Part shown: in pieces, positions 1 to 64,000 of the stretch
Position numbering within the stretch: position 1 is the stretch's first letter
Layout of the letters: each line of letters starts with the position of its first letter
NCBI GenBank assembly: GCA_028683955.1
Contig: JAQUGR010000003.1
Coordinates: 1 to 64,000 of the forward strand
DNA length: 64,000 nucleotides
Source of the DNA: Bacillota bacterium
GTDB lineage: Bacteria; Bacillota; TC1
Reading direction: 5' to 3'
The notes under the pieces: model-generated
Seen by the model: the letters and a program-made list of their open reading frames with translations, nothing else
Told to the model about the DNA's origin: nothing
The model's database searches: none
Program-made: the position numbers and the translations under genes

Positions 1-55
1 CAACTTTTATTTTAAATTCACCCGAATATTTCTTATGTTCTATTTTCTTTGTCAT
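1..55 (-). CDS. IS3-family transposase OrfA, N-terminal fragment (runs off the window)
   Basis: An ATG at base 55 opens a frame to the window edge that encodes about 18 residues, with the lysine-rich start MTKKIEHKKYSGEFKIKV. This is the usual beginning of IS3-family OrfA, the helix-turn-helix DNA-binding half of the transposase, which is normally joined to OrfB by a programmed -1 frameshift. The fragment is too short to judge whether the transposase is intact. Its ribosome binding site lies inside one arm of the 61-71/114-124 inverted repeat. Confidence 0.75.
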   Translation of the reverse strand, partial: MTKKIEHKKYSGEFKIKV

Positions 56-60
56 AGAAA

Positions 61-124
61 AACTGCACCCCTTTCGTTATTTATGCGGTAATTATACCAC
101 ATGTCTAACTTTTGGGGTGCAGTT
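61..124 (-). repeat. Inverted repeat in the IS leader that could hide the OrfA ribosome binding site
   Basis: The 11-mer AACTGCACCCC (61-71) is exactly complementary to GGGGTGCAGTT (114-124). On the minus strand the downstream arm contains GGGGTGCAG, which overlaps the OrfA Shine-Dalgarno. A transcript entering from glpK would contain both arms and could fold the ribosome site away. A transcript from the element's own -10 (91-96) would start inside the loop and lack the outer arm. This kind of protection against read-through transcription is established for some other IS elements. Here it is inferred from sequence only. Confidence 0.5.
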
Positions 125-126
125 CA

Positions 127-1040
127 ATAAAGACACTACCCTCTATAGCATAAGAAACTTTGCCACCATAGCTTATTCCTATAGTGGAAATAAGGCCTGA
201 TTTACTAATAACTAATTTTTCGCCAGTATTTACTAATAAAAAACAACCAGTGCCATATGTATTTTTAACATCACCAATATGATAACAGCCCTGTCCAAAT
301 AAGGCAGCCTGTTGATCACCTACTAAACTTGTTATAGGTATTTTATAACCATCAAAATCGTAATGACCAAAAACTCCACTTGATTCAACAACTTCAGGTA
401 ACATAGACATAGGTATATTTAAAGCTTCACATAAAACAGCATCCCAACAAAGATTCCTAATATTAAATAGCATTGTTCTTGATGCATTAGTCATATCCGT
501 CTTGTGCTCTGCACCACCAGTTAATTTGTATAACAACCAGCTTTCAACTGTACTAAAACCAAGATTTCCAGCTAAAGCTAATTCTTTAGCCCCCTCAATA
601 TTTTCTAATATCCAGGTGATTTTTGTGCCAGAAAAATAAGGATCAATAATTAGCCCTGTATTATTTCTTATGTACTCTGACATACCGCTCTTTTCTAATC
701 TTTGGCAAATTTCAACAGTTCTTCTACATTGCCAAACAATAGCATTATATATTGGCTCTCCAGTCAATTTATTAAATATTATCGTAGTTTCTCTTTGATT
801 TGCAATACCAATACCAGCAATTTCACTTTTGGAAATCCCTGACTTTTTTACAGCTTCTTTCATCACGTTGATAATTGAATTAAATAACTCCAAAGGATCA
901 TGCTCAATAAAACCTTCTTCAGGGTATATTTGCTTTATTTCCTTGCTAGCTATTCCTAAGATATTTTTCTCATCATCAAGAACCAACGCTCTAGAGCTTG
1001 TTGTCCCTTGATCTAAAGCTATGATGTATCTTTTCATCAT
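127..1040 (-). pseudogene. glpK: Glycerol kinase, 5' part, truncated by an IS element
   Basis: This is an FGGY-family glycerol kinase (glycerol + ATP to sn-glycerol 3-phosphate). The N-terminal phosphate-1 motif ALDQGTTSSRALV is present, followed by the family segments NQRETT, GLIIDPYFSGTKITW and TYGTGCFLL. About 304 native residues remain of the usual near 500. The frame then runs into the IS end and stops after a few foreign residues at base 105. The ATPase C-terminal half is missing, so the product cannot be active. Two adjacent ATGs (1040 and 1037) are possible starts, and GAGG favours the second. A short gap separates it from the SDR gene upstream, so the two were probably cotranscribed. 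Confidence 0.9.
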
Positions 1041-1049
1041 TTTTCCTCA

Positions 1050-1931
1050 CTAATCAATAATAAATTTATTGCCTATCAATTCTTCACTATAAGCCCAAAG
1101 CTTCTTAGCTAATATTCCATCTTTCGCTTTATCTGATAAACTACAAAATCCTGGATTCCCTCTCCATTCTTTTTTACCTTGAGGTCCTATAAAAGAACCA
1201 TTAGGAATATTAGAAGTGAGTATTGCATGAATAATTGGTTGTGCACCTTCTTTTGGGCCGCTTATACCAAACAAGTTAACAATTGGCATAAGTATCTTAC
1301 CTAGATATTTACCATAATATCTAGAAAATATATCAGTATTACAAACACCTGGATGAACAATTATTGATCTTTTATTTGTTCCTTCAAATCTTCTTGCAAG
1401 TTCTACGCCATAAAGGGTTAAGGCTAACTTTGATTGAGAATAGGCTTTCATTTTTTCATAATTAGATTTTTTAAAAGCAATATCATCAAAATGTATATCC
1501 GCTACTTCCATTTTATGGGCTAGACTTCCTAAACTTATAACCAGCCCCTCATCTGAGATAGAGTCTAGCAATAAACTATTCAAATAGAAATGACCTAGGT
1601 AATTCACATCAAAATGTCTTTCCAGATCATTTTTTGTCAAGGAATACTTAGGCAACAAGGCTCCACCATTGTTAACCAACACATCAAATCTTCCAAATCT
1701 ACTTTCAAATTTAGCAACAAAGGCTTCAATTGAAGGACGGTCTTCTAAATCCATAATCATGTATTCCACATGATCAACTTTACAAATATCTTTTAATTTT
1801 TTAATGGCCATCTTGCTTTTTCCGGCATTTCTATTAGCCATCACTACATAATATCCTTCTAAAAGTAAAGCCTTGGCTGTTTCAAAGCCAAGACCTGTAT
1901 TAGCACCAGTGATTATTGCAATTTTATCCAT
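1050..1931 (-). CDS. Short-chain dehydrogenase/reductase, retinol-dehydrogenase-like
   Basis: This 293-residue classical SDR has a Rossmann fold with the cofactor motif TGANTGLG near residues 8-15, the NNGG structural motif near residue 87, and the catalytic Tyr-x-x-x-Lys in AYSQSK near residue 165. An Arg after beta-2 (ANRN) suggests NADP(H). The overall form, including the long C-terminal part, resembles the retinol dehydrogenase/protochlorophyllide reductase-like SDR group found widely in bacteria. The substrate cannot be told. The start is preceded by GGAGG and overlaps the end of the upstream acetyltransferase gene by 8 bases, so the two are translationally linked. Confidence 0.85.
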   Translation of the reverse strand: MDKIAIITGANTGLGFETAKALLLEGYYVVMANRNAGKSKMAIKKLKDICKVDHVEYMIMDLEDRPSIEAFVAKFESRFGRFDVLVNNGGALLPKYSLTKNDLERHFDVNYLGHFYLNSLLLDSISDEGLVISLGSLAHKMEVADIHFDDIAFKKSNYEKMKAYSQSKLALTLYGVELARRFEGTNKRSIIVHPGVCNTDIFSRYYGKYLGKILMPIVNLFGISGPKEGAQPIIHAILTSNIPNGSFIGPQGKKEWRGNPGFCSLSDKAKDGILAKKLWAYSEELIGNKFIID

Positions 1932-2409
1932 CTAAATCTTTCCTCCACTGTAATCTAAACGGTGAATATCCTAATTTACTCCAGCTTTCATTAGCTGGTT
2001 CATTATTTAAAAGAGTAAATAATTCTAAATATCTTATATTCTTCTCTTTTAGAAATTCAACCACCTGAGATTCTAGTTTTCTAGTTATTCCTAATCGTCT
2101 ATACTGAGGCTTTACATATCCAGCCTCAATATACCCAATATTTTTCACAGATGAAACAACCATAAAACAATTCATAATTGTCATTGAAATAAAGCCAACA
2201 ATTTCTCCATCAACTTCTGCAACAACAATTAAACCCTTGTCTGCATTAAATCTATCTTCAAGAAGTTTTACCCTGTCATCGACAGAAATCTCCTCAAAGT
2301 CAAAATAGATATCCTTGCTCAAATCTCTTAAATCATATAGAAACTCATTATATAGCTCTGCCATCTTATAGGATTCTTCAATACCAGCTTTTCTATAAAT
2401 TATCTCCAT
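1924..2409 (-). CDS. GNAT-family N-acetyltransferase
   Basis: This 161-residue protein has the Gcn5-related acetyltransferase fold. It shows a mid-protein strand VVAEVDGEIVGFIS and then motif A, where YVKPQYRRLGITRKL gives the acetyl-CoA pyrophosphate loop (R-x-x-G-I/T-x-x-L). The C-terminal half is typical of small-molecule or protein acetyltransferases. The acceptor is unknown. It lies between the helicase gene (9 bases upstream) and the SDR gene, which it overlaps. Confidence 0.8.
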   Translation of the reverse strand: MEIIYRKAGIEESYKMAELYNEFLYDLRDLSKDIYFDFEEISVDDRVKLLEDRFNADKGLIVVAEVDGEIVGFISMTIMNCFMVVSSVKNIGYIEAGYVKPQYRRLGITRKLESQVVEFLKEKNIRYLELFTLLNNEPANESWSKLGYSPFRLQWRKDLDG

Positions 2410-2418
2410 GTAATATAC

Positions 2419-4155
2419 CTACCTTCTTCTTCTTGGTCCAGATGATTTTGCACCTGATGGTCTTGAGCTTGAAGGTCTTCTACCTCTATTACTATCTTTA
2501 GAAGTCTTGCTACTAACCATCTCAGAATTAGTAACTATATTTCTAACTTTAAGATTTTTCATTTTTTCAGTAACAATCCCAGCTTCGCTCTCAGGTATGT
2601 CAAAATAACTGTAACTATCATTGATTTCAATTCTACCCACTAATGTTCCAGGTAGTCCGGTTGCTCTTGTTACTGCACTTAAGATAATATTAGCTGCAGC
2701 ACCATTGGTTTTGCCAATATCAATTTTAAAGCTAACCATCTTGCCTCTGTCACTTCTGTCTCCGCCTCTTTCACTTCTACGACCGCTGTCTCGATTATCT
2801 CTAGTAGCGCTTTCATAAGAAATGTGTAAATCATCACTTAGTCTATTGTTATTTTCAATATCTTTTAAGTGAATTTTTATTAAAGCTAAAGCTACATCAA
2901 GTGATGTGTAATCTTCCTTAGTCAACTCTTCAATAATAGCCATATACTTTTTAGTATCAGTTCCTTTTTCAAGTATAGCACTAATTTCCTTAATAAGATT
3001 ATTCTGTCTTACTTCATGAATATCTGCATTAGAAGGAATAGCTTGTAACTGGATTTTCTTTCCAACATACTTGCTTAATTGATTAATATCTCTAAGTTGA
3101 TTTCTTCCAGCAACAAATGTATATGCTTTACCACTTTTACCAGCTCTTGCTGTTCTACCTATTCTATGAATATAATATTCTTCATCTTGTGGTAAATCGA
3201 AGTTGAAAACAATATCTACGTCTTCTACATCAATACCTCTTGCAGCTACATCAGTTGCAATCAATATATCGTTTTTACCAGTTTTAAAGCTTCTAAGCAT
3301 TTGGTCTCTTGATGCCTGACGCATGTCTCCATGTAATCCACCAGCCATATAACCCCTAGCTTGAAGTTCGCTTTGTAGTTCTTCTACTTGTTTTTTAGTA
3401 TTACAAAATACAATAGCTTTACCTGGATCATAAACATCTAAAGCATTACAAAGTGCATCAACTTTTCTACCTCTTGGCACCTCAAAATAATATTGTTCTA
3501 TTGTAGGTACTGATAATTGTTGATGTGATATTTGAACTAATTCCGGATCAGTCAGAAACTGCTTAGTAATCTTCATTATCTCTTTAGACATAGTTGCTGA
3601 AAATAGTATTGTTTGTCTATTCTCAGGTATTTCTGTCAAGATAGTCTCAACATCTTCCTTAAAGCCCATATTCAACATTTCATCAGCCTCATCAAGAACG
3701 ATCATCTTAACAGCACCAAGCTTCAAGATTTTTCTTCTCATAAGGTCCATTAGTCTTCCTGGTGTGCCGACAACAATATTGCCACCATACTTCAAAGACT
3801 TAATTTGTCTATCTATAGGTTGTCCTCCATAAACAGGAACGGTATTTACACCTTCCTTATACTTGGCGAACTTCCTTATTTCTTCACAGGCCTGAACTGC
3901 TAGTTCCCTTGTAGGACAAACAATCAGAACCTGAACATTCTTTTTATCCTTAACATCAACTAACTCAACAGCTGGTATACCAAATGCTGCTGTTTTTCCT
4001 GTGCCGGTTTGAGAATGTCCAATAACATCTCTTCCTGCCATAATTAAAGGTATAGTCAATGTTTGAATTGCCGTAGCTTCTTCAAAACCTAAATCACTGA
4101 CTGCCTTTTTGACCTCCTTAGATATTTCTAATTCGGTGAACAATTTTTTTTCCAT
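2419..4155 (-). CDS. DEAD-box ATP-dependent RNA helicase with DbpA-type RNA-binding domain
   Basis: This 578-residue protein unwinds RNA duplexes in ribosome assembly or mRNA turnover. The motifs appear in order: Q motif (EEATAIQ, about 25-31), Walker A SQTGTGKT (48-55), PTREL (81-85), TPGR (131-134), DEAD (155-158), SAT, and HRIGRTARAG in the second RecA domain. Past residue about 470 there is a DbpA/CsdA-like RNA-binding fold, then an Arg/Ser/Gly-rich basic tail ending in RRRR. This layout matches the CshA/DeaD cold-shock helicases of Firmicutes rather than the short RhlB type. A GAGG Shine-Dalgarno precedes the ATG. Confidence 0.93.
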   Translation of the reverse strand: MEKKLFTELEISKEVKKAVSDLGFEEATAIQTLTIPLIMAGRDVIGHSQTGTGKTAAFGIPAVELVDVKDKKNVQVLIVCPTRELAVQACEEIRKFAKYKEGVNTVPVYGGQPIDRQIKSLKYGGNIVVGTPGRLMDLMRRKILKLGAVKMIVLDEADEMLNMGFKEDVETILTEIPENRQTILFSATMSKEIMKITKQFLTDPELVQISHQQLSVPTIEQYYFEVPRGRKVDALCNALDVYDPGKAIVFCNTKKQVEELQSELQARGYMAGGLHGDMRQASRDQMLRSFKTGKNDILIATDVAARGIDVEDVDIVFNFDLPQDEEYYIHRIGRTARAGKSGKAYTFVAGRNQLRDINQLSKYVGKKIQLQAIPSNADIHEVRQNNLIKEISAILEKGTDTKKYMAIIEELTKEDYTSLDVALALIKIHLKDIENNNRLSDDLHISYESATRDNRDSGRRSERGGDRSDRGKMVSFKIDIGKTNGAAANIILSAVTRATGLPGTLVGRIEINDSYSYFDIPESEAGIVTEKMKNLKVRNIVTNSEMVSSKTSKDSNRGRRPSSSRPSGAKSSGPRRRR

Positions 4156-4185
4156 ATTTTTCCTCTTTTCTACTCATCTCTTTCA

Positions 4186-4886
4186 TTATACACTATAAAT
4201 CCATACTTCTAACATTTTGTTGAAAATACTTGGTTTATTAAATATAAAAAAATGATCTTCTCCATCAATAAAAACAACCTTACTACCTTTAATCAAGCTT
4301 GCGATTTTCATTGTTTCTTTTCTTTTTATCAAATCTTTCTCACCTGCCATAACCAAAGTAGGTAAAGTTAATAAAGCAAGATCACTATAGCTGATTTTAG
4401 GTTCCCATAGCATTAATCCCAGTTTTTTTCTTATCCTTAAGCCCTCCGATTTTCTGTAGGATGAAATATATTCTTTAAATATATCAAACAATACTCCTAG
4501 TTTCATACCTAATGGTCTTAAATTACCCCCAACTAAAACTAACCCTTTAATTATATTGGGATATCCCACAGCAAATTCCATAGCTATATTCGCTCCGTCA
4601 CTAAACCCAATTACATAACAATTATTAAGTTTCAATATTGTAATCAATTCATATAAGTCCAAAGCCATCTGTTTTATAGAGTATTTAGTAATATCTCCCC
4701 ATTCTGACTTTCCATGTCCCCTGCTATCAAATACTAAACTTGATAATTATCTTTAAAGAAATTAATTTGATTTATAAATAACGAACTATCCTCCATGTTA
4801 CCATGGAGGAAAATTATAGTCTTATTATTTTTATTTCCATAAATTTCATAGAAAATATTAGTTTTATCTGATAATTGAGTAATCAT
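4186..4886 (-). pseudogene. Alpha/beta hydrolase, broken by a single-base frameshift
   Basis: Two frames together make a complete small alpha/beta hydrolase. The first, from an ATG at 4886, has the oxyanion strand IIFLHGNMED and ends at a TAG near 4737. The second carries LVFDSRGHGKSEWGD, the nucleophile elbow GFSDGA, the late acid strand LVMAGEKD and the final His in GEDHFF. Restoring one T in the run at 4736-4738 joins the frames into 233 residues (701 bases plus one). The cause is a one-base deletion in a homopolymer, either a real mutation or a sequencing error. The start overlaps the stop of the upstream gene as TAATG. Confidence 0.8.
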
Positions 4887-5263
4887 TAGAATACAATATC
4901 TACTATTTGATAAAGCTCACAAACTTCACCAAAACCTTCAGATATTTCATCCATTTGAAAATCACATTCCCTAAGCACCGATTTGTCCATTTTGGTTAAT
5001 CCGTCGTAAAATGCTATGGCAGTATTAAAATTAATAAGGTTCAAGTCTTTTTCTATTTCAAAAAATAACATATTTTCAGCACTGTTAATTTCTCTTTTTT
5101 TTACTAATTCCCCTAATTCTTTATTCAGGTCATTATTGAGACCTATTTCCTGGCTATTGAAAATCACGATACTATCTTGTCCTGCATCATCTCTTAATAT
5201 CAGCTTAGCAGCCATTTGAGTTAGCATTTCTATTTGATTCATTATATAGTCTTTTTTAATCAT
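4886..5263 (-). CDS. DUF6483-like small protein of unknown function
   Basis: This 125-residue acidic, helical protein begins MIKKDYIMNQIEMLTQMAAKL. That start resembles the uncharacterised DUF6483 family (I-K/Q-x-D-Y-I-x-x-x-I-E). No catalytic motif or membrane segment is seen. It overlaps ung by four bases (ATGA) upstream and the hydrolase pseudogene downstream (TAATG), so it belongs to one tightly coupled operon with them. The function is unknown and the family assignment is from memory of the N-terminal pattern. Confidence 0.6.
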   Translation of the reverse strand: MIKKDYIMNQIEMLTQMAAKLILRDDAGQDSIVIFNSQEIGLNNDLNKELGELVKKREINSAENMLFFEIEKDLNLINFNTAIAFYDGLTKMDKSVLRECDFQMDEISEGFGEVCELYQIVDIVF

Positions 5264-5925
5264 AGTTTACACCAGTCAATCTCATCCTTCATATTTGCCC
5301 TCAAGTAGTCATTTGCTTTGGAAAAATGTTTACAACCCAAAAAACCATTATATGCGGATAGAGGACTAGGATGAACTGTCTCCAACACTAAATGTCTTTC
5401 ATTTTTAATTAATTTTTTCTTTTTTCTTGCATCATTACCCCAAAGCATAAAAACTTTAGGATTATTATCTTTGTCAATCTGTCTAATAACTTCATCTGTT
5501 AAAATTTCCCAACCTTTACCTTTATGGGAATTCGGTTTGCTTTCTTCTACCGTAAGACAGGTATTCATTAAAAATACCCCCTGCTTAGCCCAACCCATCA
5601 AATAGCCCATTTCTGGAATTTCACAACCAATATCCATCTTTATTTCTTTAAAGATGTTTACTAATGATGGTGGTTTTTTAACACCTGGCATAACTGAAAA
5701 AGCAAATCCATGAGCTTGACCATTTTTGTGATAGGGATCTTGTCCTAATATAACAACTTTAATATCTTTTAAGTCAACTTCTTTAAAAATACTAAATATT
5801 TCTTCTTTAGGAGGATAAATATTTTTTTTCTGATACTCTTCATCCAAGAAACTATTCAATTTCACAAAGTATTCTTTTTGACTTTCATCTAAAAAAACTC
5901 TATCCCAGCTTTTACTTATCTTCAT
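5260..5925 (-). CDS. ung: Uracil-DNA glycosylase (family 1)
   Basis: Removes uracil from DNA as the first step of base excision repair. The 221-residue length is normal for the family. The water-activating loop GQDPYH lies at residues 61-66 with the catalytic Asp63. The C-terminal Leu-intercalation loop HPSPLSAYNGF is near residue 185. The start overlaps the flavodoxin stop as TAATG and the stop overlaps the next gene as ATGA. Its Shine-Dalgarno is weak, so translation probably depends on coupling. Confidence 0.97.
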   Translation of the reverse strand: MKISKSWDRVFLDESQKEYFVKLNSFLDEEYQKKNIYPPKEEIFSIFKEVDLKDIKVVILGQDPYHKNGQAHGFAFSVMPGVKKPPSLVNIFKEIKMDIGCEIPEMGYLMGWAKQGVFLMNTCLTVEESKPNSHKGKGWEILTDEVIRQIDKDNNPKVFMLWGNDARKKKKLIKNERHLVLETVHPSPLSAYNGFLGCKHFSKANDYLRANMKDEIDWCKL

Positions 5926-6389
5926 TATATTCTCACTGTTTTAAGCCATTTCTGAAATCTCACAATTTCACCATTTCCCAAAGGCCCTTCATTGCCGATG
6001 ACAAAAAATGTTTCTGGTTCTGATAACATTTTCCCACCTGCTTTTTTAATTTTTCCCGCCATATTGGGAGCTGCATAGCCAAATAATCTGACCATGATTT
6101 TTAGAACCCTAGATTTTATTAAATTAGGATTAATTCCTGTATCAAAAGCAATCCACTTATATTTTTTAACATCGATTTTTTTAAGAAAGCCACTAATAGC
6201 TTCTGTTGGTCTAAAAGCCCTGGTAGGTGAACCTATAACAATTAGCTCCACTCCAGCTAAATCTTTCTCTTCATAATCAGAAATATTCTTAATTATTACC
6301 TGGTTTTCCTCTGATATAGAATCTCTGATTGCCAATGCTATTCTTTCAGTATTACCAAAATAACTATCATACACAACTAATATTTTCAT
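5925..6389 (-). CDS. Flavodoxin-like protein
   Basis: This 154-residue single-domain flavodoxin fold opens with MKILVVYDSYFGNTERIA. The loop after the first strand (S-Y-F-G-N-T) binds the FMN phosphate. A second FMN loop is seen at IGSPTRAFRPT, and the protein ends in the usual C-terminal helix. It is probably an electron carrier or a small quinone-type reductase. The partner is unknown. AGGAGG precedes the start, and it heads the ung operon. Confidence 0.8.
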   Translation of the reverse strand: MKILVVYDSYFGNTERIALAIRDSISEENQVIIKNISDYEEKDLAGVELIVIGSPTRAFRPTEAISGFLKKIDVKKYKWIAFDTGINPNLIKSRVLKIMVRLFGYAAPNMAGKIKKAGGKMLSEPETFFVIGNEGPLGNGEIVRFQKWLKTVRI

Positions 6390-6397
6390 CCTGCCTC

Positions 6398-7222
6398 CTA
6401 AAAAGCTATAATTAATCCTTTATTATCTGCATACATAGAGCTTATTCCTCTTGTAGGAACAAGCTTTATAACAATTGAATTGAAAACTTCATTTAAGGCT
6501 GACTGTAAACTTTCTGCCATTTCACTATTATTGTTATGTGCTATAACCAGTTTAAAAGTTTCTCCAGCTTGTTTACATTCTTTTACCATATTGACCATTT
6601 TTTGAAGAATTTGTTTCTTAGTTCTACCATAATTATATAATTTTATATTTCCATCTCCATCAGCACCCATTATCGGAGATACATGAAGGGCTGTTATTAT
6701 TTTACCTGCGACTTTGTTTAATCTACCATTTTTCATTAGATTATCAAGATTTTCTAAAACAAAATAAGTTTTCATATTTTTAACAAATTCTAATATATAA
6801 TCTTTAATCTCTTCATAGCTTAATCCTGCTTTTATTTGATCAACAATTTCATAAGCCAAAAGAGCTTCTGCAGCTGCAGCTGATTTTGAATCTATAACTT
6901 CTACTTGTTCTCCTTCTTCTTCAGCCATTTCTTTAGCTAAAACAGCACTATTATAACTTCCTGAAAGGTTAGATGAAAGGGTTATACAAAAAGTTTGTCC
7001 ATTATTTAAAAAAGCTTGCTTATACTCTCCTGGTGACGGACATGCAGATCTGCTACAATCTTTATATAAGGCCATTTTTTCTTTAAAGTCTTCTAAGTCC
7101 AAAGTATCATCATCAACGAAACTTTCTTCTCCAAGATATAAGGTTAGAGGTACTAATTTAATATCAAATTCTTTTTCTTCTTGTGATGTAATATCACAGC
7201 AACTATCAGCTACTATTTTCAT
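6398..7222 (-). CDS. DegV-family fatty-acid-binding protein
   Basis: The start at 7222 is chosen because AGGAGG lies at proper spacing; an upstream in-frame ATG at 7246 has no such site. The protein has about 274 residues. It opens with KIVADSCCDI and keeps the family segments CSRSACPSPGEY and ITLSSNLSGSYNSA, plus the C-terminal lobe with VPTRG. DegV/FakB proteins hold a fatty acid and present it to the FakA kinase for entry into phospholipid synthesis. No fakA is in the window. The single-gene unit is divergent to ccdA. Confidence 0.88.
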   Translation of the reverse strand: MKIVADSCCDITSQEEKEFDIKLVPLTLYLGEESFVDDDTLDLEDFKEKMALYKDCSRSACPSPGEYKQAFLNNGQTFCITLSSNLSGSYNSAVLAKEMAEEEGEQVEVIDSKSAAAAEALLAYEIVDQIKAGLSYEEIKDYILEFVKNMKTYFVLENLDNLMKNGRLNKVAGKIITALHVSPIMGADGDGNIKLYNYGRTKKQILQKMVNMVKECKQAGETFKLVIAHNNNSEMAESLQSALNEVFNSIVIKLVPTRGISSMYADNKGLIIAF

Positions 7223-7260
7223 TTTATCCCTCCTAATCATACACATATATTATCACACAA

Positions 7261-7277
7261 AAGTGATTTTATCACTT
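7261..7277. promoter_or_regulatory. Perfect palindrome between degV and ccdA, candidate operator
   Basis: AAGTGAT-TTT-ATCACTT is a perfect 7-3-7 inverted repeat in the 109-base divergent intergenic region. It overlaps the expected -35 zone of the ccdA promoter (extended -10 TGATATAAT at 7296-7304). No T-run follows, so an operator is more likely than a terminator. The binding protein is unknown. Confidence 0.45.
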
Positions 7278-7331
7278 TATTTTAGTATTCTAAAATGATA
7301 TAATTTCAAAAATGTTAAATGGGAGGAACTC

Positions 7332-8003
7332 ATGAGTTATATAATAACCTTTATTGAAGGTGTTGTCGTTTTCATATCGCCTTGTATGTTACCTATGTTA
7401 CCAATCTATTTTTCATATATGATTGGTCAAAATGAAGAAAATAAAACGAAAAACACTTTGATAAATTCATTAGGTTTTGTTTTAGGTTTCACCATAATAT
7501 TTGTTACCCTTGGTGCACTAGCCGGTACACTTGGCAGTTATTTAATTATATATAAGACACCATTAAATATTATATCCGGTCTTTTCATCATCATATTAGG
7601 TCTTAATTTTATTGGTGCAATAAAATTACCCTTTCTTAATAGATCTTTCAAAGTAAATATTAAGAGAAAAGGTTCTGGTTTCTTACCATCCACCTTATTA
7701 GGAATGGTATTTTCTATAGGTTGGACCCCTTGTGTTGGTCCACTTTTAAGTACAGCTCTTTTACAAGCCTCAAGTACAGGTAGTGTATTACATGGAATAT
7801 TGCTACTGCTCACATTTTCATTAGGTTTGGGTGTGCCTTTTATTATCAGTGCTTTACTTATTGATAATTTGAAAAAAACATTTGATTTTATTAAAAAACA
7901 CACTAGAGTTGTTAATCTAATATCCGGATTGTTTCTTATATTAATTGGTCTACTTATGATAACTGGATATTTTGGATATTTCTTATCATTACTTAGTTTT
8001 TAG
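7332..8003 (+). CDS. ccdA: CcdA-type cytochrome c biogenesis/thiol-disulfide transport membrane protein
   Basis: This 223-residue, six-helix DsbD-beta family protein passes reducing equivalents from cytoplasmic thioredoxin across the membrane. The two redox cysteines are visible: Cys18 in SPCMLP of helix 1 and Cys134 in GWTPCVGP of helix 4. GGGAGG precedes the ATG. The partner thioredoxin-like gene follows 8 bases later, so CcdA probably reduces that protein. No cytochrome c assembly gene lies nearby. Confidence 0.92.
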   Translation: MSYIITFIEGVVVFISPCMLPMLPIYFSYMIGQNEENKTKNTLINSLGFVLGFTIIFVTLGALAGTLGSYLIIYKTPLNIISGLFIIILGLNFIGAIKLPFLNRSFKVNIKRKGSGFLPSTLLGMVFSIGWTPCVGPLLSTALLQASSTGSVLHGILLLLTFSLGLGVPFIISALLIDNLKKTFDFIKKHTRVVNLISGLFLILIGLLMITGYFGYFLSLLSF

Positions 8004-8011
8004 GAGGAAAA

Positions 8012-8560
8012 ATGAATAATACAAAAAAAGGTCTTTTAGGTATAGTTGCTTTTATAGTATTTATGTTAGTAGTTTCACTAGGTTATCAACTTATTACAAA
8101 AAATTATAATGGTGCTGCTAATGTTAATCAGTCAAATACAACTGAACAGGCTGCAGGAGATTTTAAGGTTAAAGATAGTGAGGGTAATATTGTATCCTTA
8201 TCTGATTTTAAAGGAAAACCTGTTGTGGTAAATTTTTGGGCTTCATGGTGTCCACCTTGTAAGCAAGAAATGCCATACTTTAATGAAGTCTATAAAGAAT
8301 TAGGATCTGAGGTTCAGTTTATGATGATTGATATTGTTGATGGTAGTAGAGAAACTGAAAATACAGCTAAGGCTTTTATTAAAGACAATGAATATGTTTT
8401 CCCAATTTTCTTTGATTCTGATCAAAGTGCTGCTATTGCAAATAGTATTTATTCTATCCCAACAACCATCTTTATTGACAAGGATGGTAACATTGTAGGA
8501 ACTCATACTGGAGCTTTTACTAAAAGTGATTTGTTAGCTGAAATAGATAAGATAAGATAA
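8012..8560 (+). CDS. Membrane-anchored TlpA/ResA-type thioredoxin-like protein
   Basis: The 182 residues comprise a short basic N-terminus, one membrane anchor (about 8-29), a Ser/Thr/Asn-rich linker and a thioredoxin fold. The redox site WCPPC is at residues 79-83 (Cys80 and Cys83), and a cis-Pro is in SIPTTIF. It acts outside the membrane, probably reducing disulfides of exported proteins with electrons from the adjacent CcdA. AGGAGG precedes the start. A strong hairpin terminator follows. Confidence 0.9.
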   Translation: MNNTKKGLLGIVAFIVFMLVVSLGYQLITKNYNGAANVNQSNTTEQAAGDFKVKDSEGNIVSLSDFKGKPVVVNFWASWCPPCKQEMPYFNEVYKELGSEVQFMMIDIVDGSRETENTAKAFIKDNEYVFPIFFDSDQSAAIANSIYSIPTTIFIDKDGNIVGTHTGAFTKSDLLAEIDKIR

Positions 8561-8601
8561 AATAAGATAATAATATATAAAACAAGCAATTAAAGCAAAT
8601 A

Positions 8602-8641
8602 AAAAGGTCATCACAGAGTATTAATTCTGAGATGACCTTTT
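8602..8641. terminator. Bidirectional rho-independent terminator between tlpA-like gene and nudC
   Basis: AAAAGGTCATC (8602-8612) pairs with GATGACCTTTT (8631-8641), with further pairing inside. A/T runs on both sides let it serve both convergent genes. Confidence 0.85.
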
Positions 8642-8649
8642 GTTATTCC

Positions 8650-9492
8650 TTATTCTTTAAATTTCCCAGTTCTAAAAGCTTCCATCATCTCCCCAGTCAG
8701 ACTAATCTTTAGTCCCTCTGGAGGAATATCTTTCCTATCCATCCATACACCTAAGGATAACTCCTCTTTTTGAAGAGTTATGGTATCATCTCCATCTAAC
8801 TCGGCAAAAAATCCAGCAAGAATCGTATCCGAAAAAGGCCAAGGTTGGCTTTTGAAAAACTTAAGATTTTTTACTTTCAATCCAACTTCTTCTTTCACTT
8901 CCCTATAAACTGTCTGCTCCAGGCTTTCTCCAATTTCGACAAAACCAGCAACTAGTCCATACCGTTTATAGTCTCGGCCATTATATTTGGTCAATAACAT
9001 ACGTTCCCCACTATAAATTCCCACAATTACACATGGGGAAATTGTCGGATATACTTGAAAAGAGCAAGCATTACAGAAGAGCATTCGTTCTTTGTCTGAT
9101 GGAAACATTTTTTCTCCACATCTACTGCAAAAGAGATGATTTTCATACCAGCGTTTTAACTGTAGACCAACTGCTCCAGCAAAAGAACGCCAATATTTTG
9201 GTTCTGTCCTGAATCTGAACGTAGAGACATAGCTCCAACTATCCACTGTATCTAGTCCTTTTTCCTCAGTCAAGAAATAATTTAACTCATCGATTGAAAA
9301 TAAAAAACGGGCATTATTAATCAGATAAGGGTGAGACTGTTCAAAATCGGAAAAAGATGGATACCAAAGTTTCTCTTTATCTTCTCTAACCAATACATTA
9401 TCCCCATTATATGAAAGGAACAAATCTCCAGACTGAGCTTTTAAAGATTGGAAATTATTATAAAATATTCTCGGTCCAATATCATGAATCAT
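8650..9492 (-). CDS. nudC: NAD+ diphosphatase (NudC-type Nudix hydrolase)
   Basis: Cleaves NAD(H) to NMN(H) and AMP; relatives also remove NAD caps from RNA. The start at 9492 is preceded by AGGGAG; longer in-frame reading lies inside wecB. In the 280-residue form a zinc ribbon has Cys122, Cys125, Cys140 and Cys143. The Nudix box runs from Gly183 to about 205 with REVKEEVG, and the NudC signature SQPWPF is at 215-220. It overlaps the end of wecB by 11 bases, so it is the last gene of the glycan operon. Such a position is unexpected for an NAD-metabolism enzyme. Confidence 0.93.
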   Translation of the reverse strand: MIHDIGPRIFYNNFQSLKAQSGDLFLSYNGDNVLVREDKEKLWYPSFSDFEQSHPYLINNARFLFSIDELNYFLTEEKGLDTVDSWSYVSTFRFRTEPKYWRSFAGAVGLQLKRWYENHLFCSRCGEKMFPSDKERMLFCNACSFQVYPTISPCVIVGIYSGERMLLTKYNGRDYKRYGLVAGFVEIGESLEQTVYREVKEEVGLKVKNLKFFKSQPWPFSDTILAGFFAELDGDDTITLQKEELSLGVWMDRKDIPPEGLKISLTGEMMEAFRTGKFKE

Positions 9493-10621
9493 AAGGCACT
9501 CCCTTGTTATTAAAAGCAGCTTGAAAATATTCTTGGATAGCATCAGCTATATAACGAGAAGCAAAACCATCACCATATGGGTTTTTAGCACCACTCATTT
9601 CATCATATGCAGTTTTATTATCCAGTAGTATTTTTATATTTATATAAATATCTTCAATATCAGTACCAATAAGTTTTAACGTACCACATTCTACTCCCTC
9701 AGGTCTTTCAGTTGTGTTCCGAAGTACCAAAACTGGTTTACCAAGAGATGGTGCCTCTTCTTGAATTCCTCCACTATCGGTCAAAACAAGATAAGACTGT
9801 GCAATAAAATTATGAAAATCAAACACATCAAGAGGTTCTATAATTTTAATTCTTTCTTGATTACTCAATATCTTATCTGCAATTTCTCGAACAGCAGGAT
9901 TCATATGAATCGGGTATATAACACAAACATCATCATACTCATCTACAATTCTTTTAACAGCAGTAAAAATATTCTCCATTGGTTTACCTAAGTTTTCTCT
10001 ACGATGTGCGGTTAATAAAATAATTCTCTTATTTTCTTGTTGAGATAAAAAAGGGTGTTGGTAATCTTCAAAGACAGTTGATTTCAAAACATCAATAGCT
10101 GTGTTACCAGTAATATAAACGCCACTATTTTTACCTTCATTCCTAAGATTATCTGCACTTTGTTCTGTTGGTGCAAAAAACATATCTGAAATACAATCAA
10201 CCATTTGTCGATTTGCTTCTTCAGGGAAGGGTGAGTATTTATTCCAGGTACGTAATCCTGCTTCCACATGTCCAATTGTGATTTTTTCATAAAATGAAGC
10301 CAAAGCTCCAGCAAAAGAAGTTGTAGTATCACCATGAACTAATACAATATCTGGTTGTTCCATCTGTAAAATAGGTGTTAGTAATTCAAGTACACTCATT
10401 GTAATGCTATCAAGAGTTTGCCTGTTCTTCATTATGTTAAGATCATACTTTGGAGTTATTTTGAAAAATGAAAGTACTTGGTCAAGCATTTCTCTTTGTT
10501 GCGCAGTAACACAAACGACACATTCAAATTCCTTGCGATCTTGTAATTCTTTTACCAATGGTGCCATTTTTATTGCTTCAGGTCTAGTCCCAAATACAAG
10601 AAATGTTTTTATTTTTCTCAT
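9482..10621 (-). CDS. wecB: UDP-N-acetylglucosamine 2-epimerase (non-hydrolysing)
   Basis: Interconverts UDP-GlcNAc and UDP-ManNAc in the cytoplasm. The roughly 379-residue GT-B fold shows GTRPEAIKMAPL at 11-22, VHGDTTTSFAG, GHVEAGLRT, LTAHRRENLG and TDSGGIQEEAPSLG, all epimerase hallmarks. The start is set at ATG 10621, which has AAAAGGGATGG upstream. A TTG at 10642 that overlaps the nfrB-like stop as TTGA is an alternative that would give coupling. It directly follows an NfrB-like glycosyltransferase, so UDP-ManNAc made here is the likely donor for that enzyme. In E. coli the same gene is also known as nfrC. Confidence 0.95.
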   Translation of the reverse strand: MRKIKTFLVFGTRPEAIKMAPLVKELQDRKEFECVVCVTAQQREMLDQVLSFFKITPKYDLNIMKNRQTLDSITMSVLELLTPILQMEQPDIVLVHGDTTTSFAGALASFYEKITIGHVEAGLRTWNKYSPFPEEANRQMVDCISDMFFAPTEQSADNLRNEGKNSGVYITGNTAIDVLKSTVFEDYQHPFLSQQENKRIILLTAHRRENLGKPMENIFTAVKRIVDEYDDVCVIYPIHMNPAVREIADKILSNQERIKIIEPLDVFDFHNFIAQSYLVLTDSGGIQEEAPSLGKPVLVLRNTTERPEGVECGTLKLIGTDIEDIYINIKILLDNKTAYDEMSGAKNPYGDGFASRYIADAIQEYFQAAFNNKGVPYDS

Positions 10622-10638
10622 TAAACTACCATCCCTTT

Positions 10639-12669
10639 TCAAATATTAGCTTCATTTTCAACAACCAATAATCCCATGGATTGTAAAATTTCATCAGATG
10701 ATTTACCTGTTCCAATAGCATGGTTACATGCAATAATATATTGTTCAGTATTTATTTTGTTAGTGTTTAAAAGATTAAATGCTATAGTGTTTTTAAATTT
10801 AGATTTTTTCAAACCAAACATTATTTCAAGACCTTCTCTAACCATTTCAGTTGTAGTAAAAGCAGATAATATTTTTATCCCTAATTTTTCGCGTAATATT
10901 GTTTGTGCATCATCAGGACTGCTTTCACAGTAGGCAATTACAAAACTGTTGCCAGCAGAAACAATAGGCAATACCATTAATTCTTCTAATAGGTCTTTAT
11001 CAAACTTAGAAGTAAATGAAGGTAAATCATATGTAGAAAAATCTCCCATATCTACAAACTCAATTCCTTTAATATGAGCTAATACCTCTAAAAGCTGATG
11101 TTCATTTATAAGTCCTTCTTGTAATAAATATTCACCAATATGTATTTTGGCCGGTTTCTTGTTAAGGGTTTCTTTTAATGCTTCGGGTGTTATTAACCCC
11201 TTCTCAATCAACACATCACCAAATGTTCTATGATAACGGTTCAATACTTCTTTTGGAAGAAATGTATGATCTGTTTTACTCCATGCAAAGCTTTGTTGTT
11301 TTTTATCTACTTTTTTCTTTTCCTTATTCCCTGATAAACTTTGAATATAGGCCTTTATGGTAGCGGATAAATTGATTACATTCCCCCAAATTATACGTAA
11401 AGGCAAGATAGGTGGTAGTAGACAAGCAAAAAACATGCTCTTAAATCCATACACATTATATACAGCAATAGACCTGGAAATCTGTCGCTCTATCATCATT
11501 ATTGTGACAATTAAGCTTAAATACCAAGATAATGAAAAAAATGGATAAATAGGAGTTAGTGGCATAAATAAGGATACAAAAAAATAAACAAGAACAGGAT
11601 AACCCACAAAAACTAATAAATTCCCAATTTTCGCTTTTAAATCTCTATAAAGGGAATATCTTCCCATGAAACTCAATCCATTTTTTGCGAATATATCTTT
11701 GAATGCTACCGATTGCATAGTTATTCCTAATATCCAGCGAGTTTTTTGTTTAACTGCTGCTTTAAAGGTTGTAGGAAACATAGATCGTGTGGCAATGTAA
11801 TCGAAGATTATTTTATCATCCCTTGAAACACGTGGAATTAAATCTAAAACATAACGAATCCTCAATCCTTTTTCAAATAGTGTTAATGATAGTCGATAAT
11901 CCTCTGTTATGCTGTCATTTGGTAATATTTCATCTGTTTCAAAAGTATCAATAGTTTTCCTTGAAAGTGCAAATCCAGTTCCAGCAGAAGGTACAAATGC
12001 ACCTGTACTATATCTTCCTACCATAACGTTAAAATGATTCTCTGCAAATTCATCTGCATATGTACTAACAGTCATTGTTTTAAAAAAATTGCTGAATTTT
12101 GGCATTTGCATTAAAGGGAATACCGGAAACTGTAAACCATCATATTTATCTATCATGTAATTTGTAACCATAAACTCATATGGATGGATTACATCTTCCG
12201 CATCATGAACAGTTATTGATGCGAATCTCCAGCCAAATTGTTTTTCATATTGCTTAACTTGAGAAATTACATAGTTAATATTTTGAGCTTTAGTTGTTGG
12301 ACCTGGAAGTACATTTATAACCATATGTACATTAGAAAATCTTTTTTCCATTTCTTTAACAACATCTATTGTCTCTTGATCATTAGGATAAACTCCTACA
12401 AATAAATGATACATTGATTTTGGATACTGAATTGAAGAAATCAGATTTTCAATAACTGCTCCAATAACTTGAGATTCATTCCATGCTCCAATTGTCACCG
12501 CTAATAGCTTCTCTGGTGTTTTACGAATCACTTTAAAATCTAATCGTTTATTTTTGAATTGAGCACGCTTAGTTAAGGAATAAATATCCCATAAAAAATC
12601 ATCAAAACCCATAGTTAAATATAATGTTACCAGTATTAATCCTATAACATATAGTGTGTTTTCAAACAT
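10639..12669 (-). CDS. NfrB-like membrane glycosyltransferase (GT2) with C-terminal MshEN-like domain
   Basis: This 676-residue inner-membrane glycan polymerase candidate starts with one membrane helix (about 5-25). A GT2 domain follows, with GAWNES at 61-66, the acidic DAED at 156-159, the catalytic TED at 255-257 and the Q-x-x-R-W motif at 308-312. Three or more membrane helices span about 348-440. After a basic linker, residues about 480-540 form two tandem MshEN-type repeats (GDVLIEKGLI and GEYLLQEGLI), followed by a GSPII_E-like tail. This order matches E. coli NfrB, whose MshEN domain binds c-di-GMP and which uses UDP-ManNAc. Here the repeat positions that are normally Arg and Gln are Thr482/His510 and Lys505/Ile533, so ligand binding is uncertain. 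It has its own promoter upstream. Confidence 0.82.
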   Translation of the reverse strand: MFENTLYVIGLILVTLYLTMGFDDFLWDIYSLTKRAQFKNKRLDFKVIRKTPEKLLAVTIGAWNESQVIGAVIENLISSIQYPKSMYHLFVGVYPNDQETIDVVKEMEKRFSNVHMVINVLPGPTTKAQNINYVISQVKQYEKQFGWRFASITVHDAEDVIHPYEFMVTNYMIDKYDGLQFPVFPLMQMPKFSNFFKTMTVSTYADEFAENHFNVMVGRYSTGAFVPSAGTGFALSRKTIDTFETDEILPNDSITEDYRLSLTLFEKGLRIRYVLDLIPRVSRDDKIIFDYIATRSMFPTTFKAAVKQKTRWILGITMQSVAFKDIFAKNGLSFMGRYSLYRDLKAKIGNLLVFVGYPVLVYFFVSLFMPLTPIYPFFSLSWYLSLIVTIMMIERQISRSIAVYNVYGFKSMFFACLLPPILPLRIIWGNVINLSATIKAYIQSLSGNKEKKKVDKKQQSFAWSKTDHTFLPKEVLNRYHRTFGDVLIEKGLITPEALKETLNKKPAKIHIGEYLLQEGLINEHQLLEVLAHIKGIEFVDMGDFSTYDLPSFTSKFDKDLLEELMVLPIVSAGNSFVIAYCESSPDDAQTILREKLGIKILSAFTTTEMVREGLEIMFGLKKSKFKNTIAFNLLNTNKINTEQYIIACNHAIGTGKSSDEILQSMGLLVVENEANI

Positions 12670-12788
12670 ATCTGTTTCACCTCACTTTAAATTCATATTA
12701 TTTGTTAATTAAAATTAAATCAGTAAATTATAATCGCAAACTTTGTAACATAATATAATCAACTTGATTTAAATTATTCTTTGACTTT

Positions 12789-12817
12789 ATTATAACTTAC
12801 ATACAAATAAATACCAA
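12789..12817 (-). promoter_or_regulatory. Promoter for the nfrB-like/wecB/nudC unit
   Basis: On the minus strand TTGGTA (12812-12817), a 17-base spacer and TATAAT (12789-12794) lie about 120 bases upstream of the glycosyltransferase start. The 250-base gap between pilin and glycosyltransferase holds little else. No c-di-GMP riboswitch pattern was found in it. Confidence 0.6.
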
Positions 12818-12920
12818 GTCATCTAGCATATATCACTAAATATATGTATCATCAACATAATTATTCTGAAACTTTTTAAATCAATAGATAACCTATATAT
12901 TAAACAATTATAAATCATTT

Positions 12921-13517
12921 TTACCTAGGTACGCCTTTTGTATATACGTAATATTTATCAGACTGTTTACCATTAGAGGTAACATAATAAAGATATATTT
13001 TCGAAGCATTTGTACCATTATACCAAATCACAATTGATCCCTGATAATAACTATTTATAGTCTTAGTTGCGCCTGGTGTATAACTTGCCCCTTTATCTGT
13101 TGTAATATAAAGTGCTTGCTGTGAATATAACCCATCACCAAGATTACTTGACCAATTTACCACACCAACCTTACCACTTTTATTATTTACATAACCAAGA
13201 ATATTTGAATTATCACTGTCTCCTGGCCCATTTAATATTTCCCAATTAGACTCTAAATGTCTTGAAAAATAATCTGCACTTCCACTTGAACTTTTTACAT
13301 ATGTAAATATATGTTGATCATCAAATCCTTCAACAAGCATTTCAGTTGTTAAATATGTAGATAAATTTTTTGTACTCGAAATGAGTTTCGTATCCATTGC
13401 AGATTCAACATAACCAGAAAAGATTGGTATTGAAACAGCTGCAAGTATTGCCACTATTGCCACAACTACAACCACCTCAATTAAAGTAAAACCTCTGTAT
13501 CCATTCTTTTTTTTCAT
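12921..13517 (-). CDS. Solitary type IV pilin-like protein
   Basis: This 198-residue protein has a type III prepilin signal. The basic leader ends at Gly9, followed by Phe10 and Glu14 (RGFTLIEV), then a hydrophobic helix to about residue 33. The C-terminal part is rich in Ser, Asn and Tyr, with strands such as YYVTSNGKQ, as in pilin globular heads. It should be cleaved after Gly9 by a prepilin peptidase. None is in the window, nor is any pilus ATPase or platform gene. It sits between the diguanylate cyclase gene and the NfrB-like gene, which suggests a link to the surface glycan. That link is an inference from position. Confidence 0.85.
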   Translation of the reverse strand: MKKKNGYRGFTLIEVVVVVAIVAILAAVSIPIFSGYVESAMDTKLISSTKNLSTYLTTEMLVEGFDDQHIFTYVKSSSGSADYFSRHLESNWEILNGPGDSDNSNILGYVNNKSGKVGVVNWSSNLGDGLYSQQALYITTDKGASYTPGATKTINSYYQGSIVIWYNGTNASKIYLYYVTSNGKQSDKYYVYTKGVPR

Positions 13518-13610
13518 TTAAATGCTCCTTTTTTATTGCTTAGTTACATTTATACTACTACTTTAATGTAATGTTTTCAAGACTTTAAAACTTAACCAAG
13601 ACAATCGATT

Positions 13611-13651
13611 TTAATTTAAAAAAATGAGTCCTATTTATCATAGCACCCATT
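13611..13651 (-). terminator. Rho-independent terminator after the diguanylate cyclase gene
   Basis: On the minus strand AATGGGT (13645-13651) pairs with ACTCATT (13623-13629, one G-U) and is followed by a run of seven T. The pilin gene downstream therefore needs its own promoter. A TTGAAA-17-TAGTAT arrangement lies ahead of it. Confidence 0.65.
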
Positions 13652-13671
13652 CTTAATCTCACTTTACTAAC

Positions 13672-15053
13672 CTACCGGTTAATTCTTTCATTAAAAAACT
13701 CCACAAATTTTTTATGGTTGGTTTCTTTTTCTTTATACATCTGATCATCTGCTTCTTTAATAGTTGCAGTTACCGAGTCATTATCATAAATATTCCCAAT
13801 AGACCAACCTATAGATACACTTAAAGGTAACTTAATATTTTTTTTATTATATGAAATGAGGTTTTTTCTAACCCTCTCACTTGCTAATTCTACTGCTTTC
13901 CCATCACTAAAAGGCATAATGACAGTAAATTCATCACCACCCACACGAAGAATTATATCACTTTTCCTAAAACTCTTATTAAGAATCTTACTAGCATTAA
14001 TTATTAAAGCATCACCTTGAGCGTGACCTAGGTTATCATTGACTAGCTTTAAGCCGTCAATATCAATAACAACTATACCTACAGGATTGTAATCACCCTT
14101 TATAATACTATTTACAATATCTTCCATATAAGTTCTGTTAAAAAGTCCTGTTAACTGATCATGAAAACTTAGATATTGAAGCCTTTCCTCAATTATTTTA
14201 TAATCAGTTAAATCATCAATAATAATTACTGTACCATCATATTTGTTACTTACATCAAGCATTTTATGAAATTTAATTAGTAAGTTTCTTTCTCCTTGTG
14301 AAGGTGCATTAAATTTTTTTCAATATTTCTAGAGGTTTCTGCACTTTTAACAAATTCCATATAATCATCATTAAGCCATGGCAAAATGTCATGTATAAAT
14401 TCAGGGTTCTTTTGATTTGAATAGTATACTGACCCAGGATTTGTTTGATCCTTATGTAAAATCACAAGTCCTGAATAATTAATATTAATACATTGATGTT
14501 TTGAATCAATAATAAAAGTAGGATTTGAAGAACTCTCAAAAATTGTCAAGTATTTGTTTTTTTCATTGGTCATTTTCATCATATTGACTTGAATTTTATT
14601 TAATACAGTCTCTTCGGATTGTGTTGTCCACTCATTTATGTAGCTAATTTCATTTATATCAAAAAATCTATTTGTCCAAAGCCTATAAGTCTTCAATCTG
14701 TCAAGCTCCAAGTCAGATTCTTCCAATAAATCAATGTAAGCTTGTCGGTAATATTTTATAAATGATAAAAACATAGTTAAACTTACACCTCTATTACGGT
14801 GTTTCCTAGCTTCAAGAATACCAAAGGCTGAAATTGGAGACTCCGAAAAGTCATGATCAACTTCAATTTCAGGTATACTTCTATCACTTTCTATCCCCTC
14901 TACAAACCCCTTAGTCAGACCGGCTATGGATAGTGCCCAAGCTTCTTCAAGAGTGGAGGTGTACTTTGTATATCCAAGAAGTTGTGCATAGTGCAATATA
15001 CGTTTAATTAGAAATGATTGATTGTTTTTTACTAAATCAATAAGTTCTTGCAT
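13672..15053 (-). pseudogene. PAS-GGDEF diguanylate cyclase, split by a one-base frameshift
   Basis: The first frame (15053 to 14277, 258 residues) is a helical sensor region followed by a PAS domain (KYLTIFESSSNPTFIID onward). It ends early at TAA. The second frame (ATG 14262 to 13672) has the end of the PAS domain and a full GGDEF domain, with RVGGDEF intact and an inhibitory-site RKSD five residues before it. Reading past the stop in the second frame gives QGERNLLIKFHK, a natural PAS strand. Adding one base near 14297-14300 restores a single 460-residue protein. GGDEF enzymes make c-di-GMP from two GTP. The catalytic half might still be made from ATG 14262. Confidence 0.8.
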
Positions 15054-15308
15054 TATATTCCTCCTCTTATATAAATCAGCATTTATATTAATAATATTAT
15101 TTTATTTTATTGATCATATTATATAGCATTTACAATTATTATACCAACTTATTTAAGGTTTATTTAACTTATATTTAATGTAAATTTAAGGTGAAAATAA
15201 AATATAAACCTTTTATTTAACGATATATCTTTTAGTACCATGATTTACATAGTTTAATAAAAGTATTAAACTTCATACATACACTTAATACTTTAAAGGA
15301 GGCTTAAA

Positions 15309-15827
15309 ATGTTAACAAAAGACGAGATTTTAATACAACACTGTATCGATCTAGCAATTACATCAGGTAAGAAAGGTTATAATACTTTTGGTTCAATACT
15401 GGTTCATAATGGTAAAATTCTAGAAGAAGGTGAGAACACTGAAGGTTATATTAAAGAGGCCTTTGGTCATGCTGAGTTTAATCTTATGCATAAATGTGTA
15501 GGCAAATATAGTCTTGCTTTTTTGTCTAATTGTGTGGTTTATACTAGCACTTTTCCTTGTGTTAGATGTTTGATGTCTATTGCTTCACTCGGGATAAGAA
15601 AGGTAGTTTATAGTGTTTCTGATGAAAATTTTGCTTTAGTAAAACCTTTTAAATCAAACATAATTGACTATCCATCTGCGCTTAAAACTATGGGGGTTGA
15701 AATGGAGATGATTGGGCCTATTCTTCAAGAAGAAGGTATGAAAGTATATTCCTATCGCTTTGGTAAATATCAACCACTGGAAGAAATACTAGCAGAAAGT
15801 GCAGAATTAAGAAATAAAGAAGATTAA
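15309..15827 (+). CDS. Cytidine/deoxycytidylate deaminase-family zinc enzyme
   Basis: The 172-residue CDA-fold deaminase has the zinc ligands and catalytic Glu: His54-Ala-Glu56 (GHAEFNL) and Cys84-x-x-Cys87 (FPCVRC). The arrangement resembles guanine deaminase, tRNA-adenosine deaminase and related nucleoside deaminases. The C-terminal part does not settle the substrate. AAAGGAGG precedes the ATG. It is a single-gene unit between an AT-rich 255-base upstream gap, in which I see no feature beyond weak promoter-like hexamers, and a strong terminator. Confidence 0.8.
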   Translation: MLTKDEILIQHCIDLAITSGKKGYNTFGSILVHNGKILEEGENTEGYIKEAFGHAEFNLMHKCVGKYSLAFLSNCVVYTSTFPCVRCLMSIASLGIRKVVYSVSDENFALVKPFKSNIIDYPSALKTMGVEMEMIGPILQEEGMKVYSYRFGKYQPLEEILAESAELRNKED

Positions 15828-15836
15828 ATAAGAAAA

Positions 15837-15885
15837 GTATATAAGAAAAGGAAGGAATATTAAATTCCTTCCTTTTCTTATATAC
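15837..15885. terminator. Long perfect hairpin, bidirectional terminator
   Basis: Bases 15837-15858 are fully complementary to 15864-15885, giving a 22-base stem with a 5-base loop between two convergent genes. The stem is AT-rich at its foot, and T/A tracts lie within it. Confidence 0.75.
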
Positions 15886-15900
15886 ATATTCACTTATTTT

Positions 15901-16359
15901 CTATTTAAGTAAAAATTCAATTTTTGTTAGTAGTTCCTCATTTGGTATATTGCCAGGCGAATTGAAATAGTATTCAAATATAACGCCACTAGGTTCTAAA
16001 TCATTTAAAAGAATCCATTTAAACATTTCTTCATGGAAATATGACATATATTCATAGGCACCCTTATAGTAACCAACAACTCTTTTTCCACAAGGAATTG
16101 TTGAACCTTTTATCTCACCATCATCCTCTAAGTGTTCACCCACAGGAAATCCAATCTCCACTTCTATGTTGTTATCATCCATATTATAATAGGCAACAAA
16201 AGCTGGACCTATTGCCAAGGAATCCTTTTTAGAAATATATTCCATTAGTTTGTTAAATACTTGCCCCACTAGAGCTGGCAATTCCTGTTCAGTCGTGTTA
16301 GAGCGAATACTCACTGCATTTTGGGTGTCTGTTTCCATTACTTGAAATAAATAATTCAT
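15901..16359 (-). CDS. GyrI-like small-molecule-binding domain protein
   Basis: This 152-residue protein consists of a single SHS2-repeat GyrI-like/AraC effector-binding fold, with no DNA-binding domain. Typical elements are the AFVAYYNMDDNNIEVEIGFPV strands and the later GSTIPCGKRVVGYYKGAY segment, which ends with a conserved Glu-containing YHEEMFKWI-like helix. Stand-alone members bind or hydrolyse small lipophilic compounds. AAAGGAG precedes the start, and it lies downstream of the radical SAM gene transcribed from the same strand. Confidence 0.7.
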   Translation of the reverse strand: MNYLFQVMETDTQNAVSIRSNTTEQELPALVGQVFNKLMEYISKKDSLAIGPAFVAYYNMDDNNIEVEIGFPVGEHLEDDGEIKGSTIPCGKRVVGYYKGAYEYMSYFHEEMFKWILLNDLEPSGVIFEYYFNSPGNIPNEELLTKIEFLLK

Positions 16360-16430
16360 ATTAAACTGCTCCTTTATAATTATAATTAAATTAAATAAAT
16401 AATTTTATGTCTCTAATATAATAAAAAATA

Positions 16431-17258
16431 TTAAAGATACTGTCCAACTTGATTTAATAACATTTCTTTATCCTTAGGCAAAGTACCCTTAATCTTTATA
16501 ATATTAGTTGGGTGAGTTGTGTCGAATATTAGTTCATTAACAGGTACAATATTTTCTAATAGCACCCTTATTTCTAATAGCCTTTCCATTTGGTCTGCAG
16601 GAATAAACTCTCCTCTTTTTACCATCTTCATCAACTCAGTTTCATCAAAAACAATTAAATTCATAGTTATGACTTTCCTAGTCTTAAACTGATTGATCAT
16701 ATTAGCCGTGGCAATAGCATTTTCTTCATACTTACCCTTGCCTCCGATTCCATACATTATAATCGTATTAAATTGCAAGTTGGCCTCGTTTAATTTTTTT
16801 GCTTGTTTAATTCCCTCTTCAACATCATGACTTTTTTTCATTTTCTTAAGTATATCGTCACTACCTGTTTCAAAACCTATGTATAAGAGCCTAAGACCGG
16901 CATCATGAAGAGTTTTTAATTCATCCAGGGAATACCTAGCAATATTTTTTATCGAGGCGTATGAAGCAACACAAGCACAATAAGGTAAATACCGATTTAT
17001 TAACACTAATATTTTCATCATTTTATCAAATCCTATTGCCATAGGATCTGCTCCAGTTAGAAATACTCTTTCAATGTTTTTGTCAACGCTTACTAAATTA
17101 ATCTTAATTTGTGAAAGTGCTATTTCAAAGTATTCTTCATCTTTATACATAGAACAAAATGCACACTTATTATATGAGCAACCTGTAGTAACCGGAAGAA
17201 GAAAAGTATTCATTTCATCTTGAGGATAGTAGATTGTTGTATTCTCATTAATATTCAT
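16431..17258 (-). CDS. Radical SAM enzyme of unknown substrate
   Basis: The 275-residue protein has the 4Fe-4S site as Cys27-x4-Cys32-x2-Cys35 (GCSYNKCAFC). This C-x4-C-x2-C spacing occurs in a subgroup of radical SAM proteins related to B12-binding and Elp3-like members. Later segments such as VFLTGADPMAIGFDKM, FETGSDDILKKMKK and NTIIMYGIGG fit the radical SAM barrel. It has no extra cysteine-rich or cobalamin domain. It follows the zinc operon regulator by 14 bases, so it may be cotranscribed. No function is claimed. Confidence 0.82.
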   Translation of the reverse strand: MNINENTTIYYPQDEMNTFLLPVTTGCSYNKCAFCSMYKDEEYFEIALSQIKINLVSVDKNIERVFLTGADPMAIGFDKMMKILVLINRYLPYCACVASYASIKNIARYSLDELKTLHDAGLRLLYIGFETGSDDILKKMKKSHDVEEGIKQAKKLNEANLQFNTIIMYGIGGKGKYEENAIATANMINQFKTRKVITMNLIVFDETELMKMVKRGEFIPADQMERLLEIRVLLENIVPVNELIFDTTHPTNIIKIKGTLPKDKEMLLNQVGQYL

Positions 17259-17272
17259 TAATTATAGCTCCT

Positions 17273-17692
17273 CTATTTCTTATCTTGACATTTAGGACAA
17301 TAACCATAAATATCAAGATTATGACCAGTTAAATCATATTTAGTTTTTTTTGCTAAATCCTCTTGATAATCATCTAAGGGACAACCGTCAATTATCACTA
17401 AAGCCTTACATTTAAGACAATGTAGATAATGATGATGACCATTTCTATTTAATTCATAAAATACCCTGGTATCACTAGAAAAATTAACCCTATTAACAAT
17501 ACCAACCTCAGCCATATCTTCAAGCGCCCTATAAACGGTAGATAAATTAATCTCAATATCATTATCGTTAAGTTTATCTTTTATTTCCAAAACATCAACT
17601 GGATACTCAACCATATCTAGAACTTTAAGTATACCAATTCTCTTCTTCGTAATCTTGAGCCCTTTGTTTTTTAATACATCTTTAATTTCCAT
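17273..17692 (-). CDS. Fur-family metalloregulator, probably the zinc regulator (Zur)
   Basis: The 139-residue protein has an N-terminal winged helix (recognition region INLSTVYRALEDM), a hinge, and the metal/dimer domain with His86-His88. Two structural zinc pairs are Cys92/Cys95 and Cys132/Cys135. It is the last gene of the znuABC operon (its start overlaps the znuB stop as TAATG), which argues for zinc sensing. Fur and PerR cannot be excluded from sequence alone. The 20174-20210 palindrome upstream of znuA is the obvious candidate target. Confidence 0.85.
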   Translation of the reverse strand: MEIKDVLKNKGLKITKKRIGILKVLDMVEYPVDVLEIKDKLNDNDIEINLSTVYRALEDMAEVGIVNRVNFSSDTRVFYELNRNGHHHYLHCLKCKALVIIDGCPLDDYQEDLAKKTKYDLTGHNLDIYGYCPKCQDKK

Positions 17693-18513
17693 TATTTTAT
17701 CTTTTTCCTCAATTTAGAGCTAGTTGCGATATAGGTAATCACATAGGTTATTACCGCTACTAATACAATCATAGCACCGGCAGCCGTATTTAACGTATAA
17801 GCCAGCCAGATTCCAAAAAATATAAACAAAACTCCAAAGACTACAGACATCATTACCCTGGCACTCATTTTTCTAAAAAGAAGTTTTGCCGTTGCAGCAG
17901 GTGCAATTAATATTGCTAAAGCTAAGATTATCCCAACTATTCTAATTAAAACCACTACAGTCAAAGCAATCATAATTAACAATAAATACTCTAGCAAAAC
18001 AACTCCAGTTCCTCTAATTCCAGAAAACTCTTCATCAAACAAATATGCTTTCCAATTATTAAACAACGAAATAAATAAGACAGATACAAAAATAGCAACA
18101 ACAAGCATCATCATCAAATCAGCCCTAGTCACTGCAAGTATATTACCAAACAGATAAGAAGTTAAATTTGGTGGATAACCTGGCATAAGAGAAATGAAAA
18201 TAATTCCTAACGCCATTCCCAAAGACCAAAAAAGACCAATTACAATATCTGAATCAGTACCACCTTTTCTTTTAATAAGACCTACAGAAACTGCAGATAA
18301 TAGAGAAAATCCAAGAGCACCATATATTGGTTCAATCCCAATTAAGTACCCTAGACCCACACCGCCATAAGAGGCATGAGCAATACCACCACTCATCATA
18401 ATCATCTTTTTCTCAACAATAATAAAACCAATAACACCAGCCAAGACACTAGCGAGTATCCCAGCAATAAAGGCATTCTGTAAAAATTGATATTTTAATA
18501 AATCAGCTAACAT
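17692..18513 (-). CDS. znuB: Zinc/manganese ABC transporter permease (ZnuB/AdcB type)
   Basis: This 273-residue ABC-3 family permease has about eight hydrophobic segments and the conserved GGIAHASYGGVGLGYL segment that contacts the ATPase. It imports the metal delivered by the lipoprotein ZnuA, with energy from ZnuC. It overlaps the ATPase gene by 11 bases and the Fur-family gene by one base. The family also includes manganese systems, so zinc is inferred from the whole operon. Confidence 0.92.
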   Translation of the reverse strand: MLADLLKYQFLQNAFIAGILASVLAGVIGFIIVEKKMIMMSGGIAHASYGGVGLGYLIGIEPIYGALGFSLLSAVSVGLIKRKGGTDSDIVIGLFWSLGMALGIIFISLMPGYPPNLTSYLFGNILAVTRADLMMMLVVAIFVSVLFISLFNNWKAYLFDEEFSGIRGTGVVLLEYLLLIMIALTVVVLIRIVGIILALAILIAPAATAKLLFRKMSARVMMSVVFGVLFIFFGIWLAYTLNTAAGAMIVLVAVITYVITYIATSSKLRKKIK

Positions 18514-19273
18514 GATTATCCTCCTGATGTTCTTTTAACACTCTATGTGGAACTCCATGAGCAACTAGCTCTACTGGACATCCAAACAAGCTATTAACTA
18601 CTTCTTCACTTATTTCTGGATCTCCATGATATACCAGACCAACATTTAAACAAGCTAACTCCTTAACATTAGAAGATATTGCCATTACATTATGAGTAAC
18701 CATTATTATAGTCATTTCCTTGTTTAAACTACCTAGCAGATTATATATATCCTGACTAGATTTTGCATCAACACTAGCTGTTGGTTCATCTAGTATTAAT
18801 AATTTAGGTTCTGTCATCAAAGCTCTAGCTATAAGCATTTTTTGAAACTCTCCACCTGATAATTTTGATATGTCTCTATCTGCAAGCTTGACTAATCCTA
18901 CCTTATCAAGTAATTGTTCTGCTTTTTTTATCTCTTCTTCACTAAACTTATGAAAAAAACTAAGCCCCTTATTTAAGGCACCTAAAAGAACAACCTCTAT
19001 TACGGTAATAGGAAAGTTTTTATCTACACTAGAAAACTGAGGTACATAACCTATTAAATGTCGTTTTTTCTTATTACTTCCACCGAGTATATTAATAGTT
19101 CCACTTTCAATTGGAACTAAGCCCAATATAGCTTTAAGCAAGGTGGATTTACCCCCACCATTTGGTCCCATAATTGCCAGGAAATCTTTTTCCCTAACTA
19201 TTAGATTTATTTTTTCTAAAGCTTGTAATTGACCATAATATACATTCAAGTCTTTAATTTCTACGACATTCAT
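18503..19273 (-). CDS. znuC: Zinc/manganese ABC transporter ATP-binding protein (ZnuC type)
   Basis: The 256-residue ABC ATPase has Walker A GPNGGGKS at 36-43, a Q-loop in YVPQFSSVD, the signature LSGGEFQ, Walker B LLILDEPTASVD and the switch His in VTHNV. The YVPQ and TVIEVVLLG features are typical of ABC-3 metal importers. It overlaps znuA by four bases and znuB by 11. Confidence 0.94.
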   Translation of the reverse strand: MNVVEIKDLNVYYGQLQALEKINLIVREKDFLAIMGPNGGGKSTLLKAILGLVPIESGTINILGGSNKKKRHLIGYVPQFSSVDKNFPITVIEVVLLGALNKGLSFFHKFSEEEIKKAEQLLDKVGLVKLADRDISKLSGGEFQKMLIARALMTEPKLLILDEPTASVDAKSSQDIYNLLGSLNKEMTIIMVTHNVMAISSNVKELACLNVGLVYHGDPEISEEVVNSLFGCPVELVAHGVPHRVLKEHQEDNHVS

Positions 19274-20154
19274 CGAAGCAACCTTCCAATCTGGTCAGCA
19301 ATATTTTCCATTGCACTAATATAATCTTTTGACAAAACCTCAACAACAATAACTTTGCCACCAATTTCCTCCGCAAAAGCATCCACTTGTTTAGAAGATA
19401 TTTCTTCAGTGGTAATTATTCCTTTAATATTTTTAATCTTAGCTAGATCAATTAATTCACCTATATGTTTTGCATCCGCTTCTTTACCTTCTTCTTCAAA
19501 TGGTAACATTTCCAAGCCATAATCATCAGCAAAATAACCCAGTGCCGGATGATAAATCAAAAAGGTTTTCTGTGTCTTATCTTTTAACATAGTATTAATT
19601 TCAATATCCAGATTTTCTATTTTCTTTATGTAATCTTCTTTGTTTTTTAAATATATTTCTTTATTAGCAGGATCTTGTTCTATCAAGGTCATGGCTATTT
19701 GTTCTACCATCAATACTACACGTTTAGGAGATAGCCAGATATGATGATCTCTGCTACCTGGTGCAAAATATCTATCTTCATATTTTTCTCTTACAGCTTC
19801 TGCTAGATCAATAGTTTTGAAGTCACCATCAGTTGGTATATTCTTGCTATTTTCTACTGGCAATTCCATAGAAAAAAATATATCAGCATCCTTAAATTCT
19901 TCAATTTCCTTTGGACTTGCTTCAAAAGTTTCTGGACTACCACCTTTAGGTACAAGTGTTACCACATCAACCAAATCCCCGGCAACACCTTCTACAAAAG
20001 CTTTTTCTACTTCTATTGTAACTGCTACTTTCAATTTATTATTACTTTCATCACTTGTCTCACCACATGAAGTTAGGATTAACATTCCTAAGAAGGCAAC
20101 CAATATACCAACCACAACTTTTCTACTCATTTTTCTCATCTTACTTCTTATCAT
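19270..20154 (-). CDS. znuA: Zinc-binding lipoprotein of the ABC importer (ZnuA/AdcA type)
   Basis: This 294-residue cluster A-I solute-binding protein has a lipoprotein signal with lipobox Cys30 (LTSC). Metal ligands are expected at the His pair in SRDHHIWLSP and at later His/Asp residues (IYHPALGYFADDYG and TTEEISSKQVDAFAEEIGG regions). The His-rich flexible loop of many ZnuA proteins is missing, so zinc versus manganese is not certain. AGGAG lies seven bases before the ATG. The gene starts about 20 bases downstream of a large palindrome. Confidence 0.9.
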   Translation of the reverse strand: MIRSKMRKMSRKVVVGILVAFLGMLILTSCGETSDESNNKLKVAVTIEVEKAFVEGVAGDLVDVVTLVPKGGSPETFEASPKEIEEFKDADIFFSMELPVENSKNIPTDGDFKTIDLAEAVREKYEDRYFAPGSRDHHIWLSPKRVVLMVEQIAMTLIEQDPANKEIYLKNKEDYIKKIENLDIEINTMLKDKTQKTFLIYHPALGYFADDYGLEMLPFEEEGKEADAKHIGELIDLAKIKNIKGIITTEEISSKQVDAFAEEIGGKVIVVEVLSKDYISAMENIADQIGRLLR

Positions 20155-20173
20155 TTATTCTCCTAAAAAAAAA

Positions 20174-20210
20174 ATTATTAATGCAAACTATTTGCGTTTG
20201 CATTAATAAT
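20174..20210 (-). promoter_or_regulatory. 15-7-15 palindrome over the znuA promoter, Zur operator or attenuator
   Basis: Arms 20174-20188 and 20196-20210 (ATTATTAATGCAAAC and its complement) are perfect, with a 7-base centre. On the minus strand TATAAT (20209-20214) with TTGCAA 18 bases upstream (20233-20238) places the transcription start inside the palindrome, which suits a repressor site. The same element is followed by about nine T on the minus strand, so it also reads as a terminator for the mrp transcript or an attenuator for znuA. Confidence 0.65.
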
Positions 20211-20227
20211 TATATACCTTTTATTAT

Positions 20228-21055
20228 TTAAATTGCAACTACCATATCTGCCGCTTCCTTAAGATTATCTATTGGATAATCTTCTATCGTACCACTACCA
20301 ATATTTTCAGCTAGTAATGGATCAATTGGAATTTTCCCTATTATATCTAAATCATATTCCTTAGCAATATCATCTATGTGGCTATCTCCGAATATTTTAT
20401 AATCTTTTCCATTATCAGGGCATTTGAAATAGCTCATATTTTCAACTAGCCCAATAATTGGAATATTCATCATTTGAGCCATTTTCACTGCTTTAGATAC
20501 AATCATTGATACCAGTTCCTGAGGTGATGTGACAATTATTATGCCATCAATTTTTATTGATTGAAATATTGTAAGTGAAACATCTCCTGTTCCAGGTGGC
20601 ATATCAATAAACATATAGTCTATATCTTTCCAAATAACTTCTTGCCAGAATTGTGTAACAGTTCCTGTAACAATAGGACCTCTCCATAATACAGGATCAT
20701 TTTCATTTTCTAGAAATAGATTAATACTAATTAAGTCAATTCCTGTCTTACTTGTTGCAGGTATTACTCCCTCTTCGCTAGTTGTTATAGGTCCAGTTAC
20801 TCCAAATGATTTTGGAATTGATGGACCAGTAATATCAGCATCCAGAATAGCTGTCTTAAATCCTCTTCTATTCATTTCTATTGCCATTAGTGAAGTTACA
20901 AGTGATTTCCCTACGCCGCCTTTTCCGCTTACTACTCCAATAACTTTCCCAATTTTACTTTTCGGATGTGGTTGTTTTTTTAAATCTTGTGGTTCTTTTC
21001 TACTATCGCAGCTTTCACCACAACTACCACATGATGATTCACAGTTTTCGCTCAT
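20228..21055 (-). CDS. mrp: Mrp/NBP35-family P-loop ATPase, Fe-S cluster carrier
   Basis: The start at 21055 is preceded by GGAGG, giving about 275 residues. A Cys-rich N-terminus (CESSCGSCGESC) precedes the deviant Walker A SGKGGVGKS. ADITGPSIPKSFG and PPGTGDVSLT follow, all Mrp family hallmarks, and a single Cys in FKCPDNG replaces the usual C-terminal CxxC. Mrp/ApbC proteins bind and transfer 4Fe-4S clusters. It stands alone, and its stop lies only 18 bases before the znuA palindrome. Confidence 0.92.
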   Translation of the reverse strand: MSENCESSCGSCGESCDSRKEPQDLKKQPHPKSKIGKVIGVVSGKGGVGKSLVTSLMAIEMNRRGFKTAILDADITGPSIPKSFGVTGPITTSEEGVIPATSKTGIDLISINLFLENENDPVLWRGPIVTGTVTQFWQEVIWKDIDYMFIDMPPGTGDVSLTIFQSIKIDGIIIVTSPQELVSMIVSKAVKMAQMMNIPIIGLVENMSYFKCPDNGKDYKIFGDSHIDDIAKEYDLDIIGKIPIDPLLAENIGSGTIEDYPIDNLKEAADMVVAI

Positions 21056-21199
21056 TATGTCCTCCATTTATCATATGTCTTTCATATGTTTTTATTCATT
21101 AAATTTTCATAGTTTTTTAGGCTACGAACATATATTATCATAATTCCAACAGTTTTTGTAGTAATTCAATATTTTTTTGTTAATATTTTTAAACTTTAA

Positions 21200-21231
21200 A
21201 TTATTTATGTATCTCAAGATACATAAATAAT
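21200..21231 (+). promoter_or_regulatory. Perfect 15-2-15 palindrome upstream of the DUF1858/DUF438 genes
   Basis: ATTATTTATGTATCT (21200-21214), CA, then its exact complement (21217-21231). The centre is about 64 bases before the start codon, and -10-like hexamers occur at 21242-21253. It is therefore placed like an activator site near -40, as for CRP/FNR-family proteins. No T-run follows. The regulator is not identified. Confidence 0.55.
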
Positions 21232-21278
21232 CCTCAATATCTGATAATATAAAAATATAAGATAAACGAGGTGTAAAA

Positions 21279-21503
21279 ATGGAAAAACAAATAGATTTAA
21301 AGAAATCAGTTTATGAATTAGTCAAGGCCTACCCAGATCTTAAAAACCTACTAGTTGAGTTGGGATTTAAAGATATTGTTCTACCCGGAATGCTAGAAAC
21401 AGCAGGAAGAATTATGACTTTAGAAAAAGGTGCTAAACTAAAACATTATGAATTAAGTAACATAATAAAAAAATTAGAAGATAATGGCTACAAGGTAGTC
21501 TAG
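21279..21503 (+). CDS. DUF1858 domain protein
   Basis: The 74-residue protein is a single DUF1858 domain (VYELVKAYPDLKNLLVELGF, then GRIMTLEKGAKLK). In this family the domain sits alone or fused to hybrid-cluster or hemerythrin-type proteins, and it is thought to act with them. It precedes the DUF438 gene by 15 bases, the common pairing. The exact function is unknown. Confidence 0.82.
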   Translation: MEKQIDLKKSVYELVKAYPDLKNLLVELGFKDIVLPGMLETAGRIMTLEKGAKLKHYELSNIIKKLEDNGYKVV

Positions 21504-21518
21504 AAAGGCAGTGAATTT

Positions 21519-22760
21519 ATGAGTGCAGAAATTAACAACAGAGAAAATAAGAAAGTAGTAAGTGAGGATAAAGAAGTTAGGAAACAAGTATTAAAGGATA
21601 TAATAAAGGAATTACATCAAGGTAAAACTGTAGATGAAGTAAAGGCTAAATTTGAAGCTACTTTTGGTGAGGTATCAGCTAAGGAAATAACAGAGGCTGA
21701 AAAAGAGTTGATTTTATCTGGAACTACTGTTGCTGAAATTCAGAGTTTATGTGATGTACACTCTGCTGTTTTTAAGGGGTCAATCGAAGAGATTCATAAC
21801 CCTAGTGATCCTAGTAAAATACCTGGTCATCCTGTTCGTATTCTATTTTTAGAAAATAGGGCATTGGAGACTTTGATGAATGAAGTAATAACTCCTCATC
21901 TTGATAAGTATTTAGACTCTGGTAGTGATGATGAATATGCAAAATTAATAGCTGGCTTTGAGCAATTATCTCAAATAAGTCTTCACTATATGAAGAAGGA
22001 AACTCTATTATTTCCATATATGGAAAAATATGGTATTACTGCACCACCTAAGGTAATGTGGGGTGTTGATGATGAAATTAGAGATGATATTAAAAATATA
22101 TATAATGATATAAAGTTAAGAAAGGTTATTAAAGGTGCTGTTGATAAGGTCTTTGAAAGAATTAATGAAATGATTTTTAAAGAAGAAGGTATTATGATAC
22201 CTATGTTAACAGAAAATTTAACTGAGGATGAATGGAAGATTGTTGCTGAAGATAGTAAGGATCTTGGTTATTACTTAATTAAAACCCCAGGTGACTGGAG
22301 TCCTGAAAAGGCTTATGAAAAAGCATTAGCTACTGATGATGAGATAGCTACTGGAACGATTTCTCTTCCAACTGGTAAGTTTACTATTGATGAGTTGACT
22401 AAGGTTCTAAACATGTTGCCTATTGATATTACTTTTGTTGATAAGAATGATAAGGTTAAGTTTTTTTCAGAGTCTAGTGAAAGGGTTTTTCCTAGGGCTC
22501 GTTCTATAATCGGTCGTCAGGTTTCTAATTGTCATCCGCCTGCTAGTGTTCATATTGTTGAGGGTATTGTTAATGACTTTAAATCTGGTAAAAAAGACAG
22601 TGAGGATTTTTGGATAAAAATGGGTAACCTATTTGTCTTAATCAGATACTTTGCGCTAAGAGATGACAAGGGTGAATATATGGGCACTTTGGAAGTTACT
22701 CAAAATATTGCTCCAATCCAAGCTATAACAGGTGAGAAAAGGCTAGTTTCTTTAGAATAA
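21519..22760 (+). CDS. DUF438 - hemerythrin-like - PAS protein
   Basis: The 413-residue protein has an N-terminal DUF438 helical domain (about 20-100) and a hemerythrin-like four-helix region with His and Glu positions (GHPVRILFLE, HYMKKETLLFPYMEK, EEGIMIPML). A C-terminal PAS-like domain (about 295-405) contains ITFVDKNDKVKFFSESSERVFPR. Hemerythrin domains bind a di-iron centre that senses O2 or NO. The family is common in anaerobes and is usually linked to nitrosative or oxidative stress. It forms an operon with DUF1858 and ends at a strong terminator. Confidence 0.85.
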   Translation: MSAEINNRENKKVVSEDKEVRKQVLKDIIKELHQGKTVDEVKAKFEATFGEVSAKEITEAEKELILSGTTVAEIQSLCDVHSAVFKGSIEEIHNPSDPSKIPGHPVRILFLENRALETLMNEVITPHLDKYLDSGSDDEYAKLIAGFEQLSQISLHYMKKETLLFPYMEKYGITAPPKVMWGVDDEIRDDIKNIYNDIKLRKVIKGAVDKVFERINEMIFKEEGIMIPMLTENLTEDEWKIVAEDSKDLGYYLIKTPGDWSPEKAYEKALATDDEIATGTISLPTGKFTIDELTKVLNMLPIDITFVDKNDKVKFFSESSERVFPRARSIIGRQVSNCHPPASVHIVEGIVNDFKSGKKDSEDFWIKMGNLFVLIRYFALRDDKGEYMGTLEVTQNIAPIQAITGEKRLVSLE

Positions 22761-22797
22761 GAAACAATTATAGAGCCTCAAATATATAAATAAAAAT

Positions 22798-22833
22798 AGG
22801 AGAAGGATAAGCAATTTTGCTTATCCTTCTCCT
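22798..22833. terminator. Terminator after the DUF438 gene
   Basis: AGGAGAAGGATAAGCAA pairs with its complement across a very short centre and is followed by TTTTTT, forming a strong intrinsic terminator. Confidence 0.85.
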
Positions 22834-22869
22834 TTTTTATAATTAAACTATCCTTAATTTCAAGATTTA

Positions 22870-23820
22870 TTAATAACCCACTACCTCATAACTACCAGGA
22901 CAACCCCGCTCCTCAAAAACATCACCCGTCTTTTTATTAACAAAACTATACTCCACAACAGCAGATACAGCCTCCTTTATCACCAAAGACATCCTACCAG
23001 CAACAGGAGCAATAAGAGAATCAGCACCACAAGCACTCACCCTAATAAACAACCTAACAGGACCCCTCCATAACTCCACCTCAAGAACTTCCTCAGTAAG
23101 AGAAACAATCTTATAACCGCCCCTTAAATACGAACCAAACCTATACTCCCGCTTCCCATCATGGAACACACCAATAAAACCATCAAAACCAAAACCCCCA
23201 AAAGGTATATCAGCAATCGACAAAAACAGACTACTACCAGAACCAAAACTATTACATTGCAACCAGATATACTTCTTAGGAAAAGATTTGCCCCAATCCT
23301 TTTCAATATAACCAATACCACCATCAAAAACTTCATCTTCACCATCAATTACCAAAGCACCAGACAATTCATGCCTGAGACTAACCAAACCATGATAACA
23401 CTCCATAAAAGGAATATAAGCAAAAGGACCCATAATATTAGGAGCATATACACTCTTACCAATATCTAAAAATTCTCCAAATAAAATAGTCCCCTTAATT
23501 TTAAAACCATTATCATCAAAATTAATTACCATCTTATCCTTAGAAAAAAATGATGAACCCAATTCTATTGTAAAAGGATCTTCATAATATACAAAGTCAG
23601 AAAGCGGATACTTTACGTATCCGCTCTTAACAACATTATTCTTAACTAAAATATATTGTAAAAAGGCATGCTGATTACCTTCTTCAGTACTAAACCCTGG
23701 AATAAAACTCACAACAACATCTAAAGACAAACTAACTTGTTTAAAGTACCAGCCTTCAAAAAAACCAACCCGTTTAGAATCCACCTGTTTTAAAATCTGA
23801 TTGCGAATCTTCTTTAACAT
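22870..23820 (-). CDS. Tocopherol cyclase-like protein
   Basis: The 316-residue protein has family signatures at both ends of the barrel: GFFEGWYFKQ near residue 20, APNIMGPFAYIPFMECYHG mid-protein, and IGYIEKDWGKSFP with WLQCNSF later. These mark the tocopherol cyclase family, whose bacterial members without a tocopherol pathway have unknown lipid-binding or lipid-modifying roles. No quinone or tocopherol gene is nearby. It starts one base after the trkH stop, so it is in the K+ operon. Its DNA looks richer in G/C in the 3' half than its neighbours. Confidence 0.8.
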   Translation of the reverse strand: MLKKIRNQILKQVDSKRVGFFEGWYFKQVSLSLDVVVSFIPGFSTEEGNQHAFLQYILVKNNVVKSGYVKYPLSDFVYYEDPFTIELGSSFFSKDKMVINFDDNGFKIKGTILFGEFLDIGKSVYAPNIMGPFAYIPFMECYHGLVSLRHELSGALVIDGEDEVFDGGIGYIEKDWGKSFPKKYIWLQCNSFGSGSSLFLSIADIPFGGFGFDGFIGVFHDGKREYRFGSYLRGGYKIVSLTEEVLEVELWRGPVRLFIRVSACGADSLIAPVAGRMSLVIKEAVSAVVEYSFVNKKTGDVFEERGCPGSYEVVGY

Positions 23821-23821
23821 A

Positions 23822-25294
23822 CTATAAACTCTTACCTTTTCTGAAAATCTTATTTATTACAGCCATAATAGAAACAAATATAATGAATATTTCTAACCTG
23901 CCAAGTAACATACCAACCATCTCAATTATTAAAATATAGTTACTTGTATTCGAAGTAGTGACACCAATCGAAAGTCCTACTGTACCAATAGCCGAAGCAA
24001 ACTCGAACATGGCTTTCTCTAATGGAATACCCGCTAAAGTCAATAAGAAAGTACCTGTAAAATATAGGATCATATATACAAATATAAAACGTCCAATTTC
24101 TTCCATATATTTATTAGATAAATATACTTTCCCTTCCGGCTTATATATAGCTTCTTCATTGACAGCACGCTCAGGCATGAACTTTCTTTTAAGACCAAAG
24201 ATAATTGATTTATACATTGCATAAACTCTAGTATATTTAATCCCACCTGCTGTTGATCCTGCTCCACCACCAATAAGCATAGATATTATAACAATTAACA
24301 ACATATTAGGTTTCCAAGTATTAAAATCTATAGTAGAAAAACCAGTCGTTGAAAGACCAGACACTATTTGAAAGAAAGCAATTCTAAAACTTTCTCCAAA
24401 ATTAGTATATAAGCCGAAAAGACCTCCAAATGCCACCACTATTGTCATAACAATTAGAACAACTGCAAAAAACCTAGTCTCACCTATTTTAAATAACTTC
24501 TTGAATTTCCCCTTTACTAACAAAGCTAAAATAGCAAAATTTGTAGTTCCCACAATCATTAAAAATATTGTAATAACCTCAATTGGAAGACTATGATAAT
24601 CTGCAATACTATATGTAGTCATTGCAAATCCACCAGTAGACAAAGCAGCCATCGAATTAAATAAAGAATCAAACCAAGGCATACCAAAAATCATATAAGC
24701 CACAAATCCTAAAATATTAAAGCCCAAATATATAAACATCATAATTTTAGCAGTACTTCGAAGATTAGGTTCTAACTTGTCTGGATGTCCCTCTGCAGAA
24801 AAAAGGTTCATAGCATTCTTGCCCCCAGCGAAAATTAATGCTAACAAAACAAAACCTAAGCCTCCACAGAATTGCATGAAACCTCGATAAAAATTGATTA
24901 TCCTCGGTAATGTTTGCACATCCATTACAGATAAACCTGTTGTAGTCCAGCCACTAACTGTCTCAAACAATGCTTTAACAAAAGTTAAATGACCAGAAAT
25001 GACAAATGGCATGGCTCCAAGTACTACAGCGTATAGCCAAATAGCAACAACAATAACACTCTCATTATTTCTACCCCAAAATTTCATCTTGTTTTCATCA
25101 TCATGCTTCTTTACTCTAAACAATAAACCAAATACAATAGAAAAAATACCTGGCAATATAAATGCCAAGGAATATTTACTATCTTCAGGATAAGGAATAA
25201 GCATCAATAATGGTACAAATTGAATCACACCAAGCATGAGTAAAAGCTTAGATACAAAATCCTGTTCTTTTAAATAATTTAAAAATCTAGCCAT
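23822..25294 (-). CDS. trkH: Trk/Ktr-type potassium uptake channel subunit
   Basis: The roughly 490-residue membrane protein has the four repeated pore regions of the Trk/Ktr/HKT family. Selectivity segments are seen at SGWTTTGLSVMD, ALSTGGFAMT, SGLSTTGFSTID and IGTVGLSIGVT. It passes K+ under gating by cytoplasmic RCK proteins. The start is ATG 25294 behind GGAGG, sharing a base with the stop of the upstream trkA-like gene (TAATG). Confidence 0.93.
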   Translation of the reverse strand: MARFLNYLKEQDFVSKLLLMLGVIQFVPLLMLIPYPEDSKYSLAFILPGIFSIVFGLLFRVKKHDDENKMKFWGRNNESVIVVAIWLYAVVLGAMPFVISGHLTFVKALFETVSGWTTTGLSVMDVQTLPRIINFYRGFMQFCGGLGFVLLALIFAGGKNAMNLFSAEGHPDKLEPNLRSTAKIMMFIYLGFNILGFVAYMIFGMPWFDSLFNSMAALSTGGFAMTTYSIADYHSLPIEVITIFLMIVGTTNFAILALLVKGKFKKLFKIGETRFFAVVLIVMTIVVAFGGLFGLYTNFGESFRIAFFQIVSGLSTTGFSTIDFNTWKPNMLLIVIISMLIGGGAGSTAGGIKYTRVYAMYKSIIFGLKRKFMPERAVNEEAIYKPEGKVYLSNKYMEEIGRFIFVYMILYFTGTFLLTLAGIPLEKAMFEFASAIGTVGLSIGVTTSNTSNYILIIEMVGMLLGRLEIFIIFVSIMAVINKIFRKGKSL

Positions 25295-25959
25295 TATTTC
25301 CTCCAATAGAATAGTGATGTGATTTTATCAAAATCCTTACTACTTGATAGAACAATCACCTTATCAGAAATTTTAAGTTCACAATCACCTTCAGCACAAA
25401 TAACCAAATTATCATTTCTTATAATATATGCAATAATTGCTTCATTTGGTAAATTTATATCCTTAATCATCTTCTCAGCTACTGGAGATCTCGCATCTAT
25501 ATAAAACTCAGATAGAATTATCTTCTCATTTTCCATTGGTAAATAGTTAATCAAATTATCAATAACAGCTTCAAACTCTATCATATCAGATAAAATCTCA
25601 GTTGAACTAATAACCTTATCCACACCTAATTTCTTAAAGATTTTAATATGCTGAGGATCATTTACCACAGCAAAAGTATTCTTTACATTAAACTGTTTTT
25701 TGGCAACTTCACAAATAACTAAATTAGCAGAGTCAGTATTACACAAAGCAATAACAGTATCCATCTCAATAGCTCCAGCATCCTTTAACACAAAAGGCTT
25801 AGTACCATCACCATAAACACCAACAATACCATGGCTATGAGCCATAATCTTACACCATTCTTTATCTTTATTAACAATAGTCACATTATGTCCACTTTCT
25901 TTTAATGACTTAGTTAAGAAATTGGCTTTAGCATGCCCACCAACAATTAAAATATTCAT
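25294..25959 (-). CDS. trkA: TrkA/KtrA-type RCK protein with N and C domains
   Basis: The 221-residue protein has a Rossmann RCK-N domain (MNILIVGG onward, acidic loop and GDGTKP) and an RCK-C domain (ISEFYIDARSPVAEKMIKDI, SDKVIVLSSS). These bind nucleotides and set the K+ channel gate. The glycine loop reads GGHAKA instead of G-x-G-x-x-G, so nucleotide binding here may be altered. It is coupled on both sides by one-base overlaps. Confidence 0.88.
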   Translation of the reverse strand: MNILIVGGHAKANFLTKSLKESGHNVTIVNKDKEWCKIMAHSHGIVGVYGDGTKPFVLKDAGAIEMDTVIALCNTDSANLVICEVAKKQFNVKNTFAVVNDPQHIKIFKKLGVDKVISSTEILSDMIEFEAVIDNLINYLPMENEKIILSEFYIDARSPVAEKMIKDINLPNEAIIAYIIRNDNLVICAEGDCELKISDKVIVLSSSKDFDKITSLFYWRK

Positions 25960-26399
25960 TATAATTCAACCCCTTCGCTAAACACCTTTTTTTGAAACTC
26001 TTTTATAGATAAGTCTGTAGGAGATATTACATGAATTCCAAAATCATCACATGTGATTTTTTTTGAAGTATCATAAATTCTAGCAATAACATCAGGCACC
26101 TTATAAATAACCTTAGCTATTTGTGATATTAATATATTAGCATCATCTTTATCTGTTGATACAATAACAACATCTGCAGTAGCAATACCAATACTTTCTA
26201 ATAAATCTATATCTGTCCCATCACCTTCTTTTGTTAAGCCACCATATGATGAAGAAAGCTTCCTAAAACTACTTTGGTCCATATCAACAATCATCAGATT
26301 TTTGTTTAATTCTGACAAATTACCAGCGATTGTGGAACCAAAACGACCACAACCAATAACAATAACATTATGCTTTTTATTCTTTTTAATTTTTTCCAT
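25959..26399 (-). CDS. Second TrkA-type protein, RCK-N domain only
   Basis: The start at 26399 has AGAGGTG upstream. The roughly 146-residue protein has a canonical dinucleotide loop VIGCGRFGSTIA, the acidic end of strand 2 (VDMDQ) and GDGTDIDLL, then stops without an RCK-C domain. Together with the next gene it gives two different RCK chains for one TrkH. One has a good glycine motif and no C domain, and the other has a degenerate motif and a C domain. They may assemble as a heteromeric gating ring. Confidence 0.87.
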   Translation of the reverse strand: MEKIKKNKKHNVIVIGCGRFGSTIAGNLSELNKNLMIVDMDQSSFRKLSSSYGGLTKEGDGTDIDLLESIGIATADVVIVSTDKDDANILISQIAKVIYKVPDVIARIYDTSKKITCDDFGIHVISPTDLSIKEFQKKVFSEGVEL

Positions 26400-26537
26400 A
26401 TTAGTCACCTCTAACATATTCTATTCCTATTAATATATATTTTCAACTAAAACTTTAATAATTATCATAAATTTTATATAATAAGCATAAATAATTAAAT
26501 ATATAATTACAATTTAGACAAAAAAAGGAGAAAAAAC

Positions 26538-26852
26538 ATGAAAAAACTTTTATCAATAGCCAGACTTATCATCTTTCTACTCGGAGTCTTTTTCGCTGTT
26601 TTTTCCCTAGAAGCAACTCTTGGAGATACTCTTATTAATCTAATTCCAACATTTATCTTATTATTAATACTTATATTAAGTTGGATATCTCAAAAATTAG
26701 CTACCTTCCTTTTATTAATTACAATTATTCTATTCACTTACTTTTTTACTACCTATGATTACTATCTAAAATTCTTAGTAATCACCATTTCACTTTTTAT
26801 AGCATTCATTTTATTTCTTGTCTATAATATTTTAGCCAAGGATATAGAATAA
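26538..26852 (+). CDS. Small membrane protein of unknown function
   Basis: The 104-residue protein is almost entirely hydrophobic, with three to four predicted membrane segments (about 5-22, 30-47, 55-75, 76-98). AAGGAG precedes the ATG. Its stop codon directly abuts the stop codon of the convergent MacB-like gene, with no base between. I do not recognise the family. Confidence 0.7.
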   Translation: MKKLLSIARLIIFLLGVFFAVFSLEATLGDTLINLIPTFILLLILILSWISQKLATFLLLITIILFTYFFTTYDYYLKFLVITISLFIAFILFLVYNILAKDIE

Positions 26853-28799
26853 CTATTCTCTTCTTAAAGATTCTACAGGATCAAGTTTTGCTGCTTTGCT
26901 TGCTGGTGCAAGACCTGCCAAAATGCTAATCCCTACACTAACCAAAATACCAAATATTGCATATGTACTACTAATAACTACTAAATCTACACTAAATTGA
27001 TTATTAGTTATAGCATTAATACCGAACATCAATAATACAGCTACCATTAATCCAAAAAGACCACTAGCTAAACCTATTAAAAATGATTCTGCAACAAAGA
27101 TTCTTTTAATATCCTTGCGTCTTGCGCCAATTGCTTTTAAAACACCAATTTCTCTCGTTCTTTCAACTACCGAGATATACATAACCACTAATATCATAAT
27201 GGCAGATACAACCAAGGATATTGCCGCAATTGCAGCTAAAATATAGGTTACAACATCCAACATTTCTGTAAACATCCCAAGCAACTTTTCTTCCATAGAA
27301 CCAGTATAACCCATGGACAATACCTTGTCTTTTATACCCTTAACATTATCTTGATTATCAGTAACCAAATATACTGTATTTGGTTTAATTATAACATCTT
27401 TTTCTTTAGCTAAAGTTGTTAAATCCGAATAATTTATAAAAACAGTTGAAAAATCATTCATACCATTTTGGGCAATATCTCCAAATATTCCACTAACTTT
27501 AAAACTTTCAGAAAATTGTGTCTCTCCAATCAAAAATTCCACATCTATAATTTTACCAACAATATTTTCATCAAGTTCACTAGCTAAATTGGCACTTATC
27601 ATTACTTCACCTGTTTTAGGCAAGACTCCTGATGATATATTTTCACTAGTAATATTACTTGATATAGTACTTAAAGTTTGAAAACCACTTTCTTTTTCAC
27701 CAATTTTAGCAACATTTCCCCTGAAACTCAATTTACTATAAGCTAATTCTAATTTATCAACATTGCTAATTGCAGACAATTGATCAATATCTACTTGTTC
27801 AAAAGGCTTAGCATCAGCTGTCATTATTCCACCTGGTGATGGATCATCAGCATCTGTATCACTTTCCTGATGTACTTCTACTACATTAGGATTTACATAT
27901 TCATTCATAGTATTAGTCATGTATTGTCCAACACCATTACCAATAGATAACATAATAATAACACTAGTTATTCCAATAGAGGCACCAATAGAAACAAGTA
28001 GGTTTCTAGCCAGTTTTTCTTTCATATTTTTCAAGGCCATGCCAATAGCATCCTTAAAAGATAAATTCTGTTTACCATTATTAATTTTTTCTTTACCAAC
28101 AATCATCTTTTTATCTTCAGCTTTTTTCTCATCTTTAGTAATAATACCATCGGATATTGTTATCACCCTATCGGAATACTCTGCAACTTTTTCTGAATGG
28201 GTTACCATTATTACTAGTTTACCTTGATTAGCAATTATTTTAATAAGCCCTAATATTTGTTCACTAGTTTCAGAATCCAATGAACCTGTTGGTTCATCAG
28301 CCAGAATAATATCAGGATTATTAATTAATGCCCTGGCAATTGCCACACGTTGTTTTTGTCCACCAGATAATTGATTAGGTTTTTTATACATCTGATCTTC
28401 CAAACCTACATCTTTTAATATTTTCTTAGCTCTTTTAATTCTTTCTGACTTCTTTACATTTGATAAAGTCATAGCAACTGTGATATTGTCTAAAACCTTT
28501 AAATGAGGAATAAGATTAAAACTTTGAAAAACAAAACCTATCTTATTTTTCCTATATTTATCTAATTCTTTTTCAGATTGATTATGAACAGATTTACCAT
28601 CTAAGAGGATGTCACCCTCATAATCATTATCTAAACCACCAATTACATTCATCAAGGTTGACTTTCCACTACCTGACTCTCCAATAACAGAAACTAACTG
28701 ACCTGATTCAAAATTTAGATTTATACCATTTAATGCTCTAAATTTATTATTTCTGCTTAATTTATATTCTTTTACCACATTTTTTATATCTAATATCAT
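26853..28799 (-). CDS. MacB-type ABC transporter, ATPase fused to FtsX-like permease
   Basis: The 648-residue protein has an N-terminal ABC domain with Walker [10 protein letters not shown] near 37-45, signature [15 protein letters not shown] and Walker [12 protein letters not shown]. It continues with a first membrane helix near 265, an extracytoplasmic MacB_PCD domain, and three C-terminal helices with the FtsX/MacB permease fold ([16 protein letters not shown]). Such mechanotransmission transporters act in antibiotic, peptide or lipoprotein export. It is the last gene of the GntR-controlled cluster and overlaps the previous gene by ATGA. Confidence 0.9.
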
Positions 28800-29584
28800 T
28801 CTAAATTTAACCTCTTCTTCACTATATAATTTGTTACTAAGTAATATATTACTGCCAATAATCCCATTTCTATCATTTGATTATTAATTAAAGTAAAAGC
28901 AACGTCAGGATTTGAATTTGTTAAAAAGTCAATACCACCACCAAATACAAATGCATAACCCACTAAAACAACAACCGAAATAACTTGCACAATAAAATAG
29001 AGACCAATATAAGCAATGAAGGATGATATTATCCTATTACTATTAAATAAATGACCAATAGCCATCGCACAATAAACCATCAAAAATCCATAACAGGCAT
29101 AAATAACAATCATCATCACTATCTTACCTATAAGAAGTCCACTATTCCAACTATATTGTAACATTAGACTATTCCATAATAATTCTATATTTTCCCATGT
29201 ATCTTGAAGCATCCCTCTTGAAGCTAATTGTATTGAAAGTGCTGACAAAGTGATTAAGACAGTACCAAAGAACCAAGAAACTGATGTAAATAATTTAGAG
29301 AAAATTAGTTTCCAAGACTTAACAGGCAATGTGTTCATTAAATAACCTTCTGTACCAAGTATATTTTTAAAAAACCTTTGTATCCCCACAATTAAGGTCA
29401 ACACTAAAGTTCCAATTATCAACAAAACATATGTGGTAACTAAAATACCATCAGAAAAAATCATTTTAATATTAAAGAGATCCAATAATACTTGAATTAA
29501 AGAAAATCCTATAATTACTCCATATATAGGTAGAAATATTCTCATGGTACTTTTAAATTCATATTTAATTAATTTTCCTAACAT
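28796..29584 (-). CDS. ABC-2-type permease subunit
   Basis: The 262-residue protein has six hydrophobic segments and an amphipathic start (MLGKLIKYEFKSTMR), typical of ABC-2 permeases. NTLPVKSWKLIFSKL is the usual cytoplasmic coupling-helix region. It overlaps the ATPase gene by 7 bases and the MacB-like gene by 4, so it probably works with the ATPase upstream as an exporter. Confidence 0.8.
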   Translation of the reverse strand: MLGKLIKYEFKSTMRIFLPIYGVIIGFSLIQVLLDLFNIKMIFSDGILVTTYVLLIIGTLVLTLIVGIQRFFKNILGTEGYLMNTLPVKSWKLIFSKLFTSVSWFFGTVLITLSALSIQLASRGMLQDTWENIELLWNSLMLQYSWNSGLLIGKIVMMIVIYACYGFLMVYCAMAIGHLFNSNRIISSFIAYIGLYFIVQVISVVVLVGYAFVFGGGIDFLTNSNPDVAFTLINNQMIEMGLLAVIYYLVTNYIVKKRLNLE

Positions 29585-30276
29585 TTGAATACCTCCCTGA
29601 ATAAATTATCAATTGATTTACCTTTTTCTTCTCTTACCTCATCTACACTTCCTGCTAAAACAACTTTACCTTCATCTATAAAGATAAAATCATCAAGAAT
29701 ATTTTCTACATCACCAATTAAATGAGTAGCAATAACCACCACAGCTTCTTCATTATAATTGCTGATAATGGTCTTTAATATATAGTCTCTTGCAGCAGGA
29801 TCAACTCCACCTATTGGTTCATCAAGTAAATAGAGCTTTGCTCTTCTGCTCATAACTAAAATTAGTTGCACTTTTTCCTTAGTACCTTTAGACATTGATT
29901 TTAGTGATTGTTTAAGATCAATCCCAAGATTACTAAGCATTGATAGAGCCAATCCTTCATCAAAATCTTTATAAAAATCCTTAAAGAATGCAATTACATC
30001 TTTAGTTTTCATCCAGTCGAAAAGATAATTGGCATCTGGTAAATAGGATACTATACTTTTTGTATCTGCACCAACTAACATACCGCCTACTTTTATTTCA
30101 CCTAATGTAGGTGTTAATAGTCCACTCACTAGTTTTATAAAAGTTGTTTTACCACTTCCATTAGGACCGAGCAGACCGATTATTTTTCCACCTTTAAACT
30201 CTAAATTACCTATGTCCAAGGCAGCTTTCTTACCATATGATTTCTTTAAACCTTTAATTTCTAAAACTGTTTCCAT
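29578..30276 (-). CDS. ABC transporter ATP-binding protein (YtrB-like)
   Basis: The 232-residue ATPase has Walker A GPNGSGKT near 36-43, Walker B LYLLDEPIGGVD and the switch His in ATHLIGD. The signature is MSKGTKEKV, a known SKG variant in YtrB/ABC-2 exporters. GGAGG precedes the ATG, which lies inside the end of the GntR gene. With the regulator and permease it matches the YtrA-YtrB type of cluster. Confidence 0.9.
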   Translation of the reverse strand: METVLEIKGLKKSYGKKAALDIGNLEFKGGKIIGLLGPNGSGKTTFIKLVSGLLTPTLGEIKVGGMLVGADTKSIVSYLPDANYLFDWMKTKDVIAFFKDFYKDFDEGLALSMLSNLGIDLKQSLKSMSKGTKEKVQLILVMSRRAKLYLLDEPIGGVDPAARDYILKTIISNYNEEAVVVIATHLIGDVENILDDFIFIDEGKVVLAGSVDEVREEKGKSIDNLFREVFKC

Positions 30277-30634
30277 TATTAACCTCCTTGTCCACTAAAT
30301 CTTTGATTTCTTCCATTGTAAAGTCCAGATCCTTCATTTTATTGATAAATCTTCCAAGTTCTCTGACTGCAATTTTTCTCTTGTACCCTTTTATGAGTTC
30401 AACATTATCCGTCACATACTTACCTGTTGTTCTTACAGAACTTATTAAACCTTCCGATTCCAGCTCTACCAATGCCTTTTGCATAGTATTGGGGTTCACT
30501 TCTGCCAAGGCGGCTAAATCCCTAACTGAAGGCAGTTTGCTGTCAGGTGGAAAAATATTTTTTATAATCATTTGGCCTATTATCTCTACTAGTTGTGCAT
30601 AGACAGGCCTATCATCTTTAATATCCCAAGACAT
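30254..30634 (-). CDS. GntR-family repressor, YtrA subgroup
   Basis: The start at ATG 30634 has AAGGAGG seven bases upstream. The roughly 126-residue protein has a winged-helix domain (PVYAQLVEIIGQMI and LPSVRDLAALAEVNPNTMQKAL) and only a short helical tail. That is the YtrA form of GntR, which lacks a large effector domain. Homologues repress their own ABC-transporter operons and respond to cell-envelope antibiotics. Its operator is very likely the palindrome just upstream. Confidence 0.9.
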   Translation of the reverse strand: MSWDIKDDRPVYAQLVEIIGQMIIKNIFPPDSKLPSVRDLAALAEVNPNTMQKALVELESEGLISSVRTTGKYVTDNVELIKGYKRKIAVRELGRFINKMKDLDFTMEEIKDLVDKEVNNGNSFRN

Positions 30635-30647
30635 TACCACTCCTCCT

Positions 30648-30707
30648 TAATGTATTATTGTATTAATCAACTAATACAATAATACATTATAAAAAACTAA
30701 AGGTCAA
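30648..30707 (-). promoter_or_regulatory. 18-6-18 palindrome within the GntR/ABC promoter, probable autoregulatory operator
   Basis: Arms 30648-30665 and 30672-30689 (TAATGTATTATTGTATTA and its complement) are perfect around a 6-base centre. On the minus strand TTGACC (30702-30707), 17 bases and TATTAT (30679-30684) form a promoter whose -10 lies inside one arm. The other arm touches the Shine-Dalgarno. Inverted repeats of this kind are known targets of YtrA-type regulators. Confidence 0.75.
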
Positions 30708-30717
30708 TACATAATAT

Positions 30718-30761
30718 AAAAAAGGAATGAACTATGTTTCCATAGATTTCATTCCTTTTTT
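30718..30761 (-). terminator. Terminator after the DsrE-like gene
   Basis: AAAAAAGGAATGAA (30718-30731) pairs with its complement at 30748-30761, with an inner CTATG/CATAG stem. T-runs occur on both strands. Confidence 0.8.
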
Positions 30762-30785
30762 TCATTATAAACAAAATCATCTTAA

Positions 30786-31106
30786 TTAAAAAGTAAGAAC
30801 TTTATCAGCCCACTCAATCATATTCATACAGTCAATCATTGTATTAATAGGACAAACTTCTGTTTCTTTCATGTTCCTTGATTCCTTACAAGTACCACAT
30901 GCTAAAATTACTCCTCCTATATTATGAAACTTTTTAACCTGCTCCGCAATATTATATACATCATGCTCCATATTCTCAATTTCCACACCTTCACCCATAA
31001 GAAAAACCTTAACCTCATGATTGTTTTTCTTAGAAGTAACAGCTAGTCTCATAGCATTCCAAGCTTTTTCATATTCCTTTGTTTCAATAATTATTCCTAA
31101 TTTCAT
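30786..31106 (-). CDS. DsrE/DsrF-like sulfur-carrier-family protein
   Basis: The start at 31106 is set by GGAGG with seven-base spacing. The roughly 106-residue protein has the DsrE-like alpha/beta fold (KLGIIIETKEYEKAWNA, then VKVFLMGEGVE) and a Cys-x-x-Cys in LACGTCKESR. A further Cys is in EVCPINTM. Relatives carry or sense sulfane sulfur. It neighbours a small zinc-ribbon gene on the same strand, but a terminator separates them. Confidence 0.8.
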   Translation of the reverse strand: MKLGIIIETKEYEKAWNAMRLAVTSKKNNHEVKVFLMGEGVEIENMEHDVYNIAEQVKKFHNIGGVILACGTCKESRNMKETEVCPINTMIDCMNMIEWADKVLTF

Positions 31107-31232
31107 TCCTAAACCTCCATTTATTTCACTTATCATAATCAATATACTTTGTTTATATATATTTATTCTACTCTAAATTTTTTTAGAATCAACGAATATA
31201 AAGACTCTTTATTTAAACAGCAATATAATAAT

Positions 31233-31268
31233 AAAAAAAGAATGAGTCTACTAACACAGCACTCATTC
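31233..31268 (-). terminator. Terminator after the zinc-ribbon gene
   Basis: On the minus strand GAATGAGT (31261-31268 complement) pairs with ACTCATTC (31240-31247 complement), followed by seven T. Confidence 0.75.
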
Positions 31269-31302
31269 TCATCTTGTTTATTCTTTTTTACAACTTTAGA
31301 TA

Positions 31303-31542
31303 TTAATAGTCTTTACCTGCTGATCTTACATTCTCCACAGAATCAGCATGACATGGTGTTACACCATAAACTATGCCACAACTAGGACATTTACCTTCAT
31401 ATGTTTCTAATAAAAACTTTTCTCCACAATCACATTCTATTTTTAGTGGTTTATCCATAGTTGTATTTGAATACCCCTTAATTCTTACTAAATCAACAAC
31501 TTCTTGACCCTTACCTAAGCTACCTTCACAACTTTCTGACAT
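31303..31542 (-). CDS. Small zinc-ribbon protein
   Basis: The 79-residue protein has Cys-x-Cys in IECDCGEKF and Cys-x-x-Cys in GKCPSCGIVYG, enough for one zinc or iron site. It also has isolated cysteines near each end. No other domain is seen and the function is unknown. It lies after the photolyase gene on the same strand, with a 72-base gap and a good AGGGAGG-like site before the ATG. Confidence 0.7.
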   Translation of the reverse strand: MSESCEGSLGKGQEVVDLVRIKGYSNTTMDKPLKIECDCGEKFLLETYEGKCPSCGIVYGVTPCHADSVENVRSAGKDY

Positions 31543-31614
31543 AAGACACCTCCCTTTTATATTGTCTTAATTATAGCAAATAACTATGAAATTAAAGGTA
31601 TCACAGGATACCAA

Positions 31615-32934
31615 TTATTTCCACTTATCTAAATAACCATTCATATCAAATTTTCTCTTCAATCCTTTATCATTCATGAACCTGACCATACCAAATATTT
31701 CCCTTTCACGCCATGGTCGATCATGTTTGCCAAAACACCAAGCTATACCTGTATATGAATTAGGATCAAAACCATCAAGTGCATATTTATTATTCAAATA
31801 TATAGCCCTTTTAAAAGCCTCCTTTGGGGTAGCTGACCATTCTATAATTTTCTTGCCCCAATACATTCTCATATAATTATGCATAACACCACTTCTAACT
31901 AATTCCTTTTGAGCACTGTTCCAATAATCGTCATGTGTTTTACCAGCTTCCAAGTCACTTAAGTCATATAAATATTCTCTTATATCTTCACTATGCTTTT
32001 CTAATGTAGTTATGGCCCAATTAGGCAAACATGAATAATTATCATAATTTTTATTATTGTAGATAAAATTAAAAGCTAATTCTCTTCTAACAATTAACTC
32101 TTCTAAAAATCCAGCAATATTAGTCTCATCACAATTTGAGACAGCCTTATATATCTCTATAGGACTTATCTGCCCAAAGTGTAAATATGGGCTTAGTCCT
32201 GAGGTCCAATCTTCACTTGGATAATTCCGCCTAGAATAATTCTTCAACTTTTCCTCAATAAAATATTCTAATTTTCTCCTTGCTTCATTAGAACCACCAA
32301 CCATATCAAATTTTTTAATAGTATCTCCAATCAATTTTTGATCTATATTTATTACCTTAAAACTAACTTCTTCTATAATATCAATAGAAGGAAATAATAC
32401 CTCTTCCTTCATAAAATCATAATTTAATAAATTAATTTCATTCCAAATTTTTTTTCTTATAGTAGCCGCTGAATATTCTTCTTTTAAAGAAGCACTTTCT
32501 ACAGGAACCATTAAATTGCTTTCCACCTCAACAAAAAGGCAATTTACTTTTTCCCTAACCAGGTCTCTTTCTACAATTTCTTCCTTTATATACGCCTTGT
32601 CCGTTACAATTAAACAGGCAAATTCTGATAGTTTATAAATACCTGAAGCACCACTACAATCTCCCACCATAAGTTCAATTCCTCTTGTACCAAGATCCGC
32701 CTTAACATCAATTAATCCCTCTAACATAAAATCCTTTTGTCTTTTAAATTGATAATCGATCTTAGCTCCTATAAAAACTATTAAAGGCTTCTTGTATTTA
32801 TTGCTCATTGATATAGCATATTCTAAACTATGATTATAATCACATCTTTGGGCATTAACCATCCAATAGATAATATATAAATTATCTATTATTGGTAATT
32901 CGTTAAGAAATTTAATTCTTTCTGTAAACATCAT
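31615..32934 (-). CDS. Class II CPD photolyase
   Basis: The 439-residue FAD enzyme uses blue light to split cyclobutane pyrimidine dimers. The N-terminal part has the class II pattern YWMVNAQRCDYNHSLEYA. The C-terminal FAD domain has LSPYLHFGQISP, RRELAFNF, YMRMYWGKKIIEW and LDGFDPNSYTGIAWCFG with HDRPW. These are class II, not class I, features. Two ATGs in a row (32934 and 32931) are possible starts. It follows the thioesterase gene by 4 bases, so it shares that promoter. Confidence 0.92.
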   Translation of the reverse strand: MMFTERIKFLNELPIIDNLYIIYWMVNAQRCDYNHSLEYAISMSNKYKKPLIVFIGAKIDYQFKRQKDFMLEGLIDVKADLGTRGIELMVGDCSGASGIYKLSEFACLIVTDKAYIKEEIVERDLVREKVNCLFVEVESNLMVPVESASLKEEYSAATIRKKIWNEINLLNYDFMKEEVLFPSIDIIEEVSFKVINIDQKLIGDTIKKFDMVGGSNEARRKLEYFIEEKLKNYSRRNYPSEDWTSGLSPYLHFGQISPIEIYKAVSNCDETNIAGFLEELIVRRELAFNFIYNNKNYDNYSCLPNWAITTLEKHSEDIREYLYDLSDLEAGKTHDDYWNSAQKELVRSGVMHNYMRMYWGKKIIEWSATPKEAFKRAIYLNNKYALDGFDPNSYTGIAWCFGKHDRPWREREIFGMVRFMNDKGLKRKFDMNGYLDKWK

Positions 32935-32938
32935 CTTA

Positions 32939-33352
32939 TTACCCTGCTATATATTTCTTGAATTTTTCATAAAAATCAGGATTCAATTTTTTTATAGAAA
33001 CAGGAATACCATCTCTATTTAGATAACAATGAGAACTCATACCAAATGCTCTTAATCCACCATCTTTACAATCTAAGATTTCATAATAAATTTCAAATTT
33101 ATAGGGAGTTGCTTGAAGTAATTTCAATGATATTTCAACACTGTCATTAAATCTTATCATGCCCTTATACTCACAACTTATTTTTAATACAGGACTTATA
33201 ATCCCTTCATCTTCTAAACGATCATAACCATAACCTATCTTTTCCAAAAAATCCACTCTAGCTTCTTCAAACCATCTAAAATAATTTGAATGATGAATAA
33301 TACCCATTTGATCAGTTTCATAATATTGAGTTTTATGTATATAGTTTTCCAT
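32939..33352 (-). CDS. Acyl-CoA thioesterase (4-hydroxybenzoyl-CoA thioesterase/YbgC type)
   Basis: The roughly 137-residue hotdog-fold protein has the catalytic-loop pattern YYETDQMGIIHHSNYFRWFEEAR, with the expected Asp near residue 14, and then the central helix. The ATG at 33352 is favoured over an in-frame GTG at 33361 because AGGTGA is then well spaced. The acyl substrate is unknown. It is the first gene of the unit that includes photolyase. Confidence 0.82.
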   Translation of the reverse strand: MENYIHKTQYYETDQMGIIHHSNYFRWFEEARVDFLEKIGYGYDRLEDEGIISPVLKISCEYKGMIRFNDSVEISLKLLQATPYKFEIYYEILDCKDGGLRAFGMSSHCYLNRDGIPVSIKKLNPDFYEKFKKYIAG

Positions 33353-33373
33353 TAACTTCACCTACCTTTATTA

Positions 33374-33401
33374 ATTATATGCTATTTTTCAAGTTTGACA
33401 A
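33374..33401 (-). promoter_or_regulatory. Promoter for thioesterase-photolyase
   Basis: On the minus strand TTGTCA (33396-33401), a 16-base spacer and TATAAT (33374-33379) lie just upstream of the Shine-Dalgarno. Confidence 0.6.
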
Positions 33402-33461
33402 TCAAAGTTCTATCAAATAGAATAACGTTAACAATCATCTTTAATCTATGGAGGTAACATA

Positions 33462-33506
33462 ATGGCAATAATAGCAATTACAAAAATAATAAATGGTTAT
33501 AAATAA
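33462..33506 (+). CDS. Possible 14-codon leader peptide ahead of the DUF454 gene
   Basis: GGAGG at 33450-33454 is well spaced for ATG 33462, which opens a 14-codon frame (MAIIAITKIINGYK) that stops at 33506. The DUF454 ATG at 33493 lies inside it in another frame and has no Shine-Dalgarno of its own. Translation of the short frame could deliver ribosomes to the membrane-protein start. Alternatively one base is missing and the short frame is the true N-terminus. Confidence 0.4.
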   Translation: MAIIAITKIINGYK

Positions 33507-33918
33507 AAAATCCATATATAAATTATTAGGAATAATATTTATGAGTATTGCAATAATCGGATTGTTTTTACCAATTATGCCTACTGTACCTTTTATATTA
33601 GTTTCAGCCTATTTTTTCTACCACTCTTCTCCTAAATTATTTATATATTTATTAAATCATAAATACTTAGGTCTACCCTTATACCTTTTTTTAAAATACA
33701 GAAGTATCGAACTACGCTCTAAATTCATATCACTTATCCTATTATGGACAAGTGGGAGTATTACAATGTATTTCTTAAAGTTTCCTGTTGTAAAAATAAT
33801 CCTATTTATAATATTTGTTATTGTAACTATACATATTTTATCTTTTCCCACTTTATCTCTAAAAGATAAAGAATATGCCAAAATAATATATAATAACCGT
33901 TTTAAGAAAATATTGTAA
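33493..33918 (+). CDS. DUF454 (YbaN-type) inner-membrane protein
   Basis: The 141-residue protein has the DUF454 start LLGIIFMSIAIIGLFLPIMPTVPFILVSAYFF-like segment (residues about 12-43), a basic loop, and three to four membrane helices in all. The family is widespread and uncharacterised. The start lacks its own ribosome site and sits within a well-initiated 14-codon frame. A 9-base-arm inverted repeat (33923-33931 and 33961-33969) follows the gene without a T-run. Confidence 0.8.
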   Translation: MVINKKSIYKLLGIIFMSIAIIGLFLPIMPTVPFILVSAYFFYHSSPKLFIYLLNHKYLGLPLYLFLKYRSIELRSKFISLILLWTSGSITMYFLKFPVVKIILFIIFVIVTIHILSFPTLSLKDKEYAKIIYNNRFKKIL

Positions 33919-34018
33919 TTACAGGAATAATAGAGAAATATTTTAAGTATTACTCTTGATATTATTCCTCACGAATGATATATTACAGTTAATGAATATT
34001 TTGAACGGAGGTGTGCCA

Positions 34019-34894
34019 ATGGAATATATAAAAGTAGCGGAAGCAGCAAAAAAATGGAACCTTTCTGATCGTAGAGTTCGTGTGCTTTGTCAAGAAGCTA
34101 AAATTGAAGGTGTCACCAAAATTGGTGGCATTTATTTAATTCCAGAGAATGCAGTTAAACCAGCTGATAGCAGACGTTTAAAGGGTAAAATCATACCAGC
34201 AGTCTACAAGGCTCTATTTGCTAAAATCGATTCTCTAAAAGAAGAAAACAAAGGTAAAAGTATAGGAGCAAATTTTAGAGTAGAATATATTTATAACTCA
34301 AATGCTCTAGTTGGTAATACATTATCACAAGAAGAAACAGCACTAGTACTTAGTGGTAAAACTATTGATAAAAAGCCAATGAAGGATCATTTAGAAGCTG
34401 TTGGTGGCAGGGATGCCTACTCATACATGCTAGAGTTGGTTTCTAAGAAAATAGCTCTAAGTGAAGGTATTATAAAAAAATTCCATTCCCTTATTTTATT
34501 AGATAAACCTGAATATAGAGGAGTATATAGACATGTGCCTGTAAAAGTCTTAGGTGCCTTTCACATTCCACCAGAACCATATAAAATAGAAAATAAACTT
34601 GTAAAATTATTAGATGAATTTTCTAAAAGCAAGGCTCATCCAATTGAAAAAATAACCTATTTCTTATTAAAATTTGAAGGAATTCATCCTTTCTTTAATG
34701 GTAATAGCAGAACTGCCAGAATGATTTTAAATACGAATTTAATGGAAAATGGATATCTTCCAATCATAATTAAAAAGAGCGATAAGCTAAGGTATTATGA
34801 ATGTATTGATAGTTTCTATAGAGATTCTACTACAGAACCTATGATTAAGTTGATAACAGAACGTCTAGAAGATTCTTACAAAACTATATCCTAA
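34019..34894 (+). CDS. Fic-family protein with N-terminal helix-turn-helix and unusual motifs
   Basis: The start at 34019 has GGAGG upstream; in-frame reading above it lacks a site. The 291 residues comprise a MerR/excisionase-like helix-turn-helix (1-50, YIKVAEAAKKWNLSDRRVRV) and a Fic domain. The Fic loop is His223-PFFNGNS-Arg231, with Ser230 where nearly all members have Gly (GNGR). The class II inhibitory motif reads SNALVGN at 94-100, with Val98 in place of the Glu that blocks ATP. Fic enzymes attach AMP to protein hydroxyls. This one may be de-repressed, weakened, or changed in nucleotide use. Confidence 0.85.
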   Translation: MEYIKVAEAAKKWNLSDRRVRVLCQEAKIEGVTKIGGIYLIPENAVKPADSRRLKGKIIPAVYKALFAKIDSLKEENKGKSIGANFRVEYIYNSNALVGNTLSQEETALVLSGKTIDKKPMKDHLEAVGGRDAYSYMLELVSKKIALSEGIIKKFHSLILLDKPEYRGVYRHVPVKVLGAFHIPPEPYKIENKLVKLLDEFSKSKAHPIEKITYFLLKFEGIHPFFNGNSRTARMILNTNLMENGYLPIIIKKSDKLRYYECIDSFYRDSTTEPMIKLITERLEDSYKTIS

Positions 34895-34940
34895 GGTTTA
34901 TTTCAACCTAAACCTTGTAATTATTGTTTTAGAAAGATGA

Positions 34941-34970
34941 AAAAGGAGCAACCTAGGTTGCTCCTTTTTC
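34941..34970. terminator. Terminator after the Fic gene
   Basis: AAAAAGGAGCAAC pairs with GTTGCTCCTTTTT around CTAG. A second small hairpin (AAGGTTTA...TAAACCTT, 34893-34916) lies just before it at the stop codon. Confidence 0.85.
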
Positions 34971-35001
34971 TGTTTAATTTAAATTATTTCAAATTATAAA
35001 T

Positions 35002-35274
35002 TTATTTAATTTCTTTATTCTCATCAGTCTTTTTAGGTGACTTATTTATAACAAATAAAGCTACACCAACAATTATGATATTTGCAACTGAGCCTAGTAA
35101 ACTTTTTATTTGATATACATCAGCACCACTATTATATGGATCAACATAAGGATCAGCAATTACTAAATCGATTATGCTACTTGCAGTAAAAACAATTGCA
35201 GCAACAAACCAAATCAATAAAATACCATTAACAATCTTAAAAATCAATTCTTTCTCTTTGGCAAATAAGTTCAT
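35002..35274 (-). CDS. Small two-helix membrane protein, paralogue A
   Basis: The start at 35274 has GGAGG upstream. The roughly 90-residue protein begins MNLFAKEKELIFKIVNGILL and has two membrane helices (about 12-32 and 62-80) with a short Asp/Tyr-rich outer loop. It is clearly paralogous to the gene 54 bases upstream, with the same first 20 residues apart from single changes and the same second helix. The function is unknown. Confidence 0.75.
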   Translation of the reverse strand: MNLFAKEKELIFKIVNGILLIWFVAAIVFTASSIIDLVIADPYVDPYNSGADVYQIKSLLGSVANIIIVGVALFVINKSPKKTDENKEIK

Positions 35275-35327
35275 AAACAATACCTCCACTTCAAATACAC
35301 TTCATATTTTAACATTTAAATTAACTT

Positions 35328-35675
35328 CTATTTTTTATCCAGCTTTACTCTAGGTGTTCTGTTTAATATATAAATAGTTCCACCAACAATCACAATATTA
35401 GCCAATCCAATCAGCATGCTCTTAAGAGCGTAAACATCTCGACTAGCATATGATTGATCATACATAATTTGCAAATCTTCTTCGCTAACTTTATCATCAA
35501 CAGGATAATTTTTAATCTCAGTTTCTCTAAATTCTTGATAAGTAGGAATATCTTCCTTAACAAAATAGTCAATAGCACTATTCGCTGTTATAACAACTGC
35601 AGCAATTAACCATATTAAAAATATTCCATTCACTATTTTAAAGATAAGTTCTTTTTCTTTTGAAAATAGATTCAT
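35328..35675 (-). CDS. Small two-helix membrane protein, paralogue B
   Basis: The 115-residue protein begins MNLFSKEKELIFKIVNGIFL. It has helices about 12-32 and 87-106 and a longer acidic outer loop (ETEIKNYPVDDKVSEEDL) than its neighbour. AGGAGG precedes the ATG. The tandem pair probably arose by local duplication, and the outer loop differs most. The function is unknown. Confidence 0.75.
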   Translation of the reverse strand: MNLFSKEKELIFKIVNGIFLIWLIAAVVITANSAIDYFVKEDIPTYQEFRETEIKNYPVDDKVSEEDLQIMYDQSYASRDVYALKSMLIGLANIVIVGGTIYILNRTPRVKLDKK

Positions 35676-35715
35676 TAAAACACCTCCTTTTCTATGACTA
35701 TTGTATCAATAATTT

Positions 35716-36549
35716 TTATTTTATAAAAGTACCTTCATCCAGTTCTTTAAATGCTAAATCCAATTCTTTCTTCATGTTCATAACAATTGGTCCACCCCAT
35801 GAAATAGCTTCCTTTAAAGGAAGACCTTCAAGAAGAACAAACCTTATTCCATCCTGACCACTCACAACATGCAGCAAATCACCATAAGACAAAAGCACAC
35901 AAGAATGTTCTACAATATAGTCTCTACCTATTTTACCTGATCCTTCAATTATATAAATAAATTGGTTAAGATTTTTATCAGATTTATATGTCCATATACT
36001 ATTCCCAAATATATTAATATCAAAGTAATTAATATCTACATGCTCAGGTTGAAAAGCTCCATTAATATCCCCATATTTACCGGCAATAACCTTTACTAAA
36101 ACATTATCTTCAGCAACTTTTGGTATTTTCTCTTCTTCTATACCGTTATATTTAGGTTTAGTCATTTTAGCACTTTTTGGTAAATTAACCCATAACTGCA
36201 ACCCTCTAAGTCTTGGTGATACCATAGGCATCTCTTGATGAATAATACCAGAACCTGCAGTCATCCATTGACAGTCTCCAGCTCTAATAACTCCTTTATT
36301 ACCTAAATTATCACCATGTTCTATACTACCATCAAGAAGATAAGTTACTGTTTCAATTCCTCTATGAGGGTGCCAAGGAAATCCTTTAATATAATCATCA
36401 CTGTTTGTTGCATCAAAAGCATCCATCATTAAAAAGGGATCAAAATCTTTAGTATCACCATAACCAAAAACTCTAATTAATTTTACTCCTGCTCCATCTA
36501 TTGCATTTCTTCCAGTTATTATTTTTTCAGCTATTCTTTTTTCTAACAT
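35716..36549 (-). CDS. Pirin-family bicupin protein
   Basis: The 277-residue protein has the pirin N-terminal cupin, with FPWHPHRGIETVTYLLDG providing metal-binding His residues. DCQWMTAGSGIIHQEMP, RGLQLWVNLP and a C-terminal cupin (HVVSGQDGIRFVLLEGLPL) follow. Pirins bind Fe and may have quercetinase-like activity or regulatory roles. It lies directly after the metal-efflux ATPase (2-base gap) and is probably cotranscribed with it. Confidence 0.9.
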   Translation of the reverse strand: MLEKRIAEKIITGRNAIDGAGVKLIRVFGYGDTKDFDPFLMMDAFDATNSDDYIKGFPWHPHRGIETVTYLLDGSIEHGDNLGNKGVIRAGDCQWMTAGSGIIHQEMPMVSPRLRGLQLWVNLPKSAKMTKPKYNGIEEEKIPKVAEDNVLVKVIAGKYGDINGAFQPEHVDINYFDINIFGNSIWTYKSDKNLNQFIYIIEGSGKIGRDYIVEHSCVLLSYGDLLHVVSGQDGIRFVLLEGLPLKEAISWGGPIVMNMKKELDLAFKELDEGTFIK

Positions 36550-36551
36550 TT

Positions 36552-38396
36552 TTACAACCTCTTCCTTCTTAAAATTCTAAGTGAATTTAAGACCGCAATT
36601 ATTGTAACACCCACATCGGCAAATACAGCCATCCATAAGCTAGCATAACCTAAGGCACTAAGAAATAGAACAATAACTTTTATACTAATTGCCAAAATAA
36701 TATTAGCCGTTGCAATTTTAACTGTTCTTTTAGCAAGTTTAATTGCTATAGCTACTTTTATTGGCTCATCTTCCATTATTACCACATCAGCTGCTTCAAT
36801 CGCCGCATCTCTGCCAATTCCACCCATAGCTATTCCAATATCTGCTCTAGCTAAAACTGGCGCATCATTTATCCCATCACCAACAAATATTGTTTTTCCT
36901 TTTTTATTAAGATGTACCATAATATATTCAAGTTGATTCAACTTATCAATTGGCATTAAATCGCCATGATAATTTGAAATTCCTAACTCACCAGCAATCT
37001 TTTCTGCGGAAGTGATTGAATCTCCAGTTAACATTACTATTTTAGAAATACCAAGTTCATTTAAACTTTCAATGGCTTTTTTAGAATCTGCTTTTAGTTC
37101 ATCAGCTATAGTAATATAACCTGCATATATACCATCTATTCCTATATGAATAATTGTTCTTTCTTCACTACTTTCAAATGAATCAATTCTTTCATGATTC
37201 ATTAATTTCATATTTCCTATAGTAATAATTTTATCATCTACTTTTGCAATTATCCCAAGTCCAGCTAACTCATTTACTTCAATAATTCTATCCTCGATAA
37301 TTTCTGCTCCATAGGCTCTTTTTAGAGATTGGGATATTGGATGGTCTGAATGAACTTCACCATAAGCTGCATATTCCAATACTTCACTTTTACTAAAATC
37401 ATTAAAAGTTACCACCTTTTGCACTTCAAATACACCCTTTGTTAAAGTTCCTGTTTTATCAAATACTACTGTTTCAACTTTAGCTAAAGCCTCTAAATAG
37501 TTACTGCCCTTTATTAAAATTCCTTCTTTAGAAGCAACTCCGATACCCGCGAAAAAGCTCAGTGGTATTGAAACTACTAAAGCACAAGGACAAGAAACTA
37601 CAAGAAATGCAAGCGATCTGTAAAGCCAAGTATTTATACTTGACAACCCTAGAATAGCTGTAGGTATAGCAACAATCATAAGTCCCAACAAAACTACAAT
37701 TGGAGTGTAATACCTCGCAAATTTAGTAATAAATTTTTCCTGAGCTGATTTTTTATTACTAGCATTTTCTACTAACTCTAAAATTTTACTAACTGTAGAA
37801 TCCCCAAAAGTATTAGTAGTTTGCACTACTAAAAGCCCACTTAAATTTATACAACCACTTAATAAATCTGAACCAGGTGAAACCTCTTTTGGGAGTGTTT
37901 CTCCAGTTAGTGCAGAAGTATCAATATAGGAATTACCTTCAGTTATTATTCCATCAAGTGGAATTCTTTCACCAGGTTTTATTATTATGAAACTACCAAT
38001 TTCTATTTTTTGAGAATTAGTAACTATTATTCCATTTTCAGTTTTAAGGTTAACCTGATCTGCTTTTAGTTCCATTAAACTTGTTATAGATTTTTTAGAT
38101 TTATCTACAGCATAATCTTGGAAAAATTCACCTATTTGATAAAATAGCATAACCGCAATAGCTTCAGGATATGCTTTAATATAAAAAGCACCTAAAGTTG
38201 CTATAGACATTAAAAAATTTTCGTCCAAGAAATTTCCATGTTTTAAATTCCTAATTGCATTTATTAAAATTGAACCACCTACTAATAGATAACTAATTAT
38301 AAACAATGAGATTTGCAATGTTGATTCAGGCTTTATAAAAAAGGTTGGTATATATATTATTGTTGCTAATATTATTTGCAAAAGTTTTTTATTCAT
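36552..38396 (-). CDS. P1B-type Cd2+/Zn2+/Pb2+-exporting ATPase without N-terminal metal domain
   Basis: The 614-residue protein has TGE at 164-166 in the actuator domain, the transmembrane Cys-Pro-Cys at 269-271 and the phosphorylated Asp313 in DKTGTLT. A His-Pro motif is in SDHPISQS and the hinge GDGINDAPVL is near the C-terminus. The CPC with following helices fits the Zn/Cd/Pb or Cu groups. The ArsR/CadC-like regulator upstream favours Zn/Cd. The usual N-terminal metal-binding domain is encoded as a separate small protein immediately upstream. Confidence 0.9.
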   Translation of the reverse strand: MNKKLLQIILATIIYIPTFFIKPESTLQISLFIISYLLVGGSILINAIRNLKHGNFLDENFLMSIATLGAFYIKAYPEAIAVMLFYQIGEFFQDYAVDKSKKSITSLMELKADQVNLKTENGIIVTNSQKIEIGSFIIIKPGERIPLDGIITEGNSYIDTSALTGETLPKEVSPGSDLLSGCINLSGLLVVQTTNTFGDSTVSKILELVENASNKKSAQEKFITKFARYYTPIVVLLGLMIVAIPTAILGLSSINTWLYRSLAFLVVSCPCALVVSIPLSFFAGIGVASKEGILIKGSNYLEALAKVETVVFDKTGTLTKGVFEVQKVVTFNDFSKSEVLEYAAYGEVHSDHPISQSLKRAYGAEIIEDRIIEVNELAGLGIIAKVDDKIITIGNMKLMNHERIDSFESSEERTIIHIGIDGIYAGYITIADELKADSKKAIESLNELGISKIVMLTGDSITSAEKIAGELGISNYHGDLMPIDKLNQLEYIMVHLNKKGKTIFVGDGINDAPVLARADIGIAMGGIGRDAAIEAADVVIMEDEPIKVAIAIKLAKRTVKIATANIILAISIKVIVLFLSALGYASLWMAVFADVGVTIIAVLNSLRILRRKRL

Positions 38397-38397
38397 T

Positions 38398-38631
38398 CTA
38401 TTTAACCTTTTTCATGATTACATTTGGTTCAATTTTCCGTATAATCTTAGCTACCTCTTTTTCTATTTCTAAGATTCTAGTTTCATCTTCAATTAATGTT
38501 TCTATTAATAATTTCCCTGAAAAAAAGTTTACACTAGCTTCTTCAACTCCTGTTAATTTTGATATTTTCCTCTCCATTTTTGCTGAACAATTAGCACAAC
38601 CTAAATTTTCTAGCAGATATATTTTAGTCAT
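38398..38631 (-). CDS. Free-standing heavy-metal-associated (HMA) domain protein
   Basis: The start at 38631 is set by AGAGGTAA with good spacing. The roughly 77-residue ferredoxin-like fold has Cys12-Ala-Asn-Cys15 in LGCANCSAKMERKI. It ends 2 bases before the ATPase start, so the pair probably arose by fission of the HMA-ATPase fusion. It likely serves as a metallochaperone for that pump. Confidence 0.88.
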   Translation of the reverse strand: MTKIYLLENLGCANCSAKMERKISKLTGVEEASVNFFSGKLLIETLIEDETRILEIEKEVAKIIRKIEPNVIMKKVK

Positions 38632-39004
38632 TGTTATTACCTCTACTTTCATTAATATGTTCATATCCTTTTTCTAATATTTGTTTGACATGATCATCTG
38701 CCAGTGAATAATATACTACCTTGCCGACCTTTCTAAATTTCACCAATCTGGCTTCTCTCAAAGACCTTAGTTGATGTGATATTGCTGACTTTGTCATATT
38801 TAAAAGGACTGCAAGATCACATACACATAATTCTTTTTTATCTAGAGCCCACATCAATTTTATTCTTGTACTATCTCCAAAAACCTTAAAGAAGTCCGCT
38901 AAGTCATATAGTTTTTCTTCTTGGGGCATTTCCAACCTTACTTCATTTACTATTTCAGAATGTATAACATCACAATCACAAACTACATCATTTTTCTTAT
39001 TCAT
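38624..39004 (-). CDS. ArsR/SmtB-family metal-sensing repressor (CadC-like)
   Basis: The 126-residue winged-helix protein has both CadC metal sites. The alpha3N site is N-terminal Cys9 and Cys11 with Cys60 and Cys62 (ELCVCDL). An alpha5-type site lies in the last helix, with acidic and His residues (DDHVKQILEKGYEHINE). Cd, Pb or Zn binding should release DNA and switch on the HMA protein and ATPase genes. Two operator-like repeats lie in its promoter. Confidence 0.92.
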   Translation of the reverse strand: MNKKNDVVCDCDVIHSEIVNEVRLEMPQEEKLYDLADFFKVFGDSTRIKLMWALDKKELCVCDLAVLLNMTKSAISHQLRSLREARLVKFRKVGKVVYYSLADDHVKQILEKGYEHINESRGNNND

Positions 39005-39025
39005 CTGTTACATACCTCCTATCAG

Positions 39026-39082
39026 TTGAATATTTATTCAATCATCAATCTAATTATAGTTGAGCAATCATTCAATTGTCAA
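39026..39082 (-). promoter_or_regulatory. Promoter with two ArsR/CadC-type operators
   Basis: On the minus strand TTGACA (39077-39082), an 18-base spacer and TATAAT (39053-39058) form a near-consensus promoter. The spacer contains TTGAATGATTGCTCAA (39060-39075), an imperfect inverted repeat. A second, TTGAATAAATATTCAA (39026-39041, 7-2-7 arms), lies between the start site and the ribosome site. The latter resembles known cad operators. Confidence 0.75.
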
Positions 39083-39105
39083 TAAATAGTTGATTACTTA
39101 GAAAG

Positions 39106-39159
39106 TTTACACGAATTTAACATAAATAAAATATTAGCCAAATATTTAATCTATATAAT
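39106..39159 (+). promoter_or_regulatory. pstS promoter with PhoP-box-like direct repeats
   Basis: TTTACA (39106-39111) and TTAACA (39117-39122), five bases apart, match the TT-A/T/C-A-C-A repeats with 11-base period of Gram-positive PhoP sites. TATAAT lies at 39154-39159. Control by phosphate limitation is an inference. Confidence 0.5.
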
Positions 39160-39188
39160 TTAAACATAAGATGAATTCGAGAGGAGAA

Positions 39189-40109
39189 ATGAAATTGAAA
39201 ACTATAACAAAAAAAATTACAACAATACTAGCACTAGCCTTAGTAACACCGTTAATATTAACCGCCTGCGGACAATCAGGAAATTCACTAACCGGAGAGG
39301 TGAAAATTGATGGATCTTCTACAGTCTTTCCAATTACTGAAGCAGTTGCTGAAGAATTTACAGCTCAAAACCCTGATCTTAAAATACCTGTTGGAGTTTC
39401 CGGTACTGGTGGAGGATTTAAAAAATTCACAATCGGTGAGACTGATATTTCAGATGCCTCTAGACCAATAAAAGATGAAGAAGCGCAAGTTGCCAAAGAT
39501 AATGGAATTGACTACTCTATATATCAAGTTGCTTATGATGGTATTTCAATAGTAGTTAGTAAAGATAATACTTGGGTAAAAAATCTAACAACCGATGAAC
39601 TTAAAATGATCTGGTCACCAGACAGTAAAATATCTACTTGGAAAGATATTAGACCAGAATGGCCAAATGAAAAAATCAAATTTTATGCACCTGGAACTGA
39701 CTCAGGAACATTCGACTACTTTACAGAAGAAATTAATGGTGAAAGTGGTGCTATAAGAGCAGACTTTACTGGAAGCGAAGATGATAACGTCTTGGTTCAA
39801 GGAATTGCTGGAGATAAAAATGCACTTGGATTCTTTGGATTTGCCTACTATGAGGAAAACCAAGATAAATTAAATCTAGTATCAGTAAATGATGTTACTC
39901 CTTCACTTGATACAATAAAAGACGGAACATATACTCCACTATCAAGACCACTATATATCTACGTAAGCAATAAATCATTAGATAGACCTGAAGTTAATGC
40001 TTTCGTAAAATTCTATCTTGAAAATGCAGGTATGCTAGCCAAAGAAGTAGGCTATATACCACTACCTGATAAAATCTATGCAGATCAATTAGATCTGTTT
40101 AATAAATAA
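39189..40109 (+). CDS. pstS: Phosphate-binding lipoprotein
   Basis: The start is set at ATG 39189 after GAGAGGAG, although spacing is short. An in-frame ATG at 39171 has no site. The roughly 306-residue protein has a lipoprotein signal (LILTAC lipobox). It has the phosphate-loop segments IDGSSTVFPITEAVAEEF, VSGTGGGFKKF and PGTDSGTFDYF typical of PstS. It binds phosphate outside the cell for PstCAB. Confidence 0.93.
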   Translation: MKLKTITKKITTILALALVTPLILTACGQSGNSLTGEVKIDGSSTVFPITEAVAEEFTAQNPDLKIPVGVSGTGGGFKKFTIGETDISDASRPIKDEEAQVAKDNGIDYSIYQVAYDGISIVVSKDNTWVKNLTTDELKMIWSPDSKISTWKDIRPEWPNEKIKFYAPGTDSGTFDYFTEEINGESGAIRADFTGSEDDNVLVQGIAGDKNALGFFGFAYYEENQDKLNLVSVNDVTPSLDTIKDGTYTPLSRPLYIYVSNKSLDRPEVNAFVKFYLENAGMLAKEVGYIPLPDKIYADQLDLFNK

Positions 40110-40116
40110 ATAAATC

Positions 40117-40158
40117 ACGGCAATAAAAGCAACAGGCACTTCGGTGCCTTTTTGCCGT
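40117..40158 (+). terminator. Nested hairpin between pstS and pstC, probable attenuator
   Basis: AGGCAC (40134-40139), loop TTCG and GTGCCT (40144-40149) followed by TTTT form a strong terminator-like hairpin. An outer pair ACGGCAA (40117-40123) and TTGCCGT (40152-40158) encloses it. It lies 11 bases before the pstC start codon, so it probably lowers permease transcripts relative to pstS. Confidence 0.65.
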
Positions 40159-40169
40159 CTGGAGGATTA

Positions 40170-41054
40170 ATGAAAAAAAAGATTAAAAAAAGAGAATTTA
40201 TTATCGAGAAATCATTAGTAATATTTGCAAGTATTACTATACTAACAACCTTAGCAATTATCTTAACTCTTTTTGGAGAAACATTTCAATTTTTCAAAGA
40301 GATTTCTATCATAGATTTTCTTACAGGAACTAAATGGGCTCCAACCCTTTCTCCTCAAAGTTTCGGTGTACTGCCTCTACTTGTAGGAACAATAATGATT
40401 GCTATATTTTCAAGTATCATCTCCCTGCCTCTCGGACTTGGAAGTGCTATATACCTTAGTGAATATGCAAAAAAAAGAACAAGAAAGATTATAAAACCCA
40501 TACTTGAACTATTAGCCGGAATCCCTTCAATAGTTTATGGTTTTTTCGCACTAACATTTATAACCCCCCTGATAAGACAAGTACTTCCACAAACGCAAGT
40601 ATTCAATGTTGCTAGTGCTAGTATAGCAATAGGGATTATGACTTTACCAATGGTGGCTTCCTTATGCGAGGATGCCATGATGGCAGTCCCTAATTCAGTT
40701 CGTAATGGAGCCTATGCTCTTGGTGCTACCAAAATGGAAGTTGCCTTAAAGATTGTAGTGCCTTCTACTAGCTCAAGTATTGCTTCTGCTTTTGTTTTAG
40801 CAATTTCTAGGGCTGTTGGTGAAACAATGATTGTTGCAATAGCAGCTGGACAAAGTCCAGTTTTAACATTTAACCCTCTTGAGAGTATTCAAACAATGAC
40901 TGGGTTTATGGTAAATATGAGTTTAGGCGAAATATCTCAAGGTTCTATAGAATACAAAACGGTATTTGCTGTTGGAACAATGCTATTCCTTATGACTTTG
41001 ATAATGAACCTAATAGCAAAAGGCATCTTACATCGCAACAAAGAGAGGTATTAA
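40170..41054 (+). CDS. pstC: Phosphate ABC transporter permease PstC
   Basis: The start at 40170 has GGAGG upstream. The roughly 294-residue, six-helix permease has the PstC segments PQSFGVLPLLVGTIMIA and ELLAGIPSIVYGFFAL. Its EAA-type loop is NGAYALGATKMEVALKIVVP. It forms the membrane channel with PstA. Confidence 0.94.
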   Translation: MKKKIKKREFIIEKSLVIFASITILTTLAIILTLFGETFQFFKEISIIDFLTGTKWAPTLSPQSFGVLPLLVGTIMIAIFSSIISLPLGLGSAIYLSEYAKKRTRKIIKPILELLAGIPSIVYGFFALTFITPLIRQVLPQTQVFNVASASIAIGIMTLPMVASLCEDAMMAVPNSVRNGAYALGATKMEVALKIVVPSTSSSIASAFVLAISRAVGETMIVAIAAGQSPVLTFNPLESIQTMTGFMVNMSLGEISQGSIEYKTVFAVGTMLFLMTLIMNLIAKGILHRNKERY

Positions 41055-41055
41055 A

Positions 41056-41919
41056 ATGGAAAGTAAATTAATAAAAAGAAGAAAAATTAAGAATGCCTTA
41101 TTTCAAGGTGCACTAATGTCCATAATAATATTTTCTATTATTATACTTTTGTTGTTGCTATATCAGGTCTTTAAAGTAGGCTTTAGTCACCTAAGTCTTT
41201 CCTTTATCACTAGCATGCCATCACGTTTTGCTAATCAGGCTGGTATTGCTTCAGCTTTAGCTGGTAGTATCTGGACTATTACTTTAACAATACTATTTGC
41301 TGTACCATTAGGTGTTGGAACTGCTATTTACTTGGAAGAATATGCAAATCAAAAATCTTGGTTTACAAAAATAATTCAAGTTAATATATCTAATCTAGCT
41401 GGTGTTCCATCAATAGTTTATGGAATGTTGGGTCTGGCTGTTTTCGTGAGATTTTTAAATTTTCAAAGAAGCATTTTATCTGGTGCTCTAACTTTAGCAC
41501 TATTAATCCTTCCAGTAATAATTGTGGCCTCCCAAGAAGCTTTAAAAAGCGTACCAAGTACTTTAAAAGAAGGCTCCTATGCATTAGGCGTCAGTAAGTG
41601 GCAAACTATAACAGGTGTTGTCATTCCCTTTTCACTACCTGGTATCCTTACAGGGTCTATATTGGCTGTTTCAAGGGCAATGGGAGAGGCTGCTCCCTTA
41701 ATAATGATTGGTGCTGCAGGCTATATAGGATTTATGCCTAGAAGCCCACTTGATTCCTTTACAGTATTGCCTATTCAAATTTTCAACTGGACCTCAAGAC
41801 CTCAGGCAGAATTTCAAAATATTGCAGCCGCTGGTATAATTGTTCTTTTGGTTCTGCTTCTTTCAATGAATGCATTTGCAATTATTTTAAGAAACAAGTA
41901 CCAAAACAGAATGGATTAG
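41056..41919 (+). CDS. pstA: Phosphate ABC transporter permease PstA
   Basis: The 287-residue, six-helix permease has [17 protein letters not shown] and the coupling loop [20 protein letters not shown], paired with PstC. One base separates it from pstC, and an AGGAG site lies in front of the following pstB. Confidence 0.94.
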
Positions 41920-41930
41920 GAGAAATAGAA

Positions 41931-42680
41931 ATGAAAATTATTTGTAATAACATAGACTTCTTTTATGGAAGTAACCATGCCTTAAAGAATGTTAATTTAA
42001 ATATTGAAGAAAATAAGATTACTGCTTTAATTGGTCCATCAGGTTGTGGTAAATCAACTTTCATCAGAACTCTAAATAGAATGTATGAGCACCTTCCTCA
42101 AACAAAAATAGAAGGTGAAATTCTTTTAGATAATGAAAATATATTGACTGACTCATATGATTTAGCAGAATTACGAAAGAAAGTCGGAATGGTTTTTCAA
42201 AAACCTAACCCTTTCCCTAAGAGTATTTATGAAAATGTAATATACGGTCCTAAAAAACATGGTCTCAAGAATAAAGATGCTCTTGATACTTTAGTGGAAA
42301 AATCACTTAGGAAAGCAGCTTTATGGGAGGAAGTTAAAGATAAATTAAATAAATCTGCCTTAGAACTATCCGGTGGACAGCAACAGCGTTTATGTATTGC
42401 TAGGTGCCTAGCAGTTGAACCTGAGGTACTATTAATGGATGAGCCTACTTCTGCTCTCGACCCAATAGCAACTCTTAAAATCGAAGAGTTATTCCACTCC
42501 CTTAAAGAGTACTATAGTTTAGTGATTGTAACTCACTCTATGCAACAGGCTGCAAGAATAAGTGATAATACGGCTTTCTTCCTCAATGGTGAGATAATCG
42601 AGACTGGAAGAACTGATGATATCTTTACAAATCCTATAGATCAAAGAACTAATGATTATATAACAGGTAGATTTAGTTAA
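41931..42680 (+). CDS. pstB: Phosphate ABC transporter ATP-binding protein
   Basis: The 249-residue ATPase has Walker [10 protein letters not shown] near 33-41, the PstB-type TFIRTLNRM and VFQKPNPFP segments, signature LSGGQQQR and Walker [13 protein letters not shown]. It completes pstSCAB. The regulator gene phoU, common at the end of such operons, does not follow. Confidence 0.96.
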
Positions 42681-42706
42681 ATCTACTTAATTAGATAAAA
42701 TAAACT

Positions 42707-42739
42707 AAAAGCAGATATGTAAAACATATCTGCTTTTTT
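42707..42739. terminator. Terminator after pstB
   Basis: AAAAGCAGATATGT (42707-42720) pairs with its exact complement (42724-42737) and is followed by T. Confidence 0.88.
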
Positions 42740-42755
42740 ACTATAATAAATATCT

Positions 42756-43511
42756 TTATCTTAAATAAAACATTTTCTTCCAAATACTTTTGCCTTCATT
42801 GAACATTTCTCTCTTTTGTTCAACTAAGTCAAGGTTGTTTATTAAAGCCAAACTATTTTCTTCTACTATTTTACCCATTCCTGGACAAGATTTTTCCAAG
42901 ATATTAATAGCTTCATGTAAACTTGGCCCTAGTCTTTTGAACCCATGGCAATCACTTGCCAAAAAATCTACCAAGCCCATACTTGCCAATTTTAAAGCAA
43001 AATTTTTAACTTCATGACTAATTAAGCCTTCAATACTTGATCCATTTACTTGAAAATAACAACCTAAATCAATAAAGTCATTTAGTAAAAATGGATTAGC
43101 TGCAAAATACTTACATCTTTCAGGATGAGCTATTATAATTCTATATCCAAGATTGATTAACCCCATTATATTACTAACGTAGTCTTCTCTATAATCATCA
43201 AATCCAAGCTCCACTAACAGATAATTACTTCCATTAATACCTTTGATTAATCCTTCTTTACAGGCAGTTATAGTATTAGACGTCAAAAAAATTTCTTGTC
43301 CTGGCAAGACTCTGTCCTTTAATCCTAGTTCAATAATTTTATTTTTCACATCATCATAACTTTTTTCAAAAACACCTGTCATAAAGTGAGGAGTAGCTAT
43401 AATTTGTCTTATCTCCTCAGAATCATACAAACTCAAAATTAAATTCATTTCCGCAATATCAACAGCTCCGTCATCCAAGAATGGCAGCACATGAGAATGA
43501 ATATCAATCAT
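42756..43511 (-). CDS. PHP-family tyrosine-protein phosphatase (CpsB/YwqE type)
   Basis: The 251-residue PHP-fold metal phosphatase shows MIDIHSHVLPFLDDGA at its start, IATPHFMTG, AHPERCKYF and ASDCHGFKRL, which supply the metal-binding His/Asp set. The family dephosphorylates bacterial tyrosine kinases that control capsule or exopolysaccharide assembly. No kinase or capsule gene is adjacent. Its only possible glycan partner in the window is the NfrB-like locus about 30 kb away. Confidence 0.87.
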   Translation of the reverse strand: MIDIHSHVLPFLDDGAVDIAEMNLILSLYDSEEIRQIIATPHFMTGVFEKSYDDVKNKIIELGLKDRVLPGQEIFLTSNTITACKEGLIKGINGSNYLLVELGFDDYREDYVSNIMGLINLGYRIIIAHPERCKYFAANPFLLNDFIDLGCYFQVNGSSIEGLISHEVKNFALKLASMGLVDFLASDCHGFKRLGPSLHEAINILEKSCPGMGKIVEENSLALINNLDLVEQKREMFNEGKSIWKKMFYLR

Positions 43512-43581
43512 TACTATTACCTCTCGACCTTCATATTTTGTCTGGTTAAGTCATATTATAACAGAGATACCAGATATTATG

Positions 43582-43616
43582 TATATAAAAAGCAACCCAC
43601 ACAAATGAGTTGCTTT
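43582..43616 (-). terminator. Terminator after the DUF2892 gene
   Basis: AAAGCAAC (43589-43596) pairs with GTTGCTTT (43609-43616). On the minus strand a T-rich run follows. Confidence 0.7.
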
Positions 43617-43630
43617 AAACATAACTATAA

Positions 43631-43843
43631 CTATTTTTTAGAATCGTCCTTTTTATTTCTAGTATCAATTTTTAACAATGTGTATAAAGGACAAAATCCG
43701 ATTAAACCTGTAGCCAACAATATTGCACCTATAACAGCTAATATTATTTGTATTGCTCCACCAGTATATACAGCTAGAATCAATAAAACAAATCCCACTA
43801 TAGTTCTAATAAGTCTGTCAATATTACTTTCATTTTTTGTCAT
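43631..43843 (-). CDS. DUF2892 (YgaP-like transmembrane domain) protein
   Basis: The 70-residue protein has the family pattern NIDRLIRTIVGFVLLILAVYTG, a second helix, and GLIGFCPLYTLLKI with the conserved Cys-Pro. In other bacteria this domain anchors rhodanese proteins or stands alone. GGAGG precedes the ATG. Confidence 0.85.
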   Translation of the reverse strand: MTKNESNIDRLIRTIVGFVLLILAVYTGGAIQIILAVIGAILLATGLIGFCPLYTLLKIDTRNKKDDSKK

Positions 43844-43903
43844 ATTCCATTACCTCCTTAAGTACTATTCTTGCATTAAAAATAACAATATAATCAACAA
43901 ATG

Positions 43904-44707
43904 TCAATTGATATTTATTCTTTTGTAAAATTTACCTACCACACCATTTAGCCATGGATCCAATCTCGATTTCACTTCTATCTTCAAGTCATCAGGAACA
44001 CCATAAAAAGCCTCTCCAATACTACCTGCTATAGCAGCAATAGTATCACTATCACCACCTATGGAAACAGCCAATCTTATAACATCCTCAAATGATTTTC
44101 CTTCTAAAAATGCACAAATAGCCTGAGGAACACTACCTTGACAAGTAACATCAAATTGATAATCATCTCGTATCTCATTTAATGTGAAATCTAAAGAATA
44201 AAATTCTTTTTGCACAAAGTCTCTTATCACGTCCTTACCCTCACCTGACTTAGCTAAATAAATACAACCAGCAATAGCTTCTGCACCCCTTATACCCTCT
44301 AGGTGATTATGAGTAACTTCAGCAGATAAACGAGCAAGTCTTAAAGCATCCTCTAAATCCAAAGCAAAATAAGCAACAGAAGATACCCTCATTGCTGAAC
44401 CATTACCATAACTATTATAGGGAATATGATTTTCTGAAAAAATCCAATTTCTAAATCTAGAACCATAACCAACATTAGGGTAGCTTTTTCCATACAATAT
44501 CAAAGATTTTTGTATGGAATGTCTAACCACCACATCATCATCTAAATCTTTACCACTAATAGACAATAGTGCATCTCCAACAGCTATAGTCATAACCGTA
44601 TCATCAGTAAAAGAAGAACTATTAACAAACAAAGGAAAATCTGTACTCTTAATATTATTCCATTCATATACAGAACCGACAATATCGCCAATTATAGCAC
44701 CAAGCAT
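43904..44707 (-). CDS. ADP-ribosylglycohydrolase-family protein
   Basis: The start at ATG 44707 has AGGTG upstream and begins MLGAIIGDIVGSVYEW, the standard family start. The 267-residue helical fold has magnesium-binding acids in SFTDDTVMTIAVGDAL and the late GGDSDTIAAIAGSI. The enzyme removes ADP-ribose from proteins or small molecules. Its target is unknown. Confidence 0.9.
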   Translation of the reverse strand: MLGAIIGDIVGSVYEWNNIKSTDFPLFVNSSSFTDDTVMTIAVGDALLSISGKDLDDDVVVRHSIQKSLILYGKSYPNVGYGSRFRNWIFSENHIPYNSYGNGSAMRVSSVAYFALDLEDALRLARLSAEVTHNHLEGIRGAEAIAGCIYLAKSGEGKDVIRDFVQKEFYSLDFTLNEIRDDYQFDVTCQGSVPQAICAFLEGKSFEDVIRLAVSIGGDSDTIAAIAGSIGEAFYGVPDDLKIEVKSRLDPWLNGVVGKFYKRININ

Positions 44708-44715
44708 ATTAACAC

Positions 44716-46086
44716 CTACCAACCCTTAAATTTTTTCAATATATTTATAAATCCGGACAAATCTCCTCTAAGATACCTCAACTTCATATCAAACCAACCT
44801 TGGCTTCTACAAATACACTTTTCATGACTAAAAGTCTTAAATCCATAAAGCCCATGATAATTACCTAAACCTGAATTACCTCTACCCCCAAAAGGAGCAT
44901 CAACACTCATTAAATGGACAAGCACATCATTTATACAGCAACCCCCTGAAGGAATACTATCAATAATAAATTTATTAAACCCTTTATCTTCAGAAAAGAT
45001 ATATAAAGCTAGTGGATCTGGATTTTTTTTAACTATCTCTAATATTTCATCACTATTTTCAAAATACATTATAGGTAATATAGGTCCAAAAATCTCTTCT
45101 CTCATAAGTCTAGAATTAATAGGTGGCTCCTCTATAATCGTCGGTTCAAACTTCAAAGTAGATTCATCATAAGCACCACCAAAAGCAACTTTCATGCCAT
45201 CAATTAATTCAACCAATCTGGCAAAATGTCTTTTATGAATAATCTTAACAAAGGTATCATCCATTAAAGCATTGTTAAACTGCGTTTTGATTTCTTCAAC
45301 AAGTAAAGATATAAATTCAACCCTAATACTTTTATCAACTAATAAATAATCTGGCGCTATACAAGTTTGGCCACCATTTAAAAATTTACCCCAGATTATT
45401 TTTCTTGCAGCAAGTTTTAAATTAGCAGATTTATGAACAATTACTGGACTTTTACCACCTAGTTCCAAGGTCATTGTAGCTAAGTTTTTTTTACCCAAAC
45501 CGTATATTTCCTTACCTATTCTAGTACTTCCAGTAAAGAATATATGATTGTACTCTAACTCGAATAAATCTTCAAAATTATCTGGTTCTACATCAGTGCA
45601 ATATATCAATTCAGGCTCAAATGTACTATTAAACATTTTAACCAACAATCTACCTGTATACGAACTTAACTCAGAAACCTTCATTATTAACGTATTTCCA
45701 GCAGCAATGGCAGATATTACCGGGATAAGACTTAATTGAAAAGGATAATTAAAAGGAGAAACAATTAGCACCACCCCTTTTGGTTCCATTTTTACAGAAT
45801 AAGAAGAAAAAGGACTAAATATAGTTCCTTTACATTTCTTTTCATTAGTCCATTTTTTTATATTTTTTATGGCATAATCAAGTTCAGTCATCGCTGGAAG
45901 TATTTCTGTAATATAGGCTTCTTGGGGACTTTTATTCAAATCAAGTTTTAAGGCTTCAAGTATATCACTCTCATATTTAATAATCATCTTCTTAATATTT
46001 ATAAGGGCAGCTTTACGTCCCTCTATATCTAAAGTATTGCCTCCAATAAAATATTCTTTTTGTTTAGCAAATATTTCTCTATACAT
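44716..46086 (-). CDS. Aldehyde dehydrogenase, class 3-like
   Basis: The 456-residue NAD(P)-dependent enzyme is of the membrane or fatty-aldehyde type. It shows FNYPFQLSLIPVISAIAAGN, TGSTRIGKEIY, the catalytic-Glu segment LELGGKSPVIV and the catalytic Cys in NGGQTCIAPDYLL, then EEIFGPILPI and the C-terminal NSGLGNYHG. The length is normal for class 3. AAGGAG precedes the ATG, just after the guaB terminator. The ADP-ribosylglycohydrolase gene follows 8 bases beyond its stop. Confidence 0.93.
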   Translation of the reverse strand: MYREIFAKQKEYFIGGNTLDIEGRKAALINIKKMIIKYESDILEALKLDLNKSPQEAYITEILPAMTELDYAIKNIKKWTNEKKCKGTIFSPFSSYSVKMEPKGVVLIVSPFNYPFQLSLIPVISAIAAGNTLIMKVSELSSYTGRLLVKMFNSTFEPELIYCTDVEPDNFEDLFELEYNHIFFTGSTRIGKEIYGLGKKNLATMTLELGGKSPVIVHKSANLKLAARKIIWGKFLNGGQTCIAPDYLLVDKSIRVEFISLLVEEIKTQFNNALMDDTFVKIIHKRHFARLVELIDGMKVAFGGAYDESTLKFEPTIIEEPPINSRLMREEIFGPILPIMYFENSDEILEIVKKNPDPLALYIFSEDKGFNKFIIDSIPSGGCCINDVLVHLMSVDAPFGGRGNSGLGNYHGLYGFKTFSHEKCICRSQGWFDMKLRYLRGDLSGFINILKKFKGW

Positions 46087-46099
46087 ATTTTTCTCCTTA

Positions 46100-46131
46100 A
46101 AATAAAAGGCACGCAGCCTAAGCTCGTGCCT
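46100..46131 (-). terminator. Terminator after guaB
   Basis: AGGCACG (46107-46113) pairs with CGTGCCT (46125-46131). On the minus strand TTTTATTTT follows, just upstream of the aldehyde dehydrogenase ribosome site. Confidence 0.8.
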
Positions 46132-46138
46132 AAATTTA

Positions 46139-47614
<1,476 letters not shown>

Positions 47615-47727
47615 TTAAAATTATCTTGAATTATAACATAGAAAAATCTATTAGTAAAATAAAACAAATGTGAACTAAATTTTCACACAAAATATTAAAA
47701 ATATTGAGTAAATTAGCCAATTACCCC

Positions 47728-47756
47728 TTATCAAATACATTATTCCGTTATATAAT
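47728..47756 (+). promoter_or_regulatory. Promoter of the purE-L operon
   Basis: TTATCA (47728-47733), 17 bases and TATAAT (47751-47756) lie 45 bases before purE. I find neither a purine riboswitch nor a clear PurR box between guaB and purE. Confidence 0.65.
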
Positions 47757-47800
47757 GTAAACGTATTCATTTTTAAGAGTTTTTGATTAAGGAGTGAAGG

Positions 47801-48304
47801 ATGAACAAAAAAATTGCAATTGTTATGGGAAGTGACAGCGACCTAAAAGTCGTAAAAAAAGTAACAGAAAAACTAAAGGAATTTGGAGTGGATTACGAAA
47901 TTCATATAATGTCTGCTCATCGAACACCAAAGATTACCTGCGAATTTGCCGCAAAGGCCGAAGCAAGTAACTTTGGTGTAATTATTGCAGCCGCTGGCAT
48001 GGCTGCTCATCTAGCAGGTGCAATGGCCGCACACACTAGTTTACCTGTAATTGGATTACCTATTAAATCGAGCCTTGACGGCCTTGATGCTTTACTTGCT
48101 ACTGTACAAATGCCCCCTGGCATACCAGTAGCAACTGTTGGAATTGACAGTGCAGAAAATGCAGCAATTTTAGCAGTTCAAATATTAGCAATATCCAATA
48201 TTGATTTATCTAATAAGCTTAAAGCTTTTAAAGAACAGATGATTCAAAAAGTTATTGCTAAAGATATAAAGTTACAAGAGGAGGTTAAGTCATGGAAAAA
48301 TTAG
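47801..48304 (+). CDS. purE: N5-carboxyaminoimidazole ribonucleotide mutase
   Basis: The 167-residue class I PurE converts N5-CAIR to CAIR. It shows [16 protein letters not shown] and the active-site loop [17 protein letters not shown] class I enzyme normally requires PurK, which is not in this cluster. It overlaps purC by 13 bases. Confidence 0.95.
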
Positions 48305-49005
48305 AACAACTATATGAGGGTAAAGCCAAAAAAGTCTACAAGACTACTAACCCTGATTACTATATTGTCTCCTATAAAGATGATGCAACTGCATTTAATG
48401 GAGAAAAAAAGGGCACAATACATAACAAAGGCATTGTTAATAATCTTGTTACAAATCACCTAATGTCTATGCTTGAAAAAAAAGGTATAAAAACTCACTT
48501 TGTTGAAGAATTAAATGACAGAGAAACAGTCGTAAAAAAAGTTGAAATAGTACCTATAGAAGTTATAGTGAGAAATATTGCGGCGGGCTCATTATCTAAA
48601 AGACTAGGTTTAGAAGAAGGAACAAAGCTCAATAAGACTGTTCTTGAGTATTCCTATAAAGATGATGATCTTGGAGATCCTATGATTAATGAATATCATA
48701 TTGCAGCCCTGGATTTGGCAACACCTGAAGAGTTAAAGATAATAGCCGAATATGCCTTCAGAATCAATGATCTTTTAGGTGAGTATTTAAAAGATTTAAA
48801 TATTGAATTAATAGATTTCAAAATTGAGTTTGGTAGAACTAATGATGGAACAATTATCCTTGCAGATGAAATATCCCCTGATACCTGTCGCTTTTGGGAT
48901 AGTATAACAAAAGAAAAATTAGACAAAGACCGTTTCAGAAGAGATTTGGACGGTGTTGAAGGAGCATATCAAGAAGTTATGAAAAGATTGCTTGGAAGGG
49001 GTTAA
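48292..49005 (+). CDS. purC: SAICAR synthetase
   Basis: The 237-residue enzyme joins CAIR and aspartate using ATP. It shows [23 protein letters not shown], the VRNIAAGSL motif and [13 protein letters not shown] near the C-terminus. It overlaps purE and is followed one base later by purF. Confidence 0.97.
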
Positions 49006-49006
49006 A

Positions 49007-50449
49007 ATGTGGGATAAATTAAATGAAGAGTGCGGTGTTTTCGGTGTCTACAACAATGAGAGTCACGATATTGCAAGCATAACTTACTATGCACTATACG
49101 CCCTTCAGCATAGAGGTCAAGAAAGCTGTGGCATAGCTATAAATAAAGATGGAATTATTAGAGGACACAAGGATTTAGGTCTAGTAAATGAAGTTTTTAA
49201 TCAAAAAATATTGGATAGTCTGGGACAGGGTAAAATTGCTATAGGCCATTGTCGTTATGCAACATGTGGCCAAGGTATGAGAAGTAATGCCCAACCTTTA
49301 ATAATTAACCACTTAAAAGGTTCTATGGCCTTAGCACATAATGGTAACCTGACAAATGCTGGTGAACTTAGAAGAGAACTAGAACTTAGTGGGGCAATAT
49401 TCCAGGCCACAAGTGATACTGAGGTAATTGCCTATACCATTACTAAACAAAGACTTACCTCCCAATCTATTGAAGAAGCAATTTCAAAAACTATGGAAAT
49501 TATCAAAGGTGCTTATTGCCTCCTTGTTATGTCTCCTAAAAAATTAATAGCCGCCAGAGACCCATATGGTATACGTCCATTATGCATAGGTAAACTTGGA
49601 GATACCTATATGGTAGCTTCAGAAACTTGTGCCTTAGAAAGTAATGGGGCAACCTTTTTAAGAGATGTTTTGCCAGGTGAAATCGTAGTTATTGATGAAT
49701 CAGGAATTAAAAGTATCAAGACTCATTGCACTGATAAATGTCATCTTTGTGTTTTTGAATTTGTCTATTTTGCTAGACCAGATTCTGTTATTGAAGGGTC
49801 ATGTGTTCAAACTGCCAGACAAAGAGCAGGTTCATATTTAGCATTAGAACATCCAGTTCAAGCTGATGTTGTTATTGGAGTACCTGATTCAGGTCTTGAT
49901 GCAGCTCTAGGTTTTTCCAAACAATCTGGAATCCCTTATGGAGTAGGCTTACTAAAAAATAAATATGTTGGCAGAACTTTTATCCAACCAGATCAACTTT
50001 TAAGAGAAAAAACAGTTAGAATAAAACTTAATCCAATAGCTTCCACACTTAAAGATAAAAGAGTTGTCCTTATTGATGATTCAATAGTTAGAGGCACTAC
50101 AAGTAAAAGAATTGTTCAATTAATCAGAGAGGCTGGGGCCAAAGAAGTTCATATGAGAATATCTGCCCCTCCCTTCAAATATCCCTGCTATTTTGGAACA
50201 GATGTAGATACTCAAGAAAATCTAATTGCTTGGCATCTAACTGTTGAGGAAATAGCCAAAGAAATTAATGTTGATTCACTAGGTTATTTAAGTGTAGACG
50301 ATGTTAAAAAAATTGCAATTAACTCCTCCTGTGACTACTGTGTTGGTTGTTTTACTGGAGAATATCCTATGGAAGTTCCAAAAGGAAGTCAAAAACATAT
50401 CTGTGAAATACCATTAGGTAAGGAGGTTGATAGCAATGAAGAGTTTTAG
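49007..50449 (+). CDS. purF: Amidophosphoribosyltransferase
   Basis: Makes phosphoribosylamine from PRPP and glutamine. The ATG at 49007 follows AAGGGG. A short 8-residue propeptide precedes the nucleophile Cys9 (NEECGVFGVY), so the enzyme is of the autoprocessed Bacillus type. Cysteines in KCHLCVFEF and CDYCVGCFTGEYP form the oxygen-labile 4Fe-4S cluster. The PRPP loop is VLIDDSIVRGTTSKRIV. Confidence 0.97.
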   Translation: MWDKLNEECGVFGVYNNESHDIASITYYALYALQHRGQESCGIAINKDGIIRGHKDLGLVNEVFNQKILDSLGQGKIAIGHCRYATCGQGMRSNAQPLIINHLKGSMALAHNGNLTNAGELRRELELSGAIFQATSDTEVIAYTITKQRLTSQSIEEAISKTMEIIKGAYCLLVMSPKKLIAARDPYGIRPLCIGKLGDTYMVASETCALESNGATFLRDVLPGEIVVIDESGIKSIKTHCTDKCHLCVFEFVYFARPDSVIEGSCVQTARQRAGSYLALEHPVQADVVIGVPDSGLDAALGFSKQSGIPYGVGLLKNKYVGRTFIQPDQLLREKTVRIKLNPIASTLKDKRVVLIDDSIVRGTTSKRIVQLIREAGAKEVHMRISAPPFKYPCYFGTDVDTQENLIAWHLTVEEIAKEINVDSLGYLSVDDVKKIAINSSCDYCVGCFTGEYPMEVPKGSQKHICEIPLGKEVDSNEEF

Positions 50450-51464
50450 CGATAGCTATAAAGCTGCCGGTGTAGATGTTACTGCCGGATATGAAGGTGT
50501 TGAACTAATAAAAGCCCATGTAGCAAAAACTAAAATACCTGGAGTCTTATCTTCTTTAGGTGGTTTTGCCGGCTTATTTCAACCTAACCTTAAAAATATG
50601 GAAGATCCAGTTTTAGTTTCTGGTACTGATGGTGTTGGTACAAAACTTAAATTAGCCTTTACTTTAAATAAACATAATACTATTGGTATCGACTGTGTAG
50701 CTATGTGTGTTAATGACATAATCTGCTGTGGCGCTACTCCTCTATTCTTTCTGGACTATATTGCAGTTGGCAAGAATATTCCAACTAGAATAGAACAAAT
50801 CGTCTCTGGTATTGCTGAAGGTTGTCAACAAGCCGGTTGTGCACTAATCGGTGGTGAAACTGCAGAAATGCCAGGTTTCTATTCTGAAGATGAATATGAC
50901 TTAGCTGGATTTTCTGTTGGAATGGTAGATAAGAAAAAAATACTTGACCCTTCTAATGTTAAAGCTGGAGATATTCTTATCGGACTTCCTTCAAGTGGAC
51001 TTCATTCCAATGGATTCTCTCTTGTAAGAAAGATATTCGAAAATGATGATTTACTTGAATATAGAGAAGATTTAGATGGATCACTTGGAGAATTATTAAT
51101 TACACCAACTAAAATTTATGTTAAAGAAATACTTGAGCTTCAAAAAGAAGTTTCCATAAAATCCTTATGTCATATTACTGGTGGTGGTCTTTATGAAAAT
51201 ATACCTCGTGCCCTTCCTGAAGGTTTTGGAGCAAGAATTAATAAAAATTCAATACCAAGTCAACCAATTTTCAAATTGTTACAAAAACAGGGTAATATAC
51301 CAAAAAGAGATATGTATAATACCTTCAATATGGGGTTAGGTATGTGCGCTATCGTTGCTCCCCAACAAAAAGACCAAGCCTTAAAAGTTTTACATGAAGC
51401 CGGTTTAGATGGATTTGAAGTTGGCATAGTCGAAGCAGGACTAAGTGGTGTCGAAATATGTTGA
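50436..51464 (+). CDS. purM: AIR synthetase (phosphoribosylformylglycinamidine cyclo-ligase)
   Basis: The 342-residue protein starts at ATG 50436 with GGAGG upstream, inside the end of purF. Family segments are YKAAGVDVTAGYE, VSGTDGVGTKLKLA, ALIGGETAEMPGFY and ITGGGLYENIPR. It closes the imidazole ring of FGAM to give AIR. Confidence 0.97.
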   Translation: MKSFSDSYKAAGVDVTAGYEGVELIKAHVAKTKIPGVLSSLGGFAGLFQPNLKNMEDPVLVSGTDGVGTKLKLAFTLNKHNTIGIDCVAMCVNDIICCGATPLFFLDYIAVGKNIPTRIEQIVSGIAEGCQQAGCALIGGETAEMPGFYSEDEYDLAGFSVGMVDKKKILDPSNVKAGDILIGLPSSGLHSNGFSLVRKIFENDDLLEYREDLDGSLGELLITPTKIYVKEILELQKEVSIKSLCHITGGGLYENIPRALPEGFGARINKNSIPSQPIFKLLQKQGNIPKRDMYNTFNMGLGMCAIVAPQQKDQALKVLHEAGLDGFEVGIVEAGLSGVEIC

Positions 51465-52021
51465 ATATTGCAGTATTTGTTTCTGGTGGAGGTACTAATC
51501 TACAAAACCTCATAGATGCAGATTTACCTAATGGTCATATTTCATTAGTAGTATCATCAAGTGAGAAAACCTATGCACTGCAAAGAGCTAAAAAACATAA
51601 AATCGAAACTATAATTTTTAATAACAAAGATGATGAAAATAAAATACTAGGTGTTTTAAAAGAAAAGAATATTGGCCTTATCGTTTTAGCTGGCTATCTT
51701 AATATTTTAAGTCCCTATTTTATCAAAAAATTTGTAGGAACTATTATAAATATTCACCCTTCCCTTCTTCCTGAATATGGTGGCTTTGGCATGTATGGTT
51801 TAAAAGTACACAAAGCTGTTATAGCTGATGGAAAAAAAATTAGTGGTGCAACAGTTCATCTAGTTTCAGAAGAACCTGATGCTGGTAAAATACTTGATCA
51901 GATTAAAGTTCCTGTTTTTATTGATGATACGCCTATATCCTTACAGTTAAGAATAATGGAACTAGGAGAAAAAATACTACTTCCTAGAGTAGTAAAAGAT
52001 TTAACAGAAAGGAGCAATTAA
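51458..52021 (+). CDS. purN: Phosphoribosylglycinamide formyltransferase
   Basis: The 187-residue enzyme formylates GAR using 10-formyl-THF. The first strand is IAVFVSGGGTNLQNLI. The catalytic set lies in IINIHPSLLPEYGG, with the later Asp in EPDAGKIL. Its ATG overlaps the purM stop. Confidence 0.96.
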   Translation: MLNIAVFVSGGGTNLQNLIDADLPNGHISLVVSSSEKTYALQRAKKHKIETIIFNNKDDENKILGVLKEKNIGLIVLAGYLNILSPYFIKKFVGTIINIHPSLLPEYGGFGMYGLKVHKAVIADGKKISGATVHLVSEEPDAGKILDQIKVPVFIDDTPISLQLRIMELGEKILLPRVVKDLTERSN

Positions 52022-52022
52022 G

Positions 52023-53303
52023 ATGAAAATTTTAGTAATCGGTAGTGGTGGCAGAGAACATGCCATAATCAAAAAATTGAAAGAAAGTAAACAAGAAACT
52101 GAAATTTTTGCCGCTCCAGGTAATGGAGGTATTGGGGAAATAGCCCAATGTATTAATATTTCAGCCACAGATATTGATAAAATGGTTACCTTTGCCACAG
52201 ACAATCACATTGATTTAGTCATAGTTACTCCTGATGATCCCCTTGTTCAGGGTATGGTGGATGCTTTAGAATCTAAAGGGATTAAATCCTTTGGTCCAAG
52301 AAGTATAGCTGCTGTACTTGAAGGGAGTAAATCATTTGCTAAGTCATTTATGAAAAGACACTTTATTCCCACTGCTGACTATGAAGATTTTACAAGTTAT
52401 GCTGATGCAAAAGAATATATTGAGCAACAAACTAAATACCCTATAGTTATTAAAGCTGATGGCCTAGCTCTAGGTAAAGGAGTCATAATTGCTCAAAATA
52501 AAGATGAAGCATTATCTTGTATCAAGAGCATAATGCTCAATCATTGTTTTGGTAAGAGTGGCAATCAGATTATAATAGAAGAATTTTTAGAGGGGACTGA
52601 AATATCGGTGATGGCAATAACTGATGGTAAAATTATTCGAACTTTAACTTCTGCTATGGATCACAAAAGAATTTCTGATAATGACTTAGGATTAAATACA
52701 GGAGGAATGGGTGCAATAGCACCACATCCACTTTATACAAAAGCACTTGCAAAAGAATGTAATGAAAAAATATTTAAACCAACTATTAAAGGTATGCTTG
52801 AAGAAGACCGACTATTTAAAGGAATCCTATATTTTGGTTTAATGATAACAAAAAGTGGTCCATATGTAATAGAATACAACTGTAGATTTGGGGATCCTGA
52901 AACACAAGTTGTTCTTCCATTACTAGATGGTGATTTATTAGGCCTTATAATGGCCGTCTGCGATGGTAACCTTGATAAGGTAGAGGTTAAACAAAAACCC
53001 GGTTCTACTGCTTGTGTCATTATGGCCTCAGGTGGTTATCCAGTTAAATATCAAAAGAGTTATCCAATAGATGGTTTAGATCAGGCTAAATTAATTTCTG
53101 ACCTAACTGTCTACCATGCAGGAACAACCTATGATAAAAATATTTCAAAATTTATAACTTCAGGGGGAAGAGTTCTTGGAGTTACTGCCTATGCTAATAC
53201 TTTAGACGAAGCTATTAAAAAAGCCTATCAGGGAGTTCATTTGATTAGTTTTAAAGATGCTATATATCGTAACGATATAGGAAAAAAGGCAGGTGCCAAG
53301 TAG
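52023..53303 (+). CDS. purD: Phosphoribosylamine-glycine ligase (GAR synthetase)
   Basis: The 426-residue ATP-grasp enzyme has VIGSGGREHAI at the start, PIVIKADGLALGKGV, EEFLEGTEISVMA and YNCRFGDPETQVVLPLL. It is separated from purN by one base. In many Clostridia purH lies at this point, and here it is missing. Confidence 0.97.
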   Translation: MKILVIGSGGREHAIIKKLKESKQETEIFAAPGNGGIGEIAQCINISATDIDKMVTFATDNHIDLVIVTPDDPLVQGMVDALESKGIKSFGPRSIAAVLEGSKSFAKSFMKRHFIPTADYEDFTSYADAKEYIEQQTKYPIVIKADGLALGKGVIIAQNKDEALSCIKSIMLNHCFGKSGNQIIIEEFLEGTEISVMAITDGKIIRTLTSAMDHKRISDNDLGLNTGGMGAIAPHPLYTKALAKECNEKIFKPTIKGMLEEDRLFKGILYFGLMITKSGPYVIEYNCRFGDPETQVVLPLLDGDLLGLIMAVCDGNLDKVEVKQKPGSTACVIMASGGYPVKYQKSYPIDGLDQAKLISDLTVYHAGTTYDKNISKFITSGGRVLGVTAYANTLDEAIKKAYQGVHLISFKDAIYRNDIGKKAGAK

Positions 53304-56300
53304 TGAGTATTTATAGAATTTATGTAGAAAAAAAACCAGAATTTGCAGTTAAAGCCGATCATCTTAAAACAGATATTTATCAGGTCCTAAATATTAATCT
53401 TGATGGTGTTAGAATTATAAATAGATATGATGTTGAAGGTACAACTGAAGATAAATCTCTATCAGCTATCCCTCACATTTTTTTTGAACCACAAGTTGAT
53501 AATATCTACTACAAATTACCAACAAATAAGGATTTTCTTTTAGCAGTTGAATATTTGCCAGGACAATATGATCAAAGAGGTGATTCAGCTGCTCAATGTT
53601 TTCAACTATATCATCAAGGAGATAGACCTGTAGTTAAAACTGCAACTATTTTTCTTCTAAAAGGTAATTTAATTGATGAAGAAAAGGAAATTCTAACCAA
53701 TTACCTTATAAATCCAATAGAAGCAAGAATTGCCTCCTTAAAATTACCAAGAACTTTAAATACAGAATTTGGGAATATTGAAAAACTCCCTTCCCTCTCT
53801 AAATTCCTTAAACTTGGCATTGACGAATTAGAAGAGTTCCTTCAAAAATATTCCTTGGCAATGGATTTAGAAGATATTAAAGTTTGCCAAACATATTTCA
53901 AGGAATTAGGTAGAGCCCCTAACCTTGCAGAAATAAGAATACTAGATACCTACTGGTCAGATCATTGTCGACATACCACCTTTTCAACTAATTTAGTTAA
54001 GGTAGAAATTGAAGATCCTATAATAGAAAATAGTTATAGAAAATATCTTAAACTTAGAGATAAACTTTATCAAGACAAAATAAAACCAAAAACTTTAATG
54101 GATCTTGGAACTATAGGTGCTAAATATCTAAAAAGTATAGGTAAATTAGACGATCTCGATATTTCTGAAGAAATTAATGCCTGTTCAGTCAATGTTAAAG
54201 TTGATATTGATGGTGTACAAGAAGACTATTTATTTATGTTTAAAAATGAAACTCATAACCACCCAACTGAAGTTGAGCCCTTTGGTGGTGCAGCAACTTG
54301 TCTGGGAGGTGCTATTAGAGATCCTCTTTCTGGAAGAAGTTATGTTTACCAGGCTATGAGAATTACAGGCAGTGGGGATCCTTTCTCCTCTACCCTTCCT
54401 GGAAAATTACCTCAACGTAAAATCACAACTACTGCTGCTAATGGTTTTAGCTCCTATGGAAATCAAATAGGACTAGCTACAGGTTTGGTTGAAGAGATAT
54501 ACCATCCAGGTTATGTAGCTAAACGTATGGAGGTTGGAGCTGTTCTTGGTGCCACTCCAAAATGTAATGTAAATCGTCTTAAACCTATAGATGGAGATAT
54601 TGTTGTATTAATCGGTGGAAAAACTGGCAGAGATGGTTGTGGAGGTGCAACAGGCTCCTCTAAATCACATAGTATAGATTCACTTTCTTCTTGTAGTGCT
54701 GAAGTACAAAAAGGTAATCCTCTTGAAGAAAGAAAACTACAAAGACTATTTAGAAATCCTGAATTTTCTAAACTCATTAAATGTTGTAATGACTTTGGTG
54801 CTGGTGGTGTTTCTGTGGCTGTCGGCGAATTAGCCCCATCACTAATAATAAATTTAGATGTTATTCCAAAAAAATATTTCGGTCTTAATGGCATTGAATT
54901 AGCAATAAGTGAATCACAAGAACGTATGGCTATTGTAATTTCACCTGAATCATTACCCTCAATTCTTAAATTAGCTGATGAGGAAAATGTAGAAGCAACT
55001 GAAATTGCTAAAGTAACAGATGATGGCTATTTAAGAATGATCTGGCAGAATAAGGAAATAGTAACATTAAAAAGAGACTTTCTTGATTCTAACGGAGCAA
55101 GTAGATATATGGAAGTTACAATCCCTAGCTATAAAGATAATATAAAAACTAATTTAAAGACCCATGATAATTGGATTTCTCAAATGAGTGATTTAAATAT
55201 ATGTTCAAAAAAAGGAATCAGTGATCAATTTGATAGTACTATTGGCGCAGGAACAGTTCTAATGCCTTATGGAGGTAAAAGACAATTAAGTCCTATACAA
55301 GCAATGTCAGCTAGATTCCCTGTATTAAAAGGTAAGACTGATACTTGTTCTATTTTCGCACATTCCTTTGATCCTTTTTTAAGCTCTGCCAATCCCTATA
55401 TTGGTGCGTATACAAGTGTTATACACTCAATCGCTAAAATTGTAGCCGGTGGTGGAACAATTGATAAATGTTGGCTTTCCTTCCAGGAATATTTCCCTAA
55501 ATTAGGAACTGACCCTGGGCGTTGGGGCTTACCAATGGCTTCTCTTTTAGGCGCTTTTGAAGCTCAACTAGCCTTAGGTATTGGTGCAATTGGTGGTAAA
55601 GATTCTATGTCAGGTAGTTATGAGGAGCTTGATGTCCCTCCAACTTTAATATCCTTTGCTGCCTCAATTGGTTCCTATAATAATATTAACTCTCCAGAGT
55701 TTAAAGAAGTTGGTAACAAAGTTATCTACATTACGCCTGAAAAAACTGATGATGGGCTTTTTGATGTAGAAAGTCTAAAAACTACCTTTAAGTATATTGA
55801 AGATATTAGAAATCGTGGAGTTACTAAATCTATTTATGCTATTGGTAAAGGTGGTTTATCAGAAGCTATTGCTAAAATGGCTTTTGGTAATGGTATAGGT
55901 TTTAATTTCTTACAAAAATTAAGTCACAAACAGCTTTTTAATTTTGATTATGGAAGTTTTCTAATAGAAGTTGGTCAGGATTATCATGGAATCGCTGAAA
56001 CTATAGGTGAAATCATTGGTGAAACCATTAAAGAATATGTAATCAAAGATGATGAGGATATTATATCTCTTACTGAAATTGAAGCAGCTTGGACTGGCAC
56101 TTTAGCTTCTATTTTCCCAACTAAGCATAAATCTGCAGAAAGAATGTTACCTATTGATAAATACAATAATAGGGTTATCTTGAAAAGTCCTACTAATATA
56201 GTAAGACCAAAGGCCTTAATACCAGTTTTTCCTGGTACAAATTGCGAATATGATACTGAGAGAGCTTTAACTAATGCAGGTGCTGATGCTGAGATTTTTG

Positions 56301-57001
56301 TAGTAAAAAATCTTTCACCAAGTTCTCTCGAAGAATCAATTTCAATTTTAGAAAAGAAAATTTTAGAATCTCAGATGATAATTCTTCCAGGAGGTTTTAG
56401 TGGTGGCGATGAACCTGATGGATCAGCAAAACTTATAGCAGCATTCTTCAGGAATCCAAGACTAGAATCTGCTGTTATGAATCTTCTATATAAAAATGAT
56501 GGATTAATGTGTGGAATTTGCAATGGATTCCAAGCTTTATTAAAACTAGGTCTTGTTCCTTATGGAGAGATTAGAGAACAAAATGACTTATCTCCAACCT
56601 TGGCTATTAATTTATCCGGTAAACATCAATCTCACCTAGTTAAAACAATTATCACTTCAAATAAATCACCTTGGTTAACAAACTTTCAGCCAGGTGAAAT
56701 ATATACAGTTGCAATTTCACATGGTGAAGGTCGTTTTATAGCAACTGATGATTTAATTAAAGATTTAAACCGAAATGGTCAAATTGCTACTCAATATGTT
56801 GATGATAATAACCTCCCAACTGATGAATTTCCCTTTAACCCAAATGGTTCCATTTCCGGTATTGAAGGACTACTTTCACCTGATGGAAGAATATTTGGCA
56901 GAATGGCTCATAGTGAAAGATTTTTATCTGATGTATATAAGAATGTACCGGGTGATAAGAAGATGGATATCTTCACTAATGGTGTTAATTATTTTCTATA
57001 A
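53303..57001 (+). CDS. purL: FGAM synthase, single-chain clostridial/Bacteroides type
   Basis: The 1232-residue enzyme amidates FGAR with glutamine and ATP. It has an N-terminal FGAM domain, two AIRS-like halves (WSDHCRHTTF, FKNETHNHPTEVEPFGGAAT, GGKTGRDGCGGATGSS, GAIGGKDSMSG), and a fused C-terminal glutaminase with Cys in MCGICNGFQAL and the later ISHGEGRF. The start is GTG at 53303, sharing a base with the purD stop. No purS or purQ is needed. It is the last gene of the operon. Confidence 0.97.
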   Translation: MSIYRIYVEKKPEFAVKADHLKTDIYQVLNINLDGVRIINRYDVEGTTEDKSLSAIPHIFFEPQVDNIYYKLPTNKDFLLAVEYLPGQYDQRGDSAAQCFQLYHQGDRPVVKTATIFLLKGNLIDEEKEILTNYLINPIEARIASLKLPRTLNTEFGNIEKLPSLSKFLKLGIDELEEFLQKYSLAMDLEDIKVCQTYFKELGRAPNLAEIRILDTYWSDHCRHTTFSTNLVKVEIEDPIIENSYRKYLKLRDKLYQDKIKPKTLMDLGTIGAKYLKSIGKLDDLDISEEINACSVNVKVDIDGVQEDYLFMFKNETHNHPTEVEPFGGAATCLGGAIRDPLSGRSYVYQAMRITGSGDPFSSTLPGKLPQRKITTTAANGFSSYGNQIGLATGLVEEIYHPGYVAKRMEVGAVLGATPKCNVNRLKPIDGDIVVLIGGKTGRDGCGGATGSSKSHSIDSLSSCSAEVQKGNPLEERKLQRLFRNPEFSKLIKCCNDFGAGGVSVAVGELAPSLIINLDVIPKKYFGLNGIELAISESQERMAIVISPESLPSILKLADEENVEATEIAKVTDDGYLRMIWQNKEIVTLKRDFLDSNGASRYMEVTIPSYKDNIKTNLKTHDNWISQMSDLNICSKKGISDQFDSTIGAGTVLMPYGGKRQLSPIQAMSARFPVLKGKTDTCSIFAHSFDPFLSSANPYIGAYTSVIHSIAKIVAGGGTIDKCWLSFQEYFPKLGTDPGRWGLPMASLLGAFEAQLALGIGAIGGKDSMSGSYEELDVPPTLISFAASIGSYNNINSPEFKEVGNKVIYITPEKTDDGLFDVESLKTTFKYIEDIRNRGVTKSIYAIGKGGLSEAIAKMAFGNGIGFNFLQKLSHKQLFNFDYGSFLIEVGQDYHGIAETIGEIIGETIKEYVIKDDEDIISLTEIEAAWTGTLASIFPTKHKSAERMLPIDKYNNRVILKSPTNIVRPKALIPVFPGTNCEYDTERALTNAGADAEIFVVKNLSPSSLEESISILEKKILESQMIILPGGFSGGDEPDGSAKLIAAFFRNPRLESAVMNLLYKNDGLMCGICNGFQALLKLGLVPYGEIREQNDLSPTLAINLSGKHQSHLVKTIITSNKSPWLTNFQPGEIYTVAISHGEGRFIATDDLIKDLNRNGQIATQYVDDNNLPTDEFPFNPNGSISGIEGLLSPDGRIFGRMAHSERFLSDVYKNVPGDKKMDIFTNGVNYFL

Positions 57002-57005
57002 AATT

Positions 57006-57040
57006 AAACCCTTGTTCATTTATTTGTACAAGGGTTTTTT
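57006..57040 (+). terminator. Terminator of the pur operon
   Basis: AAACCCTTGT (57006-57015) pairs with ACAAGGGTTT (57028-57037), followed by T. Confidence 0.88.
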
Positions 57041-57041
57041 A

Positions 57042-57071
57042 TTGACTAGCTTTGAAAATCTATGGTATGAT
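57042..57071 (+). promoter_or_regulatory. Promoter of the amino-acid ABC operon
   Basis: TTGACT (57042-57047), 18 bases and TATGAT (57066-57071) lie directly after the pur terminator and about 30 bases before the first gene. Confidence 0.65.
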
Positions 57072-57102
57072 ACACTAAGTAAATATATGTACGGAGGTTA
57101 TT

Positions 57103-57891
57103 ATGAAAAAGAAAATTACTTTATTAATTATGTTACTACTAGGTACTGTTCTACTTTTCGCATGTAGCGGAAATGCAAAAGATGACAATAAATTTGTGGT
57201 AGGTTTTGATGCTGAATTTCCACCTTATGGTTTTATAGATGACAAAGGTGAATATGTTGGTTTTGACTTGGATCTAGCTCAAGAAGTTTGTGATCGTAAT
57301 GGTTGGGAACTTGTTAAACAACCAATTGACTGGGATGCTAAAGACATGGAGCTAACTTCAGGTAATATTGATTGTATTTGGAATGGTTTTACAATTAATG
57401 GTCGTGAAGATAAATACACTTGGAGCTCTGCTTATATTAATAACAGTCAGGTCTTTGTAGTTAGAACAGATTCTAAAATTGATAATCAATCTGGTCTTTC
57501 TGGTAAAGTTATTGCTGTTCAAAAAGATTCTTCAGCTTTATCTGCACTTAATGCAGATGAAAATAAAGATCTTAAAGCTTCTTTTAAAAATGTTATTGAG
57601 TTTGGTGACTATAATACTGCATTTTTAGAATTAGAGATGGGAACAGTTGATGCTATAGCTATGGATATTGGTGTTGCAAAAGTACAAATGGAATCAAGAG
57701 CCAATGATGATTTTGCAATTTTATCCGATTATCTATCCAGTGAAAAATATGGTGTAGGCTTCCTACTTGGAAATGAAGAATTAAGAGATAAAGTTGAGGC
57801 TTCTTTAATGGCAATGCTTGATGATGGAACATTTATGCAAATTGCTCAAAAATGGGATCTACAAGACAGCGTTTCTTTAGGTGAAAAATAA
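57103..57891 (+). CDS. Polar amino-acid ABC transporter substrate-binding lipoprotein
   Basis: The 262-residue protein has a lipoprotein signal with lipobox LFAC and the family-3 binding-protein fold. It shows FVVGFDAEFPPYGFIDDKGEYVGFDLDLA-type segments (residues about 31-60), with ITINGREDKYTWSSAY for ligand contacts. Relatives bind cystine, glutamine, Arg or His; the exact ligand is not clear. CGGAGG precedes the ATG. A hairpin with a T-run follows, before the permease. Confidence 0.9.
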   Translation: MKKKITLLIMLLLGTVLLFACSGNAKDDNKFVVGFDAEFPPYGFIDDKGEYVGFDLDLAQEVCDRNGWELVKQPIDWDAKDMELTSGNIDCIWNGFTINGREDKYTWSSAYINNSQVFVVRTDSKIDNQSGLSGKVIAVQKDSSALSALNADENKDLKASFKNVIEFGDYNTAFLELEMGTVDAIAMDIGVAKVQMESRANDDFAILSDYLSSEKYGVGFLLGNEELRDKVEASLMAMLDDGTFMQIAQKWDLQDSVSLGEK

Positions 57892-57920
57892 AAAGAGAGC
57901 AGATTTATCTGCTCTTTTTC
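57890..57920 (+). terminator. Intra-operon hairpin after the binding-protein gene
   Basis: GAGCAGA (57897-57903) pairs with TCTGCTC (57908-57914), followed by a T-run, 20 bases before the permease gene. It probably favours binding-protein mRNA over permease mRNA. Confidence 0.65.
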
Positions 57921-57939
57921 TTAAAACAGGAGGATAAAG

Positions 57940-58590
57940 ATGAGTATTTATTTTATTTTAACTCAACTTGGACAAGGTTTTCTTACTACTATTCTAATAT
58001 TTATTTTAACTTTGTTATTTTCCTTACCTTTAGGTCTAGTAGTATCTTTTGGTAGAATGTCTAAAATATTTCTTATACGAACTATTAGCAAGTTTTATAT
58101 ATCCATTATGAGGGGTACTCCTTTGATGTTACAACTTATAGTGGTGTTTTTCGCTCCCTATTACGTTTTTGGTCTCCAAATGGGTAGTTCTTTTCGTTTT
58201 ACAGCTGTTATTGTTGCTTTTGTTTTAAATTATGCAGCATATTTTGCAGAAATATACAGAGGTGGAATTGAATCTATGCCTGTTGGCCAATATGAAGCTT
58301 GTAAAGTTCTTGGGTTTTCTAAAGCTCAGACTTTTATTAGAATAATCTTGCCACAAGTATTTAAAAGAATACTACCACCTCTTACTAATGAAACAATTAC
58401 TTTAGTAAAAGATACCTCACTGGCTTTTGTACTTTCAGTAGTGGAGATGTTTACAACTGCAAAGCAAATTGCTGCATCAGAAACCACCATGTTGCCTTTA
58501 ATGATTGCCGGTGTTTTCTATTATGTTTTCAATTTAATTGTAGCTTTAGGCTTAGAACGTATTGAAAATAGTTTGAATTACTATAGATAG
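57940..58590 (+). CDS. Polar amino-acid ABC transporter permease
   Basis: The 216-residue HisM/GlnP-type permease has about five helices, IMRGTPLMLQL near the N-terminus and the EAA loop YEACKVLGFSKAQTFIRIILPQ-like segment (residues about 112-133). It has a single permease gene, so it probably works as a homodimer. AGGAGG precedes the ATG. Confidence 0.92.
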   Translation: MSIYFILTQLGQGFLTTILIFILTLLFSLPLGLVVSFGRMSKIFLIRTISKFYISIMRGTPLMLQLIVVFFAPYYVFGLQMGSSFRFTAVIVAFVLNYAAYFAEIYRGGIESMPVGQYEACKVLGFSKAQTFIRIILPQVFKRILPPLTNETITLVKDTSLAFVLSVVEMFTTAKQIAASETTMLPLMIAGVFYYVFNLIVALGLERIENSLNYYR

Positions 58591-58601
58591 GAAATATTAT
58601 T

Positions 58602-59363
58602 ATGAAAATATTAGAAATCAAAAATATGAAAAAATCTTTTGGTAATTTAGAAGTTCTTAAGGGTATTTCTTTATCTGTAAATGAAGGTGAAGTACTATCT
58701 ATTATAGGTCCTTCTGGATCAGGAAAGTCTACTATACTTAGATGTGCTACTATGTTGGATCATATGGATGAAGGAGATCTTCTTTATCTTGATGAGTATG
58801 CTGCAAAAAGCACTCAAGGAGGAAAAAGTATCTATTCTTCCAAGCAAGATTTAAAAAGAATTCGTAAAAATTTTGGCTTAGTTTTTCAAAACTTTAACTT
58901 ATTCCCTCATTATAGTGTTTTAAAAAATATTACTGAGGCTCCTATTTTAGTTGATGGTATTAGTAAAAAAGAAGCTGAATTACGAGCTCAGTCTTTATTA
59001 GATAAGTTAGGCTTAGCTGATAAAAGTGATGCCTTTCCTTATCAATTATCAGGTGGTCAACAACAACGTGTCTCTATTGCTAGAGCACTTGCTTTACAAC
59101 CAAAGTTGTTATTTTTTGATGAACCAACTTCAGCTTTAGATCCCGAGTTAACAAGTGAAGTATTAAAAGTTATTAAAGAGTTAGCTGAGGAAAAGATGAC
59201 AATGGTTATTGTTACTCATGAAATGCAATTTGCTAAGGAATTATCTGATAGAATAATTTTTATAGAAGATGGTATTATTCAAGTAGAAGGTAGCTCTAAA
59301 GAAATATTTAATACAGATAATGCAAGGCTAAAAGAATTTATAGGTAAATTCGGACATAAATAA
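58602..59363 (+). CDS. Polar amino-acid ABC transporter ATP-binding protein
   Basis: The 253-residue GlnQ/HisP-type ATPase has Walker A GPSGSGKST near 34-42, VFQNFNLFPH, signature [15 protein letters not shown], Walker [14 protein letters not shown] and the switch His in VTHEM. It completes the three-gene importer. Confidence 0.94.
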   Translation: MKILEIKNMKKSFGNLEVLKGISLSVNEGEVLSIIGPSGSGKSTILRCATMLDHMDEGDLLYLDEYAAKSTQGGKSIYSSKQDLKRIRKNFGLVFQNFNLFPHYSVLKNITEAPILVDGISKKEAELRAQSLLDKLGLADKSDAFPYQLSGGQQQRVSIARALALQPKLLFFDEPTSALDPELTSEVLKVIKELAEEKMTMVIVTHEMQFAKELSDRIIFIEDGIIQVEGSSKEIFNTDNARLKEFIGKFGHK

Positions 59364-59400
59364 TTATTAGACTATTATACAAAAATATTAAATTACATAA

Positions 59401-59434
59401 ATAAATGACGGTTGTAAATACAACCGTCATTTAT
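59401..59434. terminator. Bidirectional terminator
   Basis: ATAAATGACGGTTGTA (59401-59416) pairs exactly with 59419-59434 between convergent genes. Confidence 0.85.
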
Positions 59435-59452
59435 TTTATAATATTCTATTAA

Positions 59453-59848
59453 CTATTTTAATAATAAATCTTGAAATCCACTTTGAGATAATTCAGTAAA
59501 CTTGAAATTGTATTCAACAAAATTATCATACATGTTAAAACCTATAATATTTCCAGTGTATGTACCATTGGCATTTTTTGTTGCTTCAACCTTATAAGTA
59601 AGGCTATCCTTACCTCTCCATTCTTTTATTACTAAATTTGGATTTTTTGGATCTGATATAATAGTAGCATCCTTATTTTCTATTTTACTAGCAGTTTGTT
59701 CTTCTCTAGCTAAGAATGCTTCTTTTTCAAGTTGTGCTTGTTTTTCAGCCTCAATTTTTTGTTGAGCATTATATTTATCTACAGCAAACACAGTGCCACT
59801 CGATAAAATGGCTAAAATAACAACTATAAATACAATTTTTTTAAACAT
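59453..59848 (-). CDS. Exported small protein of unknown function
   Basis: The 131-residue protein has a signal sequence or N-terminal anchor (IVFIVVILAILSSGTVFA). A charged Gln/Lys/Glu-rich helix (about 27-55, likely coiled coil) and a small beta-rich part with Gly, Tyr and Phe follow. No family is recognised. It is a single-gene unit with its own promoter and an 85-base leader. Confidence 0.7.
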   Translation of the reverse strand: MFKKIVFIVVILAILSSGTVFAVDKYNAQQKIEAEKQAQLEKEAFLAREEQTASKIENKDATIISDPKNPNLVIKEWRGKDSLTYKVEATKNANGTYTGNIIGFNMYDNFVEYNFKFTELSQSGFQDLLLK

Positions 59849-59966
59849 ATTCCTGCCTCCAGAACTTAAATAAGGGTTTTATTCCCCCTATCCCTGATTT
59901 TCAATATAGGTTAACATCGATTTTAAATTGTATTTATAATTATACTAATAATTTTTTATTTTGCAA
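59849..59966 (-). promoter_or_regulatory. Promoter and structured leader of the small exported-protein gene
   Basis: On the minus strand TTGCAA (59961-59966), 16 bases and TATAAT (59939-59944) precede an approximately 85-base leader. The leader contains AGGGATAGGGGG and then a complementary CCCTTAT (near 59875-59900), before GGAGG. No known riboswitch class is recognised. Confidence 0.45.
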
Positions 59967-59980
59967 GTTTTTTCACATTA

Positions 59981-60268
59981 TTATTCTATTACTTCCGGCA
60001 AACGCTCAATACTCACAACAACTAAACTATTAGGATCTGGACAACAACTAGTTGACTTACCCTCAATTTCCCAGGACATTTTACCATCTAGCGCCATAAC
60101 TAAACAATGAGGTAATACTGTATTTAATAATTCTGGGCAACAACCATTAAAATTATCCATAACCAAGCTGCCATTCTTAGCATTAATTGACCATGTATCT
60201 CCAACCTTCAATCCTGATCCACATGGAACTGGTCCTACAGACTCTACAGTTATTTTAACTCCATACAT
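59981..60268 (-). CDS. TIGR04076-family protein
   Basis: The 95-residue protein begins with a VKITVESVG strand and has the family's conserved cysteines: PCGSG, GCCPELLNTVLPH and SCCPDPNSLVVVSIER. The pattern of Cys-Pro near the centre and near the C-terminus is that of TIGR04076. These are small anaerobe proteins of unknown function and possibly metal-binding. AGAGGTG precedes the ATG. Confidence 0.72.
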   Translation of the reverse strand: MYGVKITVESVGPVPCGSGLKVGDTWSINAKNGSLVMDNFNGCCPELLNTVLPHCLVMALDGKMSWEIEGKSTSCCPDPNSLVVVSIERLPEVIE

Positions 60269-60282
60269 TAAAGCACCTCTTT

Positions 60283-61149
60283 CTATTTTTTTGTTTTCTT
60301 ATGTACTATCCAAACAATTACTGAAACAACCCCAATAATTACTAAAAATGGTAATAATCTGAAAAATAAGACTATTAATCCTGCTAACATATACATTAAG
60401 AAATTAATAGATGAAGCAAAACCACTACTTATCTTCAAACCAAAATCTGAAAATGGAGACTCAATATTTCCAGTAGCAGATTTACTCTCTGTTAAATTAA
60501 TATTTATTGTAGAATAACCAACTTGTTTATCATAATTATTTAAGATGGATGTTTTAGCATTTATCTCGGTTCTAACTCTAGTAAGCTCACTTTCAATGGT
60601 TAACATATCAGCAATCTTATCTGCTTTAGTTAAATAATTTAAAAGTCTGCTTTCTTCAACCTTCAAGCTATTTAACTCGCTACTAATATCTTGATAATTT
60701 TCAGTTATGTTTTCACTATTGGTACTAGAACTGACAACTCGACCATATGATTTAATCTCATCCATAGAGGAACTAAATTTGGCTGAAGGCACACGTATTG
60801 TCATATAGCCACTACTACCAACACTTGTATTATTACTATCCCCAAAGATATCATTAGAAGATTGAACAAAACCACCTATACCATTTACATATGAATTAAT
60901 TTTATCTACTGTTTTTAAATAATCTTCTGTATAAAGTTCAACTCGTCCTGTACGAATAATCTTATCTAAAGAAAAACTAGCATCTACCTTAGGAACTATA
61001 CTACTATCAGCTGATTTATTACTTACCTCATCAGACACTTCAAGTCCACCACTATCTATAGCAGACTGAGTATCACTACTTCCACTTGAACAACCAACAA
61101 ATAAAAATAATACTAAAACTGTTAATAAAACTGTTAAACTTCTTTTCAT
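60283..61149 (-). CDS. DUF4349 membrane lipoprotein
   Basis: The 288-residue protein has a lipoprotein signal (LFLFVGC) and a Ser/Asp-rich linker. The DUF4349 domain shows GRVELYTEDYLKTVDKI, the GYMTIRVPSAKFSSSMDEI segment and a coiled coil about residues 150-200. One C-terminal membrane helix is followed by a basic end. Members are anchored at the cell surface with unknown role. GGAGG precedes the ATG, and the start overlaps the yaaA stop by ATGA. Confidence 0.87.
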   Translation of the reverse strand: MKRSLTVLLTVLVLFLFVGCSSGSSDTQSAIDSGGLEVSDEVSNKSADSSIVPKVDASFSLDKIIRTGRVELYTEDYLKTVDKINSYVNGIGGFVQSSNDIFGDSNNTSVGSSGYMTIRVPSAKFSSSMDEIKSYGRVVSSSTNSENITENYQDISSELNSLKVEESRLLNYLTKADKIADMLTIESELTRVRTEINAKTSILNNYDKQVGYSTININLTESKSATGNIESPFSDFGLKISSGFASSINFLMYMLAGLIVLFFRLLPFLVIIGVVSVIVWIVHKKTKK

Positions 61150-61871
61150 AATAACTTACCTCCTTTTATATAGAAGTAGTTCTTATCATCAGATATTTCT
61201 TCATTAAAAATATAGCCATCAATGATAAACTTCTTCATTTCTCCAATTTTCTTTACCTTATTACATATAATAGCATCAGCCATTATCCCCCTAGCTTTCT
61301 TCGCTCTAAAACTTAATATACGTCCATCTGTTTCAATAAAATTAATATTCACCAATTTATTTTCGATAGGTTTTAACAAAGAACTAAACTCACCTGAAGC
61401 CAGGTTAATAATAATAGACTCATCTTTAAAATACTCTAAAACATCGTCTCGCCAGTATTCATATAGATTCAATCCTTTTGGTTTTGTCTTAAAATCAAGT
61501 CGATAAGGCCATATTCCCTGACCTGGTTCTATTAAGCCAAACATAGCAGATAGAATTACTATGTTATTTTCAAGATAATTTCTTTCATCATGACTATATT
61601 GTTTATTTCCTAACAATTTATAGACGACACCATTATAACAGCCAATTGGATCATATCGCAAGTCTTTATACTTTGAATTTTGATATAAATTATATGTCTC
61701 ATCTAACAACTTATCCTTAATTTTAAATACTTTTCCTAATTGTTCTTTATTTATATCCTTTATTGCTTTCATCAAATATATACTCTTTTTCTCATTAAGA
61801 AGTTCTTTACCTTTACCTGATAATGGACATACTAGACTAAGAGTTTTACTAGGTGACAAGATAATTTTCAA
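61146..61871 (-). CDS. yaaA: YaaA-family peroxide-stress protein
   Basis: The 241-residue protein has the family start MKIILSPSKTL, the RYDPIGCYNGVVYK segment, LSAMFGLIEPGQGIWPYRLDF and NLASGEFSSL. YaaA lowers free intracellular iron during peroxide stress in E. coli and binds DNA. Its role here is inferred by family. The gene is coupled to the DUF4349 gene. Confidence 0.92.
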   Translation of the reverse strand: MKIILSPSKTLSLVCPLSGKGKELLNEKKSIYLMKAIKDINKEQLGKVFKIKDKLLDETYNLYQNSKYKDLRYDPIGCYNGVVYKLLGNKQYSHDERNYLENNIVILSAMFGLIEPGQGIWPYRLDFKTKPKGLNLYEYWRDDVLEYFKDESIIINLASGEFSSLLKPIENKLVNINFIETDGRILSFRAKKARGIMADAIICNKVKKIGEMKKFIIDGYIFNEEISDDKNYFYIKGGKLL

Positions 61872-61887
61872 AATTTTAATACTCCTT

Positions 61888-62607
61888 TTAATTTAATACA
61901 AACTTATTAATATAATCAACTGTGATATCCTGTTGTTTTTCCCTACTTATTAAAGCTTTCCCATCACCTTTTTGAATACCATAATCACCAACATTCGCAT
62001 GGTTTCCACCTTGAATTATTATAAGATTTTTTATAGCGTTTACTTCTTTTGAATTAGCTATTTGATCCTCACTACCAATTATGGCCAAAACAGGTATATC
62101 AAAATCATTTATTGGGTAAGCACCAAGTAATATAAGTCCATCATACTTATACTCTGTTCCTTCAATATAACTACTGGCCATAGCTCCACCCAAAGAGTGT
62201 CCCCCAATATACCATTTAGTAATATTACCTAGATTACTGGGATCGTGTCTTACTTCATCTGCCGCTTTAATCTTGAAAACTGCCAAATTAAAAGGCATCT
62301 CTACAATAATAGTTGTAATTCCATTATCCGCCAATTTTTTCATTAAGGGTGCATAAGCTATAGCTTCCACTTTACCCCCTGGATAAAAGATAAAACCTAT
62401 ATTTTTATCATTCTTGACATCTGGTTTAAAAATATAGTAATCATCCATATTTTTAGAAATATCCGTATTCCTAGCTATATTATCAGCTCTATAATAGTCT
62501 AAGGTATAAATATAAAATGATCCTATTGCTACAATTATAGCAATAAAAACTCCGATTAGTATTCTTTTAAGTATTTTCCAAAATCTGCTATTATTCTTCA
62601 ATTTCAC
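61888..62607 (-). CDS. Membrane-anchored alpha/beta hydrolase
   Basis: The 239-residue protein has one N-terminal membrane helix (about 12-32) and an alpha/beta hydrolase domain outside. It shows FYPGGKVEAIAYAPL, the nucleophile elbow GGHSLGGAMA (Ser near 135), the Asp strand VLAIIGSEDQIA and the His in IQGGNHANVGDYG. It resembles the dienelactone-hydrolase-like lipase group. It overlaps ogt by 17 bases. Confidence 0.87.
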   Translation of the reverse strand: MKLKNNSRFWKILKRILIGVFIAIIVAIGSFYIYTLDYYRADNIARNTDISKNMDDYYIFKPDVKNDKNIGFIFYPGGKVEAIAYAPLMKKLADNGITTIIVEMPFNLAVFKIKAADEVRHDPSNLGNITKWYIGGHSLGGAMASSYIEGTEYKYDGLILLGAYPINDFDIPVLAIIGSEDQIANSKEVNAIKNLIIIQGGNHANVGDYGIQKGDGKALISREKQQDITVDYINKFVLN

Positions 62608-63070
62608 TCACAATTCTTTCTAATTCTAATAATTGTTTTTTTATATTTAATCCACCTTTATAACCTATTAAATTTCCTTTACTCCCTATTACTCTATGAC
62701 AAGGTATGATTATAGGTAATGGATTATGATTATTAGCCATTCCTATGGCTCTTGCAGCCTTTGGACTACCTATGGCTATAGCTATCTCCTTATAACTTTT
62801 AGTAGTACCGTAAGGAATATCGCTTAATGCAGACCAAACACTTTTCATAAAGTCAGTTCCAGTATATGATATTGGAATATTAAATTCTTTAATATCTCCA
62901 TCCAGATAATTATTAATTTGATTTTTAACATCAAGTAATAAATCAGTTTCTTTCAATACTATATTAGGAGGCATAGACTCTCCTGGAAGTATTACTCCTA
63001 CTAACTTTCCATTTGATTCTAAAAGTCCAAATTCACCGATAATTGTTTTAAAATTATATCCATATACCAT
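62591..63070 (-). CDS. ogt: Methylated-DNA-protein cysteine methyltransferase
   Basis: Repairs O6-alkylguanine by moving the alkyl group to its own cysteine. The 159-residue length is normal. It shows the DNA-binding helix YKEIAIAIGSPKAARAIGMA with the Arg finger, the active site IPCHRVIGSKG, and the tail GYKGGLNIKKQLL. Confidence 0.95.
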   Translation of the reverse strand: MVYGYNFKTIIGEFGLLESNGKLVGVILPGESMPPNIVLKETDLLLDVKNQINNYLDGDIKEFNIPISYTGTDFMKSVWSALSDIPYGTTKSYKEIAIAIGSPKAARAIGMANNHNPLPIIIPCHRVIGSKGNLIGYKGGLNIKKQLLELERIVSEIEE

Positions 63071-63085
63071 AATCCCTCGACTCCT

Positions 63086-63376
63086 TTATTCTTCAATTAC
63101 CATTGTTTCAACGTTATTTAAATTAATACGTTTATTATTTCTTAACCATAAAATTGCATCAACACTAACCATTAGAAAATTCAAAGCATAAAGATAAATT
63201 ACTAAATCATAGCTATAAAACATCTTATGTAATATACCTGATAAATACCCAATCATTACTACAAGAAGAAATATAAGACTTTTCCCATTATTGGATTTTG
63301 ATTTTAGGGATTTATATATGGAAAATGGCCATGCAGCACCAAAACACAAAAGCATTATTATTTCAAATAAACTCAT
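63086..63376 (-). CDS. Small membrane protein, PQ-loop/SemiSWEET-like
   Basis: The start at 63376 is set by GGAGG. The roughly 96-residue protein has three membrane helices (about 4-20, 34-52, 58-78), the arrangement of a SemiSWEET half transporter. The loop WPFSIYKSLKSKSNNGKSL resembles the PQ-motif region but lacks the PQ pair. The assignment is tentative and the substrate is unknown. Confidence 0.6.
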   Translation of the reverse strand: MSLFEIIMLLCFGAAWPFSIYKSLKSKSNNGKSLIFLLVVMIGYLSGILHKMFYSYDLVIYLYALNFLMVSVDAILWLRNNKRINLNNVETMVIEE

Positions 63377-63395
63377 TTTCAACCTCCATTAAATA

Positions 63396-64000
63396 TTAGA
63401 TAGCTGTAAAACCACCGTCAATTACTAAATTTGCACCAGTCATAAAACTTGAATCTCCACTAGCTAAAAATACAGCACCTTTTGCTATTTCAATTGGGTT
63501 AGCCATTCTTTGCATAGGTATCATCTTGATGAATTCTTGGTCAATATTATCCAATAAAGGTGTTGCTGTAGCTCCAGGGCAAAGTGCATTAACTCTAATA
63601 TTTTCTTTAGCATATTGTGCAGCCATACTTTTTGTTAGTTGAATAATTGCGCCTTTTGTTGCACTATATGCATGAAGACCCCATGCTCCAACTAGTCCAG
63701 CTGATGAACCAATATTAATAATACTACCACTACCATTATTTCTCATTACTGGAACAATATATTTACAAATCAAATACGGTGCTTTAACATTAACTCTAAA
63801 TATTGCATCCCATTGTTCTTCATCCAGACTTTCTACAGTACCTTGAGTAGCTATACCAGCATTATTTACTAATATATCAATATTTGAATACTTTTTTATT
63901 ATATCATCCATAGTTTTCTTAATAGCTGAAGAATCATTAAGATCAATTTGATAAAATTCAGTTTTTACACCAAATTCACTGCTTATATCTTTACAAACAC
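63396..64000 (-). CDS. SDR-family oxidoreductase, partial (5' end outside the window)
   Basis: The frame is open to the window edge, beyond the first visible ATG at 63911, and reads through FYQIDLNDSSAIKKTM. The N-terminal cofactor loop therefore lies outside. About 200 residues are seen: NNAGIA, the catalytic Ser in INIGSSAGLVG, Tyr-x-x-x-Lys in AYSATKGAI, and the C-terminal TGANLVIDGGF. This is a FabG-like classical SDR. The substrate is unknown. Confidence 0.9.
   Translation of the reverse strand, partial: VCKDISSEFGVKTEFYQIDLNDSSAIKKTMDDIIKKYSNIDILVNNAGIATQGTVESLDEEQWDAIFRVNVKAPYLICKYIVPVMRNNGSGSIINIGSSAGLVGAWGLHAYSATKGAIIQLTKSMAAQYAKENIRVNALCPGATATPLLDNIDQEFIKMIPMQRMANPIEIAKGAVFLASGDSSFMTGANLVIDGGFTAI

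Follow-up and report, generated by a model that had tools for sequence, protein, structure and literature searches.

The window analysed here, a stretch of 64,000 nucleotides, carries a gene for an NfrB-like membrane protein, with a wecB-type gene at one end and a lone pilin-like gene beyond the other. The features are as follows.

10639..12669, minus strand: nfrB-like gene, 676 aa (translation and profile searches)
11680..12504, minus strand: GT2 domain, residues 56-330 (Pfam-A and translation)
11155..11229, minus strand: MshEN motif I together with the Arg ahead of it, residues 481-505 (R481, T482, G484, D485, K505)
11227..11229, minus strand: Arg481 codon, one residue ahead of the canonical Arg
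11215..11217, minus strand: Asp485 codon (conservation among related loci)
11071..11145, minus strand: MshEN motif II, residues 509-533 (H510, G512, I533)
10819..11070, minus strand: MshEN C-subdomain, residues 534-617 (structure model)
10642..10788, minus strand: what is left of a second MshEN bundle, residues 628-676, with motif III at 628-651 and the beginning of motif IV at 657-668
9482..10642, minus strand: wecB-type UDP-GlcNAc 2-epimerase gene (TIGR00236), as listed overlapping the end of the nfrB-like gene
12921-13517, minus strand: lone type IV pilin-like gene, between the nfrB-like gene and a split GGDEF gene

The nfrB-like product starts with a GT2 glycosyltransferase, followed by membrane helices, a first MshEN bundle with its C-subdomain, and the remnant of a second bundle. 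The signatures of processive GT2 enzymes (Asp motif, TED, QxxRW) are all present (H155-D-A-E-D159, T255-E-D, Q308-K-T-R-W312), and most of their residues are invariant in a seven-row alignment. Pfam-A by itself reports glycosyltransferase families only in this protein. At 43.3 bits, the match to the NCBIfam model NF053729, which describes the c-di-GMP motif, clears the cut-off of 38, and the MshEN assignment is therefore not a chance match. The NfrB equivalog model NF008411 reaches 321.2 bits over 660 residues, far short of its cut-off of 1170. Its sequence places the protein among the Gram-positive-type relatives of NfrB, as a membrane-bound GT2 synthase whose MshEN domain lies directly behind the helices.

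The MshEN domain was modelled with a pLDDT of 90.8. Its best structural match is the N-terminal domain of MshE (5htl_A; Z 13.5, 139 aligned residues, rmsd 3.2), and the PilF GSPII-B structures match with a Z of ~12. Residues 21..161 of the model align to 5..145 of the 5htl_A chain in a register that agrees at the start, the alignment being reported by its end residues only. Helix alpha1 of the model begins at motif position 2, as it also does in a Legionella control with intact motifs. As modelled, the fold of the sensor domain is that of MshE, whereas all four Arg and Gln contacts differ. The first-pass annotation had named these four positions as non-canonical within 10939-11259, which encodes residues 471-577 and so takes in the two motifs and some of the C-subdomain; translation and alignments agree on every one. 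Motif I reads R481-T482-F-G484-D485-V-L-I-E-K-G491-L-I-T-P-E-A-L498-K-E-T-L502-N-K-K505 and motif II reads I509-H510-I-G512-E-Y-L-L-Q-E-G519-L-I-N-E-H-Q-L526-L-E-V-L530-A-H-I533. Aligned to MshE (5htl) with phmmer, which pairs T482 with R9 and G484 with G11 and makes the linker one residue shorter, Thr482, Lys505, His510 and Ile533 stand opposite Arg9, Gln32, Arg38 and Gln61.

PilF GSPII-B from Thermus thermophilus is likewise an MshEN fold without the canonical Arg: with Lys and Leu in place of the two Arg, it binds c-di-GMP at 6 nM, tighter than MshE, and its authors put forward (R/K/L)LG...Q as a broader consensus (PMC11731258). Thr482 and His510 fall outside even this widened form, the extended consensus (R/K/L)LGxx(L/V/I)(L/V/I)xxG...Q being replaced in our sequence by T-F-G...K and H-I-G...I. 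E. coli NfrB, whose motif I starts Arg-Pro-Leu-Gly (Pro489) and ends in Arg512, binds c-di-GMP at 1.0 uM (PMC8669469). Since both proteins bind the ligand, a lost Arg is uninformative on ligand loss. The two Gln, retained in GSPII-B and gone from the nfrB-like protein, are informative, because single Q-to-E changes cost PilF 158- and 77-fold in affinity, and combining them (Q190E+Q218E in GSPII-B) left no binding (PMC11731258). The earlier suggestion that the domain may have lost its ligand thus keeps its force where it relied on the Gln and loses it where it relied on the Arg. In MshE, Wang et al. found a more than 10-fold loss of affinity for the hydrophobic residues and at most a ~five-fold loss for Arg9, Asp12 or Gln32 (PMC5013675).

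E. coli NfrB, a c-di-GMP-activated NGR synthase (PMC8669469, PMC8669472), resembles our protein in its GT2 domain, membrane helices and MshEN domain, in the 28-residue spacing of the motifs, in a non-canonical motif I and in its link to WecB. It differs in having the motif-II Arg517 and Gln540, both absent from the nfrB-like protein, and in a longer second C-terminal bundle, which is short and degenerate here. Among the changes made in E. coli NfrB, G491L and G519S affected function and most others did not (PMC8669472).

Relatives were fetched as the best 80 of 323, a sample biased to sequences like the nfrB-like protein, and 65 Gram-positive-type loci among these 80 were readable at the motifs. 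The 65 do not include L062, L067 and L075, which stop before the MshEN domain, L024, which is truncated by its contig, seven rows from Legionella, or L079, L080, L082 and L089. L078 and L081 do count among the 65, though the tree places them beyond the branch, and both retain the motif-II Gln. The motif-I Gln is present in 0/65 of these loci and the motif-II Gln in 3/65, and 62/65 lack both. Without L078 and L081, the motif-II Gln is found in 1/63 branch members, the NfrB-like protein of Eggerthella sinensis (L061); Val, Ile or Leu, mostly Val or Ile, takes its place in 54 of the 65. The guanine-facing Gly at position 3 is present in 64/65 (motif I) and 62/65 (motif II), and positions 2, 17 and 21 are hydrophobic in 61-65 of the 65. 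Arg at position 0 of motif I (Arg481) occurs in 61 of these loci and Asp4 of the same motif (Asp485) in 64. The two stand together in 60, of which 53 have no position-1 Arg, a residue seen in 9/65 at motif I and 24/65 at motif II. The E. coli NfrB branch has the motif-II Gln in 11/11 rows, with motif-I Arg and Gln variable, and Legionella has both Gln in 7/7 rows. On a quick GT-domain tree (LG+G4, without bootstraps), the motif-II Gln changes 3 times and the motif-I Gln 4 times, against 14 and 13 changes for the position-1 Arg. By these sequence comparisons the Gln states are branch markers, and the Arg states flicker. A loss particular to one protein was considered and rejected, as the related loci and the tree show it to run branch-wide.

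The missing Gln could mean that ligand binding is lost altogether and that the bundle, now without ligand, serves the glycosyltransferase as a rigid module for coupling or docking, in the manner of PilF GSPII-A or XpsE, an account we consider plausible but less likely than not. In the non-binder GSPII-A, both Gln and the motif-II Arg are replaced as in our protein, and repair of motif-II position 1 and both Gln gave measurable binding (PMC12002112); the nfrB-like bundle has these same three defects, which speaks against a c-di-GMP site. XpsE, another non-binder, has Val at the motif-II Gln position. In the sister species, an 82%-identical relative, motif-II position 17 is His, and the NF053729 score of 31.1 bits, below the cut-off of 38, also weighs against a retained site. 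However, XpsE has lost both Gly and GSPII-A has one replaced (Ala41 at the motif-II Gly; PMC12002112), whereas the nfrB-like protein has both, including Gly512. Against the 82%-identical relative, dN/dS is ~0.10 for the GT domain and ~0.27 for the bundle, which as judged from these sequences is constrained under purifying selection. Change in the bundle outpaces that in the GT domain by a factor of ~2.7, a ratio inside the range seen for Legionella pairs with intact motifs (up to 2.8), so there is no special relaxation of the bundle; accelerated decay was rejected on the same comparison.

The second MshEN bundle at the C-terminus of NfrB-type proteins offers an internal control; the searched passages of PMC8669469 gave no mention of it. 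NF053729 finds two stretches each in E. coli NfrB and in the basal relatives L055 and L070, the C-terminal one scoring better in L055 and L070. In 10 basal relatives the first motif of bundle 2 is intact (Arg 10/10, Gly 10/10, Gln 10/10), and the same proteins have no Gln in either motif of bundle 1. Across 53 derived rows including the nfrB-like protein, the guanine-facing Gly is kept in 102/106 bundle-1 half-sites vs 1/106 in bundle 2, a count made without L056 (a run of N in its tail) and without L078 and L081 (differing tails). The bundle-2 remnant of the nfrB-like protein has itself lost both of these Gly. Since the second bundle of the same proteins has lost its Gly, the Gly of bundle 1 is not kept merely for the fold, though the contexts of the two bundles differ; this argues against outright loss of the ligand. 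The second bundle was noted in this protein and in L054-L074; canonical in basal relatives, it is degenerate in the nfrB-like protein, where another conserved pattern (E-Q ... M-G) stands in its place.

We favour, at about even confidence, a remodelled and probably weaker c-di-GMP site over outright loss. The branch retains the backbone that would recognise guanine (the position-3 Gly of each motif) as well as the hydrophobic residues for stacking, and the stacking Arg of motif I appears in effect to be shifted one residue upstream, as Arg481 paired with Asp485. In MshE the position-4 Asp holds the position-1 Arg (PMC11731258), and from the sequence we infer that Arg481-Asp485 may substitute for MshE Arg9-Asp12. 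The two Gln that would clamp phosphate and ribose are swapped for Lys505 and Ile533. c-di-GMP would still be bound, probably more weakly, and would activate the synthase, as it does E. coli NfrB. The adjacent WecB probably feeds UDP-ManNAc to the GT2 synthase. TIGR00236 scores 500.3 bits on this WecB-type epimerase against a cut-off of 210.15, and a wecB gene lies in the flank at 18/80 loci (best 80 of 323). The listed start of the wecB-type gene is a TTG codon, and a later Met start is possible. We infer the ligand, affinity, activation and substrate of the synthase from sequence, conservation, fold and gene neighbourhood. Going further, the Gram-positive-type NfrB-like branch might form a distinct MshEN class with a Gln-free pocket, an upstream Arg-Asp pair in place of the clamp and altered affinity or cyclic-dinucleotide specificity, an extension that we hold only tentatively and think rather unlikely.

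Loss of c-di-GMP signalling from the genome as a whole was rejected, as the 1.59-Mb genome of the nfrB-like gene encodes 16 GGDEF domains, together with 2 EAL domains and 3 c-di-GMP-I riboswitches. PilZ had no match in this genome, and no Rfam family scored above its gathering score in the window. Two MshEN proteins only were found in the genome, the nfrB-like protein and a PilB (L001 1483-3159); motif I of this PilB is intact (RIG...Q), but its motif II carries Arg at the end and Asn in place of the structural Gly. GGDEF was surveyed in the genomes of 49 of the 80 loci (best 80 of 323) plus this one. It is encoded by 48/50 carriers vs 279/299 genomes of a phylum sample, which is not clearly higher, and this background-like frequency counts against a c-di-GMP site, as does one carrier MAG (L043/G423, a branch member whose assembly may be incomplete) with no GGDEF even at E 0.5 and both Gly present. 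GGDEF genes lie in the nfrB flanks at 6 of the 80 loci, so linkage is not general. Four carrier genomes (L018, L048, L051, L053) have a single GGDEF match, and its position relative to nfrB was read for L018. In this genome, UBA945 (a MAG that may be incomplete), the sole GGDEF found sits in a GAF-PAS-GGDEF-EAL gene (7868-10513) that begins, on the same strand, 28 nt past the nfrB-like stop codon, and the NfrB-like protein of this genome has neither Gln.

These observations also bear on a pocket remodelled for another nucleotide, such as 3',3'-cGAMP, c-di-AMP or a linear product, by specific replacement and not by random decay. Arg481, Asp485 and the motif-II Val, Ile or Leu are conserved branch-specific replacements of the kind it predicts, MshE binds cGAMP weakly (PMC5013675), and the GGDEF-less MAG fits it as well. 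However, the Gly3 backbone that recognises guanine O6/N7 is retained, and at that site c-di-AMP clashes in MshE (PMC5013675). The near-universal GGDEF among carriers and the L018 operon, holding the only GGDEF found in its genome, also point away from this idea, which we judge improbable.

MshEN motifs serve to predict c-di-GMP-responsive proteins, and the branch separates the Arg from the Gln criterion. Having two bundles per protein, one with the guanine-facing Gly and one without, it provides an internal control for the residues that predict binding, and the branch-wide swap of grip residues makes it a good test of how far the chemistry of a c-di-GMP sensor can drift. If the remodelled site does bind, regulation by c-di-GMP of what is probably a ManNAc-type polymer would reach many Clostridia-like bacteria; the literature we found goes no further than mentioning NfrB homologs in rare Gram-positives, Eggerthella among them.

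The pilin-like gene lies ~250 nt upstream of the nfrB-like gene, and the first-pass annotation had offered the pilin as one possible partner of the MshEN domain. Binding of this or another pilus protein seems to us highly improbable: at the 80 loci (best 80 of 323), blastp found no relative of the pilin in the nfrB flanks (<=7 kb), pilin-like regex matches occur in 3 loci only and 4-5 kb off, and L012, the closest relative, is without a pilin. The pilin was rejected as a conserved partner. Beyond it lies a PAS-GGDEF gene (13672-15053, minus strand) split by a frameshift into ORFs 14277-15053 and 13672-14262; at E 1e-10, none of 9 other genomes of the class has a relative of its PAS half. On three proteobacterial plasmids (L101, L103, L104), an nfrB-like gene adjoins a gene annotated as BcsB, the cellulose c-di-GMP-binding regulatory protein.
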